Shown here in pieces: positions 1-64,000 of a stretch of 64,000 bases of DNA. The DNA is taken from NCBI GenBank assembly GCA_903916595.1, contig CAIWXI010000130.1, positions 1 to 64,000 on the forward strand, read 5' to 3'. Position 1 is the stretch's first letter. The number at the start of each line of letters is the position of its first letter. Below the pieces are notes generated by a model. It made no database searches. It saw only the letters and a program-made list of their open reading frames with translations, and was not told the DNA's origin. This stretch comes from an uncultured Bacteroidales bacterium. GTDB taxonomy: Bacteria > Bacteroidota > Bacteroidia > Bacteroidales > FEN-979. A program made the translations under genes and the position numbers.

Positions 1-12
1 ACGAGATCTGTT

Positions 13-279
13 GGAGCTTGAATGATCTTAAGGAACGGAGCTTGAACGATCTTACGGAACGGAGCTTTCCACTGCGAACGCCTCAGGAAATTTGCGAATA
101 GAAAACCGAGGGGGAAGACGTAAAAAATGCATGACGCCGGCTGTTTGCCATATGCATTTTAGTCTTCACACGATGGTTTTCAGCAAATTTACGTCAGCGG
201 AGTAGTGGAAAGCTCCGTTCCAAAAAAGTGCGGTGGAACGCCCCGTTCCATGCAAATCAGGGAAACCTCCGTTCCCGTA
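13..279. repeat. Nested inverted-repeat element beside nrdJ 3' end
   Basis: Two direct 24-nt units (13-36 and 37-60, differing at two positions) lead into GGAACGGAGCTTTCCACT (56-73). Its exact 18-nt reverse complement lies at 204-221. Between these arms are shorter nested arm pairs: aaatttgc 88-95 with gcaaattt 183-190, gaaaacc 101-107 with ggttttc 175-181, gaagac 114-119 with gtcttc 162-167, and aaaaatgcat ending at 132 with its complement starting at 152. The right flank holds further GTTCC-containing copies up to about 277, ending just before the nrdJ stop codon. The whole could fold as one long imperfect hairpin. It may be a REP/MITE-like element or act as an nrdJ 3' end; no ORF is supported inside it. 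Confidence 0.75.
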
Positions 280-2985
280 TCACCCGCACTTCGAATACCC
301 GCAGCTCTTGCACACCAGGCAGCCTTCCTGGTAAACCAAACCGTTGTGATCGCTGCATTTGGGGCAGCTGCCGGCAGCGGCAAGAGTGCCGTCGGGGATA
401 AATTTTTTGAGGGCTCTTTCAACGCCGTTCTTCCAGGTGTTGATTGAATCGACCTCGAAATGGAGCTTCGATATGATGTTGACCACGAATGGCAAAGGCA
501 TTCCATGACGCAAAATACCGGAGATAAGCTTGGCATAATTCCAGTACTCCTTGTTGAACGAACGCGACAGTCCTTCGATCGTGATCTTGTACCCCTGCCG
601 GTCTTCGAACTGGAAGTCGTACCTCGACATCATGCCTTCATGACGCGACTTGACGATCCAGCCTTTGACCACCCACTGTGGAATCCAGAAATCTTCTGCA
701 TGGCCGGTAAACACTTCATACGGGCGGCCGTTGTATAAGCCCACCACGGCAATCCATTTCTCATATTCGTTCTGAAACCGTACAATGTCGGCTTCGAGGC
801 GCTCGGGACGGTGTGGGGCTTTGGTTTCCTGGAACTCAGTCACGTCTTCCTTCTTTTCCTTGCCTTCATTGCTCACCAGGACTCCCGAGCGGGAGCCATC
901 ACGGTACACCGTCATTCCTTTGCAACCCGCTTTCCAGGCCGTTTCATAAATGCTGCTGATCATTTCCTCTTTGGTCCCTGAAGGAACATTCACTGTAACG
1001 CTTATCGAATGATCAACCCATTTCTGAACCGCTCCCTGCATATTCACTTTGGCAACCCAGTCAACGTCGTTGGCAGTAGCCCTCGAGAACGGCGACTTCC
1101 TGATCATCTCCTTCAGCTCCTTTTCCTCCATATGGGAGACCTCGTCAACATTGTAACCCTTGATCTCAAGCCAGGTCACGAACTTATGGTGGAACACATT
1201 GTATTCTTCCCAGGTATCGCCAACCTCGTCGGTGAAGGAGATCGTGACATTCTTGTCGTTGGGATTCACCTTGCGGCGGCGTTTGTACGAAACGGCAAAA
1301 ACAGGTTCCAGTCCGGATGTGGTCTGGGTAAGGATGCTCACCGAACCGGTTGGAGCTATGGTTAGCATAGCCACGTTGCGGCGGCCGTATTCAGTCATGT
1401 CTTCATACACGTCGGGGGCCGATTCTTTCAGCCTCAGTATGAATGGATTGGTTCTCTCCCGGTCAGTATCATAAATCGGGAACGGCCCTCTCTCCCGGGC
1501 CATGGTAACCGACGAACGGTAGGCTTCAATAGCAAGTAACTTATGTACTTCCACCGAAAAATCAGTAGCTTCATTAGAGCCGTAACGGGTTCCCAGAGCT
1601 GCCAGCATATCGCCTTCGGCTGTGATGCCAAAACCGGTCCTGCGGCCCTGAATAGCTTTTTTCTTGATGTTCAGCCACATGGCCCTTTCCCTCGCTTTGA
1701 TATCCTCGGCTTCAGGATCAGCGTCGATCTTGTCGAGGATACGGTCAATTTTCTCGAGTTCCAGGTCAATGATGTCGTCCATCATCCGCTGTGCCTTGTG
1801 AACATGATTGATGAACAGTTCAGAGTTAAAACTGGCTTCGGGTGTGAACGGCAGATCTACATAATTATATAAGTTGATCGCCAGCAGCCGGCAACTGTCG
1901 TAGGTACACAGAGGGATCTCACCGCATGGATTGGTGCTAACCGTCTTGAACCCAAGGTCGGCATAACAGTCGGGTATCGACTCCCGGATGATGGTATCCC
2001 AGAATAATATCCCGGGCTCGGCCGATTTCCAGGCGTTGTGTACAATCTTTGACCAGAGGTCGCGGGCGTGGATCTTGCGCACTACCTTGGGGTTCTTGGA
2101 TTCCACAGGGAACTGCTGGGTAAACTCAGCGTCGTCAATCACAGCCTGCATAAAATCGTCGGTGATCTTGACCGAGATGTTCGCCCCGGTCACTTTTCCG
2201 GTTTCCAGCTTGGCATCGATAAAATGTTCCGCGTCGGGATGCTTGATCGAAATACTGAGCATCAGAGCGCCGCGCCGGCCTTCCTGAGCCACTTCACGGG
2301 TAGAGTTGGAGTAACGTTCCATAAACGGAACAATACCCGTGGAGGTAAGCGCCGAGTTTTTTACGATGGAATTTTTAGGGCGGATGTGTGAGAGGTCATG
2401 CCCCACTCCTCCCCTTCGTTTCATCAGCTGAACCTGCTCCTCATCAACTTTCATGATGCCGCCGTAACTGTCGCTCTGACCGTCGTTCCCGATCACAAAA
2501 CAGTTCGAAAGAGAACCGATCTGGTAATTATTGCCTATCCCGGCCATCGGGCTCCCCTGGGGAACGATGTACTTAAAATCCATGATGAGATCGAAAATCT
2601 CCTGCTCTCCCATGGGACTGGGATATTTCTTTTCTATCCTCGCGAGCTCCCGTGCAATACGCCTGTGCATATCGTCGGGGGTGAGTTCCAACAGCTGACT
2701 GTCGGAATTCTTTAACGCGTATTTGTTTACCCAGACGTTCGCCGCCAGGCTGTCGCCATGAAAATACACTGTCGATTTTTCTATCGCCTCGTGATGGGTA
2801 TATTTTTTCGGATGGTCTGATGTCTTCACCTCCGATTCCTCCTTTTTCTTTTCTTCTGTTTTGGGTTTCATCTCCAAATCATCTTGTGAAATCTTAGGCC
2901 GGATACGTTTTGCCAGTACATCGGTATAGTGCGAAGCTTTGTGATCCTGGTCTGATTTGACGATGGGGGTAATTTCCATGCTCAA
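280..2985 (-). CDS. nrdJ: Adenosylcobalamin-dependent ribonucleoside-diphosphate reductase
   Basis: Class II ribonucleotide reductase, which makes deoxyribonucleotides in the cytoplasm using a B12-derived radical and needs no oxygen. The 901-aa length is normal for the long NrdJ form. Visible features are the SNCFVIG cysteine region (about residue 160), the RRGGVGHDLS stretch, the NPCGEIPL active-site motif (about 350), and a C-terminal tail rich in CxxC pairs (CPKC, CKSC, ending YSKCG) that fits the redox-active/zinc tail. The first 60 residues are Lys/Glu-rich and low in conservation. The start is MSMEI; the second Met, two codons in, is equally possible. No class I subunit (nrdA/nrdB) is visible nearby and no cobalamin riboswitch could be recognised upstream. 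The stop codon abuts the inverted-repeat element. Confidence 0.95.
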   Translation of the reverse strand: MSMEITPIVKSDQDHKASHYTDVLAKRIRPKISQDDLEMKPKTEEKKKEESEVKTSDHPKKYTHHEAIEKSTVYFHGDSLAANVWVNKYALKNSDSQLLELTPDDMHRRIARELARIEKKYPSPMGEQEIFDLIMDFKYIVPQGSPMAGIGNNYQIGSLSNCFVIGNDGQSDSYGGIMKVDEEQVQLMKRRGGVGHDLSHIRPKNSIVKNSALTSTGIVPFMERYSNSTREVAQEGRRGALMLSISIKHPDAEHFIDAKLETGKVTGANISVKITDDFMQAVIDDAEFTQQFPVESKNPKVVRKIHARDLWSKIVHNAWKSAEPGILFWDTIIRESIPDCYADLGFKTVSTNPCGEIPLCTYDSCRLLAINLYNYVDLPFTPEASFNSELFINHVHKAQRMMDDIIDLELEKIDRILDKIDADPEAEDIKARERAMWLNIKKKAIQGRRTGFGITAEGDMLAALGTRYGSNEATDFSVEVHKLLAIEAYRSSVTMARERGPFPIYDTDRERTNPFILRLKESAPDVYEDMTEYGRRNVAMLTIAPTGSVSILTQTTSGLEPVFAVSYKRRRKVNPNDKNVTISFTDEVGDTWEEYNVFHHKFVTWLEIKGYNVDEVSHMEEKELKEMIRKSPFSRATANDVDWVAKVNMQGAVQKWVDHSISVTVNVPSGTKEEMISSIYETAWKAGCKGMTVYRDGSRSGVLVSNEGKEKKEDVTEFQETKAPHRPERLEADIVRFQNEYEKWIAVVGLYNGRPYEVFTGHAEDFWIPQWVVKGWIVKSRHEGMMSRYDFQFEDRQGYKITIEGLSRSFNKEYWNYAKLISGILRHGMPLPFVVNIISKLHFEVDSINTWKNGVERALKKFIPDGTLAAAGSCPKCSDHNGLVYQEGCLVCKSCGYSKCG

Positions 2986-3186
2986 ACAGGTTTAAATTAT
3001 TAATTTTATTTTACAATTATTTGACTCCTTGGAAGATAAATCTTTTGATAGGGCCGCTTTTTCGATGAGGCAATATACAACGAAGAATGAGTACCCCTGA
3101 ATATAGTTATTAACAGAAAACGGAAGATGATTGTTAAAATGCTGAAAGCAACACGATTAGAATCTGATAATTCGTAATATATTGAT
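2986..3186. other. AT-rich intergenic region
   Basis: About 200 nt between the yhbP-like gene end and the nrdJ start, both on the minus strand. It is AT-rich and should carry the nrdJ promoter on the minus strand, but I could not find a full TAnnTTTG box. The 74-aa ORF called across it overlaps the end of the yhbP-like gene and has no family features, so I do not count it as a gene. Confidence 0.5.
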
Positions 3187-3630
3187 TTATAATTTGTTAC
3201 TCTGCCATAATATTTTTTTTCCGAATCCAAGGCGGTTATCGGTCATTTTTAGGATGTTAGGTTCAAGACCCCAAAGGTGGAGTTTAGCCAGCCGGGCCAC
3301 GGGGAAGGCTTTAAGGTATGCCGACTTAGCTGTTTTCAGCTCATTTCCGCTAAGCTCTTTCATCAAACCCGCGAACTGTATACCTCTGATCTTACCGGTC
3401 ATCCTGGTCTCGAGAGCGATCGCCCCCGCGGCATAATAATTACCCGTTTCAACCACATCAGTCACGTGTTTTGTATCATGGCCCGATGTAAACACGAACA
3501 TATTCTGGTCTTCCAGGTACACATAATAACAGGTTGCGCACCAGGGGCGGTTATCGCGGCTCACCGCCAGCGTGAATATATGGTGTTCGCGAATAAACGT
3601 GAGTACACGGGTCTCAATAGCTTGTTCCAT
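3187..3630 (-). CDS. YhbP-like (UPF0306) PNPOx-fold protein
   Basis: A 147-aa protein resembling E. coli YhbP (UPF0306), a relative of pyridoxamine-phosphate oxidase flavin-binding barrels. The N-terminal helix is followed by the split barrel (RPWCATCYYVY, about 28-38), the GxIRGIQFxG strand, an FPVARL segment, and the family's C-terminal LGFGKKILW. Length equals E. coli YhbP. The substrate is unknown; flavin binding is inferred from the fold only. Its ATG overlaps the TGA of the upstream 1112-aa gene by one base (TGATG), so the two are probably translationally coupled, although no functional link is obvious. Confidence 0.85.
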   Translation of the reverse strand: MEQAIETRVLTFIREHHIFTLAVSRDNRPWCATCYYVYLEDQNMFVFTSGHDTKHVTDVVETGNYYAAGAIALETRMTGKIRGIQFAGLMKELSGNELKTAKSAYLKAFPVARLAKLHLWGLEPNILKMTDNRLGFGKKILWQSNKL

Positions 3631-6600
3631 CAGAAGTCCAGACTAAGTGAAAAATAAAATACCGGGGCCAGGATGCGGCCGTCTTCAACCCCCCAGGCCA
3701 GGTCACCCCTCAGGAAGTAGCCCAGAAGCCTGGAGCGCAGGCCAAATCCGAAGCCTTCAACCAGGGGATCCTTAACCGATTCAACCTTAATAAACAAAGG
3801 CTTACGGTAAATGTAGCGGTTGAATAACTGGTTATCAGACGACCATGGAGAAGTCCCCGTCCAGGCTGTCCCCACATCTCCAAAAGCCACGATCTGGAAG
3901 TTATTCAGAAAATCGGAGCGTATAGGGCGGTTGAAAAAATACCGGAACACAGGCAACCTGAGCTCGCTATTGAAAACGAAAAAGCTGTTGCCGTTGCGTA
4001 TATTCTGGTCGAACCCTCTCATATTGGTTCCCAGGGTCTGGAATACATAATTCTGGTCCTGGGCCACCGGGGTACCGCTGTTGAAACGCGGGAACAGCCA
4101 GTTATCGACTCCACCCAGGTAATAAACCAGCTTTCCGCTGCCAAAGGAAGTACTGGCCGCGAAACGGTTCGCCCAGATCAGTGCCCTGTGTATCTTCTGG
4201 TAATTGCGGATGTCGAATCCCAGCACGAAACATTCGGTATTACCGGCCATGGCCAGATGATAGGCTTCACCGAAAAACTTATAACGGGTTCCCTGGTACA
4301 GGTTCAGCCCGAGGCTGCGTGTATTGTCGTAGGTAAGCTCTCCCTTCAGACTGATCCAAAGCCTGTTTATGTCGGGTATTGCAAGGTTGTAGGGGTCGGT
4401 CGAAAGGTACACGGCCCGGTCGTAACGTACCGTGGCAGTGCCTTTGATGTTCAGAACGGGATTGAACGGATACGTAAGCACGTAATAAAGCTCATTGATA
4501 CGGTGGCGAACGATGGAATAATCGGAAGCTTCTTCCATGCTCTGCCTGTGAAATATGATCTGGTGATCGAGTCGTTTCTTAAAAATGGAGTAGGAGAGCA
4601 TGTACTCGTTGTTGACCAGGTTAAAGTTCAGCCTCACCCCCCCCGTGATCCTGTGGTCTTCCATCAGGTCGGTGACCCCGACCATAAACAGGGCATTGAA
4701 CCCGGGGTTAATATATATAGGAGAGCCGGAGTTGGAGAAAGGCTGGTAGGCCCAGTTCAGGTAGGTAAAATCGATCTGGGTAACCATCTGGTCTATAGAA
4801 TATTCCACATTATAATTCAGCTGCTTTGCATATTTGTATTTATTCAGCGTGTCTTTTTTGGGGACGGCCTGCAGCCCCGAAACCTCTTTTTTCAGGGTGT
4901 CTGAATTAGCAAGCGCTATGGTCTGAAGCTGCTGAAGGCTTAAGGAGTCGGCTCCGCCGGATTTCTTTTGGGGTTGAGCCTTCACTTTCACGGTAGAGAA
5001 CCGCGAACGAACGGGAGCTGCTGGCGCCGATGGCTGAAGCAGCTTCATGATGGTGTCATCGAGAGTGGGTTTGGCCTTGAGGACAATGACTTTGACGGTA
5101 TCCTTTATTCTGAAAAATGCCGGCTGAAGGCTAAGCGGTTCCATGAATTGTGGCTTCAGCATCTCGCGTACATACATCTTATAGTTCTGATTGCGGAAGA
5201 CCACTTCGCCGTATCTGCCCCCGGAGCCGGAGACATCGTTTTCGAGGATATTCATCGAATAATTGGTCACGGGATAAGATGTTGAGAAATACCGGAAATG
5301 CGTGGTAGTGTCGATAAAAGATACGGCGCTGTCGTATCGGGCCAGGAAGCGGTTATACACCCCGTTCTGGTTGCTGAGGTAGGTATAATAGTTTCCCATA
5401 TAGGCCGATGGCTGAATCTCATCCACATCAGGGGTTCTGGTGATCCTCTGCATCAGGGGTGAATGGCCTTTGTAATCCAGCACGAAAATGTCGTTATTGT
5501 AGGTTATCTTGTTAATATCTATAGCAGGATTAAACCTTATGGTATCGCTTTTACGGTTGGAGGCGAAGATGATCCGGGAGGACCCGTTGACAAACCTGGG
5601 GTTCAGGTCATTGTATATGTCTTTGGTGAGCTGTTCATTCGATCCGGAAGCGATGTTATAGACGAAGATATCAGACTGCCCTTTCTGGACTGCCGACAGC
5701 AGCAGCAGACCGCCATCGCCCGAATACGACATGTCGAGCACCTTGTCGAACTGATAAAGTACGATAAACTCCCGTGACTTATCCGCCGTGTTATAAAAAT
5801 AAAGATAATCCTCCCCCTTCTTTTCGGTGAGTATGGCCAGGATTTTGCCGTTGGGATGCCAGGCAAGAACAGGATAGCTGAAGTCGGGTTTTTCGGCCAG
5901 GCGGTATCCACCCCGGTATATCCTTTTCGTTTTTCCGGTCTCCAGGTTAAGCAGGAAAATCTTGTAAATGCCCAGGTTCCAGGTACAGTACGCGGCCGTA
6001 TTGCCGTCGGGACTGATCCTGAGCTGGCGGAACACCCTGTCGGGTTTGTTCTTTTTATTTAACGGATCTCCGGGAGGGTTCTCCCTCTGGGCCAGTTGCC
6101 GCGAATAGAGTTCTTTATAATATCTGAGCCAGTTCTCAACCACCGTGTTGTAGGGTACGCCGAGCACATTCTGGAAGCCTTTCTCGATGCTTCGCGTAAG
6201 CCGGGTCATATAGACTATGTTCGGGATAGCGGCATCGCCGAACGTGCGGGCAATATACTGCCATATAGAATGCCCTGCATAGGCGGCATCCAGGCCGGTA
6301 AGGCTGTTGATCTTTGCCGGTTTTTTGTTCAGCACCGCATCCATCACGGCATTGTCGAGATACGAATCCCATGGTTTGGAAATAAACGAGATCAGTCCGT
6401 TCATGTACCAGTCGGGCATCGTGAACAAGGCATTGTTCTTGATCTGAGCGCCAATGCCTGTACCGTACATCATCTGGTTCAGAAGCACCTGGGTGATGCC
6501 GGCCCTGATCTGCTGGTCGAAATGGCTGTAGTCGCCGTCGAAATAAATCAGAACCTTGCCCCCAATGATCCGGGTGACCCCGCCGGTATTGTAAGAGTCC

Positions 6601-6968
6601 CATTCACCATAAATCCCGATGTTGCTCTGCTTCAGATCGCTGAGGTTGTTAAAAATGATGAACTGGATCTTTTGCTCCAGCACCGATTCCAGCCCAAGCT
6701 CTATCTCCTTGATGTGCTTGTCGGAATACTCTGCACAGTACTGAGCCAGTTCTTTTCCGTTCAGATAGTAATAGGTGTCGAACTTCCCGAATTTAAAATA
6801 CAGCCAGAGAAAATCATTGTACTGAACCCTTGATTTGCCAAAGTTAAGCTGTGAGCCACTGTAGAACTGACCGAAGGAAGAGAAGCTTGTAAAAATAAAC
6901 AGGATAAAACCGGCACGCAACATGAGTCGCCATGATAATCCCTCACGAGTTGCATTAGCAGCCGGCAT
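3630..6968 (-). CDS. Exported pseudo-peptidase / TolB-like propeller / outer membrane barrel fusion
   Basis: A 1112-aa protein with an N-terminal signal peptide (hydrophobic stretch ending SFGQ); Met16 is an alternative start. Residues about 40-290 resemble the peptidase-MA-like region often fused to TolB-type propellers, but the zinc motif is missing: where HExxH is expected the sequence reads AGITQ, and the usual WxxEGLA reads WYMNGLI. Residues about 310-620 hold PD40/TolB-like blades (ISPDGNTAAY, WHPNGKILAIL, FASNRKSD). After a Pro/Lys-rich linker the last ~370 residues look like a beta-barrel ending LSLDF, a typical outer-membrane C-terminus with terminal Phe. Role unknown; location inferred as outer membrane with periplasmic domains. 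It overlaps the yhbP-like gene by one base. Confidence 0.8.
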   Translation of the reverse strand: MPAANATREGLSWRLMLRAGFILFIFTSFSSFGQFYSGSQLNFGKSRVQYNDFLWLYFKFGKFDTYYYLNGKELAQYCAEYSDKHIKEIELGLESVLEQKIQFIIFNNLSDLKQSNIGIYGEWDSYNTGGVTRIIGGKVLIYFDGDYSHFDQQIRAGITQVLLNQMMYGTGIGAQIKNNALFTMPDWYMNGLISFISKPWDSYLDNAVMDAVLNKKPAKINSLTGLDAAYAGHSIWQYIARTFGDAAIPNIVYMTRLTRSIEKGFQNVLGVPYNTVVENWLRYYKELYSRQLAQRENPPGDPLNKKNKPDRVFRQLRISPDGNTAAYCTWNLGIYKIFLLNLETGKTKRIYRGGYRLAEKPDFSYPVLAWHPNGKILAILTEKKGEDYLYFYNTADKSREFIVLYQFDKVLDMSYSGDGGLLLLSAVQKGQSDIFVYNIASGSNEQLTKDIYNDLNPRFVNGSSRIIFASNRKSDTIRFNPAIDINKITYNNDIFVLDYKGHSPLMQRITRTPDVDEIQPSAYMGNYYTYLSNQNGVYNRFLARYDSAVSFIDTTTHFRYFSTSYPVTNYSMNILENDVSGSGGRYGEVVFRNQNYKMYVREMLKPQFMEPLSLQPAFFRIKDTVKVIVLKAKPTLDDTIMKLLQPSAPAAPVRSRFSTVKVKAQPQKKSGGADSLSLQQLQTIALANSDTLKKEVSGLQAVPKKDTLNKYKYAKQLNYNVEYSIDQMVTQIDFTYLNWAYQPFSNSGSPIYINPGFNALFMVGVTDLMEDHRITGGVRLNFNLVNNEYMLSYSIFKKRLDHQIIFHRQSMEEASDYSIVRHRINELYYVLTYPFNPVLNIKGTATVRYDRAVYLSTDPYNLAIPDINRLWISLKGELTYDNTRSLGLNLYQGTRYKFFGEAYHLAMAGNTECFVLGFDIRNYQKIHRALIWANRFAASTSFGSGKLVYYLGGVDNWLFPRFNSGTPVAQDQNYVFQTLGTNMRGFDQNIRNGNSFFVFNSELRLPVFRYFFNRPIRSDFLNNFQIVAFGDVGTAWTGTSPWSSDNQLFNRYIYRKPLFIKVESVKDPLVEGFGFGLRSRLLGYFLRGDLAWGVEDGRILAPVFYFSLSLDF

Positions 6969-7044
6969 AGTATTTGATCGGAAATTTAATCGGGTGGCTA
7001 AGGTACAATTATTTTTCTTGCAGGGGGTAGTGGCTGCTATTTCC

Positions 7045-7052
7045 TATCTTTG
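7045..7052 (+). promoter_or_regulatory. Candidate -7 box TATCTTTG before the GloB-like gene
   Basis: Matches the Bacteroidota TAnnTTTG consensus and lies 18 nt before the ATG at 7071. A cTTG at 7017-7020 is a possible -33 element with a long 24-nt spacer. Predicted leader is only about 12 nt. Confidence 0.55.
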
Positions 7053-7070
7053 CCGTGGATTTGATACACT

Positions 7071-7709
7071 ATGGTACATATAGAACTTTTTACTTTTAAC
7101 TCATTTATGGTCAACACGTACGTGCTGTACGACGAGACCGGGGAAGCGGTGATTGTTGATGCCGCCTGCTATGAACCCTTTGAAAAGCAGGGTTTGTCTG
7201 ATTTCATTGCAGATGCCGGGCTCAAGGTAGTGCGTAACATTTACACGCATTGTCATATTGATCATATACTTGGCACCGGGTATGTATTTCAGAAATACGG
7301 AGTGCGTCCCGAATACCACAAGGCAGGGATTCCTTTTTTCGACCAGGCAAAAGATATCGGCTTCAATTTCGGTTATACCCTCGATGAGTTCCCCGAGACT
7401 TTGGGCTATTTTGAGGACGGCGACCAGATCCGCTTCGGGATGTGTGCTTTGCAGGTGTTATATACTCCCGGCCATGCCGATGGCAGCGTATGTTTTTATC
7501 ATCCCGATGATGGTTTTGTAATCACCGGCGACGTGTTGTTCAAAGACACTATCGGCCGTACCGACCTGCCCACGGGTGACTTCGAAATACTGAGAGAAAA
7601 TATCATAACGAAACTCTTCACCCTGCCCGACGATACTATTGTTTATCCAGGGCACGGGCCAGCCACCACGATTGGTTATGAGAAAGAGAATAATGAGTTT
7701 ATTAAGTAG
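7071..7709 (+). CDS. MBL-fold hydrolase, glyoxalase II (GloB)-like
   Basis: A 212-aa metallo-beta-lactamase-fold hydrolase. The metal motif HxHxDH appears as HCHIDH (about residues 60-65), followed by TPGHADGS (about 130), the GDVLF strand with the bridging aspartate, and a final PGHGP histidine. These ligands fit the glyoxalase II / YcbL-like group of cytoplasmic thioester hydrolases; the true substrate cannot be read. It lacks the long C-terminal helical domain of classical glyoxalase II, so a YcbL-type enzyme is more likely. It heads a plus-strand set with the glycosyltransferase, TatD and asparaginase genes, and overlaps the next gene by 17 nt. Confidence 0.88.
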   Translation: MVHIELFTFNSFMVNTYVLYDETGEAVIVDAACYEPFEKQGLSDFIADAGLKVVRNIYTHCHIDHILGTGYVFQKYGVRPEYHKAGIPFFDQAKDIGFNFGYTLDEFPETLGYFEDGDQIRFGMCALQVLYTPGHADGSVCFYHPDDGFVITGDVLFKDTIGRTDLPTGDFEILRENIITKLFTLPDDTIVYPGHGPATTIGYEKENNEFIK

Positions 7710-8673
7710 CGAAATAGCGAAGATTCTCATCATCCGTCTGTCTTCCATCGGCGACATCGTCCTGACCACGCCGGTGGTGCGTTGTATCAAACAGCAGCTG
7801 CCGGGAGCCGCGGTTCATTTTCTGACCAAGAAACAGTTTGAGCCGGTACTGAAGGCTAATCCGTATATCGATAAACTCTGGCTTTATGACGGCAATTTCG
7901 GCGGGCTTCTGCCTCAGCTCAGAGCCGGACATTACGATTTTATCGTTGACCTTCACGGAAACTTTCGGTCGGCTTACGTGAAACTCATGCTGGGCAGGCC
8001 TTACGGGAATTTCAACAAGCTGAATCTCAGGAAATGGCTGATGGTGAATTTCAAATGGAATTTACTTCCCGACGTTCATATTGTTGACCGGTATTTCAAG
8101 GCTGTTCAGAAGCCTGGTGTGAAGAATGACGGCCGTGGTCTTGATTATTTTATTTCTTCGGCGGATGAGGTGGTACCACCTTTTCCTGAGTTTATCGCTG
8201 TGGTTGTTGGCGGAAAACATAACACCAAAATCTTTCCGGCTTCAAGGGTAGCACAAGTGATCGGCAAACTAAGCAAGCCTGTGATACTGCTTGGTGGCAG
8301 GGAAGACAGGGCCAGGGGCGAAGAGATCCTTGGCCTGATCTCAAAACCCGCCTTTAATGCATGCGGCATGTATAGCCTGAACCAGTCGGCATCACTGCTG
8401 AGGCAGTCATCCGCCGTGCTTACAAATGATACCGGACTAATGCATATTGCTGCTGCTTATGGCAAAAAAATTGTCTCGGTATGGGGAAACACGATTCCGG
8501 CTTTCGGCATGTATCCATACCTGCCCGGGGGCTCAACGGCTTCATGCCTGGCTGAAGTTGCCGGGCTTTCGTGCCGTCCCTGCAGCAAGATCGGGTTCAG
8601 CGAATGTCCCAGAAAGCATTTCCGCTGTATGACTGATATTTCGGTGGATGATATCGCCCGTATCCTTGAGTAA
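7693..8673 (+). CDS. Glycosyltransferase family 9 (heptosyltransferase-like)
   Basis: ADP-heptose:LPS heptosyltransferase-like GT9 enzyme, expected to add a sugar to lipopolysaccharide core at the inner face of the inner membrane. Seen: the N-terminal IRLSSIGDIVLTTPV nucleotide-fold start, a VDLHGNFRS motif (about residue 77), and the C-terminal donor-site segment TNDTGLMHIAAAYGK plus VSVWGNT. The track start at 7639 lies deep inside the MBL gene; I chose the ATG at 7693, preceded by purine-rich gagaaagagaata, giving 326 aa. ATG 7678 is an alternative. Actual sugar donor (heptose or another) is not determinable. Confidence 0.88.
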   Translation: MSLLSSEIAKILIIRLSSIGDIVLTTPVVRCIKQQLPGAAVHFLTKKQFEPVLKANPYIDKLWLYDGNFGGLLPQLRAGHYDFIVDLHGNFRSAYVKLMLGRPYGNFNKLNLRKWLMVNFKWNLLPDVHIVDRYFKAVQKPGVKNDGRGLDYFISSADEVVPPFPEFIAVVVGGKHNTKIFPASRVAQVIGKLSKPVILLGGREDRARGEEILGLISKPAFNACGMYSLNQSASLLRQSSAVLTNDTGLMHIAAAYGKKIVSVWGNTIPAFGMYPYLPGGSTASCLAEVAGLSCRPCSKIGFSECPRKHFRCMTDISVDDIARILE

Positions 8674-9448
8674 TCCCGTGTTTACCGATACCCATGCGCA
8701 CCTCTACCTTGAGGAGTTTGATGCCGACAGGGATCAGGTGGTTAGCCGTGCCCTGGACGCAGGGGTAAAGTACATTTTTCTGCCGAATATCGATTCTGGT
8801 TCTATAGAGCCGATGCAAGATGCAGGTCGCAGGTGGCCGGCGGTATGTTTCACCATGATGGGGCTGCATCCTACTTCGGTTCGTTTGAATTACCGCGATG
8901 AACTTGAGGTTGTAAAGAAGTACCTGTGCGATCGGGCTTTGCGCTTTTACGCGGTGGGCGAGATTGGGATCGACCTGTACTGGGACAAAACATTTGAGAA
9001 AGAACAAAAGGAAGCGTTTAATGTTCAGCTTGACCTGGCGCTGGAGTATGAGCTCCCTGTCGCGATCCACACAAGGAACTCGATGGAAGTTACACTTGAA
9101 ATTATGGAAGCCAGGAAGGATAAGGGCTTAAGAGGTGTGTTTCATTGTTTCAGCGGAGATGTAGCTCAGGCTCAAAGGGCTGTTGCTATCGGATTTTACC
9201 TTGGAATCGGCGGGGTGGTTACATACAAAAAATCGGGTCTTGCCGATGTGGTTGCGGCTATGCCTCTGGAATCTTTGCTTTTAGAAACCGATGCGCCATT
9301 TCTGCCGCCTGCACCCCATCGGGGGCAACGCAATGAATCGTCGTATATTCCGTTAATAGCTCAGAAGATCGCTGAAATAAAAGGAGTGACTTTGGAAGCA
9401 GTAGCGGAAGTCACGACCAGGAATGCGCTGAGAATGTTTGGAATCTGA
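8648..9448 (+). CDS. TatD family metal-dependent hydrolase
   Basis: A 266-aa TIM-barrel DNase of the TatD/YcfH family. Metal ligands are visible: DTHAHL near the N-terminus, a GEIGID glutamate (about residue 100), the IHTRN histidine (about 140), HCFSG (about 165) and LLETDAPFL (about 215). The family acts as a 3'-5' exonuclease or DNA-repair nuclease in the cytoplasm. The ATG at 8648 overlaps the glycosyltransferase by 26 nt; a GTG at 8678 that begins VFTDTHAH just after the previous stop is a reasonable alternative start. Its stop is followed within 6 nt by the heptamer array. Confidence 0.92.
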   Translation: MISPVSLSNPVFTDTHAHLYLEEFDADRDQVVSRALDAGVKYIFLPNIDSGSIEPMQDAGRRWPAVCFTMMGLHPTSVRLNYRDELEVVKKYLCDRALRFYAVGEIGIDLYWDKTFEKEQKEAFNVQLDLALEYELPVAIHTRNSMEVTLEIMEARKDKGLRGVFHCFSGDVAQAQRAVAIGFYLGIGGVVTYKKSGLADVVAAMPLESLLLETDAPFLPPAPHRGQRNESSYIPLIAQKIAEIKGVTLEAVAEVTTRNALRMFGI

Positions 9449-9454
9449 TGGCAG

Positions 9455-9503
9455 ATGTACGATGTGCGATGTACGATGTACGATGTACGATGTACGATGT
9501 ACG
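9455..9503 (+). repeat. Tandem array, 7 x ATGTACG heptamer
   Basis: Seven head-to-tail copies of a 7-nt unit, one copy reading ATGTGCG, beginning 6 nt after the tatD stop codon. It runs directly into the octamer array. Three overlapping ORFs in the track here are products of the repeat and not genes. Confidence 0.97.
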
Positions 9504-9506
9504 ATT

Positions 9507-9626
9507 TTCACCATTTCACCATTTCACCATTTCACCATTTCACCATTTCGCCATTTCACCATTTCACCATTTCACCATTTCACCATTTCACCATTTCACC
9601 ATTTCACCATTTCACCATTTCACCAT
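9507..9626 (+). repeat. Tandem array, 15 x TTCACCAT octamer
   Basis: Exactly 15 copies of an 8-nt unit in 120 nt, with a single variant copy (TTCGCCAT). The array ends 10 nt before the ansA start codon and so replaces any normal leader. The same octamer recurs at 10745-10768 and, in reverse complement, at 31266-31289. Confidence 0.98.
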
Positions 9627-9636
9627 TTAATTCTGT

Positions 9637-10662
9637 ATGTCTGAACAAACAATTCTTGTAATCTACACCGGCGGCACCATCGGGATGGTGCAGGACCCTA
9701 AGACCGGCTCACTGAAGCCTTTATCGTTTGAGAATCTTTACAAGTACCTTCCGGTGCTGGAGAATTTCAATTGCAAAATCGATTTTCACACCTTTCAGCC
9801 CCTCCTCGATTCATCGAACATGAATCCATCGTTTTACGTGAAGCTGGCCACGGTGATTGAAGAGAACTATGAGAATTACGACGGTTTCGTGGTGATGCAT
9901 GGTTCCGACACCATGGCCTATACGGCTTCGGCTTTGAGTTTTATGCTCGAAAACCTGAACAAGCCTGTAATTTTCACCGGTTCCCAGTTGCCTATCGGGA
10001 TGGTGAGGACCGACGGACGGGAGAATTTTATCAACGCCATCGAAATAGCCGTTTCCAAAGAGGTTGACACCCCAATCGTTCCTGAAGTCGCGATCTGTTT
10101 CGAAAACAAGCTATTCCGCGGAAACCGAACCACCAAGCTGAACACCGAGAATTTCGGGGCATTCATTTCAGCTAATTACCCTTTGCTGGCAGAAGTCGGG
10201 GTGAAAATCAAATATAACAGGGAACAAATACTCAGACCGAATTTCAAGCGGCTGAAAGTAATAAAGGATCTGGATGAAAACATAGCCATACTTAAGCTTT
10301 TTCCGGGTATATCTAAATGTGCTGTTGAAGCTATCCTAAATACCTGTGGATTAAAAGCTGTTATTCTCGAGACTTTCGGGGCTGGCAACGCCCCTACCCT
10401 GCCCTGGTTCCTCGATGCTCTGAAAGAAGCTGCCGACAGGGATATCATTATCCTGAACGTGACCCAGTGCAAAGGCGGAAGCGTTGAAATGGGCAAATAC
10501 GAGACCAGCGCGGAGTTAAGTAAAATAGGCGTGATCGGCGGATATGACATCACCACCGAATCTGCCGTGACCAAGCTGATGCACCTTCTGGGCTGCGGAT
10601 TTTCGACCCAGGCCGTGAAACAATTGCTTCAAACCAGCCTCAGGGGTGAGATGACGGTTTGA
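9637..10662 (+). CDS. ansA: Type I (cytoplasmic) L-asparaginase
   Basis: Hydrolyses asparagine to aspartate and ammonia. The 341-aa length and lack of a signal peptide fit the cytoplasmic type I enzyme. Catalytic threonine motif 1 is IYTGGTIG (about residues 9-16) and motif 2 is MHGSDTMAYTASAL (about 88-101). The C-terminal allosteric-type domain (FGAGNAPTLPW) is present. The start ATG follows the octamer array with no Shine-Dalgarno-like sequence, so expression may depend on repeat length. Its last codons carry the -33 element of the following tRNA promoter. Confidence 0.95.
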   Translation: MSEQTILVIYTGGTIGMVQDPKTGSLKPLSFENLYKYLPVLENFNCKIDFHTFQPLLDSSNMNPSFYVKLATVIEENYENYDGFVVMHGSDTMAYTASALSFMLENLNKPVIFTGSQLPIGMVRTDGRENFINAIEIAVSKEVDTPIVPEVAICFENKLFRGNRTTKLNTENFGAFISANYPLLAEVGVKIKYNREQILRPNFKRLKVIKDLDENIAILKLFPGISKCAVEAILNTCGLKAVILETFGAGNAPTLPWFLDALKEAADRDIIILNVTQCKGGSVEMGKYETSAELSKIGVIGGYDITTESAVTKLMHLLGCGFSTQAVKQLLQTSLRGEMTV

Positions 10663-10687
10663 TTTGTCAGGAATTTTCGTAATTTTG
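10658..10687 (+). promoter_or_regulatory. Promoter for tRNA-Ser (TTTG-N18-TAATTTTG)
   Basis: TTTG at 10658-10661, an 18-nt spacer and TAATTTTG at 10680-10687 match the Bacteroidota primary-sigma promoter well. The -33 element overlaps the ansA stop codon. Predicted transcription would start near 10694, giving a leader of about 80 nt before the tRNA. Confidence 0.75.
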
Positions 10688-10700
10688 CAACCTGAAAAAT

Positions 10701-10733
10701 CGTGATAGCGTGATTACGTGATGATCGTGATGA
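10701..10733 (+). repeat. Tandem array, 4 x CGTGATNN
   Basis: CGTGATAG, CGTGATTA, CGTGATGAT and CGTGATGA follow head to tail (one unit is 9 nt). The array lies in the predicted transcribed leader of the tRNA. Confidence 0.85.
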
Positions 10734-10744
10734 AAATTCGCTAT

Positions 10745-10768
10745 CTCACCATTTCACCATTTCACCAT
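10745..10768 (+). repeat. Tandem array, 3 x TTCACCAT octamer
   Basis: Second site of the same octamer seen before ansA; the first copy reads CTCACCAT. It ends 8 nt before the tRNA gene. Confidence 0.93.
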
Positions 10769-10776
10769 TTTTCCGG

Positions 10777-10864
10777 GGAGAGGTGTCCGAGTGGTCGAAG
10801 GAGCACGCCTGGAAAGTGTGTGTACGCCAAAAGTGTACCCTGGGTTCGAATCCCAGTCTCTCCG
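10777..10864 (+). tRNA. tRNA-Ser (anticodon GGA)
   Basis: An 88-nt type II tRNA. Acceptor GGAGAGG pairs with the 3' TCTCTCC (one G-U pair), discriminator G. The anticodon stem CACGC/GTGTG encloses loop CTGGAAA with anticodon GGA, reading UCC and UCU serine codons. A long variable arm follows, then the T-arm with GGTTCGAATCC. The CCA end is not encoded (sequence continues CTT). No neighbouring tRNA is present. Confidence 0.97.
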
Positions 10865-10877
10865 CTTAATCAATAAC

Positions 10878-10912
10878 AAAAACGTTGTAATTTAACTAAT
10901 TACAACGTTTTT
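10878..10912 (+). terminator. Rho-independent terminator after tRNA-Ser
   Basis: A perfect 15-bp stem (10878-10892 with 10898-10912), 5-nt loop, and a T-run that forms the end of the right arm. It starts 14 nt after the tRNA. Confidence 0.88.
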
Positions 10913-11023
10913 TGTTTATCCGGTGCCAGACCAATTTTAAAGATTAACCATATACACAATGCGTACGTCAAAGTCAAGTGATATGCTAACAATCGGGGAA
11001 CGCAATGCTCACACCTAATTCAT

Positions 11024-11031
11024 TATCTTTG
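11024..11031 (+). promoter_or_regulatory. Candidate -7 box TATCTTTG before the AsmA-like gene
   Basis: A TAnnTTTG match 21 nt before the ATG at 11053 and inside the longer ORF called from 11005, which supports the shorter start. No clear -33 TTTG at the right distance. Confidence 0.5.
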
Positions 11032-11052
11032 TTACAAATAAGGACCAATTCT

Positions 11053-13968
11053 ATGAAAAAAGCCGCCAAAATCACCGGCATCAGCCTGGCTGCTGTGATG
11101 CTGCTTCTAATTCTAATGCTCATAAGCCCATTTATCTTCAAAGATAAACTCTCGGCGATCGTCAAATCAACAGCAGGTAAAACGCTTAAAACCGAACTGA
11201 ATTTTTCAGAAATGGATATTTCCTTCTTCCATTATTTCCCCAATCTTACCATCACTCTTACGAATTTCTCACTTAAGGCTTCCGCACCTTTCTCAAAGGA
11301 TACCCTCATCAAAGCCAGTGACATATCCTTTGGCGTGAACCTCATGAGTGTTCTTAATGGCCCACTCAAAATCACAAAGGCCTACCTGAACAAAGCCAGG
11401 ATTGTGCTTCAATATGATGAAAAAGGCGCATCCAGCTTCGATGTTTATGCGTCAACACCCGATAGCCTGCCTGACCAGACCAACACATCATCCGGCGAAG
11501 CCGAAATTAAAATTGAAAGTATTGCATTTATAAAATCTGTCCTTGTTTATTCGGATCCTTCAATGCCTGTAAAAATAACGGCTCATGGCATCAACTACAG
11601 GGGTAAAAGCAGTCTCAGTAAGGATATTCTCAGACTGGCATCCAATGTAAGTATAGATTCTCTTTCTGTTGAATATAATCATGTAAACTATATCAAATCG
11701 AAACCCCTCAAGGCAGACCTCATCACATCCATCAACCTGAATTCCCTTGATATGAAGTTCGAAAAAAATGATTTTACCCTTAAAAACATTCCTTTTCAGT
11801 TAAGGGGCGAGTTTGGTTTCAGGAAGGAAGGATATGACCTTTTTCTCTCACTTTTTTCGATGTATGGAAATCAATATGTAAGTGGTTCACTGCGGATGAT
11901 CAGCACCAAAAAACTATGGATTGCCGCAAAAGCCGATGTGAACATGAACCTTCAGGAATGGGGCGTGGGCCTCGGATTAAAAGACTTTGAACTGAAAGGG
12001 ATGTACTCCCTGAAGCTTGATGCCAGCGGAGATTATTTCGCCGGACAAAACCCTCGCAGCAAAAATCCTGACACCATACTTCTCAGCATCCCCAATTTCA
12101 CCCTCACTTCTGAACTGAGAGACGGGTATTTCAGGTACAAGCAGTATCCGCAGGCCCTGAGCGGAATCTCGGTGAATCTTTCAGCCTCCTGTAAAGACCA
12201 TAACTATGAATCGATTAAGCTCAGTGTGGATAAACTGAAGGCGGGATTTCTGAAAAATAAAATTGAAGGAAATTTCAGCGTGAACGGGCTTAAGGACCTG
12301 CCGGTTGAAGGGAACCTCACTACCAGTCTGAACCTTTCGGAGATCAGGCAACTCATCCCGATCGACAGCCTCGACCTTGGAGGGCTTCTCGATCTGAACC
12401 TGAATGTAAAAGGAAATTATGCCCCTGAAAAAAAACTTTTTCCAACGAGTACCCTCAGCATCAGACTGTCTAACGGAGAAGTTCAGACAAAATACTATCC
12501 TCGTCCGATAGACCAGATCAATATGATGGTCACAGTGACCAATCACACCGGAAAACTGGATAATACAAAGGTAAAACTGCAACCTTTTTCGTTCCGCTTT
12601 GAAGGTAAGCGGTTTGAAGTTACCGCAGACCTGAGCAATCCCGATGACCTGTCGTATAACATTGCTTCAAAAGGTTCAATCGACCTGGCCAAAGTCTACA
12701 GGGTTTTCTCCCGCAAGGGTATGGAACTGGCAGGATACATTGAAACTGATCTTAAACTGAGAGGCCGGCAGAGCGACGCAATGGCAGGGAAAATTGAAAA
12801 ACTTTACAATTCCGGCCGCCTTACCCTGCATAATATTGCTTTTACATCCGATTACCTGCCGAAAGTTTTTGTGATAAAATCAGGTGTTTTCCGTTTTGAG
12901 CAGGATAAGGTCTGGTTTGAAAAATTCGACGGCCGGTATGGCGCCTCAGATATAAGGATGGACGGCTATCTAAGCAATGTGGTTAATTATGTGCTTTCGG
13001 ATAAGCAAAAACTGAAAGGCAATTTTAATTTTAATTCCGACTACCTGCTGGTGGATGAGTTTATCCCCGGAACCAATCCGTTGGCTGCTTCGGATCCGGG
13101 AGCGAGGATACAGGATCCAGGATCCGGGATGCAGGATCCGGGAGCCGGAGTGGTAGTGATCCCCCAAAACCTGGAAATCGGATTGAAGGCAAATCTCAGG
13201 AAGGTTGGTTATGGCAAACTCGGGATTCATGACCTGAATGCTGCCGTGGAGGCGAAGCAGGGAATGCTTCTGTTAAAGAATATGAACTTTGAATTGATCG
13301 GCTGCAGGGTGGCAATGGATGCAACTTATGGCAGCATCAACACGCTCAGGGCATTTTTCGATTTTCGGGTGTCGGCAAAGGATTTCGACATTAAAAGAGC
13401 ATATAACGAAGTGGAATTGTTCCGGAACTTATCCACCTCCGCCGGAAAATGCGAGGGAATTGTTTCCCTTGATTATTCCCTGAAAGGAAAGCTCGATGCC
13501 GGAATGAAGCCGGTGTATCCTTCTCTGGAAGGTGGCGGAGTGCTCAGCCTTAAAAAGATCAGGGTGATGGGGCTAAAGCTTTTCACCGACATGAGCAAGA
13601 ACCTGGATAAGGAAAAGATAAAAAACCCCGACCTTTCAAAAGTTGAATTGAAGACATCCATTAAAAATAATGTGATCTCACTCGAAAAAACAAAAATAAA
13701 AATGGCCGGCTTCCGCTTACGCATCGCGGGCGAGAGCAATTTTAACGGAAGCATAAACCTGAAAGCACGCCTGGGCCTGCCCCCTCTCGGTATCTTCGGG
13801 ATCAACATGAGGCTGCTTGGCACCATGGATAACCCTAAATTCAAATACGGCAAAGGCAGCGGTGATGATGACGTTGCAGAAACAGAATACTCCGATGAAC
13901 TTCCCCGGGAAATGCTCGACAAGATCAAAAATGCAAAAGAGGAGGATCTGAAAGACGAGCCCCAATAA
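11053..13968 (+). CDS. AsmA-family envelope protein
   Basis: A 971-aa inner-membrane-anchored periplasmic protein of the AsmA/TamB/YhdP type, a family linked to phospholipid transport and outer-membrane assembly. One N-terminal membrane helix (about residues 6-30) is followed by long amphipathic beta-strand repeats; the C-terminal AsmA-like region (GGGVLSLKKIRVMGLKLF, about 830) is clear. The acidic C-terminus is unusual (DEL, DKIKNAKEEDLKDEP). I use ATG 11053 and not 11005 because the signal-anchor starts there and a -7 box lies between them. A heptamer DNA repeat (13092-13147) inserts a DPG-rich, 7-aa-periodic segment near residue 685, unlike the rest of the protein. Confidence 0.88.
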   Translation: MKKAAKITGISLAAVMLLLILMLISPFIFKDKLSAIVKSTAGKTLKTELNFSEMDISFFHYFPNLTITLTNFSLKASAPFSKDTLIKASDISFGVNLMSVLNGPLKITKAYLNKARIVLQYDEKGASSFDVYASTPDSLPDQTNTSSGEAEIKIESIAFIKSVLVYSDPSMPVKITAHGINYRGKSSLSKDILRLASNVSIDSLSVEYNHVNYIKSKPLKADLITSINLNSLDMKFEKNDFTLKNIPFQLRGEFGFRKEGYDLFLSLFSMYGNQYVSGSLRMISTKKLWIAAKADVNMNLQEWGVGLGLKDFELKGMYSLKLDASGDYFAGQNPRSKNPDTILLSIPNFTLTSELRDGYFRYKQYPQALSGISVNLSASCKDHNYESIKLSVDKLKAGFLKNKIEGNFSVNGLKDLPVEGNLTTSLNLSEIRQLIPIDSLDLGGLLDLNLNVKGNYAPEKKLFPTSTLSIRLSNGEVQTKYYPRPIDQINMMVTVTNHTGKLDNTKVKLQPFSFRFEGKRFEVTADLSNPDDLSYNIASKGSIDLAKVYRVFSRKGMELAGYIETDLKLRGRQSDAMAGKIEKLYNSGRLTLHNIAFTSDYLPKVFVIKSGVFRFEQDKVWFEKFDGRYGASDIRMDGYLSNVVNYVLSDKQKLKGNFNFNSDYLLVDEFIPGTNPLAASDPGARIQDPGSGMQDPGAGVVVIPQNLEIGLKANLRKVGYGKLGIHDLNAAVEAKQGMLLLKNMNFELIGCRVAMDATYGSINTLRAFFDFRVSAKDFDIKRAYNEVELFRNLSTSAGKCEGIVSLDYSLKGKLDAGMKPVYPSLEGGGVLSLKKIRVMGLKLFTDMSKNLDKEKIKNPDLSKVELKTSIKNNVISLEKTKIKMAGFRLRIAGESNFNGSINLKARLGLPPLGIFGINMRLLGTMDNPKFKYGKGSGDDDVAETEYSDELPREMLDKIKNAKEEDLKDEPQ
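13092..13147 (+). repeat. Eight GGATNCN-type heptamers inside the AsmA-like CDS
   Basis: Eight consecutive 7-nt units (GGATCCG, GGAGCGA, GGATACA, GGATCCA, GGATCCG, GGATGCA, GGATCCG, GGAGCCG) encode a DPGxxxQ-like repeat in frame. The unit is the same family as the 20-copy array at 63054-63193. Confidence 0.93.
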
Positions 13969-14152
13969 TAAACAGGCCTGCAGCTCGAAGGAAGCCTGTA
14001 GCAAAGGATGCGGATCATTCCCTTGATTTGAATTTTCATTGGCATTTGCTTTTCCCGAAATGTTGTGTTATATTTATGGTCTTATTTCAGTAAACTGAGG
14101 TCTATAAACCTATTAAATAACCATTTTCTGAAGGAGGCAGAGATAGGAAAAG
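13969..14152. other. Intergenic leader of the Tat-signal MBL gene
   Basis: Holds a GCCTGYAGC direct repeat (about 13976-14001) that can also form a weak hairpin with no T-run. An unusually strong AAGGAGG at 14131-14136 lies about 16 nt before the ATG at 14153, farther than ideal for a ribosome-binding site. No -7 box was identified with confidence. Confidence 0.4.
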
Positions 14153-15592
14153 ATGAAAATAAACCGAAGACAAATGTTAAAACTTTCAGGGACCACCCTG
14201 GGAGGAATAGCCCTTGGCAGTCCGCTACTAAGCTTTGGAAACAGCCCGTCAAATGAGGGAAGCAGTGATCCGTCACAAACCAATTCCTATTTTAATTCCC
14301 TGCCGGCTTTCACTCCCCCCGAGCCCCTTGCTCCCGACGAAATGCGGATCACCATCCTCGGATCGTCATGCATTCCGAGGCTCTCTCAGGAGTGTAACAG
14401 TGTTTATGTTGAAGTTGGGAGCGGCGACCAGTTTGTTTTTGACTGCGGAACAGGGGTTGCCGCTAAATACAATGCCATGGGAATACCCATGAGCAGGATG
14501 GATAAGATCTTTTTTACCCATCTGCATGCCGATCATACCAGTGACCTCACTCACATTTATTGTTTCGGTCCGGCCGAAGACCGTAAATCTCCCTTATTCA
14601 TCTTTGGTCCTGAGAATTCGGGGTTTACCTACTATGACCCCAATAACGTTCAGCGCGGGCCTTATAACGACGGGACCAGGGCTTTTTGTGAAAGTTTCAG
14701 AGATATGCACCGATGGCATACCGAAAGCTTCAGCTTCGGGGTGACCAGCCTCCCGGGGTACACTCTCCCTACCCAGGAGGACTGGGGTTTGCCGGCTCCC
14801 CTGGTAAAGGTATCAGACGATTCGTTCGACGACGGGTATTGTATTTATCCTGTTGAGCTGAACTGGCAGAATTACGGTAAAACTCCGGGAGACAACGTGG
14901 CTTATCATAATAAGACGACCGGGGTAAGGATAACGCATTTCCCTGCCATACATACCAGGATGGGATCCGTGAGTTACCGCCTCGACTGGAACGGCTTGTC
15001 GATGATTTTCAGCGGAGATTCCAAGCCCAACAAGGAAATGCTATCGCATGCCAAAGGAGTGGATGTTCTGATCCACGAAATGGTGATGCCTGCACAGGTC
15101 TGGGCTGAAAAAAATTCCGGCCTTAAACCCGGTGACCCGGATTATGAACAAGCCTATAACTACGCCCTTATGGTCCAGAACAGCTCCCACACACCCCAGG
15201 GCGCTTTCGGCTATATCATGAGCCAGATCATACCCCCTCCCAGACTTACCGTTGCAACACACTTCCAGGCCGAAGATGACACCATCACTTCAGCCATCCA
15301 GAGTGTGAGAAACCACGCTCCTGTGGGAGAACTCGCTTTTGCCTCGGACTTTATGGTGATCAATGTCTCCGCCTCCCGCATACTCCAGAGACGGGCCATT
15401 GTATCTCCTTACGCCTTTTACCCTGTTAGCCCTGCCCCAGACGATGTTAACACTCCGAAATACTGGAAATGGCAGGATGATGCCCATACAATAGCTGTAG
15501 GAAATCCCACAGCTCAGATTATCACCACCGATGAAATACCAGCAGTTGATCCCAACACGGGTGAATTCCACTATAATACAAACGGCTACTGA
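14153..15592 (+). CDS. Exported MBL-fold metallohydrolase with Tat-like signal
   Basis: A 479-aa protein starting INRRQMLKLSG followed by a hydrophobic stretch, a twin-arginine-type signal, so it should be exported folded. The body is an RNase Z / arylsulfatase-like MBL domain: ITILGSS start, FDCGTG, metal motif HLHADH (about residue 122), an AIHT histidine, FSGDSKPN with the bridging aspartate, and a late THFQAEDD histidine. Length exceeds tRNase Z (about 300 aa) because of insertions around 150-260. Substrate unknown; cytoplasmic tRNA processing is unlikely given export. Its stop overlaps the next gene's ATG by one base (TGATG). Confidence 0.83.
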   Translation: MKINRRQMLKLSGTTLGGIALGSPLLSFGNSPSNEGSSDPSQTNSYFNSLPAFTPPEPLAPDEMRITILGSSCIPRLSQECNSVYVEVGSGDQFVFDCGTGVAAKYNAMGIPMSRMDKIFFTHLHADHTSDLTHIYCFGPAEDRKSPLFIFGPENSGFTYYDPNNVQRGPYNDGTRAFCESFRDMHRWHTESFSFGVTSLPGYTLPTQEDWGLPAPLVKVSDDSFDDGYCIYPVELNWQNYGKTPGDNVAYHNKTTGVRITHFPAIHTRMGSVSYRLDWNGLSMIFSGDSKPNKEMLSHAKGVDVLIHEMVMPAQVWAEKNSGLKPGDPDYEQAYNYALMVQNSSHTPQGAFGYIMSQIIPPPRLTVATHFQAEDDTITSAIQSVRNHAPVGELAFASDFMVINVSASRILQRRAIVSPYAFYPVSPAPDDVNTPKYWKWQDDAHTIAVGNPTAQIITTDEIPAVDPNTGEFHYNTNGY

Positions 15593-16902
15593 TGAAAACA
15601 ACAGCTATTCTTTCGATACTCATGCTGAGTTCTGTGATCCTCTGCTCACAAACCCTGAATATGACGTTTAAAGCTGCAGGCGCTGCCACGAAAGTCGACA
15701 GTGTGAAAGCCACTAACCTCAGGACTACCGAAACTATCACACTTCCAGGCAGCGATACCCTTGTACTCAATGTGAATACCGGGATCGTAAACCTTAACGA
15801 TATTAACCGGAACGGCTGCATTTTCCCTAACCCTTTTGCGGGAAAGACTACATTTCTGGCCTACGTCGGGACGGCACAAAATGTTACGGTTGAAGTTTAC
15901 AATCTATCAGGCCAGAGCGTGGCCCGCACCAAGGCACAGGTACAGCCCGGCTCAGTCGCCTTCTCACTTTTATTGTCGAAGGTGGGTGTTTATATGATAA
16001 GACTGACTACGGATGAGGGGACAACCGGATTCAAGGCCGTGTGCACTGAGTCAATCGGGGGTGGGAACCAGATCCTGTACACGGGAACCGATGCTCTGCC
16101 TCAAAAACAGGCCCTGAAGGGAACTGTCATCTTTAATCTGGGATACAAGCTGGGTGATGTGTTGCTCTACCGCTGCAGAAGCGGTGATTATACAACCATC
16201 ATCACCGATTCGCCCACAGCTTCAACGGCCTATTTGTGTGAATTTGTGCTTTGCAGAGATCCCGACGGGAAAAACTATGCGGTGGTGAATATCGGGACCC
16301 AGACCTGGATGGCCGAGAATCTGGCCTGGTTACCGGCGGTGAGCGCAGCTTCAAAAGGATCGGATTCCCTGAAGTATTATTATGTTTACGGGTATGACGA
16401 CAGCATCGTGTCTTCAGCCAAAAACACGGTCAATTACAAGCGTTACGGGGCGCTTTACAACTGGGCTGCAGCCATGAATGCCCCTGGCAAAAGATCACCG
16501 GCCCTGAGAAGCACCCAGGATGTTTGTCCGGCCGGCTGGCATCTGCCTTATGATGAGGACTGGAAATTGCTTGAAACAACCCTGGGCATGAGCCGGCATG
16601 ACGCCGACTCCATCTATCTGAGAAACTCGGGAGAGGTTGGAAAAAAGTTAAAATCCACTCCTGGCTGGATTACCGGCGCTAACTGCAGTAACTCCAGCGG
16701 CTTCACTGCTCTGCCCGGCGGATACCGCAACACCCACTGGAATTTTCAAAGCCTTGAAAGAAATTCTCTCTTCTGGTCGGCCTCCCAATCGGATACCCTT
16801 GCCTGGTACCGGAATCTGGATGAACAGGATACCGGTGTTTACAGGTTCTCTACTTTGAAAAGCCACGGCTTTTCGGTGAGATGTATTAAAGATCCTTTCT
16901 GA
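15592..16902 (+). CDS. FISUMP-domain exported protein
   Basis: A 436-aa secreted protein with signal peptide (MKTTAIL to LCSQ). Residues about 80-150 look like a T9SS type A sorting-domain fold (PNPFAGKTTF, YNLSGQSV, GVYMIRL) but lie in the middle of the chain. The C-terminal half (about 225-436) is a Fibrobacter succinogenes major-paralog (FISUMP) domain: GTQTWMAENL, RYGALYNWAAAM, CPAGWHLPYDEDW, LPGGYRN, FWSAS, and the final GFSVRCIKD. Function of FISUMP proteins is not established; surface attachment or lipoprotein-like roles have been suggested. Translationally coupled to the MBL gene, so the two products may act together outside the cytoplasm. Confidence 0.87.
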   Translation: MKTTAILSILMLSSVILCSQTLNMTFKAAGAATKVDSVKATNLRTTETITLPGSDTLVLNVNTGIVNLNDINRNGCIFPNPFAGKTTFLAYVGTAQNVTVEVYNLSGQSVARTKAQVQPGSVAFSLLLSKVGVYMIRLTTDEGTTGFKAVCTESIGGGNQILYTGTDALPQKQALKGTVIFNLGYKLGDVLLYRCRSGDYTTIITDSPTASTAYLCEFVLCRDPDGKNYAVVNIGTQTWMAENLAWLPAVSAASKGSDSLKYYYVYGYDDSIVSSAKNTVNYKRYGALYNWAAAMNAPGKRSPALRSTQDVCPAGWHLPYDEDWKLLETTLGMSRHDADSIYLRNSGEVGKKLKSTPGWITGANCSNSSGFTALPGGYRNTHWNFQSLERNSLFWSASQSDTLAWYRNLDEQDTGVYRFSTLKSHGFSVRCIKDPF

Positions 16903-16938
16903 CAATTGCTAATTGCTTTCACCTCGGGGGCAACCAAT

Positions 16939-16967
16939 AAAAAAAGCCGCGAAATGCGGCTTTTTTT
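16939..16967. terminator. Bidirectional rho-independent terminator
   Basis: GCCGC/GCGGC stem flanked by an A7 run on the left and a T7 run on the right, so it works on both strands. It lies between the convergent FISUMP gene and the BACON-repeat gene. Confidence 0.92.
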
Positions 16968-16984
16968 ATTTAATGAACTGATTT

Positions 16985-19900
16985 TTATTGGTTCATTATC
17001 AGTTTTTGGGTCACTTCGGTATTATCCATTTTGATCTTTACCAGATAAGATCCTTTCTGAACATTTGAAAGATCAAATTGCAGGTCTGATTTCTCATGAC
17101 AGACTCTTGATGTTATTATTCTTCCGCCAAGATCCATGATAGATATTTCCAGTGATTTGTATTTCAAGTCACCCGTCTCAACGCGGAAAGCGCCTTTGGA
17201 TGGATTGGGAATTAACTGAATTGAACTTGCAGAGGTTTCATGAATTGAAACGGTAGATTGAGCCTGGGTTACAGTAACCGTCTGTGTTGGTATTCCATTC
17301 ACGGTCACAGTCACAGCCGCTACCCTGCTTGTATAATAAGGATTTTCGGTGAACTCAGCATTAATAGTACCATTTCCCACTCCCGAGGTGGTAATTGTAA
17401 GCCATGACGAATCAGTGACTGCTATCCATGGAGAATTCGAAGAAACCGTAAATGTTGTAATGCCCGGGAGATAAGGTACATTACGGTTTGAAGGATCTAC
17501 TGATAAGGTTGGCTGGGTTCCTGCCTGAGTCACTGTAACAACAACAGGTCCAACACCCGGAGCTGTCACGGTAATATTTGCAACCCGATCGTAAGTTGCG
17601 GTATTCTCAGTATAGTTTGCAGTGATTGTGCCGTTGCCTGAACCTGATGAATTTACCGTGCACCATGTTTGATCAGAAACGATGGTCCAGCTGGTATTCG
17701 AATTTACGCTGAAACTGGTTGATGACGGAGGTGATGCAGGTACAGTCTGGTTTGACGGCTGAATTGTAAGTGTAGGTAAAGCCGGGTCCTGAATCAGTGT
17801 CACAGAAATTGGTGCAAGACCAGTTGCTGTGCCGGTGATGGTGGCAGTGCGTGTAACCAGGTCAGGATTCACAGTATATGTAGCTGAGATGCTTCCGTTC
17901 CCCGATGATGAAGGCGGAGTTACCGTGCACCAGCTTGCATTACTGCTTACAACCCAGGAGGTATTCGACGTAACAGCATAAACTGCCGTTCCTGCCGGGG
18001 CATAAGAAACAGCCTGCTGTGCGGGAAGAATGGTGAGCAGAGGATAAGCACCCTGAGTTACAGTAACCACGATAGGGGTCAGGGTTGCAACAGTTACGGT
18101 AATATTCGCAGTCCTTGGAATGGTAGTGGTATTCTCTATATAGGATGCCGTAACAGTTCCGTTGCCTGTTCCTGAAGGGGTCACTGTGCACCAGGTCTGA
18201 TTAGAGACTGCTGTCCAGGTGGTGTTGGAAGTTAATGTAAACGACGCACTGCCTGCCGGAGTGTATGGTACACTCTGGTTCGCGGGAGTAACGGTAAGTG
18301 TGGGAGTGGCGCCAGCCTGGGTAACAGTTACAGTAGCGGTTGGAGCTCCTGAAGCTGTTGCTGTAATAGTTGCCACCCTCGGTGTGATCAGGGTGTTAAC
18401 CGGATACGTTGCAGTAATAGTCCCGTTTCCGCTTCCTGAAAGTGTAACGGTACACCAGCTTTGGTTGCTTGATGCATTCCAGGATGTATTAGAGGTTACA
18501 GTGAATGCTGTTGAACCAGCCGGTGTTGCCGGAACATTCTGATTAGAAGGTAAAACTCCCAGTGTGTTTGTTGAGGTTCCCGATACTGAAACGTCATCAA
18601 ATGCCCATGAATATGCAAAAGTCCCGATATAGGTCCAGCGAAAGTTTACCTGGGCTTTACCTGCAGCACCTGGAACAACCATGCTGAAAGCAGCAGGATT
18701 GGTGGCCGATGTTGTTGTGAATGCTTGTAATGTATTCCAGGTAATACCTCCATCATTGCTGTACGAAAGAGTTCCTGAGGAACCTGAATAGGCTTTAAAA
18801 TAATGGTTGAACTGAAGGGTGACATTAGTAAAAACAGAACAGTCAATTACAGGGCTCACAAGATCCGCGTTCTGCGTTGTACCAGCACCATATCCGCCAC
18901 TGTTAAGAAAAGCATAATTTCCGGTCAGGTTCGGATTCGGGGTTTGGTTGGTAATCACACCAAACTGCCATATCTGTCCGTTCCCCTGGTGGTCAACCTG
19001 ACTCCAGCAACCGGGGATGCTTGTAGTAGCAAATGCTTCGCTGAATGGCAAGGTGGAAACCATACATTGAGTAGTGAAAGTAAGATCATTACCGTAAAAT
19101 GTTCCGTTTCCATTTGTTGCATACGCTCTGATATGGTACAGAGTGTTTGCGGTCAGGCCTGTTATCAGGCTTACATAAGTTCCTAATCCTGATCCATCGG
19201 TGGTATGATTACCGGAAGCAACAGGGTTGGCCGAGGTGCTCCAGCAAACTCCGCGGGCTGTAACAGGAGACCCTCCGTCGGTGGTCACATTACCACCGGA
19301 GGTAGCCGAGGTCATGGTGATCACCGTTGCCGCATTGGTAGCAACAGCAGCTGCGCAAGGTATTAATGTCAGATCGCTGCCGTTGGTGGTGCCATCAGAG
19401 CTCACGGCGACCAGGCGGAAATGATATGTTGTACCATTAACAAGACCTGCTATAGGTGCGCTTACGTTAGTGACTGCATAACCAGTACCTGCCGACGTAA
19501 TGGTAGTGTTGAAACCATAGGCCGTTGTGGTGCCCCACTCGAAATGATAGTTCGTTACTGCTCCGTTGGGGCAGACGCTCCCATTGAGGGTAGCTACAGT
19601 ACAGGTAACACCTGTAGCTGCCATGGTGGTTACCGTTGGTGGATTGTTCCATTTAAAAGAGGCAATTCTTGTTTTCCAACCCGTTGATGAAGTCGTTGCG
19701 AAATATTCCTGGGTATACCAATACGTACCTCTTTCAACCGGGTCACAACTCAATGCGCTGTAATCACCCCAACGATGGTAAGTAGCCTCAGTTGCAGATC
19801 CCCCGCCATTAATGATCCCTTTCTCGGCGATGGTCATCTGGTTCAGCGCATCATTCTTTTTTCGTCCGGTATACCTAATTGACGGGTAAAGGCTTGTACC

Positions 19901-21208
19901 GGAAACAGAATAGCCCAGGGCCATATTTCCGCTGGAATCCATTGCAATACTTCCCATCCAGCGACTGTTATTGTCTGATGGAGCATACGTTGCCTGCTGG
20001 TAGATGGACCAGGCGCCTCCCGATTTCCTTAACTCATACCACCGGATTCCTGCAACAGTGGTTGAAATATCAACAGTAAAATTACAAACCATTGTAGAAT
20101 ATCCCGCGAAGGAACGGTACTGAAGCCGGTACATCATACGGTCATTCAGAGGATCAACTTTTACCGTTGTATTGGGTTGTCTGATCCCTGTTATGTTCGC
20201 TGTATATGCATTGATAGGAATTGTAGTGAAATTGGCGAAAGTTGAATTGGCTGTTGTAACCCAGTCTACATGAAATTCCCAAAGCCCAAGATGGGGGGAA
20301 GCGCCATTGATACTATACAGGAAATAATTGGGAGGATTACCGGTGGGGAAAGTCCCGTCACAATCGGAAGGTAGCCATCCCCAGGCTTCGTTTGATGTTG
20401 GTTTCGTAAACATGATCATTGTTGCCGAAGGGCTTCCTGCCAACATAAGTGTACGATTGTAGGCCACGGCGCCGGTACCTGCATAAGCACCTGAACCGGA
20501 GGCAAACATATGCATCGACATATAATATGCATCGGGCCAAACGCCGAATTTCGGATAATCGGGCATATTCGCGAAGGAATACTGATAACGGTACCAACTG
20601 CCTGTCGGGTCAGGGGTGGCGGATATCGCAACCATCTGGTAGAAAGGCCCGTTGGGGTAATTAGGCAGTGAGAACTGAGAAAAAAGCCAACGGTCGGCCT
20701 GTTCATCATACAACACCACTGCATCGCCATCATTTGAATTGTTTGGCAAGCCGGCGAAAACAGAACTATTGGCCAATGGGCCAATTAATAGTGCGCCGGT
20801 TTTACTGTATATCGAAAAATGGCAATTTACAGTCTGGAAATAATGATTTGGCCCAACATCTCCATGGGTGTCAGGAGGAGTATACCCTTCGGTATTTGAG
20901 TTTCCCTCAAAGTTCGCGATGGTAGTATCTGTCATAAGCATTCCATTCATGGTCTGAATTGCCGGATCTGTCAGTCCACCCGGTGCCTGTCCTTGAATCC
21001 GTGGCCTGACATTGAATTTGTTCTTGACGATTCCGTCCTTCCAGGAAGTTTCAGCTTTCCCTGGCGCACGATTAGCCATATCCCTTAAGGGGGGTGATAC
21101 ATCAAAATAAATCGGAGCTTGAACGATAGGCCGGGAAACGTTGTCCTGCCCAAAAACGATATTAATGCTAAATAACAGCACTAATAAAAATAATGGAATC
21201 TTTCTCAT
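16985..21208 (-). CDS. Giant T9SS-secreted protein with five BACON-like repeats
   Basis: A 1407-aa extracellular protein with signal peptide (ending IVFGQ). Residues about 90-510 form an uncharacterised region beginning TPPDTHGDVGPNHYFQ that resembles a propeller-like enzyme or adhesin fold; I do not recognise a catalytic motif. Two Fn3-like modules follow (about 520-720), then a MAM/choice-of-anchor-like module (about 725-880, ending AFDDVSVSG), five BACON-like domains of about 86 aa (about 881-1317), and a T9SS type A sorting domain (LIPNPSKGAF to the end). BACON domains often bind glycan or mucin, so surface adhesion or substrate binding is a reasonable inference. It lies next to a second giant T9SS protein in the same direction. 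Confidence 0.85.
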   Translation of the reverse strand: MRKIPLFLLVLLFSINIVFGQDNVSRPIVQAPIYFDVSPPLRDMANRAPGKAETSWKDGIVKNKFNVRPRIQGQAPGGLTDPAIQTMNGMLMTDTTIANFEGNSNTEGYTPPDTHGDVGPNHYFQTVNCHFSIYSKTGALLIGPLANSSVFAGLPNNSNDGDAVVLYDEQADRWLFSQFSLPNYPNGPFYQMVAISATPDPTGSWYRYQYSFANMPDYPKFGVWPDAYYMSMHMFASGSGAYAGTGAVAYNRTLMLAGSPSATMIMFTKPTSNEAWGWLPSDCDGTFPTGNPPNYFLYSINGASPHLGLWEFHVDWVTTANSTFANFTTIPINAYTANITGIRQPNTTVKVDPLNDRMMYRLQYRSFAGYSTMVCNFTVDISTTVAGIRWYELRKSGGAWSIYQQATYAPSDNNSRWMGSIAMDSSGNMALGYSVSGTSLYPSIRYTGRKKNDALNQMTIAEKGIINGGGSATEATYHRWGDYSALSCDPVERGTYWYTQEYFATTSSTGWKTRIASFKWNNPPTVTTMAATGVTCTVATLNGSVCPNGAVTNYHFEWGTTTAYGFNTTITSAGTGYAVTNVSAPIAGLVNGTTYHFRLVAVSSDGTTNGSDLTLIPCAAAVATNAATVITMTSATSGGNVTTDGGSPVTARGVCWSTSANPVASGNHTTDGSGLGTYVSLITGLTANTLYHIRAYATNGNGTFYGNDLTFTTQCMVSTLPFSEAFATTSIPGCWSQVDHQGNGQIWQFGVITNQTPNPNLTGNYAFLNSGGYGAGTTQNADLVSPVIDCSVFTNVTLQFNHYFKAYSGSSGTLSYSNDGGITWNTLQAFTTTSATNPAAFSMVVPGAAGKAQVNFRWTYIGTFAYSWAFDDVSVSGTSTNTLGVLPSNQNVPATPAGSTAFTVTSNTSWNASSNQSWCTVTLSGSGNGTITATYPVNTLITPRVATITATASGAPTATVTVTQAGATPTLTVTPANQSVPYTPAGSASFTLTSNTTWTAVSNQTWCTVTPSGTGNGTVTASYIENTTTIPRTANITVTVATLTPIVVTVTQGAYPLLTILPAQQAVSYAPAGTAVYAVTSNTSWVVSSNASWCTVTPPSSSGNGSISATYTVNPDLVTRTATITGTATGLAPISVTLIQDPALPTLTIQPSNQTVPASPPSSTSFSVNSNTSWTIVSDQTWCTVNSSGSGNGTITANYTENTATYDRVANITVTAPGVGPVVVTVTQAGTQPTLSVDPSNRNVPYLPGITTFTVSSNSPWIAVTDSSWLTITTSGVGNGTINAEFTENPYYTSRVAAVTVTVNGIPTQTVTVTQAQSTVSIHETSASSIQLIPNPSKGAFRVETGDLKYKSLEISIMDLGGRIITSRVCHEKSDLQFDLSNVQKGSYLVKIKMDNTEVTQKLIMNQ
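17258..18565 (-). repeat. Five in-frame BACON-coding repeats (about 260 nt each)
   Basis: Five consecutive modules share NQxVP, SNTSW, WCTV and GNGT motifs at the same spacing and end in VTVTQ. The fifth is the most diverged (WLTI replaces WCTV). The repeats are protein-level modules with clear nucleotide similarity, a site where recombination could change copy number. Confidence 0.88.
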
Positions 21209-21265
21209 GGCTTGAGTTATATTTATTGTTTTTTTTATGATTACTGATTTTTGAGGTGGAAGAAC

Positions 21266-24200
21266 CTACCTGTTTACTAATATTTTTCTGATGACCCTAT
21301 AGTTGGCATTGTGGATAACCATAGTATAGACTCCTGAAGAAACCAGGCCAAGGTCTATTAATAAATCTGCAGGTCCCCGTACTTGTACATTCTTCCTGGT
21401 GAATACAACGACACCCAGATTATTACTGATGCTGATGTCGAAGGATTCGGCCTCAGGAGTATTCATCTTTAATGTGAATGCCCCGTTGCTTGGTACAGGA
21501 TAAACTACAAAGCTGGAAGAAACCGGCTCATTGATTCCTGTTATTACCATATGGATATTGTTTGAAGTATCCGATCCGCAGCCGTTCAGGAATACCCTGT
21601 CCCAGTACCAGCCTGTATAATAAGCCACCAGCGTTTGTCCTGTGCCCGTAAGTATCGGACTACCTTCATAATACCATTGATTGCCGTCAGTTACATCGCT
21701 GAAAAGGGTATCGCCACCGGCATATATCACCGGGGTATGAGGCAATAGTTTTATTGACACGGGGAAAGCGGGAGATTCAACACCAACACCGCATTGGTTG
21801 GTTCCATGAGCTGAAATGCCGCCAGATACTGCACCCATGTTAAAATCGACGGTGATCTGGGGAGTGTTGTCTCCGGAAGCTATGTTTGCTCCGGCCGGTA
21901 AACTCCAGACATAGCCTGTTGCATTGGTTACCGGGTCAACAGAAAAAGCAACACCCTGCTCTCCTGCACACACGGAATCAGTACCCGAAACCAACCCTGC
22001 TGCAACCGGCAACTGGGTAACAGTCACATTGAAAGGAGCTGAGGCAGCGCCGTTCCCGCAAAGGCTGTTACCGTAAACGGTAATAGCTCCCGACTGAGCC
22101 GACTGGCTATAGTTAACCAAAATGGAATTGGTCCCGGCTCCGGAACTGATGGTCGCTCCAGCCGGCAGTGACCATATATAAGTGACCGCATTAGTGATGG
22201 GCGGCACAGAATAAGAAATACCACTGCTTCCAAAGCATACCGACTGTGATCCTGAAACCGATCCAGCCGGTTCCGGCATTGCATTTACATTTACATTGTA
22301 TACCGTTGGAACAGGTGCGGAACAATTGGATGCGTTATTAAAATTAACTGCTACCCATTGGGGACCAGGGGCATTCCATACTACCTGGGCAATAGCCGTA
22401 CCCTGACCTGAAGTAATTGTACCTCCAGAGGAAACAGTCCAACTATATGATGTATTCCCCGTTGCCGTGGTGTATTCATAAAACCCGGAATTGATGCACA
22501 TGCTGTTGAGGCCTGTGATCGCGGGTACCGGTGCAGCAGCCACGGTAACCGCCAGAGTACCGGGAGCTGCAGCAGGACAACCTGTTACAGGATCGGAATA
22601 AACAACTCCCACGGTTTTCGAACCAGTAGCTGTCCAGCTGATAGTAACTACCTCGGGATTCCCGGTCGCGCTGATCGTGCCATCGGGTGTAACGCTCCAA
22701 CCATAGGATGATTTACCGGCCTGGGTCGTGTACGTATTATTGGTAGATTGACATACCAGAGAAGCTCCTGAAGAAATAGTAGGGACAGGCTGATTATTCA
22801 CTGTGATCGTAGTATTTGAAGGTGTACCGGGAGCCCCGCAGTCGCTGACAGCCTGAACTGAGACTATGCCTGAAACCGCGGCAGACGAAACACTTACCAT
22901 GATAATATTTGAATGAGGAAAGGATGTGATAGTGAATCCTGCAGGGAAGGTCCAGTTATATAAAAAACCATTCGGAATCAAGGCTACAGAAAAAACATAT
23001 CCGGAACCGTTTTTGCATACCGCTGCAGGACCCGTTATTGCACCTGAAGGGGGGGGAATTACACAGTTTGTATAAAAGTTCATATCAGAACCGGTTACTG
23101 TTCCTGCAGGGCTCTCCGCTTTAGCCCGGTAATGATACGTGGTATTGATCATAAGCCCTGCAATGGTAGCATTGAAGTTTTGTACCGTATTGCCTGTCAA
23201 AGTGCCTGCTATATTCGCGATTAAACCATAAGCTGTTGTGAGACCGTATTCAAACGACACCGTTGTGGTTCCATTCTTCGGATTCACCGTTCCGTTCAAG
23301 GTTGCTGATGTCGGGAGAACAGGCAGGGCTGCAACCGTTGCAACAACCGGCGGGACTGCAGTACTAAAGGTCAAATCCGAACCGTAGATTACCGTGCTTC
23401 CGCTGTTTCCATTGGCACGGTAATGATAGGTGTTATTAATGGTGAGCCCGGTTAGGTCGGCAGAAATTGCAGTCGGGGTATTTCCTGTGATTGTACCTGC
23501 AGAAACTGAATTGCCGTAAGCCGTGGTAAGGCCATATTCGAAACCCGAAAGTATGTTCAGATTATTGGCATTAACCAATCCATTAAGTGTAACTGTAGTA
23601 CAGGTACGATTTGTTGCAGTCACCGTAGTTACAGCCTGGTTAGGTGAGAACTGATATCCTCCCAGGTCAGGGGGTGAAGGCCGGGTTGCGCCGGAAAAAT
23701 CGGTGGGAACTGAAGCCAGGTAGAACCCATCATTAGCAAGTGCTGTATTGGTAGGGTGAAGGTCTGTGCCAACAAAAACCGGATTAATATTCTGTGAGTT
23801 ATTGTTGCCCCCGAAACCGGTCTGGATATCGGCAAGAGTGGCCCTGTTGCTTACAATATAGCCGAGATTTGTTCCGGAAGAAAAATAATCGTTATAATCA
23901 ATCTTTGAAAATGCAGAAATGTCTGCATTACAAATAATTGCAAAACGATTTGTCCCTATCGTTGCATCTATAAAGAAAATATTGTTTCTGATATCAAGGA
24001 CAGTAGCTGTTGAAGCTATCATCAGACAAGCTGGCAAGCCGGTAGCCAGAGTTTGATTTGTGGATAAGCGTACAGTATTGTGATACAGGTTGTATCCGTT
24101 GCCGGATCCAATCGTGATTCCATATCCGTTACGCGTAGAAAGAGAATTGAACCCGGCGCTGGCGACATCATAAATCAAATTGTTATACGCATTGATATTT

Positions 24201-26314
24201 GATAGCGTAGCGGTGGAATTTAATGCCAGACCGATGGCAGTACTGTTTGCATTAGTGCTTTTAATGTTGGAAATTGTATTCCTCTCGATCACGATCCCGC
24301 TACTGAGACTCTGAACCTCAATTCCGGTGGCAATAGAACTGGCCCTGCTTGTGGTGAGGCCGGAAACGGTATTTCCAGATATAGAAGAATTTGCTCCATA
24401 GATCTGCAAAATTCCCCAAAAAGCATTGGTAGCGGCAGTGTTGCCATTTTGTGTAAGGCCCGAAACCGTGTTATTCGTAATATTCGTATTGGGACTGTAT
24501 GAGATTATTCCCGCAAAACCTCCGGCATTACCTGTGTTGGCAAGCGTCTGGATAGTATTGCCCGTGATACTGATACTTGCCGGAGCAATAATCGTGTTAA
24601 CATAAATCCCGGCAAGTACTACGCCCGCGTTATTGGATGTAAGCGAAATAGCTGAAATGTTATTGCCCGAGATTGTTGCATTATGAATCCCGTCGGCAAT
24701 CCATATCCCCGCCACGTTCTCGGCATTGGCATTGGCAATATTCCCAATGTTGTTGCTGGAAATGGTTACATCCTGAACTCCCTTAACATAAACACCTTCG
24801 TCACGGATCGAATTGGCGCCTGCTGTGTTCATGTCATTTCCTGTAATCAGCAAGCCGGTGCCATTCCCCGTGACATCCACTGCAGAACAAAAAATACCGA
24901 TCAGTGCTTTCTGAATACTGTTATTCTGAAAAGTGATATTATTGAAATATCCCGTTGCACCAATGGTTGTTGAACTGCCAAGAGAAACAGCGTTGGAGGT
25001 ATTCACTCCATTGATCAGAACAGTATTCTTTATAGTGATATTAGTGATAGGAGTTGTTCCTGTTGAACCTATTAAAACGACATTGGGCGTAGTTGCTGAA
25101 GTGTTTGTAATCGTAAGATCCCGGGTCGTTCCGCCGGCAGAGTTTGAGCCATCAATGATCACATTGCTGTTTAATATTTTGATGAGGGCACCAGCAGTCA
25201 TGCTTCCTGAAAGGCTTGCCGTGATCCCGGTATTTGGTTTGATCGTGATGGTGTTGGTTGGGCTGGATCCGGGAATAACCTGAATAACGATGGGCCAGGT
25301 CTCAGCTGCCGAACTGTAATCTGAATTCAGTAAGAATGTGAGAGGGCAAGTCAAAGAATGACCCTTCAGATCATCTATGGCAGTAGAAAGGTTCACATAA
25401 TCAGCACCTGAAGCTCCCACTGTTTTTGTTCCGCAAATCGGAGTCGGAGGCAGGGTTGCTCTTGAGCCTGCAAGAATAGAAGATTCAAGGTCTGCATAAG
25501 CAACGACCTTATAATAATAGGTGAGATTTGCCCAAAGTCCGGTTTGTGCCTGGGAATATAAAGTTCCTGTGGTTCCGACTGTTGTTGAGATGATATCTGC
25601 ACCGTTTTGGGTGTAGGTTATCCCGTCTGTGGAACGATACACCCTGAACCCGACTTCATTGGTTGAATTATCGGTCCACCCTATTGTCATTCCGCCACTT
25701 GTAACACCGGTTACAGTGAAGGAAATTGGGGGAGCGGGAGTGGTTGGTTTAAGTACCCTTACCTCGTCAATGCCGATATCTGTATACCCATAATCAGAGG
25801 TTGCTGTAAATTTAATTTTGGTAGTTGCTGAATTGCCTGGAAGGAAAACAAAAAATTCCTGCCATGTTGCAGTAGTGGTCAGTGTCATCAGAGAACCTGA
25901 CCATGTAGTACCTCCATTGTCGGAGGAATAAACATCCACAACATCAGTCCCATCGGTATTTATATAATAAAACTTTACCGCGACCTGTCCGGCTGTATAA
26001 GCCGAAAAATTCATGACCGGAGTGATAAAGTCCCCGGTTGTTCCTGCATTGGCGTAATACGTATGAAACCTTGCCGAAGCCGTGGTGCCGTTAGCACCCG
26101 TGGGCGCATACGCAGCAGTCGTACCACTGGTCCAACCGGTAGTATAACTATTTTTATGCCAGACATTATTGGCCGGAGTGGTGGTACCGCTCCAGGCAGG
26201 ACTGAGCGTTGGAGGTAAAGTCCATGTTGCTTCAAAATTCTGGGTAAAAATGATTTGCCCGAAAGTAAAAACACTTGTTAGCAGGACAAAGCACAGAAGT
26301 AAAATTTTTCTCAT
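21266..26314 (-). CDS. Giant T9SS-secreted beta-helix / PKD-like protein
   Basis: The true start is the ATG at 26314 (MRKILLLCF, signal peptide ending FTFGQ), giving 1682 aa; the called 5' extension covers the promoter. Order: a choice-of-anchor/MAM-like module (about 25-190), one Fn3 module, a right-handed parallel beta-helix (about 300-860, many ITGNTI/ISGNNI rungs), two YGLTTAYG-type Fn3-like modules, four or five PKD-like modules (CxG...Y.W..P.G motifs), and a C-terminal T9SS type A domain (YPVPSNGAFTLK). Beta-helix domains often act on polysaccharides, but no catalytic residues are recognisable, so adhesion is equally possible. Ends only 57 nt before the BACON-repeat gene on the same strand. 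Confidence 0.85.
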   Translation of the reverse strand: MRKILLLCFVLLTSVFTFGQIIFTQNFEATWTLPPTLSPAWSGTTTPANNVWHKNSYTTGWTSGTTAAYAPTGANGTTASARFHTYYANAGTTGDFITPVMNFSAYTAGQVAVKFYYINTDGTDVVDVYSSDNGGTTWSGSLMTLTTTATWQEFFVFLPGNSATTKIKFTATSDYGYTDIGIDEVRVLKPTTPAPPISFTVTGVTSGGMTIGWTDNSTNEVGFRVYRSTDGITYTQNGADIISTTVGTTGTLYSQAQTGLWANLTYYYKVVAYADLESSILAGSRATLPPTPICGTKTVGASGADYVNLSTAIDDLKGHSLTCPLTFLLNSDYSSAAETWPIVIQVIPGSSPTNTITIKPNTGITASLSGSMTAGALIKILNSNVIIDGSNSAGGTTRDLTITNTSATTPNVVLIGSTGTTPITNITIKNTVLINGVNTSNAVSLGSSTTIGATGYFNNITFQNNSIQKALIGIFCSAVDVTGNGTGLLITGNDMNTAGANSIRDEGVYVKGVQDVTISSNNIGNIANANAENVAGIWIADGIHNATISGNNISAISLTSNNAGVVLAGIYVNTIIAPASISITGNTIQTLANTGNAGGFAGIISYSPNTNITNNTVSGLTQNGNTAATNAFWGILQIYGANSSISGNTVSGLTTSRASSIATGIEVQSLSSGIVIERNTISNIKSTNANSTAIGLALNSTATLSNINAYNNLIYDVASAGFNSLSTRNGYGITIGSGNGYNLYHNTVRLSTNQTLATGLPACLMIASTATVLDIRNNIFFIDATIGTNRFAIICNADISAFSKIDYNDYFSSGTNLGYIVSNRATLADIQTGFGGNNNSQNINPVFVGTDLHPTNTALANDGFYLASVPTDFSGATRPSPPDLGGYQFSPNQAVTTVTATNRTCTTVTLNGLVNANNLNILSGFEYGLTTAYGNSVSAGTITGNTPTAISADLTGLTINNTYHYRANGNSGSTVIYGSDLTFSTAVPPVVATVAALPVLPTSATLNGTVNPKNGTTTVSFEYGLTTAYGLIANIAGTLTGNTVQNFNATIAGLMINTTYHYRAKAESPAGTVTGSDMNFYTNCVIPPPSGAITGPAAVCKNGSGYVFSVALIPNGFLYNWTFPAGFTITSFPHSNIIMVSVSSAAVSGIVSVQAVSDCGAPGTPSNTTITVNNQPVPTISSGASLVCQSTNNTYTTQAGKSSYGWSVTPDGTISATGNPEVVTISWTATGSKTVGVVYSDPVTGCPAAAPGTLAVTVAAAPVPAITGLNSMCINSGFYEYTTATGNTSYSWTVSSGGTITSGQGTAIAQVVWNAPGPQWVAVNFNNASNCSAPVPTVYNVNVNAMPEPAGSVSGSQSVCFGSSGISYSVPPITNAVTYIWSLPAGATISSGAGTNSILVNYSQSAQSGAITVYGNSLCGNGAASAPFNVTVTQLPVAAGLVSGTDSVCAGEQGVAFSVDPVTNATGYVWSLPAGANIASGDNTPQITVDFNMGAVSGGISAHGTNQCGVGVESPAFPVSIKLLPHTPVIYAGGDTLFSDVTDGNQWYYEGSPILTGTGQTLVAYYTGWYWDRVFLNGCGSDTSNNIHMVITGINEPVSSSFVVYPVPSNGAFTLKMNTPEAESFDISISNNLGVVVFTRKNVQVRGPADLLIDLGLVSSGVYTMVIHNANYRVIRKILVNR

Positions 26315-26394
26315 AAGACCTTTGTTTGGGTTTGGGTGTATGTTATGTTGTGAAAATAAAATATTGTGATGGAATTCATGGAATGTAATTGTCA

Positions 26395-26402
26395 CAAAGA
26401 TA
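26395..26402 (-). promoter_or_regulatory. Candidate -7 box TATCTTTG for the beta-helix protein gene
   Basis: Read on the minus strand this is TATCTTTG, 80 nt before the ATG at 26314. No good -33 TTTG is visible, but an inverted repeat lies directly upstream at 26409-26441. Confidence 0.55.
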
Positions 26403-26408
26403 ACATAT

Positions 26409-26441
26409 AATAAATTGAATGTCTTGCATTTTCAATTTATT
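26409..26441. promoter_or_regulatory. Inverted repeat AATAAATTGAA-N11-TTCAATTTATT
   Basis: A perfect 11-bp inverted repeat with an 11-nt spacer, placed where the -33 region of the minus-strand promoter should be. It could be an operator or, less likely because there is no T-run on the minus strand, a terminator for the upstream barrel gene. Confidence 0.5.
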
Positions 26442-26549
26442 GTATAAATTTTTTATAAAGTTTTTGGAATTTCTACACCCCTCCCAGGGAGGATTTCAAT
26501 TATCGAAATTATTTTCTCCTGGCCATAACACTAGATAAAAAATGTATTA

Positions 26550-27128
26550 TCACAATCTAAGGGCAAAGACGGCGTTCAGCGACATGATATTATCGTTTGT
26601 TGCGCCGATATAGAAAAATCTCGCTTCGCCTCCGACTACGAATCGTTTGGAGAGGGGATACAGATAGGAAGCGCAGGCTTCAAAATTTGCAAAGGAATAC
26701 TGGGTGCTGCTGATCGTTTCTCCGATCCCTCTGATCTGCAATAGCTGAATTGCAAGTCCGGGAGCCACGGAGAGATAAAAATGATCAACTATTCTCATTC
26801 TTATCACCAGCAGCAATGGAATCATATACATCCTCGAATCCATGGTATATTCCTTTGTAAGCACCGAATCTACCTTGAATATCCTGTAAAGACCAGTCTC
26901 CAGACCAAGACTGAGCCGGTACTCAGGCTCCCACATGAACTGGAATGAAGTACCAATAAACTCTTTATGAACATTCCTGGCCGGCACCAGATCCATGTTT
27001 GCAAAATAATGAGACCAGCCGGCACCGATGGCTAAGGAGAAATGCGTGACCCGGGAGTTGCCTTCCTGCGAGCGAACATTAAAGCAGGCGAGCAGACAAA
27101 ACAGAATTATAACAGTGATTTTTTTCAT
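26550..27128 (-). CDS. Small outer-membrane beta-barrel-like protein
   Basis: A 192-aa exported protein (signal peptide ending NVRSQ) with alternating hydrophobic strands and a chain end FALRL typical of small outer-membrane barrels. No specific family recognised. It begins 3 nt after the GDPD lipoprotein gene, so it is very likely the last gene of that operon. Confidence 0.7.
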   Translation of the reverse strand: MKKITVIILFCLLACFNVRSQEGNSRVTHFSLAIGAGWSHYFANMDLVPARNVHKEFIGTSFQFMWEPEYRLSLGLETGLYRIFKVDSVLTKEYTMDSRMYMIPLLLVIRMRIVDHFYLSVAPGLAIQLLQIRGIGETISSTQYSFANFEACASYLYPLSKRFVVGGEARFFYIGATNDNIMSLNAVFALRL

Positions 27129-27131
27129 GCC

Positions 27132-28382
27132 TTATTTCTCCCTTATATAATGATAATACCCCACCACGAACGGATAGTTGGTAAGTATGCCGTTGAAATT
27201 TCCGTCATTGATATATTCTTTTATCCACTCCACGTTGTCGAGCGTCCAGGTCCAGGCAATGCGGCCCTGGGTATGGATCTGCGCTACCAGGTCGTTCTGG
27301 GTCCCCTCAGTCCAGCGGGGAGCCCATACCATCGAGTTGGTCCTCACCACGTCATCCACCGTTAATTCACAAAGTGAAGGGGTGATCAGATAATCGGGCT
27401 GGTTCATAAAATCGTTTATGGCATCCTGAGATGGCAGGCCCACATATATATGAAGGTCACGGCCTTTGTCTTTCGCTCTTTGCAACATTTCTTTCTGTAT
27501 GGGGATGACCGTCGACATAGAATTCACATTCTCTTTCATATCAAGGTAAACATCGGAAATCAGAGTGCTGTCGACCACGAACATCAGCGCATCGTTAAGC
27601 CTCGGAATATGTTCTCCGTGGATGAGCGACACCAGGTAATACAGCTGCATGTATGTAAAGTCATGGATAGGCCCCGAAAGCGGCCCTTTCTGTGTAAGGC
27701 GGATGTTAATATCCCCGTCATGAAACAGCACAGGGATCCCGTCTCTGGTAAGCTGAACGTCGACCTCAATGCCAGTAGAGCCAAGGCCTTCGGTGAAGTT
27801 GATCATGGCTATGCTGTTTTCCGATACCGGCAGATGATCAGATGTGCGGCCTCCCGAACGATGCGCCAGGATGGAGAACTTTTTGCTGAGAAGGGCTGGA
27901 GAAATGGGCCTTTGGTAGACCAGCTCAAGCGCTTTGTCTAATTCGTTGCCTGTTTTCCCGTATGCTCCGCGGAGTATGATCATCGGCGTAGTGACCCCGT
28001 TCACGATTTCACTTCCACCTTCATCCCTTGCAATATAAGCGTTCAGCAGCCCGGTATTGTCGTTGTAACAATACCTCCAGTACCCCTGGATCACGATCAC
28101 AGAATCAAGTTGCCCCACGTCGAGCACAGAATAATGCCCGTCGGAACACATCATCGTTAATTTCTTCCTCGACCACTTCAGCACGACCTGGTCGCCGAAA
28201 AGCTCATTCCCGGCTGTAACTTTATAGATCCCATCCATGATTTTCCTTGAATTATCGGGCAAGGGATAAGTCTGGGTAAGGAAGGAATTGGGCCCCTCGG
28301 AAGGGACGGGGACATCCTTTGATTTATTGCAGCCCGCCATCAGCAAGGCCATACAAAAAATGGTTAACAGCCAGTTTTTCAT
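27132..28382 (-). CDS. GDPD-family lipoprotein
   Basis: A 416-aa lipoprotein; I chose ATG 28382 because it overlaps the upstream stop by four bases (ATGA) and starts a proper signal with lipobox LMAGC. Residues 20-150 are a Bacteroidota-specific lead region. The rest is a glycerophosphodiester phosphodiesterase-like TIM barrel: ILAHRSGG (catalytic HR), ENS, GIEVDVQLTRDGIPVLFHD (metal and second catalytic His), YLDMKEN, and a late WTLDN. GDPD enzymes split glycerophosphodiesters into glycerol-3-phosphate and an alcohol. The N-terminal insertion and the operon with PPK2 and MarC hint at phosphate scavenging, which is inference. Confidence 0.85.
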   Translation of the reverse strand: MKNWLLTIFCMALLMAGCNKSKDVPVPSEGPNSFLTQTYPLPDNSRKIMDGIYKVTAGNELFGDQVVLKWSRKKLTMMCSDGHYSVLDVGQLDSVIVIQGYWRYCYNDNTGLLNAYIARDEGGSEIVNGVTTPMIILRGAYGKTGNELDKALELVYQRPISPALLSKKFSILAHRSGGRTSDHLPVSENSIAMINFTEGLGSTGIEVDVQLTRDGIPVLFHDGDINIRLTQKGPLSGPIHDFTYMQLYYLVSLIHGEHIPRLNDALMFVVDSTLISDVYLDMKENVNSMSTVIPIQKEMLQRAKDKGRDLHIYVGLPSQDAINDFMNQPDYLITPSLCELTVDDVVRTNSMVWAPRWTEGTQNDLVAQIHTQGRIAWTWTLDNVEWIKEYINDGNFNGILTNYPFVVGYYHYIREK

Positions 28383-29101
28383 AATACCCATAAAATATGA
28401 AGTTCGGGAATGTGATAGTAACGGTTGAAGGTAGTAAAGACCATCCATGCCGGCCAGTAGTATTTTACATAATTATCCTTGAATCCGATGATCAGGATTT
28501 TCTTTTTGAAGATGCGTTGTTCGAGATAGATCGCTCCGGTTACACCATCAAAAAAGTCGGGGCTATTCATCAGCACGTTCTCACCGGTTTTCATCTGACC
28601 CCAGGCTATGATCACAGCTTCGCCTTTGACAGTGAAAGCAAGGGTTTTGGTTTTAAAGCCAATAGAAAGATTAGGATACTGGGTCAGCATCATCCCCATG
28701 TTTTTAAACCCGGCAAAGGTCATAATGCCCAGCGAATAGCCAAGGTCATAACCGAGATTAAACGAGAAATTCCGGTAAATGTAATTCCAGCGTACCCCGA
28801 GACTTACCTGGTTTGATACAAAAATTGTGTTGACGTTTCCCTCGAGCGAAAACCCGGCCGGCAGGCCAAAAGTAAGATGAAGCGATATCAGGGGTGCCTC
28901 CAGTGCAGACTCTACCCAGTCGAAAGGGAGTTTGGTAAAAAAAAGACCAAGGCCCGTCTGCACATGATATTTCTGGTAGCGATGAGGAAAATACATGCTT
29001 TCCTTCCCGATATCAACAGGCGGGGCATTCTCCTGGGCCCGGAGCAAAGGAGCGCTCAAAAGGATAAAGGCGATCAGAAGCAGAAGGGAATTTTTTTTCA
29101 T
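28379..29101 (-). CDS. Exported barrel-like hypothetical protein
   Basis: A 240-aa protein with signal peptide (MKKNSLLLL to LLRAQ) when started at 29101; the called upstream start would bury the signal. Strand-rich sequence (SLHLTFGLPAGFSLEG, SLGVRWNYIYRN, FNLGYDLGYSLG) suggests an outer-membrane barrel. No family recognised. The stop overlaps the start of the GDPD lipoprotein, so the products are probably made together. Confidence 0.68.
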   Translation of the reverse strand: MKKNSLLLLIAFILLSAPLLRAQENAPPVDIGKESMYFPHRYQKYHVQTGLGLFFTKLPFDWVESALEAPLISLHLTFGLPAGFSLEGNVNTIFVSNQVSLGVRWNYIYRNFSFNLGYDLGYSLGIMTFAGFKNMGMMLTQYPNLSIGFKTKTLAFTVKGEAVIIAWGQMKTGENVLMNSPDFFDGVTGAIYLEQRIFKKKILIIGFKDNYVKYYWPAWMVFTTFNRYYHIPELHILWVL

Positions 29102-29135
29102 ATTAATCCCGTTAACGTTTTTTAAATTTATAAAA

Positions 29136-29696
29136 TCAGCTATCTCTCCAGTTAGAGATTTCGTCGATACGCATTGAGCCATTACTCAAAATGGCCCTGT
29201 AAAAAGAACCCGCCTCTGAGCCAGGTGATCTGAGAATGAACATGATCCTGTCGCTTCCATTAATGAACACGGTCGGATCCAGGCGGTTGAACTCCCTCCC
29301 AAGCCTTTTTTTCAAATCCGAAAAAGTGGCCGGGTCAGTCAGTAATTGACTGATGCCGGTTATGGTAACAGCATATTTCAGGTATAAATTATGATCCCAA
29401 ACCTCCCTGTAAGGTTTCTGGTCCCTTGAATTGATATACTTCATATAATCCATGTTCTCCTGGCTTACGGTTCCGGGGGTGATCTCATTCAAGTCCGCGA
29501 TCAGGCTCTCGTCAAGGAAAATCAGATCCTGGGAAGTCTCATAATATTTCGATGCCTTCTGGTTCTGCTGCAGATCCTGTAAAACCTGGCCCGTGCTGAT
29601 TAATTTGATCTGGGCGGATGAGGTAGGTTGGGTGCCCTGACAGAAAATCGGCCCCGAAACGATGAAAAAAATCAGTATAGTAAGGTGTGTGCGCAT
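29136..29696 (-). CDS. Exported hypothetical protein
   Basis: A 186-aa protein with a signal peptide from the ATG at 29696 (MRTHLTILIFF to IFCQ). The called start at 29750 overlaps the PPK2 gene and lacks a signal. The mature part is charged and helix-prone with no motif I recognise. It sits between PPK2 and the barrel-like gene in the same operon. Confidence 0.62.
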   Translation of the reverse strand: MRTHLTILIFFIVSGPIFCQGTQPTSSAQIKLISTGQVLQDLQQNQKASKYYETSQDLIFLDESLIADLNEITPGTVSQENMDYMKYINSRDQKPYREVWDHNLYLKYAVTITGISQLLTDPATFSDLKKRLGREFNRLDPTVFINGSDRIMFILRSPGSEAGSFYRAILSNGSMRIDEISNWRDS

Positions 29697-29721
29697 GTTG
29701 TTGGGGGTTGGGAGCAAATCT

Positions 29722-30597
29722 CTATTCATGATCCAAGGTTGCTTTTGCATCTGCTAATGCCTGTTTCTGTTCTTCGCTCACTTCAGGAAACTGAGGGTTC
29801 ATCTCTTTAAGTTTAGCCTCAACAATTTCGCCTATGGCAATATGCGAGAACCATTTGTTGTCGGCCGGGATAATGTACCATGGAGCATGTTTTGTGGAAG
29901 TATGCTGGAGCATCTTAAAATATACTTTCATGTAGTCGTTCCAGTATTGCCTTTCCTTGACATCATTGGGCGAAAGCTTCCAGTTCTTTTCGGGGTTCCC
30001 GATACGTTCCATGAAGCGGGTTTTCTGTTCCTTTTTAGAGATGTTCAGGAAGAATTTGAGGATCTGCATCCCGCTACGCATAAGATGCAGCTCGAAGTTG
30101 TTGATGTCTTGGTACCTCTCCTGCCAGATGTGGCCTTCTTCGATCTGTTCTTTGAGACCGGGCAGTTTCTCGGTTTTCAGAATATTCTGGTGCACCCTCA
30201 CCACCAGTACTTCCTCGTAATAGGAACGGTTGAATATGCCTATCTTCCCTCTGTCGGGAATCTCCCAGTGGGCCCTCCAGAGAAAATCATGGTCCAGTTC
30301 GTAGACCGAAGGCGTCTTGAATGACGAGACCCTGCATCCCTGGGGATTCAGACCCGACATCACATGCTTGATGGCACCGTCTTTTCCCGCTGCGTCGAGC
30401 GCCTGCAAGACGATGAGCAGCGACTGCTTTCCTTCGGCATAGAGCTTTTCCTGGCTCTTTGCCATCTTTTTCAGGTTCTTCGCAAGATCTTTCTCAGCTT
30501 CTCGCTGACTCTTGTAATTGCCGGTATATCCGGCATCAAAGTCTTCCATTTTCCGGGCCTTCTTGTTGGCCGTAAATAAGAGTTCATCGTACTTCAT
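29722..30597 (-). CDS. ppk2: Polyphosphate kinase 2 (PPK2) family protein
   Basis: A 291-aa cytoplasmic P-loop kinase that moves phosphate between polyphosphate and nucleotides. Walker A appears as QALDAAGKDGAIK (about residues 66-78) and the Walker B/lid area as IFNRSYYEEVLVVRVH (about 130). The RSYYEEV form resembles class III PPK2 (polyphosphate-dependent AMP/ADP phosphorylation), though class assignment from sequence alone is tentative. The MarC gene ends 11 nt upstream. Association with MarC, a GDPD and exported proteins suggests a phosphate or stress theme. Confidence 0.9.
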   Translation of the reverse strand: MKYDELLFTANKKARKMEDFDAGYTGNYKSQREAEKDLAKNLKKMAKSQEKLYAEGKQSLLIVLQALDAAGKDGAIKHVMSGLNPQGCRVSSFKTPSVYELDHDFLWRAHWEIPDRGKIGIFNRSYYEEVLVVRVHQNILKTEKLPGLKEQIEEGHIWQERYQDINNFELHLMRSGMQILKFFLNISKKEQKTRFMERIGNPEKNWKLSPNDVKERQYWNDYMKVYFKMLQHTSTKHAPWYIIPADNKWFSHIAIGEIVEAKLKEMNPQFPEVSEEQKQALADAKATLDHE

Positions 30598-30608
30598 ATG
30601 TAACTGTT

Positions 30609-31232
30609 TTAAAGAAACTTTGGAAATGCCCCCGACAATCCGGTCAGGATAAACTGAATCCCCAGTGCGAGGGTAATGAGTCCGAATATTTTGGTCAGCA
30701 CATCCAACCCTGTTTCGCCAAAGTAGTTAACGATTTTAGGAGCATAACGGAACGAAAGCCAGATGATCAGCGTCATAACTCCGATTGCGGCCAGGAGTGC
30801 AAAATGAAGATAGGGTTGGCCATGAGCCGATTCGGAGAAAAGAATGACAGTCGACATGGTGCCTGCTCCCGTGGTCATTGGGATCGCAATGGGGATGATA
30901 GCCGTGGAAATAATTTTCGAGAATGTTTGTTCTGTAAGTTCGATGGTTCTCTGTACGGAGTTCATCATGCTGAACCCTGTACTGAGCAGCAGAAGTCCGC
31001 CTGCAATGCGAAAAGCCGGGATGCTGATCTGGAAAAAATTCAGTACCACCATGCCTGCAAACATGGTGATGATCATGGTGAGTAAAGAAGTCAGAGTGGC
31101 GATGTTACAAAGTTTGATCTGCTCCCTTACCGACCGGCCCTGCAAGAGGTTTACGTAAAGAGGTATGGCGGCCACATTATTGGCTACAGCGAATAAACCC
31201 AGGAGGTAATGCTGGAATGACATATCTTCCAT
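30609..31232 (-). CDS. MarC family integral membrane protein
   Basis: A 207-aa protein with six predicted membrane segments, typical of the MarC/UPF0056 family (190-220 aa). Family hallmarks seen are NNVAAIPLY in helix 1, RIAGGLLLLSTGFSM in helix 3, and IAIPMTTGAGTMST. Function is unresolved; the former antibiotic-resistance link is not supported for the family. It is the first gene after the repeat-filled gap behind the GT51 gene and appears to head the PPK2 operon. Confidence 0.88.
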   Translation of the reverse strand: MEDMSFQHYLLGLFAVANNVAAIPLYVNLLQGRSVREQIKLCNIATLTSLLTMIITMFAGMVVLNFFQISIPAFRIAGGLLLLSTGFSMMNSVQRTIELTEQTFSKIISTAIIPIAIPMTTGAGTMSTVILFSESAHGQPYLHFALLAAIGVMTLIIWLSFRYAPKIVNYFGETGLDVLTKIFGLITLALGIQFILTGLSGAFPKFL

Positions 31233-31265
31233 AAACGAGAAATTTGTGCAGTAAAGATAATAATT

Positions 31266-31289
31266 AAATGGTGAAATGGTGAAATGGTG
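31266..31289. repeat. Tandem array, 3 x AAATGGTG (reverse of TTCACCAT family)
   Basis: Three perfect copies. AAATGGTG is a circular permutation of the reverse complement of TTCACCAT, so this is the same octamer family inverted. Confidence 0.93.
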
Positions 31290-31291
31290 AA

Positions 31292-31319
31292 ATCTGATAT
31301 CTGCTATCTGTTATCTGTT
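31292..31319. repeat. Tandem array, 4 x ATCTGNT heptamer
   Basis: ATCTGAT, ATCTGCT, ATCTGTT, ATCTGTT. The last copies overlap the stop codon (31311-31313) and final residues of the GT51 gene, so the repeat forms the end of that protein. Confidence 0.92.
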
Positions 31320-33281
31320 TTTCATCTCCACATCCGGGACCAGATTATCGAAGTCGTGCTGGGTGATCCAGCCTTTATTCAGCATTTTGGCCGAGACAAG
31401 TCTGTAAAATTCGGCCATGCTGGCTTTGAGGTGACCTGTTTCGTCAAAATTATATTTGAACCATTTAGGTCGGGGAATAATTGAAGCCATAAAGATGGCC
31501 TCAGCAAGTGTAAGCTTAGAAGCTTCCTTGTTAAAATAAAAATGTGAAGCCTCATTCGCACCATAGATCACCGGCCCCCATTCGATGATATTGAGATATA
31601 CCTCGAACATCCTGTCTTTGCTGCAAAGTTGCTGGTTCTCGATAAGCCATACAATCAGGGCCTCCTCCAGCTTACGGGCAATGGTTTTGTTCCGGCTCAG
31701 GAACACATTTTTTACAAGTTGCATGCTGATCGTGCTTCCCCCTCGTACAAAACGTCCTTCCTTGATATTTTCGATTATGGCATCACGAAAAGCCTCGGGA
31801 AGAAAGCCCCGGTGTTGGTAAAACCCCCCGTCTTCGGAAGTCATCACTGCGTACTGCAGAAAAGGTGAGATCTGCGAAAGTTTACGGAAGTCAGGATTCG
31901 CGGAACCGATTTCAAACGTCTTTACAGGTTCGCCATCTTCAAAGGCCGTGTACATGAACGAACTGCCGAGCTTCAGCAAACTACCGTTTCCATATGACAA
32001 CACCCTGAATTGCAGTCGTTTCAGCTCCATTTCAAATATTAATGAATCCGGTTTAGCCAGATCAGCAAAGAAATCCAGGAAATAAGAAAGTTCTCCTGTG
32101 GTTTCTAGGCCTTTAAGGTTTGCGAACAAGCCTTCGGGCAGGGATGAAAAAAGTTGCCTGGCCGGGAATGGCGGTTTATTTATCTTTATTGTGATCTGAG
32201 GCGATGGGCCAGGGCGATATTTTATATAAGGATGAAAATCAAGGTCATTAAAAAAAACTTCAGTGGCCGAATCCAGTTCGATCGCTCCGGATTCGAAATT
32301 CAGCAGGTAATCTATGCCCAGCTTCTGAAACTTCACCGTATCGGTTGCTATCTTTTCATGAAACACCTGAAGACCTTTAAACGCTATTCGGCCTTTGATC
32401 CCGGCCGCATCATTCCTGAAACTCCCTGCCGACAGACTGAAATCAAGCGAATCAAACCCCAGGCTTGCATTCCATTTAAAACCTATATATGGGAAGGTTA
32501 TCTTCTTATTATCTGCGGATGAGAGAACGGCTTCTGCATACCGGTTCCGGCTGTCAAGCTTTCCTTCGGCCTTCCAGACTGATTTTGCTGAATCTTCAGT
32601 GATGAGGATGTTCGTTGAAAATGTATGATTAACAATGGCGAACTTGTGGAGATGCAACTCAACAACATGGGAACCTGTGGTACTCCTTATTTTCAGATTG
32701 CTAACCTCCATTTCTCCGGGTATTTTATCGAACACCAACCGGAAGATCCGGTTTGCTGTTTCGGAATAGTTGGTCTCACTTGAGACTGGTTCAGAGCTTT
32801 CGGTCAATGCTGAGCCTGCAGAGTTATCTTTAGGAGTGGAAGTTTGCCCTGAAGAGAGTAGGAAACTATAATTGGTAAGGCTGTCGCGGCGGTTTACAGT
32901 AAGGTAGAGGTTACGGATTTCCACCGCCGAAATATTCAGCCTCCCTTCAAGCAATTTAAAGGCATTTACAGAAACAACGAGTGTATCGATTCGCAGAAGA
33001 GAATCGCCATCAGCAGGTTTCAGGCTTATCCCCGTCAGAAAAACAGTAGAAACACCCAGAAACCTTGCCTTGTGTACTTTCAGGTCGGCATTGTATGCAG
33101 AATTGAACCGGCTGATCCTTGAAGCCATTACTACTCTCAGTACCGGATTACGGAAAATCAGGCACATCAGCATTATTAAAAAGAGAATGGCTGTACACCA
33201 GAGACCAGTGTTCCTCAAACGGACCCGGTACTTATTTACAGGCTTTCTTATATGTTTTTTTGTCAGTTTCAATTGCAGCAC
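31311..33281 (-). CDS. AsmA-like / GT51 peptidoglycan glycosyltransferase fusion
   Basis: A 656-aa inner-membrane protein. One membrane helix (about residues 28-48) is followed by about 400 residues of AsmA-like periplasmic beta structure (LLRIDTLVVSVNAFKLLEGRLN near 100) and a C-terminal GT51 domain (about 465-640). GT51 motifs are complete: EDGGFYQHRG with catalytic E483, RGGSTISMQLVKN, RKLEEAL, and a second-glutamate region FEVYLNIIEWG. It should polymerise lipid II glycan strands but has no transpeptidase domain. The gene follows the BamA-like gene by 11 nt. The tail ends inside the ATCTGNT array. Confidence 0.87.
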   Translation of the reverse strand: MLQLKLTKKHIRKPVNKYRVRLRNTGLWCTAILFLIMLMCLIFRNPVLRVVMASRISRFNSAYNADLKVHKARFLGVSTVFLTGISLKPADGDSLLRIDTLVVSVNAFKLLEGRLNISAVEIRNLYLTVNRRDSLTNYSFLLSSGQTSTPKDNSAGSALTESSEPVSSETNYSETANRIFRLVFDKIPGEMEVSNLKIRSTTGSHVVELHLHKFAIVNHTFSTNILITEDSAKSVWKAEGKLDSRNRYAEAVLSSADNKKITFPYIGFKWNASLGFDSLDFSLSAGSFRNDAAGIKGRIAFKGLQVFHEKIATDTVKFQKLGIDYLLNFESGAIELDSATEVFFNDLDFHPYIKYRPGPSPQITIKINKPPFPARQLFSSLPEGLFANLKGLETTGELSYFLDFFADLAKPDSLIFEMELKRLQFRVLSYGNGSLLKLGSSFMYTAFEDGEPVKTFEIGSANPDFRKLSQISPFLQYAVMTSEDGGFYQHRGFLPEAFRDAIIENIKEGRFVRGGSTISMQLVKNVFLSRNKTIARKLEEALIVWLIENQQLCSKDRMFEVYLNIIEWGPVIYGANEASHFYFNKEASKLTLAEAIFMASIIPRPKWFKYNFDETGHLKASMAEFYRLVSAKMLNKGWITQHDFDNLVPDVEMKNR

Positions 33282-33292
33282 CGAATAATATA

Positions 33293-34642
33293 TCAGAACA
33301 TATGCCCCAGTCCGATATAAAGCCCGTTGGTACCATCCTGTTGGTTCAGTGCGAAGCCGTAATCGACGGTAAGTACGAAATTTTCGTTCAGTGCCAGCCT
33401 CAGTCCGAGACCGGTTGAAAAGTGCATCCCGTCGCTGGAGGTATTGAAGTAAAACGGCTGAAGGCTTAAGGGTATCAGGTCTTTATATACTTTCCGGTAC
33501 TGTACCACCATCCCGCCATCCAGAAAACCAACGAGCCCGAAATACAGGTTTTGTTTCAGGAAGTGAGTCCTCCAGAATTTCCAGCGGAGTTCGATATTTC
33601 CAAGGACCACGCCATCGCCAACCACCCTGTCGCGGAGGATGCCCCGCATAGTTCGGGCACCACCCAGACCGTCGGGTTTGGTCGACAGCGACCACGACGT
33701 GAACATATACGGATCTATATAATAAGGTGAGGTGCCCCCGATGGTTCCCTGGTAATTCAGGCGGTATGCGAATACAAGGTATTTTTTAACCAGGGAAACG
33801 AACTGACGGTGGGTGACTGCAAGTTTCACAAAAGCGTATGGGCTGTTGCCCAGGAAAGTGGGTGCAAGCATTACCAGAACCTCCGACCATATCCCTTTGT
33901 TAGGAGCCGCCTCATTGTCGCGGGTATCATAGATGAGCCCCAGTTTCAGGAAAGTAAGAGTGCCCCCGCCGGCTTCCTGAGGGGTAAGCAACCCGTACTT
34001 CACGTAGTTATCCCACAGCAGGGATGTGTCGGGGAGCTGTTTACTTTCTTTCTTGCCGGCATTGATCTTGCTGATGTCGACGGTGGCTAAACGGATGTCG
34101 AAAAAATTCACTCCGGCCAGCCACCTCACCTTCTGCCCGAATATAGGGCCCTGGAAATCGGCCATCAGCCGAAACAACCTCCTTTGGCAACGATAGTAAA
34201 CCCTGGAAATATAATCGGGGCTGTCCTGGCTCTGAACTGAAGGCACATAGTTCGCCTCATATCCGTTAAATCCATAGAAATCAAGCGCCCGCTCAGGAAG
34301 GTAGGTGACATCGCCGGTAAAACGGATATTCCCGGGGATCAGGTATTTTGAATCGTAGAACAACTGGAATACCGAGCTGCCTTTGGTAAAGAAAGAGACT
34401 TCGGCGTAAAAAGTATGTTTGTATTCGGGATAAGTTGAGCCGTCGCCATAGTTAAAAACCTGTGCCAGGGCGCCAAACTGAAACCCCTGGTCGGCATCAT
34501 AACCCAAGACCGGCAGAGCCCCGAACGTCCATCCTTTTTTCCTGTTCTCTTTTTTATGAAGTGTTGTATCAAGTTGGGCATGAGCCATCCGCAAAGAAAA
34601 AACAAAAACGACCAATACAAGGAGCAGTGAACTTTTTTTCAT
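33293..34642 (-). CDS. BamA/TamA-type outer membrane protein
   Basis: A 449-aa exported protein (signal peptide ending AHAQ) with a 16-strand-like barrel of the surface-antigen family. Characteristic points: GYDADQGFQFG first strand, DTRDNEAAPNKGIW, GGARTMRGILRDR (the conserved loop-6-type RGxxxR region), and a last strand ending GLGHMF. POTRA domains are absent, so it is not BamA itself and more likely a phospholipase-like or transport barrel. ATGA overlap with the symporter gene. Confidence 0.83.
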   Translation of the reverse strand: MKKSSLLLVLVVFVFSLRMAHAQLDTTLHKKENRKKGWTFGALPVLGYDADQGFQFGALAQVFNYGDGSTYPEYKHTFYAEVSFFTKGSSVFQLFYDSKYLIPGNIRFTGDVTYLPERALDFYGFNGYEANYVPSVQSQDSPDYISRVYYRCQRRLFRLMADFQGPIFGQKVRWLAGVNFFDIRLATVDISKINAGKKESKQLPDTSLLWDNYVKYGLLTPQEAGGGTLTFLKLGLIYDTRDNEAAPNKGIWSEVLVMLAPTFLGNSPYAFVKLAVTHRQFVSLVKKYLVFAYRLNYQGTIGGTSPYYIDPYMFTSWSLSTKPDGLGGARTMRGILRDRVVGDGVVLGNIELRWKFWRTHFLKQNLYFGLVGFLDGGMVVQYRKVYKDLIPLSLQPFYFNTSSDGMHFSTGLGLRLALNENFVLTVDYGFALNQQDGTNGLYIGLGHMF

Positions 34643-36051
34643 GATGACCGGGGTCGGGTAAACAGGTTTACAATGAACAGGGTCAGGGTGGAGACCACGA
34701 TAGACAGTATTGCCAGGTCGGCATTGTCTTTAAAGAATTCCTTCGGATGGCCCTGGAATAAGGCAATCACGATAAGTATAAACACGTAGGTAATCCCGCC
34801 GATGAAGCTGGCCAGGGCTGCTTTGCTGCTGATCTTCCAGTGAAAGGAAGCCACCGAAGCCGGAATGATGGTAAAGCCTATACCGGTAATAAAGATGATA
34901 ACGGCGACCAGGTCTCTGAGAAAATAGGCCCCGATGCAGCTCAGCGAAGTAAAGCCGATGATGCCGAGGCGGGTAATGAGCATACGTTGTTTATCATCTG
35001 ACTTTCTCCCCGAGAGTTTGTCGTACCAGTCTACTGCCACCGACGATGCGAGCACGAAAATCTGAGTATCGGCAGCGCTCATGATAGCTGCAAACACCAT
35101 GATGAGGGCCGCACCGAGAAGTTTGCGGGGAAGCAGCAGTGTAAGCCCTTTTGCAAAGGCATCCTTCGATTCAATATCTGCCAGATGACTGTGGGCCGCC
35201 AGTCCCACCATGGTAATAGCGATCCCGGTAATCACGGTAAATACGGCCGAAAGTATAAATCCGTCGCGAACGATACGGTCGGAACGGGCACCGTAAACTC
35301 TCTGCCAGTACTCGGCCGACTGGAAAATGATAAAGATCCCGAAAGCGGTGAAAGCGATTGTCATCCCGATATTCATCCGCGAAAAATCAACCAGTTCGAG
35401 CACAACATCGCGTTTTTCCTGAAAGATCACCGAGGCGATAAGGATGATGATAACCAGCAATACAAAATACTGGAATATGTCGGTTCGGATCACGCTACGA
35501 AACCCTCCGGCCAGAAGGTATGTCATAATGAGGGCGGCGCTCAGTAGCAGTCCGGTTTCGTATGACCATCCGCTGATGCTTGCCAGCAGGCTGCTACCGG
35601 CAATAAACTGGTTCAGAAGCATACCTGAATAAACGATCAGCAGAATGATGGCCGAAAAGAGACCTGTGGCTTTGTCGAACTTAAAATAAAACCAATCTGA
35701 AAGGGTATAAAACTGTTTTATCCCGCTGAATTTCCTGAGCTTATGGCCATAAGGGATGAATACCAGAAAACCTATAGCTGTACCCACAAAAACGGCAAAG
35801 GCAGAAATCCCGAAACGGTATACGTAAGCTGAATAAGCTACCAGTGCAGCCCCGCCGATATAGCTTGCGACGACTGAAGTCACGAAACCGATGATGCCAA
35901 TGCTGCGCCCGGCGATCATAAAATCGGAATCGGATTTGCGGCGGGAGGCATATAAACCGATTCCAAGACTTGTGCATGCATACAGCACAAGCAGAAAAAT
36001 ATCGAAAGGGCTGAGGTTGCTGCCGGTAAGAGGTTCGAAAAGCCTGTTCAT
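34639..36051 (-). CDS. Sodium:solute symporter family protein
   Basis: A 470-aa inner-membrane transporter with about 13 membrane helices, normal for the SSS/SLC5 family. The family signature regions DFMIAGRSIG (about 43-52), ASYIGGAALVAYSAYVY and the RSVIRTDIFQYFVL segment are present. Substrate unknown (sugar, proline or other). A minus-strand TATCTTTG (36063-36056) lies only 4 nt before the start codon, which would give a leaderless message unless transcription begins elsewhere. Confidence 0.9.
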   Translation of the reverse strand: MNRLFEPLTGSNLSPFDIFLLVLYACTSLGIGLYASRRKSDSDFMIAGRSIGIIGFVTSVVASYIGGAALVAYSAYVYRFGISAFAVFVGTAIGFLVFIPYGHKLRKFSGIKQFYTLSDWFYFKFDKATGLFSAIILLIVYSGMLLNQFIAGSSLLASISGWSYETGLLLSAALIMTYLLAGGFRSVIRTDIFQYFVLLVIIILIASVIFQEKRDVVLELVDFSRMNIGMTIAFTAFGIFIIFQSAEYWQRVYGARSDRIVRDGFILSAVFTVITGIAITMVGLAAHSHLADIESKDAFAKGLTLLLPRKLLGAALIMVFAAIMSAADTQIFVLASSVAVDWYDKLSGRKSDDKQRMLITRLGIIGFTSLSCIGAYFLRDLVAVIIFITGIGFTIIPASVASFHWKISSKAALASFIGGITYVFILIVIALFQGHPKEFFKDNADLAILSIVVSTLTLFIVNLFTRPRSS

Positions 36052-36165
36052 GAAACAAAGATAAACGGATTATTAAATACGTTTGTCGGGTATTTTATGC
36101 TGTTCAACGAAAAAATATTGATTCCGCCCGCAGAGGTGCTTACTTTGCAGCATAAAACTACGATC

Positions 36166-36804
36166 ATGAAATCAAAACTGATAATTCTCACAGCCCTGAT
36201 TGTAATGACAATGAGTGGCTGCCTCGTGAAATCGCTTCACCCTTTTTACAATGAAAAAGACCTGGTATATAAACCTGAACTTACGGGAATCTACCTTGGA
36301 AATGATTCGTCCAGATGGGAAATCAGGCAGCATAAGGCATCTGCAGGTTTATTCAAGGATGAAACAACAAGTAAGAGTTACGATATTATTTATACCACTA
36401 AAGAAGGGACCTCAAAATTCCTGGTGCATCTTTTCAGCCTTGGCAATCAGTTGTACCTTGACTTTTTCCTGCCCGACATAGAAGGCACTGACCTTGCGGT
36501 AATGCATCTGGTCCCGGCACATACACTTGCCAGGGTTGAACTGTCGGCCAACCAGATCACAATTAAATGGTATAACGAGGAATGGTTAATGAAACTTTTC
36601 AATGAGAGCCGCATCAAGGTAGCCCATGAAAGAGTCCAGTTCGACCTTGATAAAAAAGATCAGGACAGTTACCAGATCGTCCTCACTGCTGCCACCGCAG
36701 ATCTTCAGAAATTTATCATTAAGTATGGAAATGATCCTGAAGCGTTTGATAACAAAAAGAAGGATTCAGAGTATACCTTTGTCTTGAATAAAGTCGGTTC
36801 ATAA
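36166..36804 (+). CDS. Small lipoprotein of unknown function
   Basis: A 212-aa lipoprotein. The ATG at 36166 gives a compact signal with lipobox MSGC at about residue 19; the called start at 36097 adds an implausible 23-residue head. The body has a repeating strand pattern (YKPELTGIYLGND, FLVHLFSLGNQLYLDFFL) but no family I recognise. It stands alone, divergent from the symporter and convergent with the CPBP protease gene (8-nt gap). Confidence 0.72.
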   Translation: MKSKLIILTALIVMTMSGCLVKSLHPFYNEKDLVYKPELTGIYLGNDSSRWEIRQHKASAGLFKDETTSKSYDIIYTTKEGTSKFLVHLFSLGNQLYLDFFLPDIEGTDLAVMHLVPAHTLARVELSANQITIKWYNEEWLMKLFNESRIKVAHERVQFDLDKKDQDSYQIVLTAATADLQKFIIKYGNDPEAFDNKKKDSEYTFVLNKVGS

Positions 36805-36812
36805 AAAACTGA

Positions 36813-37727
36813 TCACAGTGGTTTTCGCCTGTAAACCATGAACATACACGACATCGTCATCAGCAGGCTAAGCAAGATAAGCAGGATGCTGTGGGTGCTG
36901 CCAAAGTCCTGGTATTTCTGACTGATCAGCCCCAGGCTGGCAAGGTAGGAAATGATGATGGCCCCGCTGTTGTTCACAAAATGGGCGAATACCGGAAGCC
37001 ATATAGATCCGCTCCAGTAAAAGAGATAGCCAAATATAATTCCAAGGACCATCCTGGGAAGCAGTCCGTAAAACTGCATATGCATGGCGCCAAAGAGGAA
37101 ACCGGTGATCATTATGGCCACGTGAATGTTTTTAAACCAGTTCCCGAGAAGTTTTTGCAGTACCCCCCTGAACATGAACTCCTCCCCCACGGCCGGCAGC
37201 AGGCCGATCATAAACAGGTTGAACAGGAAGCTGCTGAACGACTTACCGGCTAAAAATGAATCAGTAAGTCGGCCGGCCTGTTCTTCGGCGTTCTTCATCC
37301 AGTCTTCCATTCCTTTGAAAAACGAAGGCAGTTTCATCATTTCATTGATATCGACCAGCCAGTTGATGAAGGGAAGGGAAACGAACATCAGCAAAAACAC
37401 AATAAAATAAAAGCTGCCGCTGCCCGTGTTCCTGGCCTTCAGGAATGACCAGGCATTCTGTTCAAAGAAATACCCGATAAGGATCGGAGGGATGATGAAC
37501 AGCCCGAAACTCTGGGTTACCTGAAAATATTTCAGCAGGACCAGAGATTTGGGGTTGTCTGGCTGATTGAGGAGGTCAAGGGTGCCCTTGAGATCCAGAT
37601 GATAAATGGGTATGGCCAGCAAAAGTGCAGCGAAAAAAAATACAATGAAACAGGAAAATGTAAGTGCAACAGCAAAGATCAGGCGGCTGAATGGTGTAAG
37701 GTTTCCTAATAAGGCTTGTTTCATCAC
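36813..37727 (-). CDS. CPBP family intramembrane metalloprotease
   Basis: A 304-aa polytopic protein of the CAAX-protease/bacteriocin-processing family. Motifs: GEEFMFRG (about residue 180, EExxxR), FGAMHMQ (FxxxH) and HFVNNSG (HxxxN). These residues form the intramembrane active site. Targets of bacterial members are mostly unknown. The N-terminal half carries several additional helices. Divergent from dusB. Confidence 0.9.
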   Translation of the reverse strand: MMKQALLGNLTPFSRLIFAVALTFSCFIVFFFAALLLAIPIYHLDLKGTLDLLNQPDNPKSLVLLKYFQVTQSFGLFIIPPILIGYFFEQNAWSFLKARNTGSGSFYFIVFLLMFVSLPFINWLVDINEMMKLPSFFKGMEDWMKNAEEQAGRLTDSFLAGKSFSSFLFNLFMIGLLPAVGEEFMFRGVLQKLLGNWFKNIHVAIMITGFLFGAMHMQFYGLLPRMVLGIIFGYLFYWSGSIWLPVFAHFVNNSGAIIISYLASLGLISQKYQDFGSTHSILLILLSLLMTMSCMFMVYRRKPL

Positions 37728-37743
37728 GTATTATGGATTTGTC

Positions 37744-37751
37744 TATTTTTG
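37744..37751 (+). promoter_or_regulatory. Candidate -7 box TATTTTTG before dusB
   Basis: Matches TAnnTTTG and predicts transcription start near 37758, only about 11-14 nt before the TTG/GTG start codons. The message would be almost leaderless. No good -33 element was seen. Confidence 0.5.
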
Positions 37752-37768
37752 CGCTAAAATAATACATT

Positions 37769-38752
37769 TTGGTGAGGATAGGCACGATAGAAGCCGGGGA
37801 ATTTCCTGTATTCCTTGCTCCCATGGAAGATGTGACGGATTCACCTTTCCGTTCTATCTGCAAGGATTTCGGGGCGGATGTGGTGATTACCGAATTCGTG
37901 GCTGCCGAAGGGCTTATACGCGATTCCTGGAAAAGCAGTATGAAGATGCAGTTTGAACCTAAGGAAAGACCCATAGGTATTCAGATTTTCGGAGCCAATA
38001 TTGATTCGATGATGAAAGCAGCCGAGGCTGCTGAACAGGCCGGTCCCGATTTCATCGACCTTAACTTCGGTTGCCCTGTGCGAAAGATCGTGATGAAAGG
38101 AGGAGGAGCAGCCCTGCTGCAGGACATACCGAAGATGGTCGCTATGGCTGCAGGGGTTGTTAAATCGACATCCCTGCCGGTTACCGCCAAGACCAGGCTG
38201 GGCTGGGATGAACAGCACCTTGAAATCGTTGATATTGCCGAACGCCTGCAGGATGTGGGGATCCAGGCTATCAGCATACATGGCCGCACCCGTGCCCAGC
38301 TTTACGGGGGCAAGGCCGACTGGACCCTGATCGGTGAGGTGAAGAATAATGTGAGAATGAAAATACCTGTTTTTGGTAATGGCGACATTGACTCGGGCCC
38401 CAAAGCCAGGGAAATGAAAGAGCGTTACGGCGTGGATGGTATTCTCATCGGCCGTGCGGCTGTAGGGAATCCCTGGATATTCAGGGAGATAAAGACTTTC
38501 CTGGAGACTGGTGAGCTACTCTCTCCGCCATCCGCCAGTGAAAGAATAAAAACACTCAGGCTTCATCTGGAGAAATCACTGGTATATAAGGGTGACCGTT
38601 ATACTCTGTTTGAAATGCGCAAAATGTACAGCGGCTATTTCAAGGGCGTCGCTGGGTTCAAACCTTACCGGATAAGGCTGGTCACGGCCGCTTCAATGGA
38701 GGAAGTCTATACCGTTTTGCAAGAAATTCAATCATCGTTTACACCTGAATAA
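37769..38752 (+). CDS. dusB: tRNA-dihydrouridine synthase B
   Basis: Flavin-dependent enzyme that reduces uridine to dihydrouridine in tRNA. The TIM-barrel motifs are complete: APMEDVTD near the N-terminus, NFGCPVRKI with catalytic Cys102, IHGRTRAQLY, FGNGDI and IGRAAVGNPWIF. Length of 327 aa is normal. The start is non-ATG: TTG at 37769 or GTG at 37772; both give the usual VRIGTIE beginning. The following DUF5009 gene starts 10 nt after the stop. Confidence 0.95.
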   Translation: MVRIGTIEAGEFPVFLAPMEDVTDSPFRSICKDFGADVVITEFVAAEGLIRDSWKSSMKMQFEPKERPIGIQIFGANIDSMMKAAEAAEQAGPDFIDLNFGCPVRKIVMKGGGAALLQDIPKMVAMAAGVVKSTSLPVTAKTRLGWDEQHLEIVDIAERLQDVGIQAISIHGRTRAQLYGGKADWTLIGEVKNNVRMKIPVFGNGDIDSGPKAREMKERYGVDGILIGRAAVGNPWIFREIKTFLETGELLSPPSASERIKTLRLHLEKSLVYKGDRYTLFEMRKMYSGYFKGVAGFKPYRIRLVTAASMEEVYTVLQEIQSSFTPE

Positions 38753-38762
38753 AAATTTAAGT

Positions 38763-39875
38763 ATGGCAGGATCAACAACAAGTACGCAACCGAAGCGTAT
38801 CGTTTCGATTGATGCTTTAAGAGGCTTTGACATGTTCTGGATATCGAGCGGCGACGCTTTCTTTATCGCGTTGTTCACGTTTATAAACACCCCGTTTTTT
38901 CTGAGGCTGGCTGCACAGCTGGACCATCCGGTATGGGCGGGATTCCGTTTTTATGATATCATATTCCCCCTGTTTTTGTTTATCATGGGGGTTGTAATGC
39001 CTTTATCGATTGAACGCCGCCTGGAACGGGGCGATTCCCGTAAGGAACTTTACCTGCATATCATCAGAAGAACCTTGCTGCTTTTCCTGCTGGGACTGAT
39101 TTATAACGGGTTGTTCAACTTTGATTTTGCAGCTCAGCGTTATTCAGGCGTTTTGCAGCGCTTCGCTGTTACTTATTTCTTTGCTGCTCTTATTGTGATG
39201 AATTTTAAGAACAAGGCGCAACTGATATGGGCCGGTTCAATACTGCTGGGTTACTGGCTAATCCTGCTGCTCATCCCGGCGCCGGGCTTTCGTGCCTATG
39301 ATCTTACTCCCCAGGGTAATCTCTGCGGGTATATCGACAGGCAGTTTCTGCCTGGCTCTTTCTGCTGCTATTCTTATGGTGATAATGAAGGTATTCTTAC
39401 CATGTTCCCCGCGATCACCAATGTATTGTTCGGAGTTCTTGCCGGCCGATGGCTGCTGGGAGAGGGCGAAGCGTTAAAAAAAATCAGGAACCTTGTTATT
39501 TCCGGTGTTTCATTTATTGCCGGCGCTTTATTGTGGAGCCTGGTTTTCCCGATCAACAAATATCTGTGGACGGGTTCGTATGTGCTGCTAACAGCGGGAA
39601 TCTCTTTCCTGCTCTTATGCCTCTTTTTCTGGATCATCGATGTGAAGGGCTACAGAAAATGGGCTTTCCCTTTTATCGTTATAGGATTGAATCCGATAAC
39701 TATTTATGTTGCTCAGGGAATCTTCGATTTCGGTATCATTGCCAATATATTTATTCATGGCTTTGCTGATTCCTTTGGTAGCTTCAAACCGGTATTTTAC
39801 CAGTTCAGCATTATTCTGGTAAAGTGGTTCTTCTTATATTTCCTTTACAGAAAAAAGATCTTTCTAAAAGTTTGA
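38763..39875 (+). CDS. DUF5009 / heparan-alpha-glucosaminide N-acetyltransferase-like membrane protein
   Basis: A 370-aa polytopic protein related to the HGSNAT/YeiB-type acyltransferases. The N-terminal RIVSIDALRGFDMFWI and the helix-2 segment FPLFLFIMGVVMPLSIERR are the family hallmarks; about ten membrane helices follow. Members are thought to move acetyl groups across the membrane onto sugars. Here the substrate is unknown. It ends 26 nt from the convergent regulator gene, at the border of the polysaccharide locus, so a role on imported sugars is possible but unproven. Confidence 0.88.
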   Translation: MAGSTTSTQPKRIVSIDALRGFDMFWISSGDAFFIALFTFINTPFFLRLAAQLDHPVWAGFRFYDIIFPLFLFIMGVVMPLSIERRLERGDSRKELYLHIIRRTLLLFLLGLIYNGLFNFDFAAQRYSGVLQRFAVTYFFAALIVMNFKNKAQLIWAGSILLGYWLILLLIPAPGFRAYDLTPQGNLCGYIDRQFLPGSFCCYSYGDNEGILTMFPAITNVLFGVLAGRWLLGEGEALKKIRNLVISGVSFIAGALLWSLVFPINKYLWTGSYVLLTAGISFLLLCLFFWIIDVKGYRKWAFPFIVIGLNPITIYVAQGIFDFGIIANIFIHGFADSFGSFKPVFYQFSIILVKWFFLYFLYRKKIFLKV

Positions 39876-39901
39876 CCAGCCTAAAAGCTTCTTTGCTGCA
39901 A

Positions 39902-40639
39902 TTAAAAAGAATTTTTACGGGTCTTTTCGTAGATCTTTGAGTGGAAACTATAGAAACGCGCAGGCTTATGCGATACGTCGGTCTGCTTCTCGTTGATCGG
40001 CAGAATATAGGGCATATTGGCCACCTTCTTACGGAAATTGCGTTTGTCGAGCTTGCTTCCAAGAATGACTTCATGCAGTTGCTGCAACTGGCCCAGGGTA
40101 AATTTAGGAGGCAGTAACTCATAGGCAATAGGCCTGGATTTCAGATCAGAGCGTAAAGTCTGAAGTGCCTGCTGTAAAATGGATATATGGTCAAAAGCAA
40201 GTTCGTTCACTTCTGAAACCTTGTACCATCGCGCATTCGACTGAATGATAAAATTGTTGACTTTGTCCCGGTCAATGTTGATAAGAGAATAATACGCTAC
40301 CGTCACCACAATTTCCTCAGGATGGCCAATAGATTTAAGCCACTCCATGTCGCGGGCCTGCCTTTTAAGCCGGTGGGGAGAACCAATCGCTCCGTATTGC
40401 TTCAGATAAATATTTTCAAGGCCGGTGAGCTCCCTGAGTACGCGGGTGGCTGCAGTATCGAGGTTCTCGTCTTTGCTTACCAGGTCACCGGGAAGCTTAA
40501 GGTCATTGTATTCCCTCCCTTCAAACTGCATGTTGCGTTCGATCAGCAGCACATTTAACCTGCCAAATTCAAAGCCGAACACCACACAGTCTACAGAGAC
40601 ATGGAAGTTGAGATTTATGGGTCCGTTTGAATCTTTCAT
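39902..40639 (-). CDS. Nudix-type transcriptional regulator (NrtR/AraR-like)
   Basis: A 245-aa protein with an N-terminal Nudix fold (about residues 10-150) and a C-terminal winged-helix segment (about 155-215, LPPKFTLGQLQQLHEVIL and KLDKRNFRKKV). The Nudix box is incomplete: GDLVSKDEN with RVLRELTGL lacks the second glutamate of REUxEE, which fits regulators that bind a sugar or nucleotide ligand and do not hydrolyse it. In Bacteroides an AraR of this type controls arabinose genes. It is divergent from the polysaccharide locus (spacing about 240 nt), so I infer it controls that locus. ATG 40639 is preferred over the called 40663. Confidence 0.87.
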   Translation of the reverse strand: MKDSNGPINLNFHVSVDCVVFGFEFGRLNVLLIERNMQFEGREYNDLKLPGDLVSKDENLDTAATRVLRELTGLENIYLKQYGAIGSPHRLKRQARDMEWLKSIGHPEEIVVTVAYYSLINIDRDKVNNFIIQSNARWYKVSEVNELAFDHISILQQALQTLRSDLKSRPIAYELLPPKFTLGQLQQLHEVILGSKLDKRNFRKKVANMPYILPINEKQTDVSHKPARFYSFHSKIYEKTRKNSF

Positions 40640-40876
40640 TATAAAAATTATGTAATTGTACAAAGTACACTAACACCCCTTGTAAAGTGGCAAAAATAGT
40701 CGAAAAAATAAAAATAATTTTTCTTTTTGTAAAAGTATTTTAACGGTAATTAATAATATTCATACCTTAGTGTCCGAAATACACTTTGATTTTTTTTTAA
40801 AAAATAATATTTTACTTCAATATGTATTATATTTGCGTTAATTAATTTGGTTATTAATTTAAAAATCAAAACAACA
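40640..40876. promoter_or_regulatory. Divergent regulatory region of the glucan locus
   Basis: AT-rich gap between the regulator and the first locus gene. On the plus strand TATATTTG at 40828-40835 is a -7 box 42 nt before the ATG at 40877. On the minus strand TATTTTTG at 40698-40691 is a -7 box for the regulator. Neither has a clear TTTG partner, suggesting activator dependence. This is the natural place for an operator. Confidence 0.55.
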
Positions 40877-42637
40877 ATGAAAAACGTTCCCAAGTACTCC
40901 TGGGCAATGCTGATTCTTATGGCACTTGTCATGGTTTCTTCCTGTAAAAAGAAAGAAACAACACCTCCGGTCATCGCCAGCTTCACTTACGTGGTAGATG
41001 CCACTGACTTCTTAAAAGTAACATTTACAAGTCAGTCACAAAACTATTCCGGACTCATCTGGGATTTCGGAGACCAAACACCCGTGTCTACTTTAGCTAA
41101 TCCTGTTCACACGTATGCTGCTGTAGGTCAATACACTGTTAAACTCACAGCCGTTAATTCAGCGGGCACTGCCGATGCATGGTCTACCAAGATCACCCTC
41201 ACCGATCCTAACGTATTTCTGACCATGCTTACCGGAACGACTTCAAAAACCTGGAAACTGCTTCGCAGTACCACAACAGGTCGTTATCCTCTGCAGTGCG
41301 GTCCTGAAGATTTCTCGACGGTTTGGTGGGCGATGGGCCTGAATAATAATGAACTTGGCAACCGTCCCTGCATGCTCAACGATGAATGGACCTTTGGCCG
41401 CGACTTTTCACTCGTGTACAATGCTCATGATGACTATTGGGCTGAAGGCGGAATTTTCCTCCCGGATAATATCTGTGCAAGCACATCTCAGATGCTTTCT
41501 CCGACCGGACAGGATCTTTCGGCATGGAACAGCGGAACCCACACTTTTGAACTTCTGCCGGGAACCCCGCCGATGCTTAAAGCTGTTGGCCTTGGCGCAT
41601 TTGTTGGTTTTATTAAACTGGGCAATGGAGCTGAAACAAAAGTTCCTCTTGACGCTGTTACTTATAACGTTATTGAACTCACCGACGGTCCTGTTGACAC
41701 CCTTATTATTGAAGGCATTTACAAATGGGATCCTGCTCAATCGGGAGGTTACTGGAGATTTGTTCTGATGCATTACGACAACCCTGCTGACGAACCCCCT
41801 ATTCCAGGGAACAAACCAAATGCTGGTTTCACTTTTTCAAATGCAGGACTGGCCGTTTCTTTTGTCAATACATCGGCAGGAGCTGATTCCTATTTATGGG
41901 ATTTTGGCGATGGACAGACCTCCACTGCTTCTGACCCTGTTCATACTTATGCTGCCCAGGGTATTTATAATGTATTACTCACGGCCACCAACCCCAATGG
42001 TAGCGGTACTGCAACTACTGTAGTCTTCCTTGGCCAGGATCTTACAACAATGACTGGTACCGAACTGGTTGGTAATGCATGGAAAGTCAAAGTCGACGAT
42101 AAAACCGTCTTTTGTGGCGGCGGAATGGGCCAGAGCAACTGGTGGTCGGTACCTAAGGCCTTCTTTACCGGCGGCGGTACTGGCGGCGATGACTGGTCAT
42201 GCGTGCCCACTAATCAATTTACTTTCCTTGCAGGCGGTTCCTTTACTTACAACACTATGGGCAGCGCCCGCAACGACGGTTACTTTGGTACCCCGAACGG
42301 CTGCTGGTCAGATGCTGACATCGCTGCAAGTCCTGGAGCTCCTTTTGGCACCTGTTTAACTCATACTTATGCCTTTACTCCTGCCAACGGCACAAACAAC
42401 CCGATTATAACCCTCACCAATGGTGCAGGTTTTGCTGCCTTCATTGGTTTCTATAAAGGATACTATGGTGGAGAGAATACCGACAACACAAAACCACCCA
42501 ACGGTGGTTTTGCAACCAACACCTACCAGGTGATGGGATATGCTAATTCCGGAACCAAAGAGTATCTGTTCGTCTCTGTAGACATCTCTGCAGCCCACGA
42601 CGGATCATCTTCATGGTCGGCGATCCTCGAGCGTTAA
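40877..42637 (+). CDS. PKD-domain surface lipoprotein (putative glycan-binding protein)
   Basis: A 586-aa lipoprotein with lipobox VSSC near residue 21 (start ATG 40877). It has two copies of one arrangement: a PKD domain (WDFGDQTPVSTLANPVHTYA and WDFGDGQTSTASDPVHTYA) followed by a Trp-rich module of about 190 aa (TSKTWKLLRS... and GNAWKVKVDD...), each with CxxxxxF and NDGYF/HDDYW-like motifs. The position and the surface-lipoprotein form match SGBPs next to SusCD pairs, though such genes normally lie after susD. Glycan binding is inferred. A strong terminator follows, so it may be transcribed separately and in excess. Confidence 0.8.
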   Translation: MKNVPKYSWAMLILMALVMVSSCKKKETTPPVIASFTYVVDATDFLKVTFTSQSQNYSGLIWDFGDQTPVSTLANPVHTYAAVGQYTVKLTAVNSAGTADAWSTKITLTDPNVFLTMLTGTTSKTWKLLRSTTTGRYPLQCGPEDFSTVWWAMGLNNNELGNRPCMLNDEWTFGRDFSLVYNAHDDYWAEGGIFLPDNICASTSQMLSPTGQDLSAWNSGTHTFELLPGTPPMLKAVGLGAFVGFIKLGNGAETKVPLDAVTYNVIELTDGPVDTLIIEGIYKWDPAQSGGYWRFVLMHYDNPADEPPIPGNKPNAGFTFSNAGLAVSFVNTSAGADSYLWDFGDGQTSTASDPVHTYAAQGIYNVLLTATNPNGSGTATTVVFLGQDLTTMTGTELVGNAWKVKVDDKTVFCGGGMGQSNWWSVPKAFFTGGGTGGDDWSCVPTNQFTFLAGGSFTYNTMGSARNDGYFGTPNGCWSDADIAASPGAPFGTCLTHTYAFTPANGTNNPIITLTNGAGFAAFIGFYKGYYGGENTDNTKPPNGGFATNTYQVMGYANSGTKEYLFVSVDISAAHDGSSSWSAILER

Positions 42638-42661
42638 TCTAATTTCATAATCAATTGATTG

Positions 42662-42708
42662 AAAAAAATCAAGAGTAAGAAGAATACTGCCTTACTCTTG
42701 ATTTTTTT
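42662..42708 (+). terminator. Terminator between surface lipoprotein and GH16
   Basis: An 18-bp stem (42662-42679 with 42691-42708), 11-nt loop, T-run in the right arm. It lies inside the locus, so partial read-through would set the ratio of the lipoprotein to the downstream enzymes. Confidence 0.85.
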
Positions 42709-42724
42709 CTTTATATAAAACAGC

Positions 42725-43789
42725 ATGAGAACTTTTATTGGTATTTTTCTGGTTCTTCTTTCAATTACTTCCCAGGCTCAGAGAGACTCCCTGATCTGGG
42801 CCGATGAGTTCACGGGCAGCGGGCTTCCTGATTCCACTTTCTGGTCGTACGACAAAGGATACGGAAATGGTTGGGGCAACAGCGAGATCCAGCTTTATAC
42901 CCAAAATACGTCGAATGTTCGCCAGGATAGTGGCCTGCTTATTATCGAAGCGCGTAAGATGGGAACTACCTGGACCTCAGCCAGGATCAAAACCCAGAAA
43001 AAATTCAGCTTCACTTATGGAAAAGTTGTTTTCTCCGCCCGGCTTCCTGTCGGAATAGGTACATGGCCCGCCCTATGGATGCTGGGGGAATCCATTACCA
43101 CCAGCGGATGGCCTTCATGCGGCGAAATTGACGTGATGGAAAATGCTGGCAAAAACCCGGGAGCCATCCGCAGTTCATTACATACCATGTCAAGCTATGG
43201 CAATACGATGAACACCAAGGTGATCATGGTTGATAGTACAACTACCCGGTTTCATGAATACGAAGTCTTGTGGACACCCGAGAAAATTCAGTTCAGTGTA
43301 GACGGAAACTTATTCTACACCTATAATCCTGCATCCAAAACCAACCTGACCTGGCCTTTCACCAAACCCTTCTTCCTGATCATGAATATCGCCATGGGAG
43401 GCACCTATGGCAGTGATGTGAGGTATGAAACCGGAGGTCTTAAGAATGGTATCGATCCCGCTCTCACACTCGCCCGTATGGAAATCGATTGGGTGAGGGT
43501 GTACAAACTGATCTATCCCGCATCTATTGATGAAAATCCCGGAAACGAAGGATCAGGCAAGAACCTGTTATTTACGCCCAATCCTTCCTCAGGAAAGATT
43601 AAACTATCTATACCGGCGACCCGACCGGTAAATGGTGTTATTTACAATTTAACGGGTACCGATGTGTTTCATTTCCAAGCTAATTCAAACTCTTCCGAAG
43701 TTGATGTTTCATTTCTTCCCAAAGGGCTTTATTTTTTAGCCCTTACCTCTGCCGGGGAGACAAGAACCCAGAAATTAGTTCTTCAGTAA
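42725..43789 (+). CDS. GH16 beta-glucanase (laminarinase-like) with T9SS sorting domain
   Basis: A 354-aa secreted glycoside hydrolase. Signal peptide, then a GH16 jelly roll (about 20-265) with catalytic GEIDVMEN: E134 nucleophile, D136, E139 acid/base. The methionine insertion in the motif (ExDxxE) is the laminarinase-type form. Substrate contacts such as WPALWMLG and WTPEKIQFSVDG are present. The C-terminus (about 280-354; FTPNPSSGKIKL, GLYFLAL) is a T9SS type A domain, so the enzyme is secreted to the cell surface or medium. Expected to cleave beta-1,3-glucan endo-wise. Confidence 0.93.
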   Translation: MRTFIGIFLVLLSITSQAQRDSLIWADEFTGSGLPDSTFWSYDKGYGNGWGNSEIQLYTQNTSNVRQDSGLLIIEARKMGTTWTSARIKTQKKFSFTYGKVVFSARLPVGIGTWPALWMLGESITTSGWPSCGEIDVMENAGKNPGAIRSSLHTMSSYGNTMNTKVIMVDSTTTRFHEYEVLWTPEKIQFSVDGNLFYTYNPASKTNLTWPFTKPFFLIMNIAMGGTYGSDVRYETGGLKNGIDPALTLARMEIDWVRVYKLIYPASIDENPGNEGSGKNLLFTPNPSSGKIKLSIPATRPVNGVIYNLTGTDVFHFQANSNSSEVDVSFLPKGLYFLALTSAGETRTQKLVLQ

Positions 43790-43808
43790 AACATTAAATC
43801 CAAAAGGT

Positions 43809-46739
43809 ATGATTAAATATTATACTCTGCTTTTTTTCGTCTTTTGTTCTTTATCTGTGCTTTCCCAGAATCGCACGATTACAGGTAAAGTCACTGACGC
43901 AGATGGTTATCCATTACCCGGAGTTACCATTCAGTTGACAGGAACAACCAAGGGCACGGTAACAGATGCCAACGGGGCCTTCCAGATTTCGGCCGACAAA
44001 GTAGTATTGAAATTCAGCTACGTGGGCTATATTTCCCAGGAGATCAAGGTCGACAATCAATCGGTCATCAATGTGGTGATGCAGGAGAATGTCAACATCC
44101 TGAACGAGGTTGTCGTAATCGGTTACGGCACCCAGATAAAAAAGGATCTTACTACCGCAGTATCGGTAGTGAATCAGAAAGATTTCGAAGACCGGCCTAT
44201 TGTCTCGGCGGCCCAGGCGTTGCAGGGAAAAGCTGCTGGGGTTGACGTGGTGCAACCTTCGGGAAAACCAGGATCGGAGATTTCAGTTCACATCCGCGGA
44301 ACAACTTCTGTTCTTGCCGGAAATGATCCGCTTTATGTAGTCGATGGAGTGCCCACGACCGATATCCGAGGTTTGAATCCCACCGACATTGCCTCGATGA
44401 GTGTTTTAAAGGATGCTTCTTCTGCAGCTATTTACGGAGCCAGGGCAGCGAATGGTGTTGTTACCATCACTACCTTCAGGGGAAAAGAAAATACAGCCGT
44501 GATCAAATTCAATACCTATTTTGGTATCTCAAAGCTCAGAAAACCGATCCAAACCCTGAATACAAAACAGTACAGGGATCTGATCAACGAAATAATTCCC
44601 GGTTCCCTTGATCCTACATGGACCGGTTATACCGACTGGAGTGGTATGGTTTTCGGGACAGGATATGACCAATCGTATCAGCTCTCGGCATCGGGAGGAA
44701 CAGAAAAAACCCGTTACTTCGCATCTTTAGGATATTTAAGCCAGGCAGGTATTGTAAAACCGGCCCAGTTTGACCGGTATAACTTCAGGCTTAATCTCGA
44801 CAATCAATTGCGTTCATGGCTTAAAACATCTACCAATATCAACCTGATCTATTCAAAAACCAAAGACACGCCCGATAATGCAAGTTCAGGCCGGGGGGGT
44901 GTGATCATGAGTACCCTGAATACCCCGCCTTTCCTGAGCGTTTATAAACCAGGAAACAGCGGACAGTTTGATCCCAATCCATTCCAGCCTTCATGGGAGA
45001 ATCCCATTGCTTATATGGAAGGACCCTCACAGAAAGCTGTTGATTTCCGCGTTCTCGGCAACCTGAATATCACGGCGACTATTATTAAAGGGCTTACTTT
45101 TAACACCAATTTCGGCATCGATTATAATAGTCACCAGTGGGATTATTACCTGGATCCCTACCGTACTGTTTATGGCCGACAGCAAAACGGGATAGGCCAG
45201 GCCGATAAATTCAACAGCCTCACATGGCTTTGGGAAAACACACTGAACTACGAAAAATCATTCGGCAAACACAAGATCACTGCATTGCTCGGCACCTCTA
45301 TCCAGAGATACAACAACAATGATTCATATATCTATGGCACTGATTTCCCCGCCAATGTTTCAGTAACTACCCTGAACGCCGCCAATATGGTTTCGGCTTC
45401 AACTACCCTTGAAGAATGGGCGCTCGCATCATTCTTTGGACGGGCTACCTACGATTATAACAGCAAATATTATCTTACCGTGAGTTTGCGCCGTGACGGA
45501 TCTTCGAAGCTGGCTAACCCCTGGGGGACCATGCCCGCTTTCTCTGCAGGATGGAGAATCTCCTCCGAGCCTTTCATGAAATCGGTTAAGTTTATCAACG
45601 ATCTTAAGATTCGCGGCGGATGGGGTGTTAACGGGAACCAGGAAGGAATCCCAAATTATGCCCGTTTCGGACTCATTACATACTATCGTCGTACACCCAC
45701 TAATCCTTTATCGGGGCCAAGCGCCGTGCAGACTACCTACGGCAATCCTGACCTGAAATGGGAAACAACCAACCAGACCAATATAGGGATTGACCTTTCG
45801 ATGTTTAATTCGAGAGTCACCTTTAACTTCGATGTATACTATAAAATCACCAATGATGTGTTGCTGAATGTTCAGCTTCCTGCCTCTCTTCCCATCACGT
45901 CAATACAGACTAATGCCGGCAAAATCGAAAACAAGGGGATGGAGTTCAACCTGAATACTGTGAATATTGCGAAAAAACTTCGCTGGGACACTGATTTCAA
46001 CCTCTCTTTCAACCGTAATATGGTGAAGGAACTTCAATACACCGATGTGTATTATTTTGGCAGGATATACAGTAACAACCAGGATGTGGCCATTGTGAAG
46101 GCCGGACTGCCCCTGGGTTCTTTCTACGGCTATGTGTCGGAAGGAGTCGATCCCAAAACCGGGATGATCAAATATGCCGACATTAACAACAACGGAATCC
46201 TTGATCCCGGCGACCGTACAGTGATTGGCCACGCTCAGCCCAAGTATATCTTTGGCATCACCAATACGTTCAGCTACTGGAGGTTTGATCTTTCGGTCTT
46301 CGTCCAGGGTAGCTACGGGAACGACATCTACAACGCCACACGCGTAGACCTGGAAGGTATGTTCGATTCAAAAAACCAGAGTGTCGCCGTGGTTGACCGC
46401 TGGACCCCTACTAACACCATCACCAATATTCCCAAGGTTGTTGGCAACGGAAACATGGAAAACGTGAGAAATTCCACACGTTTTGTTGAAAACGGTTCAT
46501 ACGTCAGGCTGAAAGCAGTAACACTTTCATATAAAATTATCGAAAACCTGAAGAAAAAGAAAGGAGTTCCGAAGCTATCCATTTACTTTACCGGCCAGAA
46601 CCTGCTTACTTTCACCAGGTACAGCGGGTATGATCCTGAAGTAAATGCATACGGTAACAGCGCTACTGAAATGGGGATTGATTATGGCACTTATCCACAG
46701 GCCTTGACATTGATTGCAGGGTTAAATGTTGAATTTTAA
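43809..46739 (+). CDS. SusC-like TonB-dependent outer membrane transporter (pair 1)
   Basis: A 976-aa TonB-linked transporter. Signal peptide, a carboxypeptidase-like regulatory domain (ITGKVTDADGYPLPGV, about 25-95), TonB-box-like EVVVIGYGT, plug (VHIRGTTS, PLYVVDGVP, GARAANGVVTITT) and a 22-strand barrel ending LNVEF. It should import oligosaccharides held by the SusD1 lid. The start is 20 nt after the GH16 stop, indicating one transcript. The plug lacks an STN domain, so no direct anti-sigma signalling is expected. Confidence 0.96.
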   Translation: MIKYYTLLFFVFCSLSVLSQNRTITGKVTDADGYPLPGVTIQLTGTTKGTVTDANGAFQISADKVVLKFSYVGYISQEIKVDNQSVINVVMQENVNILNEVVVIGYGTQIKKDLTTAVSVVNQKDFEDRPIVSAAQALQGKAAGVDVVQPSGKPGSEISVHIRGTTSVLAGNDPLYVVDGVPTTDIRGLNPTDIASMSVLKDASSAAIYGARAANGVVTITTFRGKENTAVIKFNTYFGISKLRKPIQTLNTKQYRDLINEIIPGSLDPTWTGYTDWSGMVFGTGYDQSYQLSASGGTEKTRYFASLGYLSQAGIVKPAQFDRYNFRLNLDNQLRSWLKTSTNINLIYSKTKDTPDNASSGRGGVIMSTLNTPPFLSVYKPGNSGQFDPNPFQPSWENPIAYMEGPSQKAVDFRVLGNLNITATIIKGLTFNTNFGIDYNSHQWDYYLDPYRTVYGRQQNGIGQADKFNSLTWLWENTLNYEKSFGKHKITALLGTSIQRYNNNDSYIYGTDFPANVSVTTLNAANMVSASTTLEEWALASFFGRATYDYNSKYYLTVSLRRDGSSKLANPWGTMPAFSAGWRISSEPFMKSVKFINDLKIRGGWGVNGNQEGIPNYARFGLITYYRRTPTNPLSGPSAVQTTYGNPDLKWETTNQTNIGIDLSMFNSRVTFNFDVYYKITNDVLLNVQLPASLPITSIQTNAGKIENKGMEFNLNTVNIAKKLRWDTDFNLSFNRNMVKELQYTDVYYFGRIYSNNQDVAIVKAGLPLGSFYGYVSEGVDPKTGMIKYADINNNGILDPGDRTVIGHAQPKYIFGITNTFSYWRFDLSVFVQGSYGNDIYNATRVDLEGMFDSKNQSVAVVDRWTPTNTITNIPKVVGNGNMENVRNSTRFVENGSYVRLKAVTLSYKIIENLKKKKGVPKLSIYFTGQNLLTFTRYSGYDPEVNAYGNSATEMGIDYGTYPQALTLIAGLNVEF

Positions 46740-46750
46740 TTTGTAGAATT

Positions 46751-48217
46751 ATGAAAAAGATATTCCTCATATCCGTTGTTATAGTCACTGTTCTCTCGTT
46801 TCAGTCTTGTAAAAAATTTCTTGACCTGAAACCCGAATCCCAGGGCGTTGCAGTTGAAAATGCCAGCTCTGATTCCGTTCTTTATAAAACCGCCGACGAT
46901 GTCGAAGCGGCCCTGGCTGGCGCTTATTCTGATTTCAAAAACGAGTATTATCAGCTCGATTATTTCGTGAACGGAGATGCACAGTCTGATGATGCTTATG
47001 CAGGAGGAGATAATCCGGCCAATTTTCAGATCGACGAGTTTAAACTTGATGCTCTAAACACAAATGTAAGCCGCGATTGGGCCTACCTTTATTCCTCGAT
47101 CGGAAAGACCAACCTGGTTATTAACCATGTGAATTCCTGTCCCGATTCGGCCCTTACCCCCGCCCGTAAAAAAGAAATCATATCAGAGGCTTCATTTATC
47201 AGGGCGTTCATGTATTTTCAGCTGGTTCAGCTCTGGGGTGATGTACCTCTGCAGTTGCAGGAAATTACAAGTATCAGCGCCAGCAACCTGGCTGCAATTT
47301 ATCTGATACTCTTTCCCCCCAGGGCCACTATGGCCAAGGTCTATGCCCAGATCATCACAGACCTGGAAGCTGCCCTGGCTCACGCTCCTGTTACTGCTGT
47401 GAACAAGGGATACGTTACCAAAGGAGCGGTGAATTCTATGCTTGCTTACGTGTATGCCACGCAGGAACCCCACGACTGGAACAAGGTTTCGCAGTATTGT
47501 GATGGCGTTATCTCGGGAGGCTACAGCCTCATGCCGAAATACGACGATCTCTGGAACAACCAGAATAAAAATTGCGCCGAATCTATTTTTGAGATTAATT
47601 ATTCGGGAGGCGCTTCCGATGGCAACTGGGGAGTGACTATTTTCAGGGGCCTGGACTGGAAAAAGTTTAATCTTCCGGCTAATGATTTGGTTTTTGCTTT
47701 CGATGGCCAGAATGATACTGTAAGAAAGAAAGCATCCATTATCTTTCTTGATGTAACAGGAAAATGGTCCGATCCCAATTATCCTCAAACGCATTATCCT
47801 TTTATCAACAAGTACAGGAATTTCGCTTCGGGCAGTGACCAGAACTATATTTTTCTTCGTCTGGCGGATATCATTTTGCTGAAAGCTGAAGCCTTGAATG
47901 AACTTGGCGATCTGCAGGGAGCTGCAGCGCTGGTGAACCAGATCAGGACCCGGGTTAAGTTACCAAATACAACCGCCAACACCCAGGATGTCATGCGCCA
48001 GGCCATTGCTTTGGAACGCCGTCTGGAGCTTTCTTTTGAAGCTCATCGCTGGTTTGATCTCAAACGTACCGGCACAGCCATCGAAGTGATGAACAATGCC
48101 GTTGGCCCAACGGGTGAGAAAATCGGGTATCATCTCACACAGAGTAAACTGGTGTGGCCTATACCCCAGGCTGAAATGGATAAAAACTCAAAACTTGTAC
48201 AGAATCCGGGATATTAA
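46751..48217 (+). CDS. SusD-like lipoprotein (pair 1)
   Basis: A 488-aa RagB/SusD-family lipoprotein with lipobox QSC (mature KKFLDLKPES). The helical TPR-like scaffold is seen in ISEASFIRAFMYFQLVQLWGDVPL and the late LLKAEALNELGD and RRLELSFEAHRWFDLKRTG segments. It forms the lid of SusC1 at the outer surface and captures glycan. Starts 11 nt after susC1. Confidence 0.95.
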   Translation: MKKIFLISVVIVTVLSFQSCKKFLDLKPESQGVAVENASSDSVLYKTADDVEAALAGAYSDFKNEYYQLDYFVNGDAQSDDAYAGGDNPANFQIDEFKLDALNTNVSRDWAYLYSSIGKTNLVINHVNSCPDSALTPARKKEIISEASFIRAFMYFQLVQLWGDVPLQLQEITSISASNLAAIYLILFPPRATMAKVYAQIITDLEAALAHAPVTAVNKGYVTKGAVNSMLAYVYATQEPHDWNKVSQYCDGVISGGYSLMPKYDDLWNNQNKNCAESIFEINYSGGASDGNWGVTIFRGLDWKKFNLPANDLVFAFDGQNDTVRKKASIIFLDVTGKWSDPNYPQTHYPFINKYRNFASGSDQNYIFLRLADIILLKAEALNELGDLQGAAALVNQIRTRVKLPNTTANTQDVMRQAIALERRLELSFEAHRWFDLKRTGTAIEVMNNAVGPTGEKIGYHLTQSKLVWPIPQAEMDKNSKLVQNPGY

Positions 48218-48237
48218 CACTTGCTTAATCCTGATTC

Positions 48238-49692
48238 ATGAAACTATTCTGGTTCAAGCCGGTATTGTTCGTTCTGATTTCTTTTGTTCTTCTGAATTGT
48301 AAAAGTAAAACCCAAACCGATCCTCAGCCACCTGAACCTACCGGTATCGGAAAAGCTAAAATCTGGCTGACCAAAGGAGATAAATCAAGCCTTCTGAGCA
48401 GGGAGCCTGACCTGATTATTCAGTCGCAGAGTTCATTGAATCTGCCTCTTTTTTCCGTTGATACGGCAACGCTGCTCCAAACCATCGATGGTTTCGGAGC
48501 AGCGCTGACCGGTTCATCGGCCTTTCTGCTCCACCAAAAAATGAGCTCCGGTGCCCGTCAGACATTATTGCGCAAGCTGTTCGACACCGTGAATGGTGCA
48601 GGTTTCTCATACCTTCGCCTGACCATGGGCGCTTCAGACTTTTCCCTTTCCGATTTTACTTATGACGATCTGGCTTACGGGCAAACCGATTATACTTTAC
48701 AGCATTTTTCTTTGTCGGAAGACACGGAAGATGTGGTGCCGGTGCTCAAAGAAATTATTCAATTGTCTCCTGCCATCACCATGATGGGTTCGCCATGGAG
48801 CCCCCCGGCCTGGATGAAAACCAACAGCAGTGTGAACGGAGGTAAACTTAAACCGGCCTGCTATGATGTGTATGCCGCCTATTTTGTAAAATATATTCAG
48901 CAGATGAAATCCCACGGCCTCACTATTGATGCCATCACGCCGCAAAATGAACCACTCTATTTCACTGCAACTTATCCCTGTATGGAAATGCAGCCAGGCG
49001 AGCAGGCTGTTTTCATAAAAAACAACCTTGGCCCGAAATTTCAATCGGCAGGTATTACAACGAAAATTATTATTTACGACCACAACTGGGACAACACAAG
49101 TTACCCGATATCTGTTTTAAATGATGCGGCGGCCAGAGACTATATAGCAGGTTCAGCTTTTCATGCCTATGCAGGTGACGTGTCGGCGATGAGTACAGTA
49201 CATAATGCATATCCAGATAAAGGGCTGTACTTTACTGAAATCTCCGGTGGAGCCTGGGCTACAGATTTCAGCGCTAACCTGATGTGGTATATGAGAAATA
49301 TTTTCATCGGGACAACCCTCAACTGGTCAAAATGTGTTCTGATGTGGAACCTGGCTCTGGATCAGAATTACGGGCCTCAAAATAACGGCTGCGACAATTG
49401 CAGGGGTGTGGTTACAATCAACTCCTCGAATGGCCTCGTTACCTTTAATGAAGAATTTTATTCAATAGCTCATTTTTCGAAATTTGTCAGACCCGGAGCT
49501 ATAAGGGTAGCCGTGACCCCGCCTGCAGCCATGAGCGAAACAGGAGCTGTTTCCTTTTTAAATCCTGATGGTTCAAAGGTCCTCATTATATGTAATTACA
49601 GCTCCTCCATCAAGTCATTCACGGTAAAACAGGGAGAAAAATATTTTTCCTATTCACTTGCATCACAATCTGTCGCCTCAATTCTCTGGTAA
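48238..49692 (+). CDS. GH30 family glycoside hydrolase, lipoprotein
   Basis: A 484-aa enzyme with a lipoprotein signal (LLNC), so probably surface- or periplasm-tethered. The GH30 TIM barrel with beta-side domain is clear: IDGFGAALTGSSA, GSPWSPPAWMK, acid/base E238 in TPQNEP, nucleophile E334 in FTEISGG, and the end side domain FSKFVRPGA. GH30 includes beta-1,6-glucanases and glucosylceramidases; next to GH16 in a SusCD locus a beta-1,6-glucanase is the best guess. Only 20 nt after susD1. Confidence 0.92.
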   Translation: MKLFWFKPVLFVLISFVLLNCKSKTQTDPQPPEPTGIGKAKIWLTKGDKSSLLSREPDLIIQSQSSLNLPLFSVDTATLLQTIDGFGAALTGSSAFLLHQKMSSGARQTLLRKLFDTVNGAGFSYLRLTMGASDFSLSDFTYDDLAYGQTDYTLQHFSLSEDTEDVVPVLKEIIQLSPAITMMGSPWSPPAWMKTNSSVNGGKLKPACYDVYAAYFVKYIQQMKSHGLTIDAITPQNEPLYFTATYPCMEMQPGEQAVFIKNNLGPKFQSAGITTKIIIYDHNWDNTSYPISVLNDAAARDYIAGSAFHAYAGDVSAMSTVHNAYPDKGLYFTEISGGAWATDFSANLMWYMRNIFIGTTLNWSKCVLMWNLALDQNYGPQNNGCDNCRGVVTINSSNGLVTFNEEFYSIAHFSKFVRPGAIRVAVTPPAAMSETGAVSFLNPDGSKVLIICNYSSSIKSFTVKQGEKYFSYSLASQSVASILW

Positions 49693-49844
49693 AATAAAAG
49701 CCAGGGAACATTTAAAGATCACGAGTAACCATTGATGTATTTATGATGTATAATTATAATGCTGTTTGCTGCATTATTGATGTACATTTATATATATTCC
49801 CAAATACGCATAATAAATATATTAGCTTCGGTTTTTCAAGTAAG

Positions 49845-49874
49845 TTGTCACGTTTTAAAAAAATATTATTTTTG
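49845..49874 (+). promoter_or_regulatory. Promoter for SusC2 (TTG-N19-TATTTTTG)
   Basis: TTG at 49845-49847, 19-nt spacer, TATTTTTG at 49867-49874. It lies in the 270-nt gap after the GH30 gene and predicts an approximately 80-nt leader before the ATG at 49963. The rest of this gap (49693-49962) is AT-rich with no gene; the long called ORF through it is not a real extension. Confidence 0.7.
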
Positions 49875-49962
49875 GGTTTTCTTTTGGTTTCCACACATTG
49901 AACAACATAAAATAAACCACAACCTAATCTTCATCAATCACATCTTCAAAAACAAAGAAACC

Positions 49963-52900
49963 ATGAAACAAATGTACCCCGATTGTCAAAAAATCAGCGC
50001 TTTAAAAAGCAGGATGATTCTTTTGACTGGTCTTCTGTGGCTCAGCATCACCACGCTGTTTGCACAGAACACCTACCAATACAGTGGCACAGTCACCGAT
50101 ACCAAGGGTGAAACGCTGCCCGGTGTAAATGTTCTTATAAAAGGAACCGTGAATGGTACTGCCACCGACATGCAGGGAGCCTTTAAACTGACTTCCTCCA
50201 GGCAGAAAGAAACACTTGTGTTTTCTTTCATCGGTTGTGTTACACAGGAAATTCAGGCCACGGCTGGTGTTCCTGTTAAGGCAGTCCTTGCAAGCAGTAC
50301 GGTTGGTCTTTCTGAAGTCGTCGTGATCGGTTACGGAACACAGAAGAGGACTTCGGTAACCAGCGCCATTTCCCAGGTCAAAGGCAAGGATCTGGAGTAT
50401 ATGCCTATCGTACGTATTGAGCAGGCATTGCAGGGAAGAACCACCGGTGTGACTATCGCCAGCAGTTCAGGGCAGCCGGGCGCTTCCTCAACGGTAAGGG
50501 TGCGTGGTACCACGACCATCAATAACAGCAACCCCTTATATGTTGTTGACGGAGTTCCCATTGACAACGGAGGTATCGATTATTTAAATTCTTCGGATAT
50601 TGAATCCCTTGAAGTTTTGAAAGATGCAGCATCCGCATCTATTTATGGTACACGTGCTGCAAGCGGTGTTATCCTCGTAACGACCAAGAAAGGCAAAGAA
50701 GGCGCCCTCAAGGTAGGTTCAGGGAGTATGTCGGTGAATTTTAATATGTATTTCGGCACCCAATCCCCGGCAAAAAAACTTTCTCTTTTGAATGCTACAG
50801 ATTATGCCACCTTACGTAATGAAGCGTCGATAAACGGAGGTGGAACAGCAATCTTTGCTGATCCTTCTATTTACAGTTCAGGGACCGACTGGCAAAGTAG
50901 TATTTTCAACAGTGGCGCCAAGATCCAGAATTATGAACTGAGCGTGAGCGGAGGGAATGACAAATCAACCTATTACACCTCCATGGGTTATTTCTCCCAG
51001 GAAGGTGTGGTGGCATCCTCTATCTCGAATTATAAACGACTTAACCTGCGTTTCAATTCGGCTCATAAAATACGGCCCTGGCTCAGGTTTGGCAACAATA
51101 TCGGTTACTCACACATTAAAAGTCAGGGATCCCTCAACACCAACAGTGAGTATGGAGGCCCCCTTGCTTCAGCCATCAACCTGGATCCAATTACACCCAC
51201 AGTTATCACTGATCCGGCCATCGCGAATTCCCCTCCATACAGCAACCATCCGGTAGAGAGGGATGCAAATGGAAACCCTTATGGTATTTCAACAATTGTT
51301 GTCCAGGAAATGACCAACCCTCTTGCATATATTCAGACCCATCAGGGAAATTTCGGTTGGTCCGATAACATGGTTGGCGATATTTATGCTGAGATTGAAC
51401 CCATAAAAGGCTTGAAAATCAAATCGGATGTTGGCGCCAAACTGGCTTTTTACGGTGATGAAAGCTTTTCCCCGGTAACCTATTTAAACGCATCCACTTA
51501 CACCACAAACAATTCTTATTACCGCTCGGGCAACCAGAGTTTTATCTGGAATATCGAGAACACGGCTTCATATACCAGAAGTTTCGGCAAGCATAATGCG
51601 ACTGTATTAGTTGGCATGAGCGCCTATGTGGAGAATGGAAAGGGTGTCAATGCCACGTATAAGAATCTACCAGTAAACACATTCAGCGAAGCATCAATGA
51701 ATTACAGCGTAGTGACTTCCGACAGGATCGGAGGTGGCTGGGAAGCTCCTGACCATAAGGTGAGTTCAATATTTGCCCGTGCCTTGTATAACTATAATGA
51801 GAAATATCTGTTTATGGGCGTTCTACGCCGTGACGGTTCTTCCCGCTTCGGAAGCAACAACAGGTTCGGTCTTTTTCCTTCTGTTTCCGTGGGCTGGGTC
51901 GCATCCCGCGAAAATTTCTGGCCTAAAAATAAAGTCGTGACGTTTGTTAAGATACGTGGTTCATATGGTGTGAACGGCAACGATAACATCGGTGACTTTC
52001 AGTACATGTCGACCGTGGGTGGAGGCAGAAATTACACTTTTGACGACAATTATTATATCGGTTACAGTCCGAACGCACCGGCCAACCCTGATCTGAAATG
52101 GGAGCAGACCAGTCAGCTGGACATTGGTCTGGAAGCTACCTTCTTTGAAAGCCTTACCCTTGTTTTTGACTGGTACAACAAGCAAACAACAGGGATGTTG
52201 CAGCCGGTGGTTCTGCCCGGATACGTTGGAGCTAACGGATCCCCTACCGGAAACGTGGGTTCCATGTCGAATAAAGGAGTTGAGCTTGAACTGGGTTATC
52301 AAAAGAAAATCGGGAACTGGGATCTTAAATTCAACGGCAACTGTTCTTATCTGAAAAATGTGATCACTGACCTTGGTACTGTACAGTATATCAGCGGCGC
52401 TACTTTCCAGTCCAGCGCATATGAAATCAGCCGCCTCGCCGTTGGCCAGGCTATGGGAGCTTTCTACGGCTTTGAAGTGCTTGATATCTTCCAGACGATG
52501 GCCGAAGTACATTATTACAAAGATGCCAACGGCAACATGATACAGCCTAATGCAAAACCGGGTGATTTCCGTTTTGCCGATCTGAATGGTGATGGAAAGA
52601 TCGATGCTGCTGACCGCAAGTTTATCGGCGATCCCACACCCGACTGGTCGTATGGCTTCACGATCTCGGCAGCCTTCAAGGGATTTGACCTGATGATCTT
52701 CGCCCAGGGTGTTGCCGGCAACCAGGTCTTCAACGGTTTACGCCGCCTTGATATTCCCAGCGCCAACTGGACTTCCGATGCCTTAGGCCGGTGGACCGGT
52801 CCGGGAACATCGAATATCTATCCCAGGCTTGTGGTTGGCGACCCGAACGGAAACTTCACCAAGCCTTCGTCCTTCTATTTGACAGATGGCTCTTATTTCC

Positions 52901-53118
52901 GTTTCAAAACGATTCAGTTTGGCTATTCCCTTCCCAGGAAGATCACCGATAAAATCGGTTTGCAACTCCTTAGGATATACGTCACAGGGAATAACCTTCT
53001 CACCTTTACAAAATACAAGGGTTACGATCCGGAAATCGGCGGAGCCAGTTATGGTATAGACCGCGGTGTTTATCCTCAGGCCCGTTCCTATATGATCGGA
53101 TTAAGTGTTACTCTCTAA
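49963..53118 (+). CDS. SusC-like TonB-dependent outer membrane transporter (pair 2)
   Basis: A 1051-aa transporter starting at ATG 49963 with a signal peptide after an extended charged n-region (ends LFAQN). A carboxypeptidase-like domain (YSGTVTDTKGETLPGVNVLI) is followed by EVVVIGYGTQ, plug motifs (VRVRGTTT, PLYVVDGVP, GTRAASGVILVTT) and the barrel ending LSVTL. It is only distantly similar to SusC1, so it likely takes a different oligosaccharide or size range. It has its own promoter-like region. The called start 68 codons upstream lies in noncoding AT-rich DNA. Confidence 0.95.
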   Translation: MKQMYPDCQKISALKSRMILLTGLLWLSITTLFAQNTYQYSGTVTDTKGETLPGVNVLIKGTVNGTATDMQGAFKLTSSRQKETLVFSFIGCVTQEIQATAGVPVKAVLASSTVGLSEVVVIGYGTQKRTSVTSAISQVKGKDLEYMPIVRIEQALQGRTTGVTIASSSGQPGASSTVRVRGTTTINNSNPLYVVDGVPIDNGGIDYLNSSDIESLEVLKDAASASIYGTRAASGVILVTTKKGKEGALKVGSGSMSVNFNMYFGTQSPAKKLSLLNATDYATLRNEASINGGGTAIFADPSIYSSGTDWQSSIFNSGAKIQNYELSVSGGNDKSTYYTSMGYFSQEGVVASSISNYKRLNLRFNSAHKIRPWLRFGNNIGYSHIKSQGSLNTNSEYGGPLASAINLDPITPTVITDPAIANSPPYSNHPVERDANGNPYGISTIVVQEMTNPLAYIQTHQGNFGWSDNMVGDIYAEIEPIKGLKIKSDVGAKLAFYGDESFSPVTYLNASTYTTNNSYYRSGNQSFIWNIENTASYTRSFGKHNATVLVGMSAYVENGKGVNATYKNLPVNTFSEASMNYSVVTSDRIGGGWEAPDHKVSSIFARALYNYNEKYLFMGVLRRDGSSRFGSNNRFGLFPSVSVGWVASRENFWPKNKVVTFVKIRGSYGVNGNDNIGDFQYMSTVGGGRNYTFDDNYYIGYSPNAPANPDLKWEQTSQLDIGLEATFFESLTLVFDWYNKQTTGMLQPVVLPGYVGANGSPTGNVGSMSNKGVELELGYQKKIGNWDLKFNGNCSYLKNVITDLGTVQYISGATFQSSAYEISRLAVGQAMGAFYGFEVLDIFQTMAEVHYYKDANGNMIQPNAKPGDFRFADLNGDGKIDAADRKFIGDPTPDWSYGFTISAAFKGFDLMIFAQGVAGNQVFNGLRRLDIPSANWTSDALGRWTGPGTSNIYPRLVVGDPNGNFTKPSSFYLTDGSYFRFKTIQFGYSLPRKITDKIGLQLLRIYVTGNNLLTFTKYKGYDPEIGGASYGIDRGVYPQARSYMIGLSVTL

Positions 53119-53137
53119 TCAATAAAAAATAAAGACC

Positions 53138-54631
53138 ATGAAAAAAATTAATATATACCTGATTTCTTTGACTCTCGGAGCGCTTATTCTCAGCTCTTGC
53201 TCAAAGAGCTGGCTGAATGTAGACCCTAAAGGAACTACATTGGAAAGCAGCTATTATAAAAATGCAGAAGAGGCCTTTAACGGCCTGGTATCATGCTATG
53301 ATCCACTTGGAACAGAATGCTGGGGAAGTGATGTATATGCATGTAAAGTAGGGGCTCTCAACTCAGCCTCTGATGATTGTTATGCCGGAGGCGCCAGTTC
53401 GACGGATGTACCTACATGGCAAGCCTGGAATAACTATACGGTAAACCCGGCAGTGGGTATACAAGCCGCATTCTGGGGCCGAAATTTCACCGGCGTTTAC
53501 AGGGTGAACACTCTCCTTTCAAAATTGCCAAATGTGCCTATGAATGACTCCATAAAGGCAAGATTCACTGCTGAATGTAAATTCCTGCGCGCATTTTTCT
53601 ATTTTGACCTGGTACGTCTTTTCAAAAATGTTCCTTTGTTTACTGCCCCCCTGGCTCCAAAGGACTATTTCGATGTTTTGCAGGTCAAACCCGAGGAAAT
53701 ATATGCTCAGGTCGAGAAAGACCTGAATGAAGCAATCCCGTTTCTGCCAGCTGCTGTACCCAAAATTGAGAACGGACGGGTGACAAAAATGGCTGCTATC
53801 GCTTTATTAGGCAAAGTGATACTATACCAGAACAATGAGAGCCGGATGCTGGAAGCAGCCAATTTGTTTGAAATCGTTAACAGTTCGCCGAACTATGCCC
53901 TGCTTGCCGATTTTGGACAAATTTTCAGACCCGATAACAAATTCAACAGCGAATCTATTTTCGAGATTGTTCATACTTCAAAAGCCATGATGGGCTGGGA
54001 GTCATGGCCTAATTTCGAAGGCAGTATCTATACTCAGATGTGCGGCCCCCGTGCCTATGTCGGCCCTACCTATGTGGCTAGCTGGGGATTTAACCCGTTA
54101 ACCCCTGAACTGATTGCTTTAATGAAAAACGATCCGAGATATAAATACACTATGGTCAATATTGACAGTATGAAATTGGCCGGAGTTTGTTCATATGAAA
54201 AGGGGTACCAGAACACAGGATATTTTGTAGCCAAGTACGCCCCGTTGAAAGAATTCTATTCCACTATCGGTGGTGACCCTATGCTGAACTATCCTAACGA
54301 TATTATGGAAATTCGCTTAGCCGACACCTACCTGATGGAAGCTGAAGCTCTTGTGCGCGGAGGCGGTGACCAGGGTAAAGCCCAGATTTACCTCGACATG
54401 GTAAGGACCCGCGTAAAACTTCCTTCTGTACCAGCAACCCTCGATAATATTTACAAGGAGCGAAGGCTGGAACTAGCTACCGAAGGCCATCGTTGGTTTG
54501 ACCTTGTGCGCACTGGTAAAGCTGCTGCGGCCCTGGCTTCAAAAGGTTTTACCCCGGGCAAAAATGAGATTCTGCCTATCCCCCTTGCTGAACTTTCCAA
54601 TACCAAACTGGTTCAGAATCCGCTATATTAA
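53138..54631 (+). CDS. SusD-like lipoprotein (pair 2)
   Basis: A 497-aa RagB/SusD lipoprotein, lipobox SSC (mature SKSWLNVDPKG). Scaffold helices appear in FTAECKFLRAFFYFDLVRLFKNVPL and near the end in YKERRLELATEGHRWFDLVRTG. Partner of SusC2 at the cell surface. Begins 19 nt after susC2 and is followed by a strong terminator, so SusC2-SusD2 can form its own transcript. Confidence 0.95.
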   Translation: MKKINIYLISLTLGALILSSCSKSWLNVDPKGTTLESSYYKNAEEAFNGLVSCYDPLGTECWGSDVYACKVGALNSASDDCYAGGASSTDVPTWQAWNNYTVNPAVGIQAAFWGRNFTGVYRVNTLLSKLPNVPMNDSIKARFTAECKFLRAFFYFDLVRLFKNVPLFTAPLAPKDYFDVLQVKPEEIYAQVEKDLNEAIPFLPAAVPKIENGRVTKMAAIALLGKVILYQNNESRMLEAANLFEIVNSSPNYALLADFGQIFRPDNKFNSESIFEIVHTSKAMMGWESWPNFEGSIYTQMCGPRAYVGPTYVASWGFNPLTPELIALMKNDPRYKYTMVNIDSMKLAGVCSYEKGYQNTGYFVAKYAPLKEFYSTIGGDPMLNYPNDIMEIRLADTYLMEAEALVRGGGDQGKAQIYLDMVRTRVKLPSVPATLDNIYKERRLELATEGHRWFDLVRTGKAAAALASKGFTPGKNEILPIPLAELSNTKLVQNPLY

Positions 54632-54667
54632 TCCCCGCTAAACCGGGTTATAATTAACACCGATTTC

Positions 54668-54702
54668 ACTGCCCTCGTCATCCGGTGAGGGCAGTTTTTT
54701 TT
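54668..54702 (+). terminator. Terminator after SusD2
   Basis: ACTGCCCTC/GAGGGCAGT stem with a 10-nt loop and a T8 run. It closes the SusC2-SusD2 unit. Confidence 0.9.
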
Positions 54703-54703
54703 G

Positions 54704-54711
54704 TACCTTTG
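54704..54711 (+). promoter_or_regulatory. Candidate -7 box TACCTTTG before the GH5 gene
   Basis: TAnnTTTG match directly behind the terminator and 31 nt before the ATG at 54743; it would start the GH5-GH30-GH3 transcript. A -33 element would have to lie inside the terminator hairpin and is not obvious. Confidence 0.5.
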
Positions 54712-54742
54712 ACAATCCCGAAAGGGGTATAATCAATCGAAT

Positions 54743-57496
54743 ATGAAACTCAGAACGCAGGCCAGAATTTTACTTGTGGGGATCATCCTTTCCCTGGTTG
54801 CGGTCACCGCTTCCGCCCAATGGCTGAAAACGAGCGGAAGAAAGATTATTGATCAAAGCGGAAATGAAGTGATTTTGAGAGGCATGGGGCTCGGAGGATG
54901 GATGCTTCAGGAGCCGTATATGATGGAGATGAGTGATTTCGCCAGCGCTCAGTGGCAAATCAAAGCGAAGATACAGGATCTCATCGGGCCCGCGAATACT
55001 AAAGCTTTTTACGATGCCTGGCATGCAAACCATTGCACGAAAAGAGATATCGACTCAATGGCTTCATGGGGGTTCAACTCGGTGAGGCTGCCCATGCACT
55101 ATAACCTTTTTACTCTGCCTATTGAAGAGGAACCCGTGGCCGGCTCAAACACATGGCTCGACGAAGGATTTGCGTTGACCGACAGTCTGATAAAATGGTG
55201 TTCAGCACAGCATATGTATGTCATTCTTGATCTGCATGCCGCACCAGGCGGACAAGGAAAGGATTATGCAATTTGCGATGGCAACCCGGCCAAGCTATCC
55301 CTGTGGGAAAGTGACGCCAACAAACAAAAAACCATTGCCTTGTGGAGAAAACTGGCCGAACGCTACGCCAATGAACCCTGGGTAGGAGGTTATGACATGC
55401 TGAATGAACCAAACTGGAGCTTTACTGCAGGCGGCAACCAGAACGGTTGCTCCGAGACCTCAAATGCTCCGCTAAGGCAGTTACTGATCAACATCACCAA
55501 CGCCATCAGGGAAGCAGACACAAAGCATATCATCATCATCGAAGGCAACTGCTGGGGAAATAACTACAGTGGTATCCTGCCGGCATGGGATAACAACACT
55601 GTGGTGAGCTTTCACAAATACTGGTCATACAACGACCCTGGCTCTATACAAGGTATGGTAAACCTGAGAAATCAATATAACATTCCACTCTGGTTGGGAG
55701 AATCTGGAGAAAATTCAAATCCCTGGTTTACCTCTGCAATCCGTCTGGCCGAGACTAACAATATAGGCTGGGCCTGGTGGCCCCTGAAAAAGATCAGCTC
55801 GGTGGCAGGCCCCCTTACGATTAAGAAAACTGCTGAATATCAGACTCTGCTTGACTACTGGACCAGCGGGGGCAGCGCACCATCGGCAGGTTTTGCCACC
55901 TATACCCTGATGCAGATGGCGACCAATGCAAAAAATGAATATTGCGTCTACCATAAGGATGTAATTGATGCCATGTTCAGGCAGGTAAATGATTCAACAA
56001 CCAGGGCCTTTGCTCATCATGCAATTCCCGGCATCATCCCTGCTACCGGTTACGACCTGGGCCGGAACGGCAAGGCCTATTCCGATACCGACACCGCCAA
56101 CTACCAGGTAAGTTCCGGTACATATACAGCCTGGAACAAAGGCTGGAGCTACAGGAACGATGGTGTTGATATTGAAACCACTGCCGATGCCAGTGCGGGT
56201 TCAAACGGATACGATGTTGGCTGGACCGCTAACGGTGAATGGTTGCAGTATACCGCTAATGTTGATTCAACAGCTGCCTATACTGTTCAGTTCCATTATG
56301 CCAGCCTCCCGGGACCGGAGATTAAACTTTCAGCCAATGATGCCGGCATCACTCCTACTCTCACTGTGCCATCGTCGGGAGGCATGCAAACCTGGAAGGA
56401 TCTTGCTGTTAATGATGTGATTCTTTATAAAGGCAGCCAAAAACTTAAGCTTGTTTTTGAAAAAGGAGGCATTAACCTGGGTTTCATTAGATTCTCCATA
56501 TCCGGAAAAACCTCTGATGTGCCACTTAAACCCGTTTCAGCAGAGACTTATCAGCAGACCGAGCTCATTTATTTGAGTTTTAATAAAATACTCGTCGATT
56601 CCACAGTCAAAGCCGATGGTTTCAGCTGCACACTGAACGGAAATCCGGCAAATATCAGCAGCCTGACGAAGAACGCCCGGAATTCCTCACAGGTCATCAT
56701 CAGCCTTGACCAGCAGATAACAGCCATAGATACTCTTGAAATCAGCTGCAACGGAGGAAAGCTAAGATCTGCTGATGGCACAGCCCTGGAAGACTTCAGC
56801 AAACTAAGGGTTAAGAACAACCTGCCTGCTTATCTCACGATACCCGGTAAAATTGAAGCCGAGGCATTCAGCTTCAACCAGGGTTTACAGCTCGAAACCA
56901 CAACCGATGTTGGAGGCGGACAAGATGTTGGGTATACAAATACAGGAGACTATCTTGATTACCGGGTGAGGGTTCTGAAGACGGGAAAATATACTTTCGA
57001 ACTGCGGATAGCATGTCTGCAGGATGCCGGCCTTATCCAGGTTCAGCAACTGGACGACAGCTCAGTTGTACTCAACTCATGCAACATCAATGTTCCTGTC
57101 ACCGGTGGCTGGCAAACATGGAGGACTGTGAATTCAGAACTATCGCTTACCGAAGGCCTCTGCAAATTACGGGTCAAAATTCTTCAGCCCGAATTCAATA
57201 TGAACTGGTACAGGTTCACCGATAAAAGCCAGGGAATAGAACTGAACACCGCTGCGGATTTCAGCATCTACCCGAATCCTGCCAGGAACATTCTAACTGT
57301 TGAGATCGCCAGGTCAAAAGGTCAGAGAAAATCATTGTCGTTTCGTAACCTGAACGGCGTTCTGATGAAAAAAACGGAGCTGTCGATGACCGATGACTCT
57401 CAGACCATAGATCTCGGAGACATCCCAAAGGGGTTTTATTTTCTGGAGTTGGATGTATCAGGAACGATCTACCGAAGCAAGCTGATCATTCAATAA
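54743..57496 (+). CDS. GH5 glucanase with two CBM6-like modules and T9SS sorting domain
   Basis: A 917-aa secreted multidomain enzyme. Signal peptide (ends ASAQW), GH5 TIM barrel (about 25-385) with RGMGLGGWM, SVRLPMHYN, acid/base E222 in MLNEPNW and nucleophile E320 in WLGESGEN. Then a CBM6-like module (about 430-590; DVGWTANGEWLQYT), a Big_5/cadherin-like linker (about 600-690), a second CBM6-like module (about 700-825; IEAEAF, DVGYTNTGDYLDY) and a T9SS type A domain (YPNPARNILTV). CBM6 members often bind beta-1,3-glucan. The barrel resembles exo-1,3-glucanase-type GH5; the exact subfamily is not decidable here. The GH30 gene follows after 14 nt. Confidence 0.92.
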   Translation: MKLRTQARILLVGIILSLVAVTASAQWLKTSGRKIIDQSGNEVILRGMGLGGWMLQEPYMMEMSDFASAQWQIKAKIQDLIGPANTKAFYDAWHANHCTKRDIDSMASWGFNSVRLPMHYNLFTLPIEEEPVAGSNTWLDEGFALTDSLIKWCSAQHMYVILDLHAAPGGQGKDYAICDGNPAKLSLWESDANKQKTIALWRKLAERYANEPWVGGYDMLNEPNWSFTAGGNQNGCSETSNAPLRQLLINITNAIREADTKHIIIIEGNCWGNNYSGILPAWDNNTVVSFHKYWSYNDPGSIQGMVNLRNQYNIPLWLGESGENSNPWFTSAIRLAETNNIGWAWWPLKKISSVAGPLTIKKTAEYQTLLDYWTSGGSAPSAGFATYTLMQMATNAKNEYCVYHKDVIDAMFRQVNDSTTRAFAHHAIPGIIPATGYDLGRNGKAYSDTDTANYQVSSGTYTAWNKGWSYRNDGVDIETTADASAGSNGYDVGWTANGEWLQYTANVDSTAAYTVQFHYASLPGPEIKLSANDAGITPTLTVPSSGGMQTWKDLAVNDVILYKGSQKLKLVFEKGGINLGFIRFSISGKTSDVPLKPVSAETYQQTELIYLSFNKILVDSTVKADGFSCTLNGNPANISSLTKNARNSSQVIISLDQQITAIDTLEISCNGGKLRSADGTALEDFSKLRVKNNLPAYLTIPGKIEAEAFSFNQGLQLETTTDVGGGQDVGYTNTGDYLDYRVRVLKTGKYTFELRIACLQDAGLIQVQQLDDSSVVLNSCNINVPVTGGWQTWRTVNSELSLTEGLCKLRVKILQPEFNMNWYRFTDKSQGIELNTAADFSIYPNPARNILTVEIARSKGQRKSLSFRNLNGVLMKKTELSMTDDSQTIDLGDIPKGFYFLELDVSGTIYRSKLIIQ

Positions 57497-57510
57497 ATAA
57501 TCATCGTTTT

Positions 57511-58971
57511 ATGAGAACTATATTTTTTTTATCGGGCCTGATGATGCTGTTTGCCTCTGGTGTAACCAAAGCTGGCAACAGCCTGACCAATACGGGAAAC
57601 AAAGCCGTTAAAAAAGCTGTTGTATACACCACGGCCGAAAACACCAGGCTAAGGCTCTCCATCACCGATACTCTGAAGCTGACCGGTTTTGGTCAGCCGC
57701 TTGAGACACAGCCCTGCGTGTTCGTTGACCCGGACAAAACCTTCCAGACCATGATCGGAATAGGCGGCGCATTGACAGATGCATCTGCAGAAACTTTTGC
57801 AAAAATGCCGAAGGAGAAGCAGCAGGAGATCCTCCAGCAATATTTTGATCCTGAAAAAGGGCTGGGTTATACGCTGGTACGTACCAACATTCACAGTTGT
57901 GATTTCTCAAGCAGCAGTTATACTTATGTGAATGAAAATGATGCTGCATTGAACTCGTTCAGTGTGGCTCACGACCGGCAGTTCCGAATTCCATTCATCA
58001 AACAGGCCACGGCTGCCGCCGGAGGCACGCTTACCCTGTTTGCAAGTCCGTGGAGCCCGCCGGCATGGATGAAAGACAATAAGGACATGCTGCATGGGGG
58101 AAAGCTTAAACCAGCCTATTATCAGAGCTGGGCTGATTATTTTGTGAAGTTTATCAGGGCCTACCAGGCTGAGGGTATCCCGGTTTGGGGCATCAGCGTG
58201 CAAAATGAACCCATGGCAAAACAAACATGGGAATCTTGTATTTATACAGCTGAAGAAGAAAGGGATTTTATAAAGAATTTTCTTGGTCCCACCTTGCAGA
58301 AGGCCGGATTGAGCGAGAAGAAACTTATTGCATGGGATCATAACCGCGACCTCATCTACCAGCGTGCAAGTATTATACTGAGCGATCCTGAAGCTGCAAA
58401 ATATGTATGGGGAATAGGATTTCACTGGTATGAGGACTGGACCGGCGGGGGTAAACTGTTTGATAATGTGAAGCGGGTAAATGAAGCATATCCTAATACC
58501 CATCTGATCTTTACCGAAGGCTGTGCCGAGAGTTTCACTTTCAGTAAAATGTATGAATGGAAATGGGGAGAGGTATACGGGCGTTCCATGATTAACGATT
58601 TCAATAACGGGACGGTGGGATGGACCGACTGGAATATATTGCTGGATGAGACCGGTGGCCCAAATCATGTACAGAATCTCTGCTTTGCCCCGCTGCATGC
58701 CAATACACGTACCGGGGAGCTGTATTATCTAAGTTCATTTTATTATATCGGCCATTTTTCAAAATTTATACGGCCCGGCGCAAAACGGATCATCAGCTCG
58801 GCCAGCCGGGGACAGTTGCTTACCACAGCCTTTCTTAACACCAGCGGAAAGATCGTGGTCATAGTAATGAACCAGAGTAATGAGAAAATAGCATATCGTT
58901 TATGGATCTCGGGGCAGGCTGCAGAAACCACTTCACTGCCGCATTCCATCCAGACCCTTGTTGTAGAATAA
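57511..58971 (+). CDS. GH30 family glycoside hydrolase (second copy)
   Basis: A 486-aa enzyme with a cleavable signal peptide (ends TKAGN), probably periplasmic. GH30 motifs: IGIGGALTDASAET, ASPWSPPAWMKDN, acid/base E233 in VQNEP, nucleophile E336 in FTEGCAES, and FSKFIRPGAKR at the C-terminal side domain. It is clearly diverged from the lipoprotein GH30 and closer to glucosylceramidase/beta-1,6-glucanase (GH30_1/3-type) forms. Two GH30s in one locus suggest division between surface and periplasm. The GH3 gene starts 12 nt downstream. Confidence 0.92.
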   Translation: MRTIFFLSGLMMLFASGVTKAGNSLTNTGNKAVKKAVVYTTAENTRLRLSITDTLKLTGFGQPLETQPCVFVDPDKTFQTMIGIGGALTDASAETFAKMPKEKQQEILQQYFDPEKGLGYTLVRTNIHSCDFSSSSYTYVNENDAALNSFSVAHDRQFRIPFIKQATAAAGGTLTLFASPWSPPAWMKDNKDMLHGGKLKPAYYQSWADYFVKFIRAYQAEGIPVWGISVQNEPMAKQTWESCIYTAEEERDFIKNFLGPTLQKAGLSEKKLIAWDHNRDLIYQRASIILSDPEAAKYVWGIGFHWYEDWTGGGKLFDNVKRVNEAYPNTHLIFTEGCAESFTFSKMYEWKWGEVYGRSMINDFNNGTVGWTDWNILLDETGGPNHVQNLCFAPLHANTRTGELYYLSSFYYIGHFSKFIRPGAKRIISSASRGQLLTTAFLNTSGKIVVIVMNQSNEKIAYRLWISGQAAETTSLPHSIQTLVVE

Positions 58972-58983
58972 TCAAAACAGATC

Positions 58984-61512
58984 ATGGAGGTAATTATGTT
59001 GAAAATGAGAATTGTTTTTGGGCTTGCAGCCTTGATGGTATTTACACAGATGGTACAGTCGCAGGTATACAAAGATCCTAAAGCAACTGTTGACGCCAGG
59101 GTTAAGGACCTGCTCGGGAAAATGAGTCTTGATGAGAAGATCGACCAGCTTTCAGGCACTGGTGGAAAAGGTTTCGACACCAGGGAAAACACCCGGCTGG
59201 GGATCCCTGCCTTCAGGATGACCGATGGCCCATTAGGAGTTCGCTGGGATAAATCGACTTCATTTCCCTGTGGTGTTGCCATCGCTGCTACATGGGACAC
59301 AAGTCTTGTGGCGAGGTTTGCCGATGCCCTTGCAGAAGAGACCCAGGCCCACGGCAGGAATTTACTGCTTGGGCCCTGTGTGAACATCCACCGTTTCCCG
59401 GCAGGCGGACGTAATTTTGAAAGTTACGGGGAAGACCCCTGGCTCACTTCCCGTCTGGCTGTGAGTTATATCAAAGCCCTTCAGTCGCATGATGTGATTG
59501 CCAGTGTAAAACATTTCGCTCTGAACAACCAGGAATGGCAACGTACCGAAGTGAATGTAACAGCCGATGAACGGGCCATGCGCGAGATCTACCTGCCTTC
59601 GTTTGAAGCTGCGGTGAAAGAGGCAGGGGCGTACACTGTGATGTCGGCCTATAACAAGGTGAATGGGTGGTGGTGCAGCGAAAACAAAGCCTTGCTAACC
59701 GATATTCTGAAAAGGGACTGGGGTTTTAAAGGACTGGTGGTCTCCGACTGGGTTTCCACACATTCAACGGTAAATGCAGCGAACAACGGACTGGATCTGG
59801 AAATGCCCGTTGGCGATGTTTTCTCAATGGAGAAGCTGAAAAAAGCCATCAAGGAAGGTAAAATTTCTGAAGCCACTATAAACGACAAGGTAAGCCGTAT
59901 TTTAAGAGTGAAGTTCATGGCCGGACTGTTCGACAGACAGTTCATCCAGGATGCCGCTGTACTGACTTCAGATGCACATAAGAAACTTGCCCTGAAAATT
60001 GCCGAAGAAAGCATCGTACTGCTGAAGAACGATTCAGCTCTTCTCCCGCTTAATCCCGACAAACTGAAAAAAATCGCGGTGATTGGCCCCAACGCTGCTG
60101 TTGCCAGGGTAGGCGGAGGCGGTAGTTCGTATGTGAACCCGCTATACAGCATTTCACCGCTTGAAGGCATTAAGAACCTGGTCGGCAATAAGGCGCAGGT
60201 GGTCTATGCCCAGGGCGACATATTACGTTCCACCCCGATTCAGCCTGTTGGACGGCGTTTTCTACTGCCTGATGGCCTGAAGGGCAAGGGGCTTAAAGGA
60301 GAATATTTCGATAACCCCAGGCTTGAGGGAGACCCTGTATATCTTCGGGTGGATACAGCGCTGTATTTCCTGTGGGAAGACAATTCTCCTGCTCCGGGAA
60401 TCAGTAACGACAGTTTTTCGGTGAGATGGAGCGGTTCACTTACTCCACCGGTTTCACGTACATACACTTTTTACGCGGTCAGTGATGATGGCGTGAGAGT
60501 ATTCATCGACGGGGCTCAGCTCATCTCAAACTGGAGCGATCACGGCACTACCGTTGATTCAGCAAAGATTGACCTGGTTGGCGGACAGTCGTACGATATC
60601 AAAGTTGAATATTATGAGAACTCGGGTGACGCTGTACTTATCCTGGGCTGGGACCTTCCCGTCGACAAAATCCAGAGCAAGTTGATTGCTGAAGCCGTTG
60701 AAGCCGCCCGGGACGCTGATGTGGCTATAGTTTTTGCCGGGACCTCCGCTGCTTTCGAGAGTGAAGGGTTTGACCGCATCGGAGGCCTGAATCTGCCAGA
60801 AAAGCAGGATGAGCTGATAAAAGCCGTTTCCGCTGCCAACCCGCATACCATCGTGGTGCTAAATACCGGTACTCCTGTCATCACCGAAAGCTGGCTGAAC
60901 AAAGTCCCCGTTTTACTTGAAGCGTTTTTTTCCGGTCAGGAAGGAGGCAACGCGATTGCCGACGTCCTGTTTGGGAAACACAACCCATCGGCCAAACTGC
61001 CTTTCTCGTTTATCAGCGGATATAATCAAACCCCGGCCTATCAGAAGTATATGGATAAAAGCCTGGTGGCTCCCTACACCGAAGGAATTTTCGTTGGATA
61101 CCGTTACCTCGAAAAGAATAAGCTTACCCCGACTTTCCCGTTCGGATTCGGATTATCTTATACTACCTTCGCCTATTCAGATCTTCGTGCTGTAAAGGCT
61201 GCAAACGGAAGCTGGGAGGTCAGCCTGAAAGTGAAAAATACAGGTAAGATTGCAGGCAGCGAGATCGTTCAGCTTTATGTATCAGATGCTCACAGCCATG
61301 TTCCCCGTCCCCTGAAAGAGCTCAAGGCGTTCTCAAAGGTAACTCTTGAACCAGGTGAGGAGAAGACAGTGATCATGCACTTGAATTTCCGCTCATTTGC
61401 TTATTACAACGTGGCAGGGAAGCAATGGAAAGCAGAACCCGGCAGTTTTGAGATCCTGGCAGGCAGCTCATCCGCAGATATCAGACTTAAGACCAAAATT
61501 GATTACCTTTGA
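58984..61512 (+). CDS. GH3 beta-glucosidase with PA14 insertion
   Basis: An 842-aa enzyme with signal peptide (internal Mets at codons 5 and 8 are alternative starts). The GH3 N-terminal barrel carries KHFALNNQE and the nucleophile D255 in GLVVSDW. The C-terminal alpha/beta sandwich is interrupted by a PA14 module (about 430-560; GLKGEYFDN, YAVSDDGVRVFIDG), and a Fn3-like domain closes the chain. PA14-type GH3s release glucose from beta-linked oligosaccharides. Expected last step of the locus in the periplasm. Confidence 0.94.
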   Translation: MEVIMLKMRIVFGLAALMVFTQMVQSQVYKDPKATVDARVKDLLGKMSLDEKIDQLSGTGGKGFDTRENTRLGIPAFRMTDGPLGVRWDKSTSFPCGVAIAATWDTSLVARFADALAEETQAHGRNLLLGPCVNIHRFPAGGRNFESYGEDPWLTSRLAVSYIKALQSHDVIASVKHFALNNQEWQRTEVNVTADERAMREIYLPSFEAAVKEAGAYTVMSAYNKVNGWWCSENKALLTDILKRDWGFKGLVVSDWVSTHSTVNAANNGLDLEMPVGDVFSMEKLKKAIKEGKISEATINDKVSRILRVKFMAGLFDRQFIQDAAVLTSDAHKKLALKIAEESIVLLKNDSALLPLNPDKLKKIAVIGPNAAVARVGGGGSSYVNPLYSISPLEGIKNLVGNKAQVVYAQGDILRSTPIQPVGRRFLLPDGLKGKGLKGEYFDNPRLEGDPVYLRVDTALYFLWEDNSPAPGISNDSFSVRWSGSLTPPVSRTYTFYAVSDDGVRVFIDGAQLISNWSDHGTTVDSAKIDLVGGQSYDIKVEYYENSGDAVLILGWDLPVDKIQSKLIAEAVEAARDADVAIVFAGTSAAFESEGFDRIGGLNLPEKQDELIKAVSAANPHTIVVLNTGTPVITESWLNKVPVLLEAFFSGQEGGNAIADVLFGKHNPSAKLPFSFISGYNQTPAYQKYMDKSLVAPYTEGIFVGYRYLEKNKLTPTFPFGFGLSYTTFAYSDLRAVKAANGSWEVSLKVKNTGKIAGSEIVQLYVSDAHSHVPRPLKELKAFSKVTLEPGEEKTVIMHLNFRSFAYYNVAGKQWKAEPGSFEILAGSSSADIRLKTKIDYL

Positions 61513-61550
61513 TGTAAATAAAGGATAATGCCCATCAAACCAGCTAAATC

Positions 61551-61931
61551 ATGAAAGACTTCAAGAAGTATTATCATATCCCTGCCCCACCCCATGATGT
61601 GTACGCTGCACTCACCAATCCGGTTACGCTTCAGCTGTGGACAGGAGAACCTGCAGTAATGTCGACCGAGCCAGGCTCTGAGTTTTCGCTGTGGGACGGC
61701 AGTATCGTTGGGAAGAACCTCGAATTTGAGGACGGCAGAAAAATTGTGCAGCAGTGGTATTTCGACGGGCAGGATGAAGAGTCGATTGTTACGATTATTC
61801 TTCATGCTCAGGGCGATGGTACTTCTGCGGAACTCAGGCATACCAACATCCCCGACGCGGAATACAAGGATTTTACCGATGGATGGGATGAATTTTATTT
61901 TGGAACCTTATATACATTTTATAAAGATTAA
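61551..61931 (+). CDS. SRPBCC / AHSA1-like domain protein
   Basis: A 126-aa cytoplasmic helix-grip protein (START/AHSA1 superfamily). Typical start IPAPPHDVYAALTNPVTLQLW and later GKNLEFEDGRKIVQQW and WDEFYFGTL. It should bind a hydrophobic ligand or client; no specific role is known. It begins 38 nt after the GH3 gene on the same strand but has no obvious link to glycan breakdown. Confidence 0.87.
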   Translation: MKDFKKYYHIPAPPHDVYAALTNPVTLQLWTGEPAVMSTEPGSEFSLWDGSIVGKNLEFEDGRKIVQQWYFDGQDEESIVTIILHAQGDGTSAELRHTNIPDAEYKDFTDGWDEFYFGTLYTFYKD

Positions 61932-61956
61932 CGTTAATTTAAAATAAACATATCCT

Positions 61957-62586
61957 ATGAAAAAACTGAAGTTTTCGGCCGGTATCACCGGTTTTATTGC
62001 ACTGATGCTGCTAATTTCCTGTGTCTCGCCAATTACCCTCACAAGCTGGAAAGACCCCAACGATCACTCTAAGATCTCAAAAGTTATTGTGTTTCCCCTG
62101 TTCTCTAAATTGGAATATGTGAAACCTTTTGAGCAGTCCATGTGCGCCTATTTTAATCAGCAGGGCCTAAGAAGTATGGGCTCTCTCGATTTTCTGAGTC
62201 CTTCGAAAACATATACCGTTGATCAGATCAAGCAGAAGATCGACAGCCTGGGCGCCGATGCAGTTCTTATCTTTAAATATACCGGCACTGATAAAGAAGC
62301 CGACTATGTCCCCGCAACATATTACGGCGGCTGGGGTGGCGGCTGGGGCTGGGGAGGTGGATTCTACGGCGGCGGTGTATATACCGGCGGTTACTGGAGC
62401 ACTACTTCTACCGTGAATATCAAATCGGTGTTATACAATGTGAAGAAGAGCGATGGAGCTGTATGGACAGCCGAAATTTCAGTTACCGATCCACAGTATG
62501 TTGATCAGTCGGCTATGCAGCTTTCACAGAAGATCTATGCCGATTGGGTGAGCAATGGGATGGTCAATTTGCCGATGAAAAAATAA
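61957..62586 (+). CDS. Lipoprotein with Gly/Trp-rich loop
   Basis: A 209-aa lipoprotein, lipobox LISC. Two alpha/beta segments resemble the DUF4136-type envelope lipoproteins (SWKDPNDHSKISKVIVFPL and VDQSAMQLSQKIYADWV), separated by an unusual loop YYGGWGGGWGWGGGFYGGG at about residues 124-142. Function unknown. Starts 25 nt after the SRPBCC gene. Confidence 0.75.
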   Translation: MKKLKFSAGITGFIALMLLISCVSPITLTSWKDPNDHSKISKVIVFPLFSKLEYVKPFEQSMCAYFNQQGLRSMGSLDFLSPSKTYTVDQIKQKIDSLGADAVLIFKYTGTDKEADYVPATYYGGWGGGWGWGGGFYGGGVYTGGYWSTTSTVNIKSVLYNVKKSDGAVWTAEISVTDPQYVDQSAMQLSQKIYADWVSNGMVNLPMKK

Positions 62587-62593
62587 AGGAAAG

Positions 62594-62617
62594 AATAATC
62601 GAATACTCGAATAATCA
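62594..62617. repeat. Tandem array, 3 x AATANTCG octamer
   Basis: AATAATCG, AATACTCG, AATAATCA in a row, just downstream of the lipoprotein stop codon. Confidence 0.85.
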
Positions 62618-62634
62618 AATTTTGAATTTAGAAT

Positions 62635-62658
62635 GAAGGTCTGAAAGACTGAAGGGTT
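62635..62658. repeat. Tandem array, 3 x GAARGNCT-like octamer
   Basis: GAAGGTCT, GAAAGACT, GAAGGGTT. Ends one base before the stop codon of the convergent minus-strand gene. Confidence 0.7.
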
Positions 62659-62659
62659 T

Positions 62660-63397
<738 letters not shown>

Positions 63398-63548
63398 AGG
63401 TAAGGAGGCTTAGAATTAGCCTGCTGGGCTCTTGTTTGAAAAATAGAAGATTAAAATTAATTCAATTCCCTTCATCCATAGCATTTTTGTTAAAAAATTC
63501 AACGAAAAAGAAGCAATTTCATATACAATATATCTCTACCGGTAAATT

Positions 63549-63570
63549 TCCCGTCCCTGCGGGGATGGGA
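63549..63570. other. GC-rich hairpin, 9-bp stem with TGCG loop
   Basis: TCCCGTCCC pairs with GGGATGGGA (one G-U) around a TGCG tetraloop. No T-run follows, so it is not a normal terminator. It sits just upstream of the peptidylprolyl isomerase promoter in an otherwise AT-rich 236-nt gap (63398-63633). Confidence 0.6.
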
Positions 63571-63576
63571 CCCAGG

Positions 63577-63610
63577 TTTGCTTGATCTTACGAAAATTTC
63601 CGTAAATTTG
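63577..63610 (+). promoter_or_regulatory. Promoter for the peptidylprolyl isomerase gene
   Basis: TAAATTTG at 63603-63610 is a clear -7 box. The -33 element may be TTG at 63582-63584 (18-nt spacer) or TTTG at 63577-63580 (22-nt spacer). An 18-bp near-palindrome, TTACGAAAATTTCCGTAA (63588-63605), overlaps the -7 box. The surrounding CGTAAaTTTGCAgCCT resembles the tRNA-Ser promoter. Confidence 0.65.
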
Positions 63611-63633
63611 CAGCCTCATTTAAAAACTTTCTT

Positions 63634-64000
63634 ATGAAAAAGATCGTATTATTCTTTATGGCAAGTGTGCTTGCTTTTAGTTTATCATTAATGTCTCAAA
63701 CCAAAAAATCTCAAAAAGTGGTAAAATTTGTAATTCATACCGACTATGGTGACATGACGGGTTTTCTTTATAATGAAACACCCCAGCACCGCGATAATTT
63801 TGTGAAGCTTGTAACTCAGGGCTTCTACAATGGAGCCTTATTTCACAGGGTGATTCCCCAGTTCATGATCCAGGGTGGCGACCCTGATTCAAAGACTGCT
63901 AAACCAGGTCAGCAGCTTGGCGCCGGTGATGTAGGGTATACAGTTCCCGCCGAATTCAACCCTGCTTTTATTCATAAAAAAGGTGCTCTTTCGGCTGCAA
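63634..64000 (+). CDS. Cyclophilin-type peptidylprolyl isomerase (partial, runs off window)
   Basis: The start and first 122 codons are present; the 3' end is beyond the window, so the ORF track does not list it. A signal peptide (MKKIVLFF to LMSQ) indicates a periplasmic folding catalyst. The cyclophilin core begins at [15 protein letters not shown] and contains the signature [15 protein letters not shown], with R and F/Q active-site residues in place. Isomerises prolyl bonds of exported proteins. Confidence 0.93.

Follow-up and report, generated by a model that had tools for sequence, protein, structure and literature searches.

An in-frame heptamer array in an AsmA-like gene, probably one copy of a dispersed 7-8-bp microsatellite class in a Bacteroidales lineage

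The 7-bp array at positions 13092-13147 in an AsmA-like gene of an uncultured Bacteroidales bacterium is, with a probability that we put at roughly 0.72, one copy of a class of dispersed microsatellites with 7-8-bp units that proliferates in this lineage, its copies being seeded by copying, expanded by slippage and filtered by the reading frame. The repeat peptide of the AsmA-like protein is most likely a by-product of the DNA and not a selected repeat.

Results

Arrays in the window

The window, by which we mean the whole stretch of DNA analyzed, was 64,000 nt long (assembly GCA_903916595.1, contig CAIWXI010000130.1 or C130, positions 1-64,000), and its genome (G000) has 3.79 Mb and is 97.8% complete. 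All genomes used were MAGs or drafts, and long arrays may be collapsed in such assemblies. The arrays of the window and their host genes were as follows.

9454-9505, + strand: (GATGTAC)n, another 7-bp family, intergenic, about 6 bp past a stop codon (TRF)
9506-9628, + strand: (CACCATTT)n, an 8-bp family, intergenic, abutting the 9454-9505 array, its end about 9 bp ahead of the following start codon
10746-10770, + strand: short (CACCATTT)n array between genes
11005-13968, + strand: host gene, AsmA-like protein of 987 aa (Pfam AsmA at residues 17-184, E=4.7e-14)
13092-13147, + strand: 7-bp array with GGATCCG/GGATACA/GGATGCA units, 8 units, in frame (direct reading, TRF)
31266-31319, - strand: composite intergenic array, 7-bp AACAGAT/AGATATC-type units joined to (CACCATTT)n
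62660-63397, - strand: host gene of the next array, conserved protein of 245 aa (ORF, orthologue comparison)
63052-63196, + strand: GGATGCG/GGATGCA array of the same DNA family as the 13092 array, 20.7 units, antisense to its host (direct reading, TRF)

The array in the AsmA-like gene has 56 bp with a period of 7 (GGATCCG, GGAGCGA, GGATACA, GGATCCA, GGATCCG, GGATGCA, GGATCCG and GGAGCCG, in this order). The original prediction had described eight in-frame GGATNCN units, and the array, the frame and the 7-aa period were all found, but only six of the eight units were exactly GGATNCN and the other two were GGAGCNN. TRF called the array at periods 7, 14 and 21. In-frame translation gave the peptide SDPGARIQDPGSGMQDPGAG with a 7-aa period, and the lag-7 identity of the array was reached by none of 2000 codon shuffles (p<1/2000). 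Two-unit GGATNCN matches numbered 16 in the window against 0.21 expected, a number reached by 0 of 100 shuffles. By orthologue alignment, the array residues (696-715) fall in a length-variable linker flanked by the conserved ...VDEFIP and VVVIP.... AlphaFold2 on six sequences was uninformative for this linker (mean pLDDT 33.7), so the label "loop" is based here on alignments and domain borders.

The second array was read in ORF 62660-63397 (-) as RIPHPAS repeats, antisense to its host, in agreement with the earlier claim, and it occupied a variable Pro/Glu-rich linker of the 245-aa protein, which had no match in Pfam or NCBIfam. The orthologues of this protein also had a Pro/Glu-rich linker at the site, and heptamer DNA was not obvious in them.

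The same AsmA linker in sister species

AsmA orthologues were present in all seven congeners (G001-G007); those with names are MAGs of uncultured Bacteroidales, and several of them come from Lac Pavin. A period-7 array was found in the linker (...VDEFIP to VIIIP...) in seven of the eight genus members, with about six different units, and the lag-7 identity of these arrays was unmatched by codon shuffles. The units by genome were as follows.

G000: GGATNCN
G001: GGATCCA
G002: YGAGCCA
G003: GCAGTCR
G004: AACCGKR, then GATCACR
G005 and G006: GGRAGCR
G007: none

The linker peptides differed among the species as well (DPGARIQ, GSGKREAG, SHEPRAM and NREPETG). What is kept at this site is thus period-7 DNA, with 7-mers that vary between species, and not the peptide, which bears out the proposal that the DNA and not the peptide is common; the same peptide without repeat DNA, which would point to protein-level selection, was seen in no orthologue. 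Outside the genus, the linker showed no clear periodicity, with one borderline case (G015, p=0.02).

Dispersal counts covered three of the linker units other than GGATNCN (YGAGCCA, GGRAGCR and GCAGTCR), and each of the three was dispersed in its carrier genome and absent from most sisters. Among 25 genomes, YGAGCCA was found only in G002 (44 matches, 12 loci), G003 and G005, and GGRAGCR only in G005 (86), G006 (32) and G003 (2). GCAGTCR was found in G003, G004, G007 and three other genera, and was absent from G000, G001, G002, G005 and G006. That the linker unit is a dispersed unit of its own genome is the strongest single argument for arrival from elsewhere in the genome and not birth on site. 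What spreads apparently differs from one species to another, with the loop refilled by a unit active in the genome concerned, and the protein seems to tolerate whichever repeat this is. The reversed GGRAGCR control gave 129 matches in G011, so a further heptamer family seems to be present there.

Repeat families across the genome

Genome-wide totals were taken from pattern counts, and gene context from a 631-kb sample of G000 that was partly picked for arrays, so that densities are biased; gene calls were long-ORF heuristics. Searching the whole of G000 with three-unit patterns gave 583 matches for GGATNCN (250 forward and 333 reverse), 574 for CACCATTT (319 forward and 255 reverse) and 524 for GATGTAC (276 forward and 248 reverse), and the reversed-pattern control gave 0 in each case. 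The sample contained about 125 period-7/8 arrays, of which the 13092 array is one. Periods 7 and 8 accounted for 73 and 37 of the perfect arrays with at least three copies in the 631 kb, against 3 at period 6, 1 at period 5 and 0 at periods 9-13, which means that the frame-keeping periods 6 and 9 were nearly or wholly missing; shuffled sequence gave 0 perfect arrays for periods 6 to 12. By the heuristic gene calls, 33 of 41 CACCATTT arrays were intergenic and 31 of 52 GGATNCN arrays lay in long ORFs. GGATGCR units carry GG or GGG tracts, and the CACCATTT and GATGTAC units are free of GGG on either strand.

The genome-wide scan proposed earlier therefore yielded hundreds of GGATNCN matches on both strands, in genes and between genes. 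Spread or expansion at DNA level is supported, but not as the spread of a single element, since several 7- or 8-bp families spread here; the sister species have their own sets of units, and local expansion in three-unit steps also shapes the copies in genes.

The three-unit GGATNCN pattern occurred in 30 of 295 genomes of the order, mostly in few copies, with bursts in two genomes from other taxonomic families (395 matches in G308 and 106 in G269). The CACCATTT octamer was absent or single in the congeners and present in several other genera. Units appear to burst repeatedly in different lineages.

Host genes and empty sites

By Pfam and NCBIfam, the hosts included UvrA, NuoC/D, a DnaE-like polymerase III alpha, a MurF-alanine racemase fusion, a short-chain dehydrogenase, CysRS, EPSP synthase (AroA), a MeaB-like protein, a chorismate-binding enzyme, MutY and histidine kinases. 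The CysRS array lay between the catalytic and DALR_2 domains, and in the short-chain dehydrogenase and EPSP synthase the array split a single domain, with the frame kept on both sides. The host list and the kept frames fit tolerance in loops and speak against contingency switching.

The double UvrA-like protein has a variable loop between an ABC signature and Walker B. This loop had 11 aa in eight genomes (G002, G004 and G007 of the genus, and G008, G010, G013, G014 and G015 from the family outside it), 23 aa of GGATNCN-type sequence in G001, G003, G005 and G006, and 102 aa in G000, where a GGATGCR array adjoined one of the GTACGAT type. In the last ABC domain, the corresponding loop was short in G001, had one to three RIPHPAS-type units in G007 and G002, and had about 40 residues of the other family in G000. 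The NuoC/D-like protein had 44 array residues in G000 and none in G020. Empty sites, which the original prediction had suggested looking for, were thus found in the UvrA-like and NuoC/D-like genes.

Near the window, synteny gave no empty sites, gene order being lost beyond AsmA itself in the stretches compared, and no insertion in progress was seen. The sister genomes, with about 75% protein identity in AsmA, are too diverged for base-by-base alignment of empty and filled sites. In the AsmA and UvrA tree, G001, G003, G005 and G006 grouped with 86% support, and the placement of G000 was not firm.

Some single hosts deserve mention. A UvrA-like fusion of 1738 aa (L145:10225-15441, contig C75) carried five period-7 arrays, several in ABC-ATPase loops, and the congeners had the same double UvrA-like fusion with other arrays or none. 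In MutY (L140:15688-16902), the array switched strand midway, reading QDAGCRMQD and then ILHPVSHIPHP, at the palindrome GATATC. A histidine kinase loop (L093:3121-4179) read CILHPAS or CILHPES, conserved in three congeners, and is apparently an old low-copy array retained as protein sequence; an LptF/G-like identity of this protein was ruled out, as NCBIfam gives histidine kinase.

Strand, frame and growth inside genes

GGATNCN arrays in genes were 13 sense and 16 antisense (p=0.71). Seven is not a multiple of 3, so one array runs through all three frames, and the downstream frame is kept only by three-unit changes. A higher-order period of three units (21 or 24 bp), called where identity at a three-unit distance was higher by more than 0.02 than at distances of one, two and four units, was found in 18 of 32 in-gene arrays versus 2 of 27 intergenic ones (Mann-Whitney p=9e-4). 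An earlier classification gave 18 of 26 in-gene versus 5 of 26 intergenic arrays (p=6e-4). These pooled tests were significant, and the same test within the GGATNCN family alone was not (p=0.15). The three-unit period of in-gene arrays indicates that arrays grow in place and that this growth is filtered by frame.

Array ends, composites and gene borders

Arrays ended in constant phase. The 3' end of (CACCATTT)n was ...CATTT in 33 of 41 arrays and the start was (A)TTTCACC in 31 of 41, and (GTACGAT)n arrays started with GATGTAC in 12 of 18. Two families were joined within 45 bp in 13 of 116 clusters, often at GAT or ATTT. Short microhomology at AT-rich or GAT-containing targets, or directed insertion, would either of them explain the constant phases; undirected copying does not obviously predict them, though AT-rich targets could give this result. 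No target-site duplication or terminal inverted repeat was apparent at the array borders examined, and the arrays did not have the near-fixed length and terminal inverted repeats of a discrete element, their lengths being variable and their borders being unit-internal ATTT or GAT.

Two simple rules were tried and dropped. A 4-bp palindrome with a 3-bp spacer fits GTACGAT, GATATCN, GGATCCN and GGATGCA, but, by reasoning only, not CACCATTT, GGATGCG and several units of the relatives. An inverted-array (snap-back) origin was rejected as a general one, since both orientations occurred in just 2 of 33 GGATNCN clusters by a strict test.

The intergenic arrays kept close to gene borders. All eight GATGTAC arrays with a stop codon 5' started at most 10 bp from the stop (window 9454-9505 and seven other loci), and of the 23 CACCATTT arrays followed by a start codon, 11 ended within 8 bp of it. 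At window 9506-9628 and about ten other loci, (CACCATTT)n often ended 0-8 bp before the start codon as a G-free leader, which could influence translation initiation, Shine-Dalgarno sites being little used in this phylum. Several (CACCATTT)n arrays (L144, contig C73, near 125-195 and 10095) were directly preceded by a longer repeated stretch, ...cattacggcttcgccgaa, which may belong to a larger repeat.

Discussion

Origin of the arrays

Under the preferred reading, a short piece of an abundant array would be copied to another site; template switching at 3-4-bp microhomology in replication or break repair is the probable route. The new copy would then grow and shrink in situ by whole units, a step supported by the data, with 7-8 bp strongly favoured in G000 and with slippage as the presumed driver of growth. 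Selection, for which there is likewise support, would act as a filter and leave intergenic arrays close to stop and start codons; in genes, arrays would survive only in indel-tolerant loops, in either orientation, and would grow mainly in three-unit multiples (21 or 24 bp). A bolder version, in which bacterial heptamer arrays are true mobile microsatellites with directed copying and defined ends, the unit dying out and the unit of the next lineage refilling the same loops, is rather unlikely.

The nearest competitor is purely local birth, in which slippage starts from a chance direct repeat in each linker and nothing is transferred between loci. Slippage is the accepted origin of simple repeats, the polymerase footprint has been named as the cause of the heptamer excess (Mrazek 2007, as cited in PMC4692102), and constant-phase ends would follow from a shared 12-bp seed; but a few unit sequences dominate the genome at hundreds of sites, the AsmA linker unit is one dispersed in that species, and there is no obvious seed in the UvrA loop of relatives with the empty site, so we regard local birth as unlikely. 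The constant ends, ATTT(CACCATTT)n and GAT(GTACGAT)n, could also be the work of a dedicated or hijacked enzyme that adds or inserts units with defined ends, like a telomerase or a transposase acting on a mobile array, and the strict unit size of 7-8 bp and the recurrence in other genera of an octamer that is nearly absent from the congeners agree with this. However, neither a target-site duplication nor a terminal inverted repeat is apparent at the ends, and the unit sequences are diverse, which is not expected from a fixed template. The zero matches to RVT_1 in G000, given its completeness of 97.8%, speak against a reverse transcriptase as repeat source, and an enzyme-driven spread is decidedly unlikely on this evidence.

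Two further explanations look to function. A 7-bp step shifts the frame, and in Haemophilus influenzae the 7-bp repeats upstream of hmw1A act as a phase-variation switch, so the arrays might be contingency loci in which slippage turns genes on and off. We consider this highly improbable here, since the hosts are housekeeping genes (CysRS, AroA, MutY, UvrA, NuoC/D) and not mainly surface genes, those examined were in frame on both sides of the array, and the three-unit steps suggest selection against frame loss. Alternatively, a 7-aa Pro/Gly/Asp-rich linker peptide could be favoured in AsmA-like proteins with the DNA repeat as its consequence, and the linker is indeed rich in proline and glycine in most AsmA orthologues and in-gene arrays do keep frame. 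But the linker peptides are unlike between species, both DNA strands are used in genes, intergenic gaps are filled by the same units, and a protein repeat does not require a 7-bp DNA period; protein-level selection is thus hardly credible as the cause.

Relation to known repeats

A full-text search of a limited literature collection for such arrays in Bacteroidales found none. Tandem 7-bp units above chance at many unrelated sites on both strands, as found here, are the character of the dispersed heptamers of the Xanthomonas, Nostoc and Chloroflexus type. The heptameric GGGNATC simple sequence repeats of Xanthomonas and Nostoc (Rehm et al. 2015, PMC4692102, which also mentions three heptanucleotides of Calothrix) share the 7-bp units, the many dispersed arrays on both strands, lengths that differ between related species and positions often near stop or start codons. 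They are under-represented in genes, favour four units and, for 83% of those in Xcc, have kept their position in Xac (PMC4692102), whereas here several 7-8-bp families occur together, conserved genes contain many of the arrays in frame, and a single site holds different units in different species. The TAACTGA direct repeats of marine Beggiatoaceae, cyanobacteria and some Bacteroidetes (MacGregor 2015, PMC4679880) are likewise heptamer arrays scattered over the genome, and in Bacteroidetes they also stand beside other heptamer arrays and are missing from the same gap in close relatives. Unlike the present arrays, they have another unit sequence and are mostly intergenic, upstream of starts; stops in all frames of the forward repeats account for the few in-gene copies (PMC4679880). 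In Chloroflexus aurantiacus, the (GATAGRA)n heptamer satellites, judged by the authors to have been transposed, are scattered through one genome in a similar way, but they are 22 satellites of one family (PMC6749651), and here there are several families, bursts in several related species and in-gene copies.

Rickettsia palindromic elements in protein genes (Ogata 2000, as reviewed in PMC2229807) are repeat DNA tolerated in frame in conserved proteins, and in-frame copies in conserved proteins with empty orthologous sites were found here too. Those elements are described there as having 105-146 bp and terminal inverted repeats (PMC2229807), and the arrays here are tandem, of variable length and without such ends. 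Dispersed bacterial heptamers and in-frame insertion of repeat DNA were therefore known already, and the present case joins both. Its repeats are of the array type, belong to several families that coexist and lie in frame in core enzymes, and from one species to the next a different unit occupies the same site.

The STRR heptamers of heterocystous cyanobacteria, as in G000, are tandem heptamers with several sequences per genome, and they are known as non-coding. Refilling of a single coding site by species-specific units is not known to have been described for them.

Significance

Heptamer excess in bacteria is documented, and slippage governed by the polymerase footprint has been proposed (Mrazek 2007, as cited in PMC4692102), but the reason for the over-representation is unexplained. 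This lineage is a natural experiment on it, with one loop, eight genomes and about six units, and every linker unit tested was dispersed in the genome that carried it. Spread from site to site can be told apart here from growth at a given site, the latter under frame selection. The sequences suggest that core enzymes such as CysRS, AroA, MutY and UvrA can accommodate a DNA-driven peptide of tens of residues, and annotators should bear in mind that 7-aa repeat peptides of this kind need not mean function. On the side of assembly, one contig of the sister genome G003 (start of G003:C274, L040:1-60) ended exactly within the AsmA linker array, and judged from this case, MAG contig ends may often lie inside such arrays.
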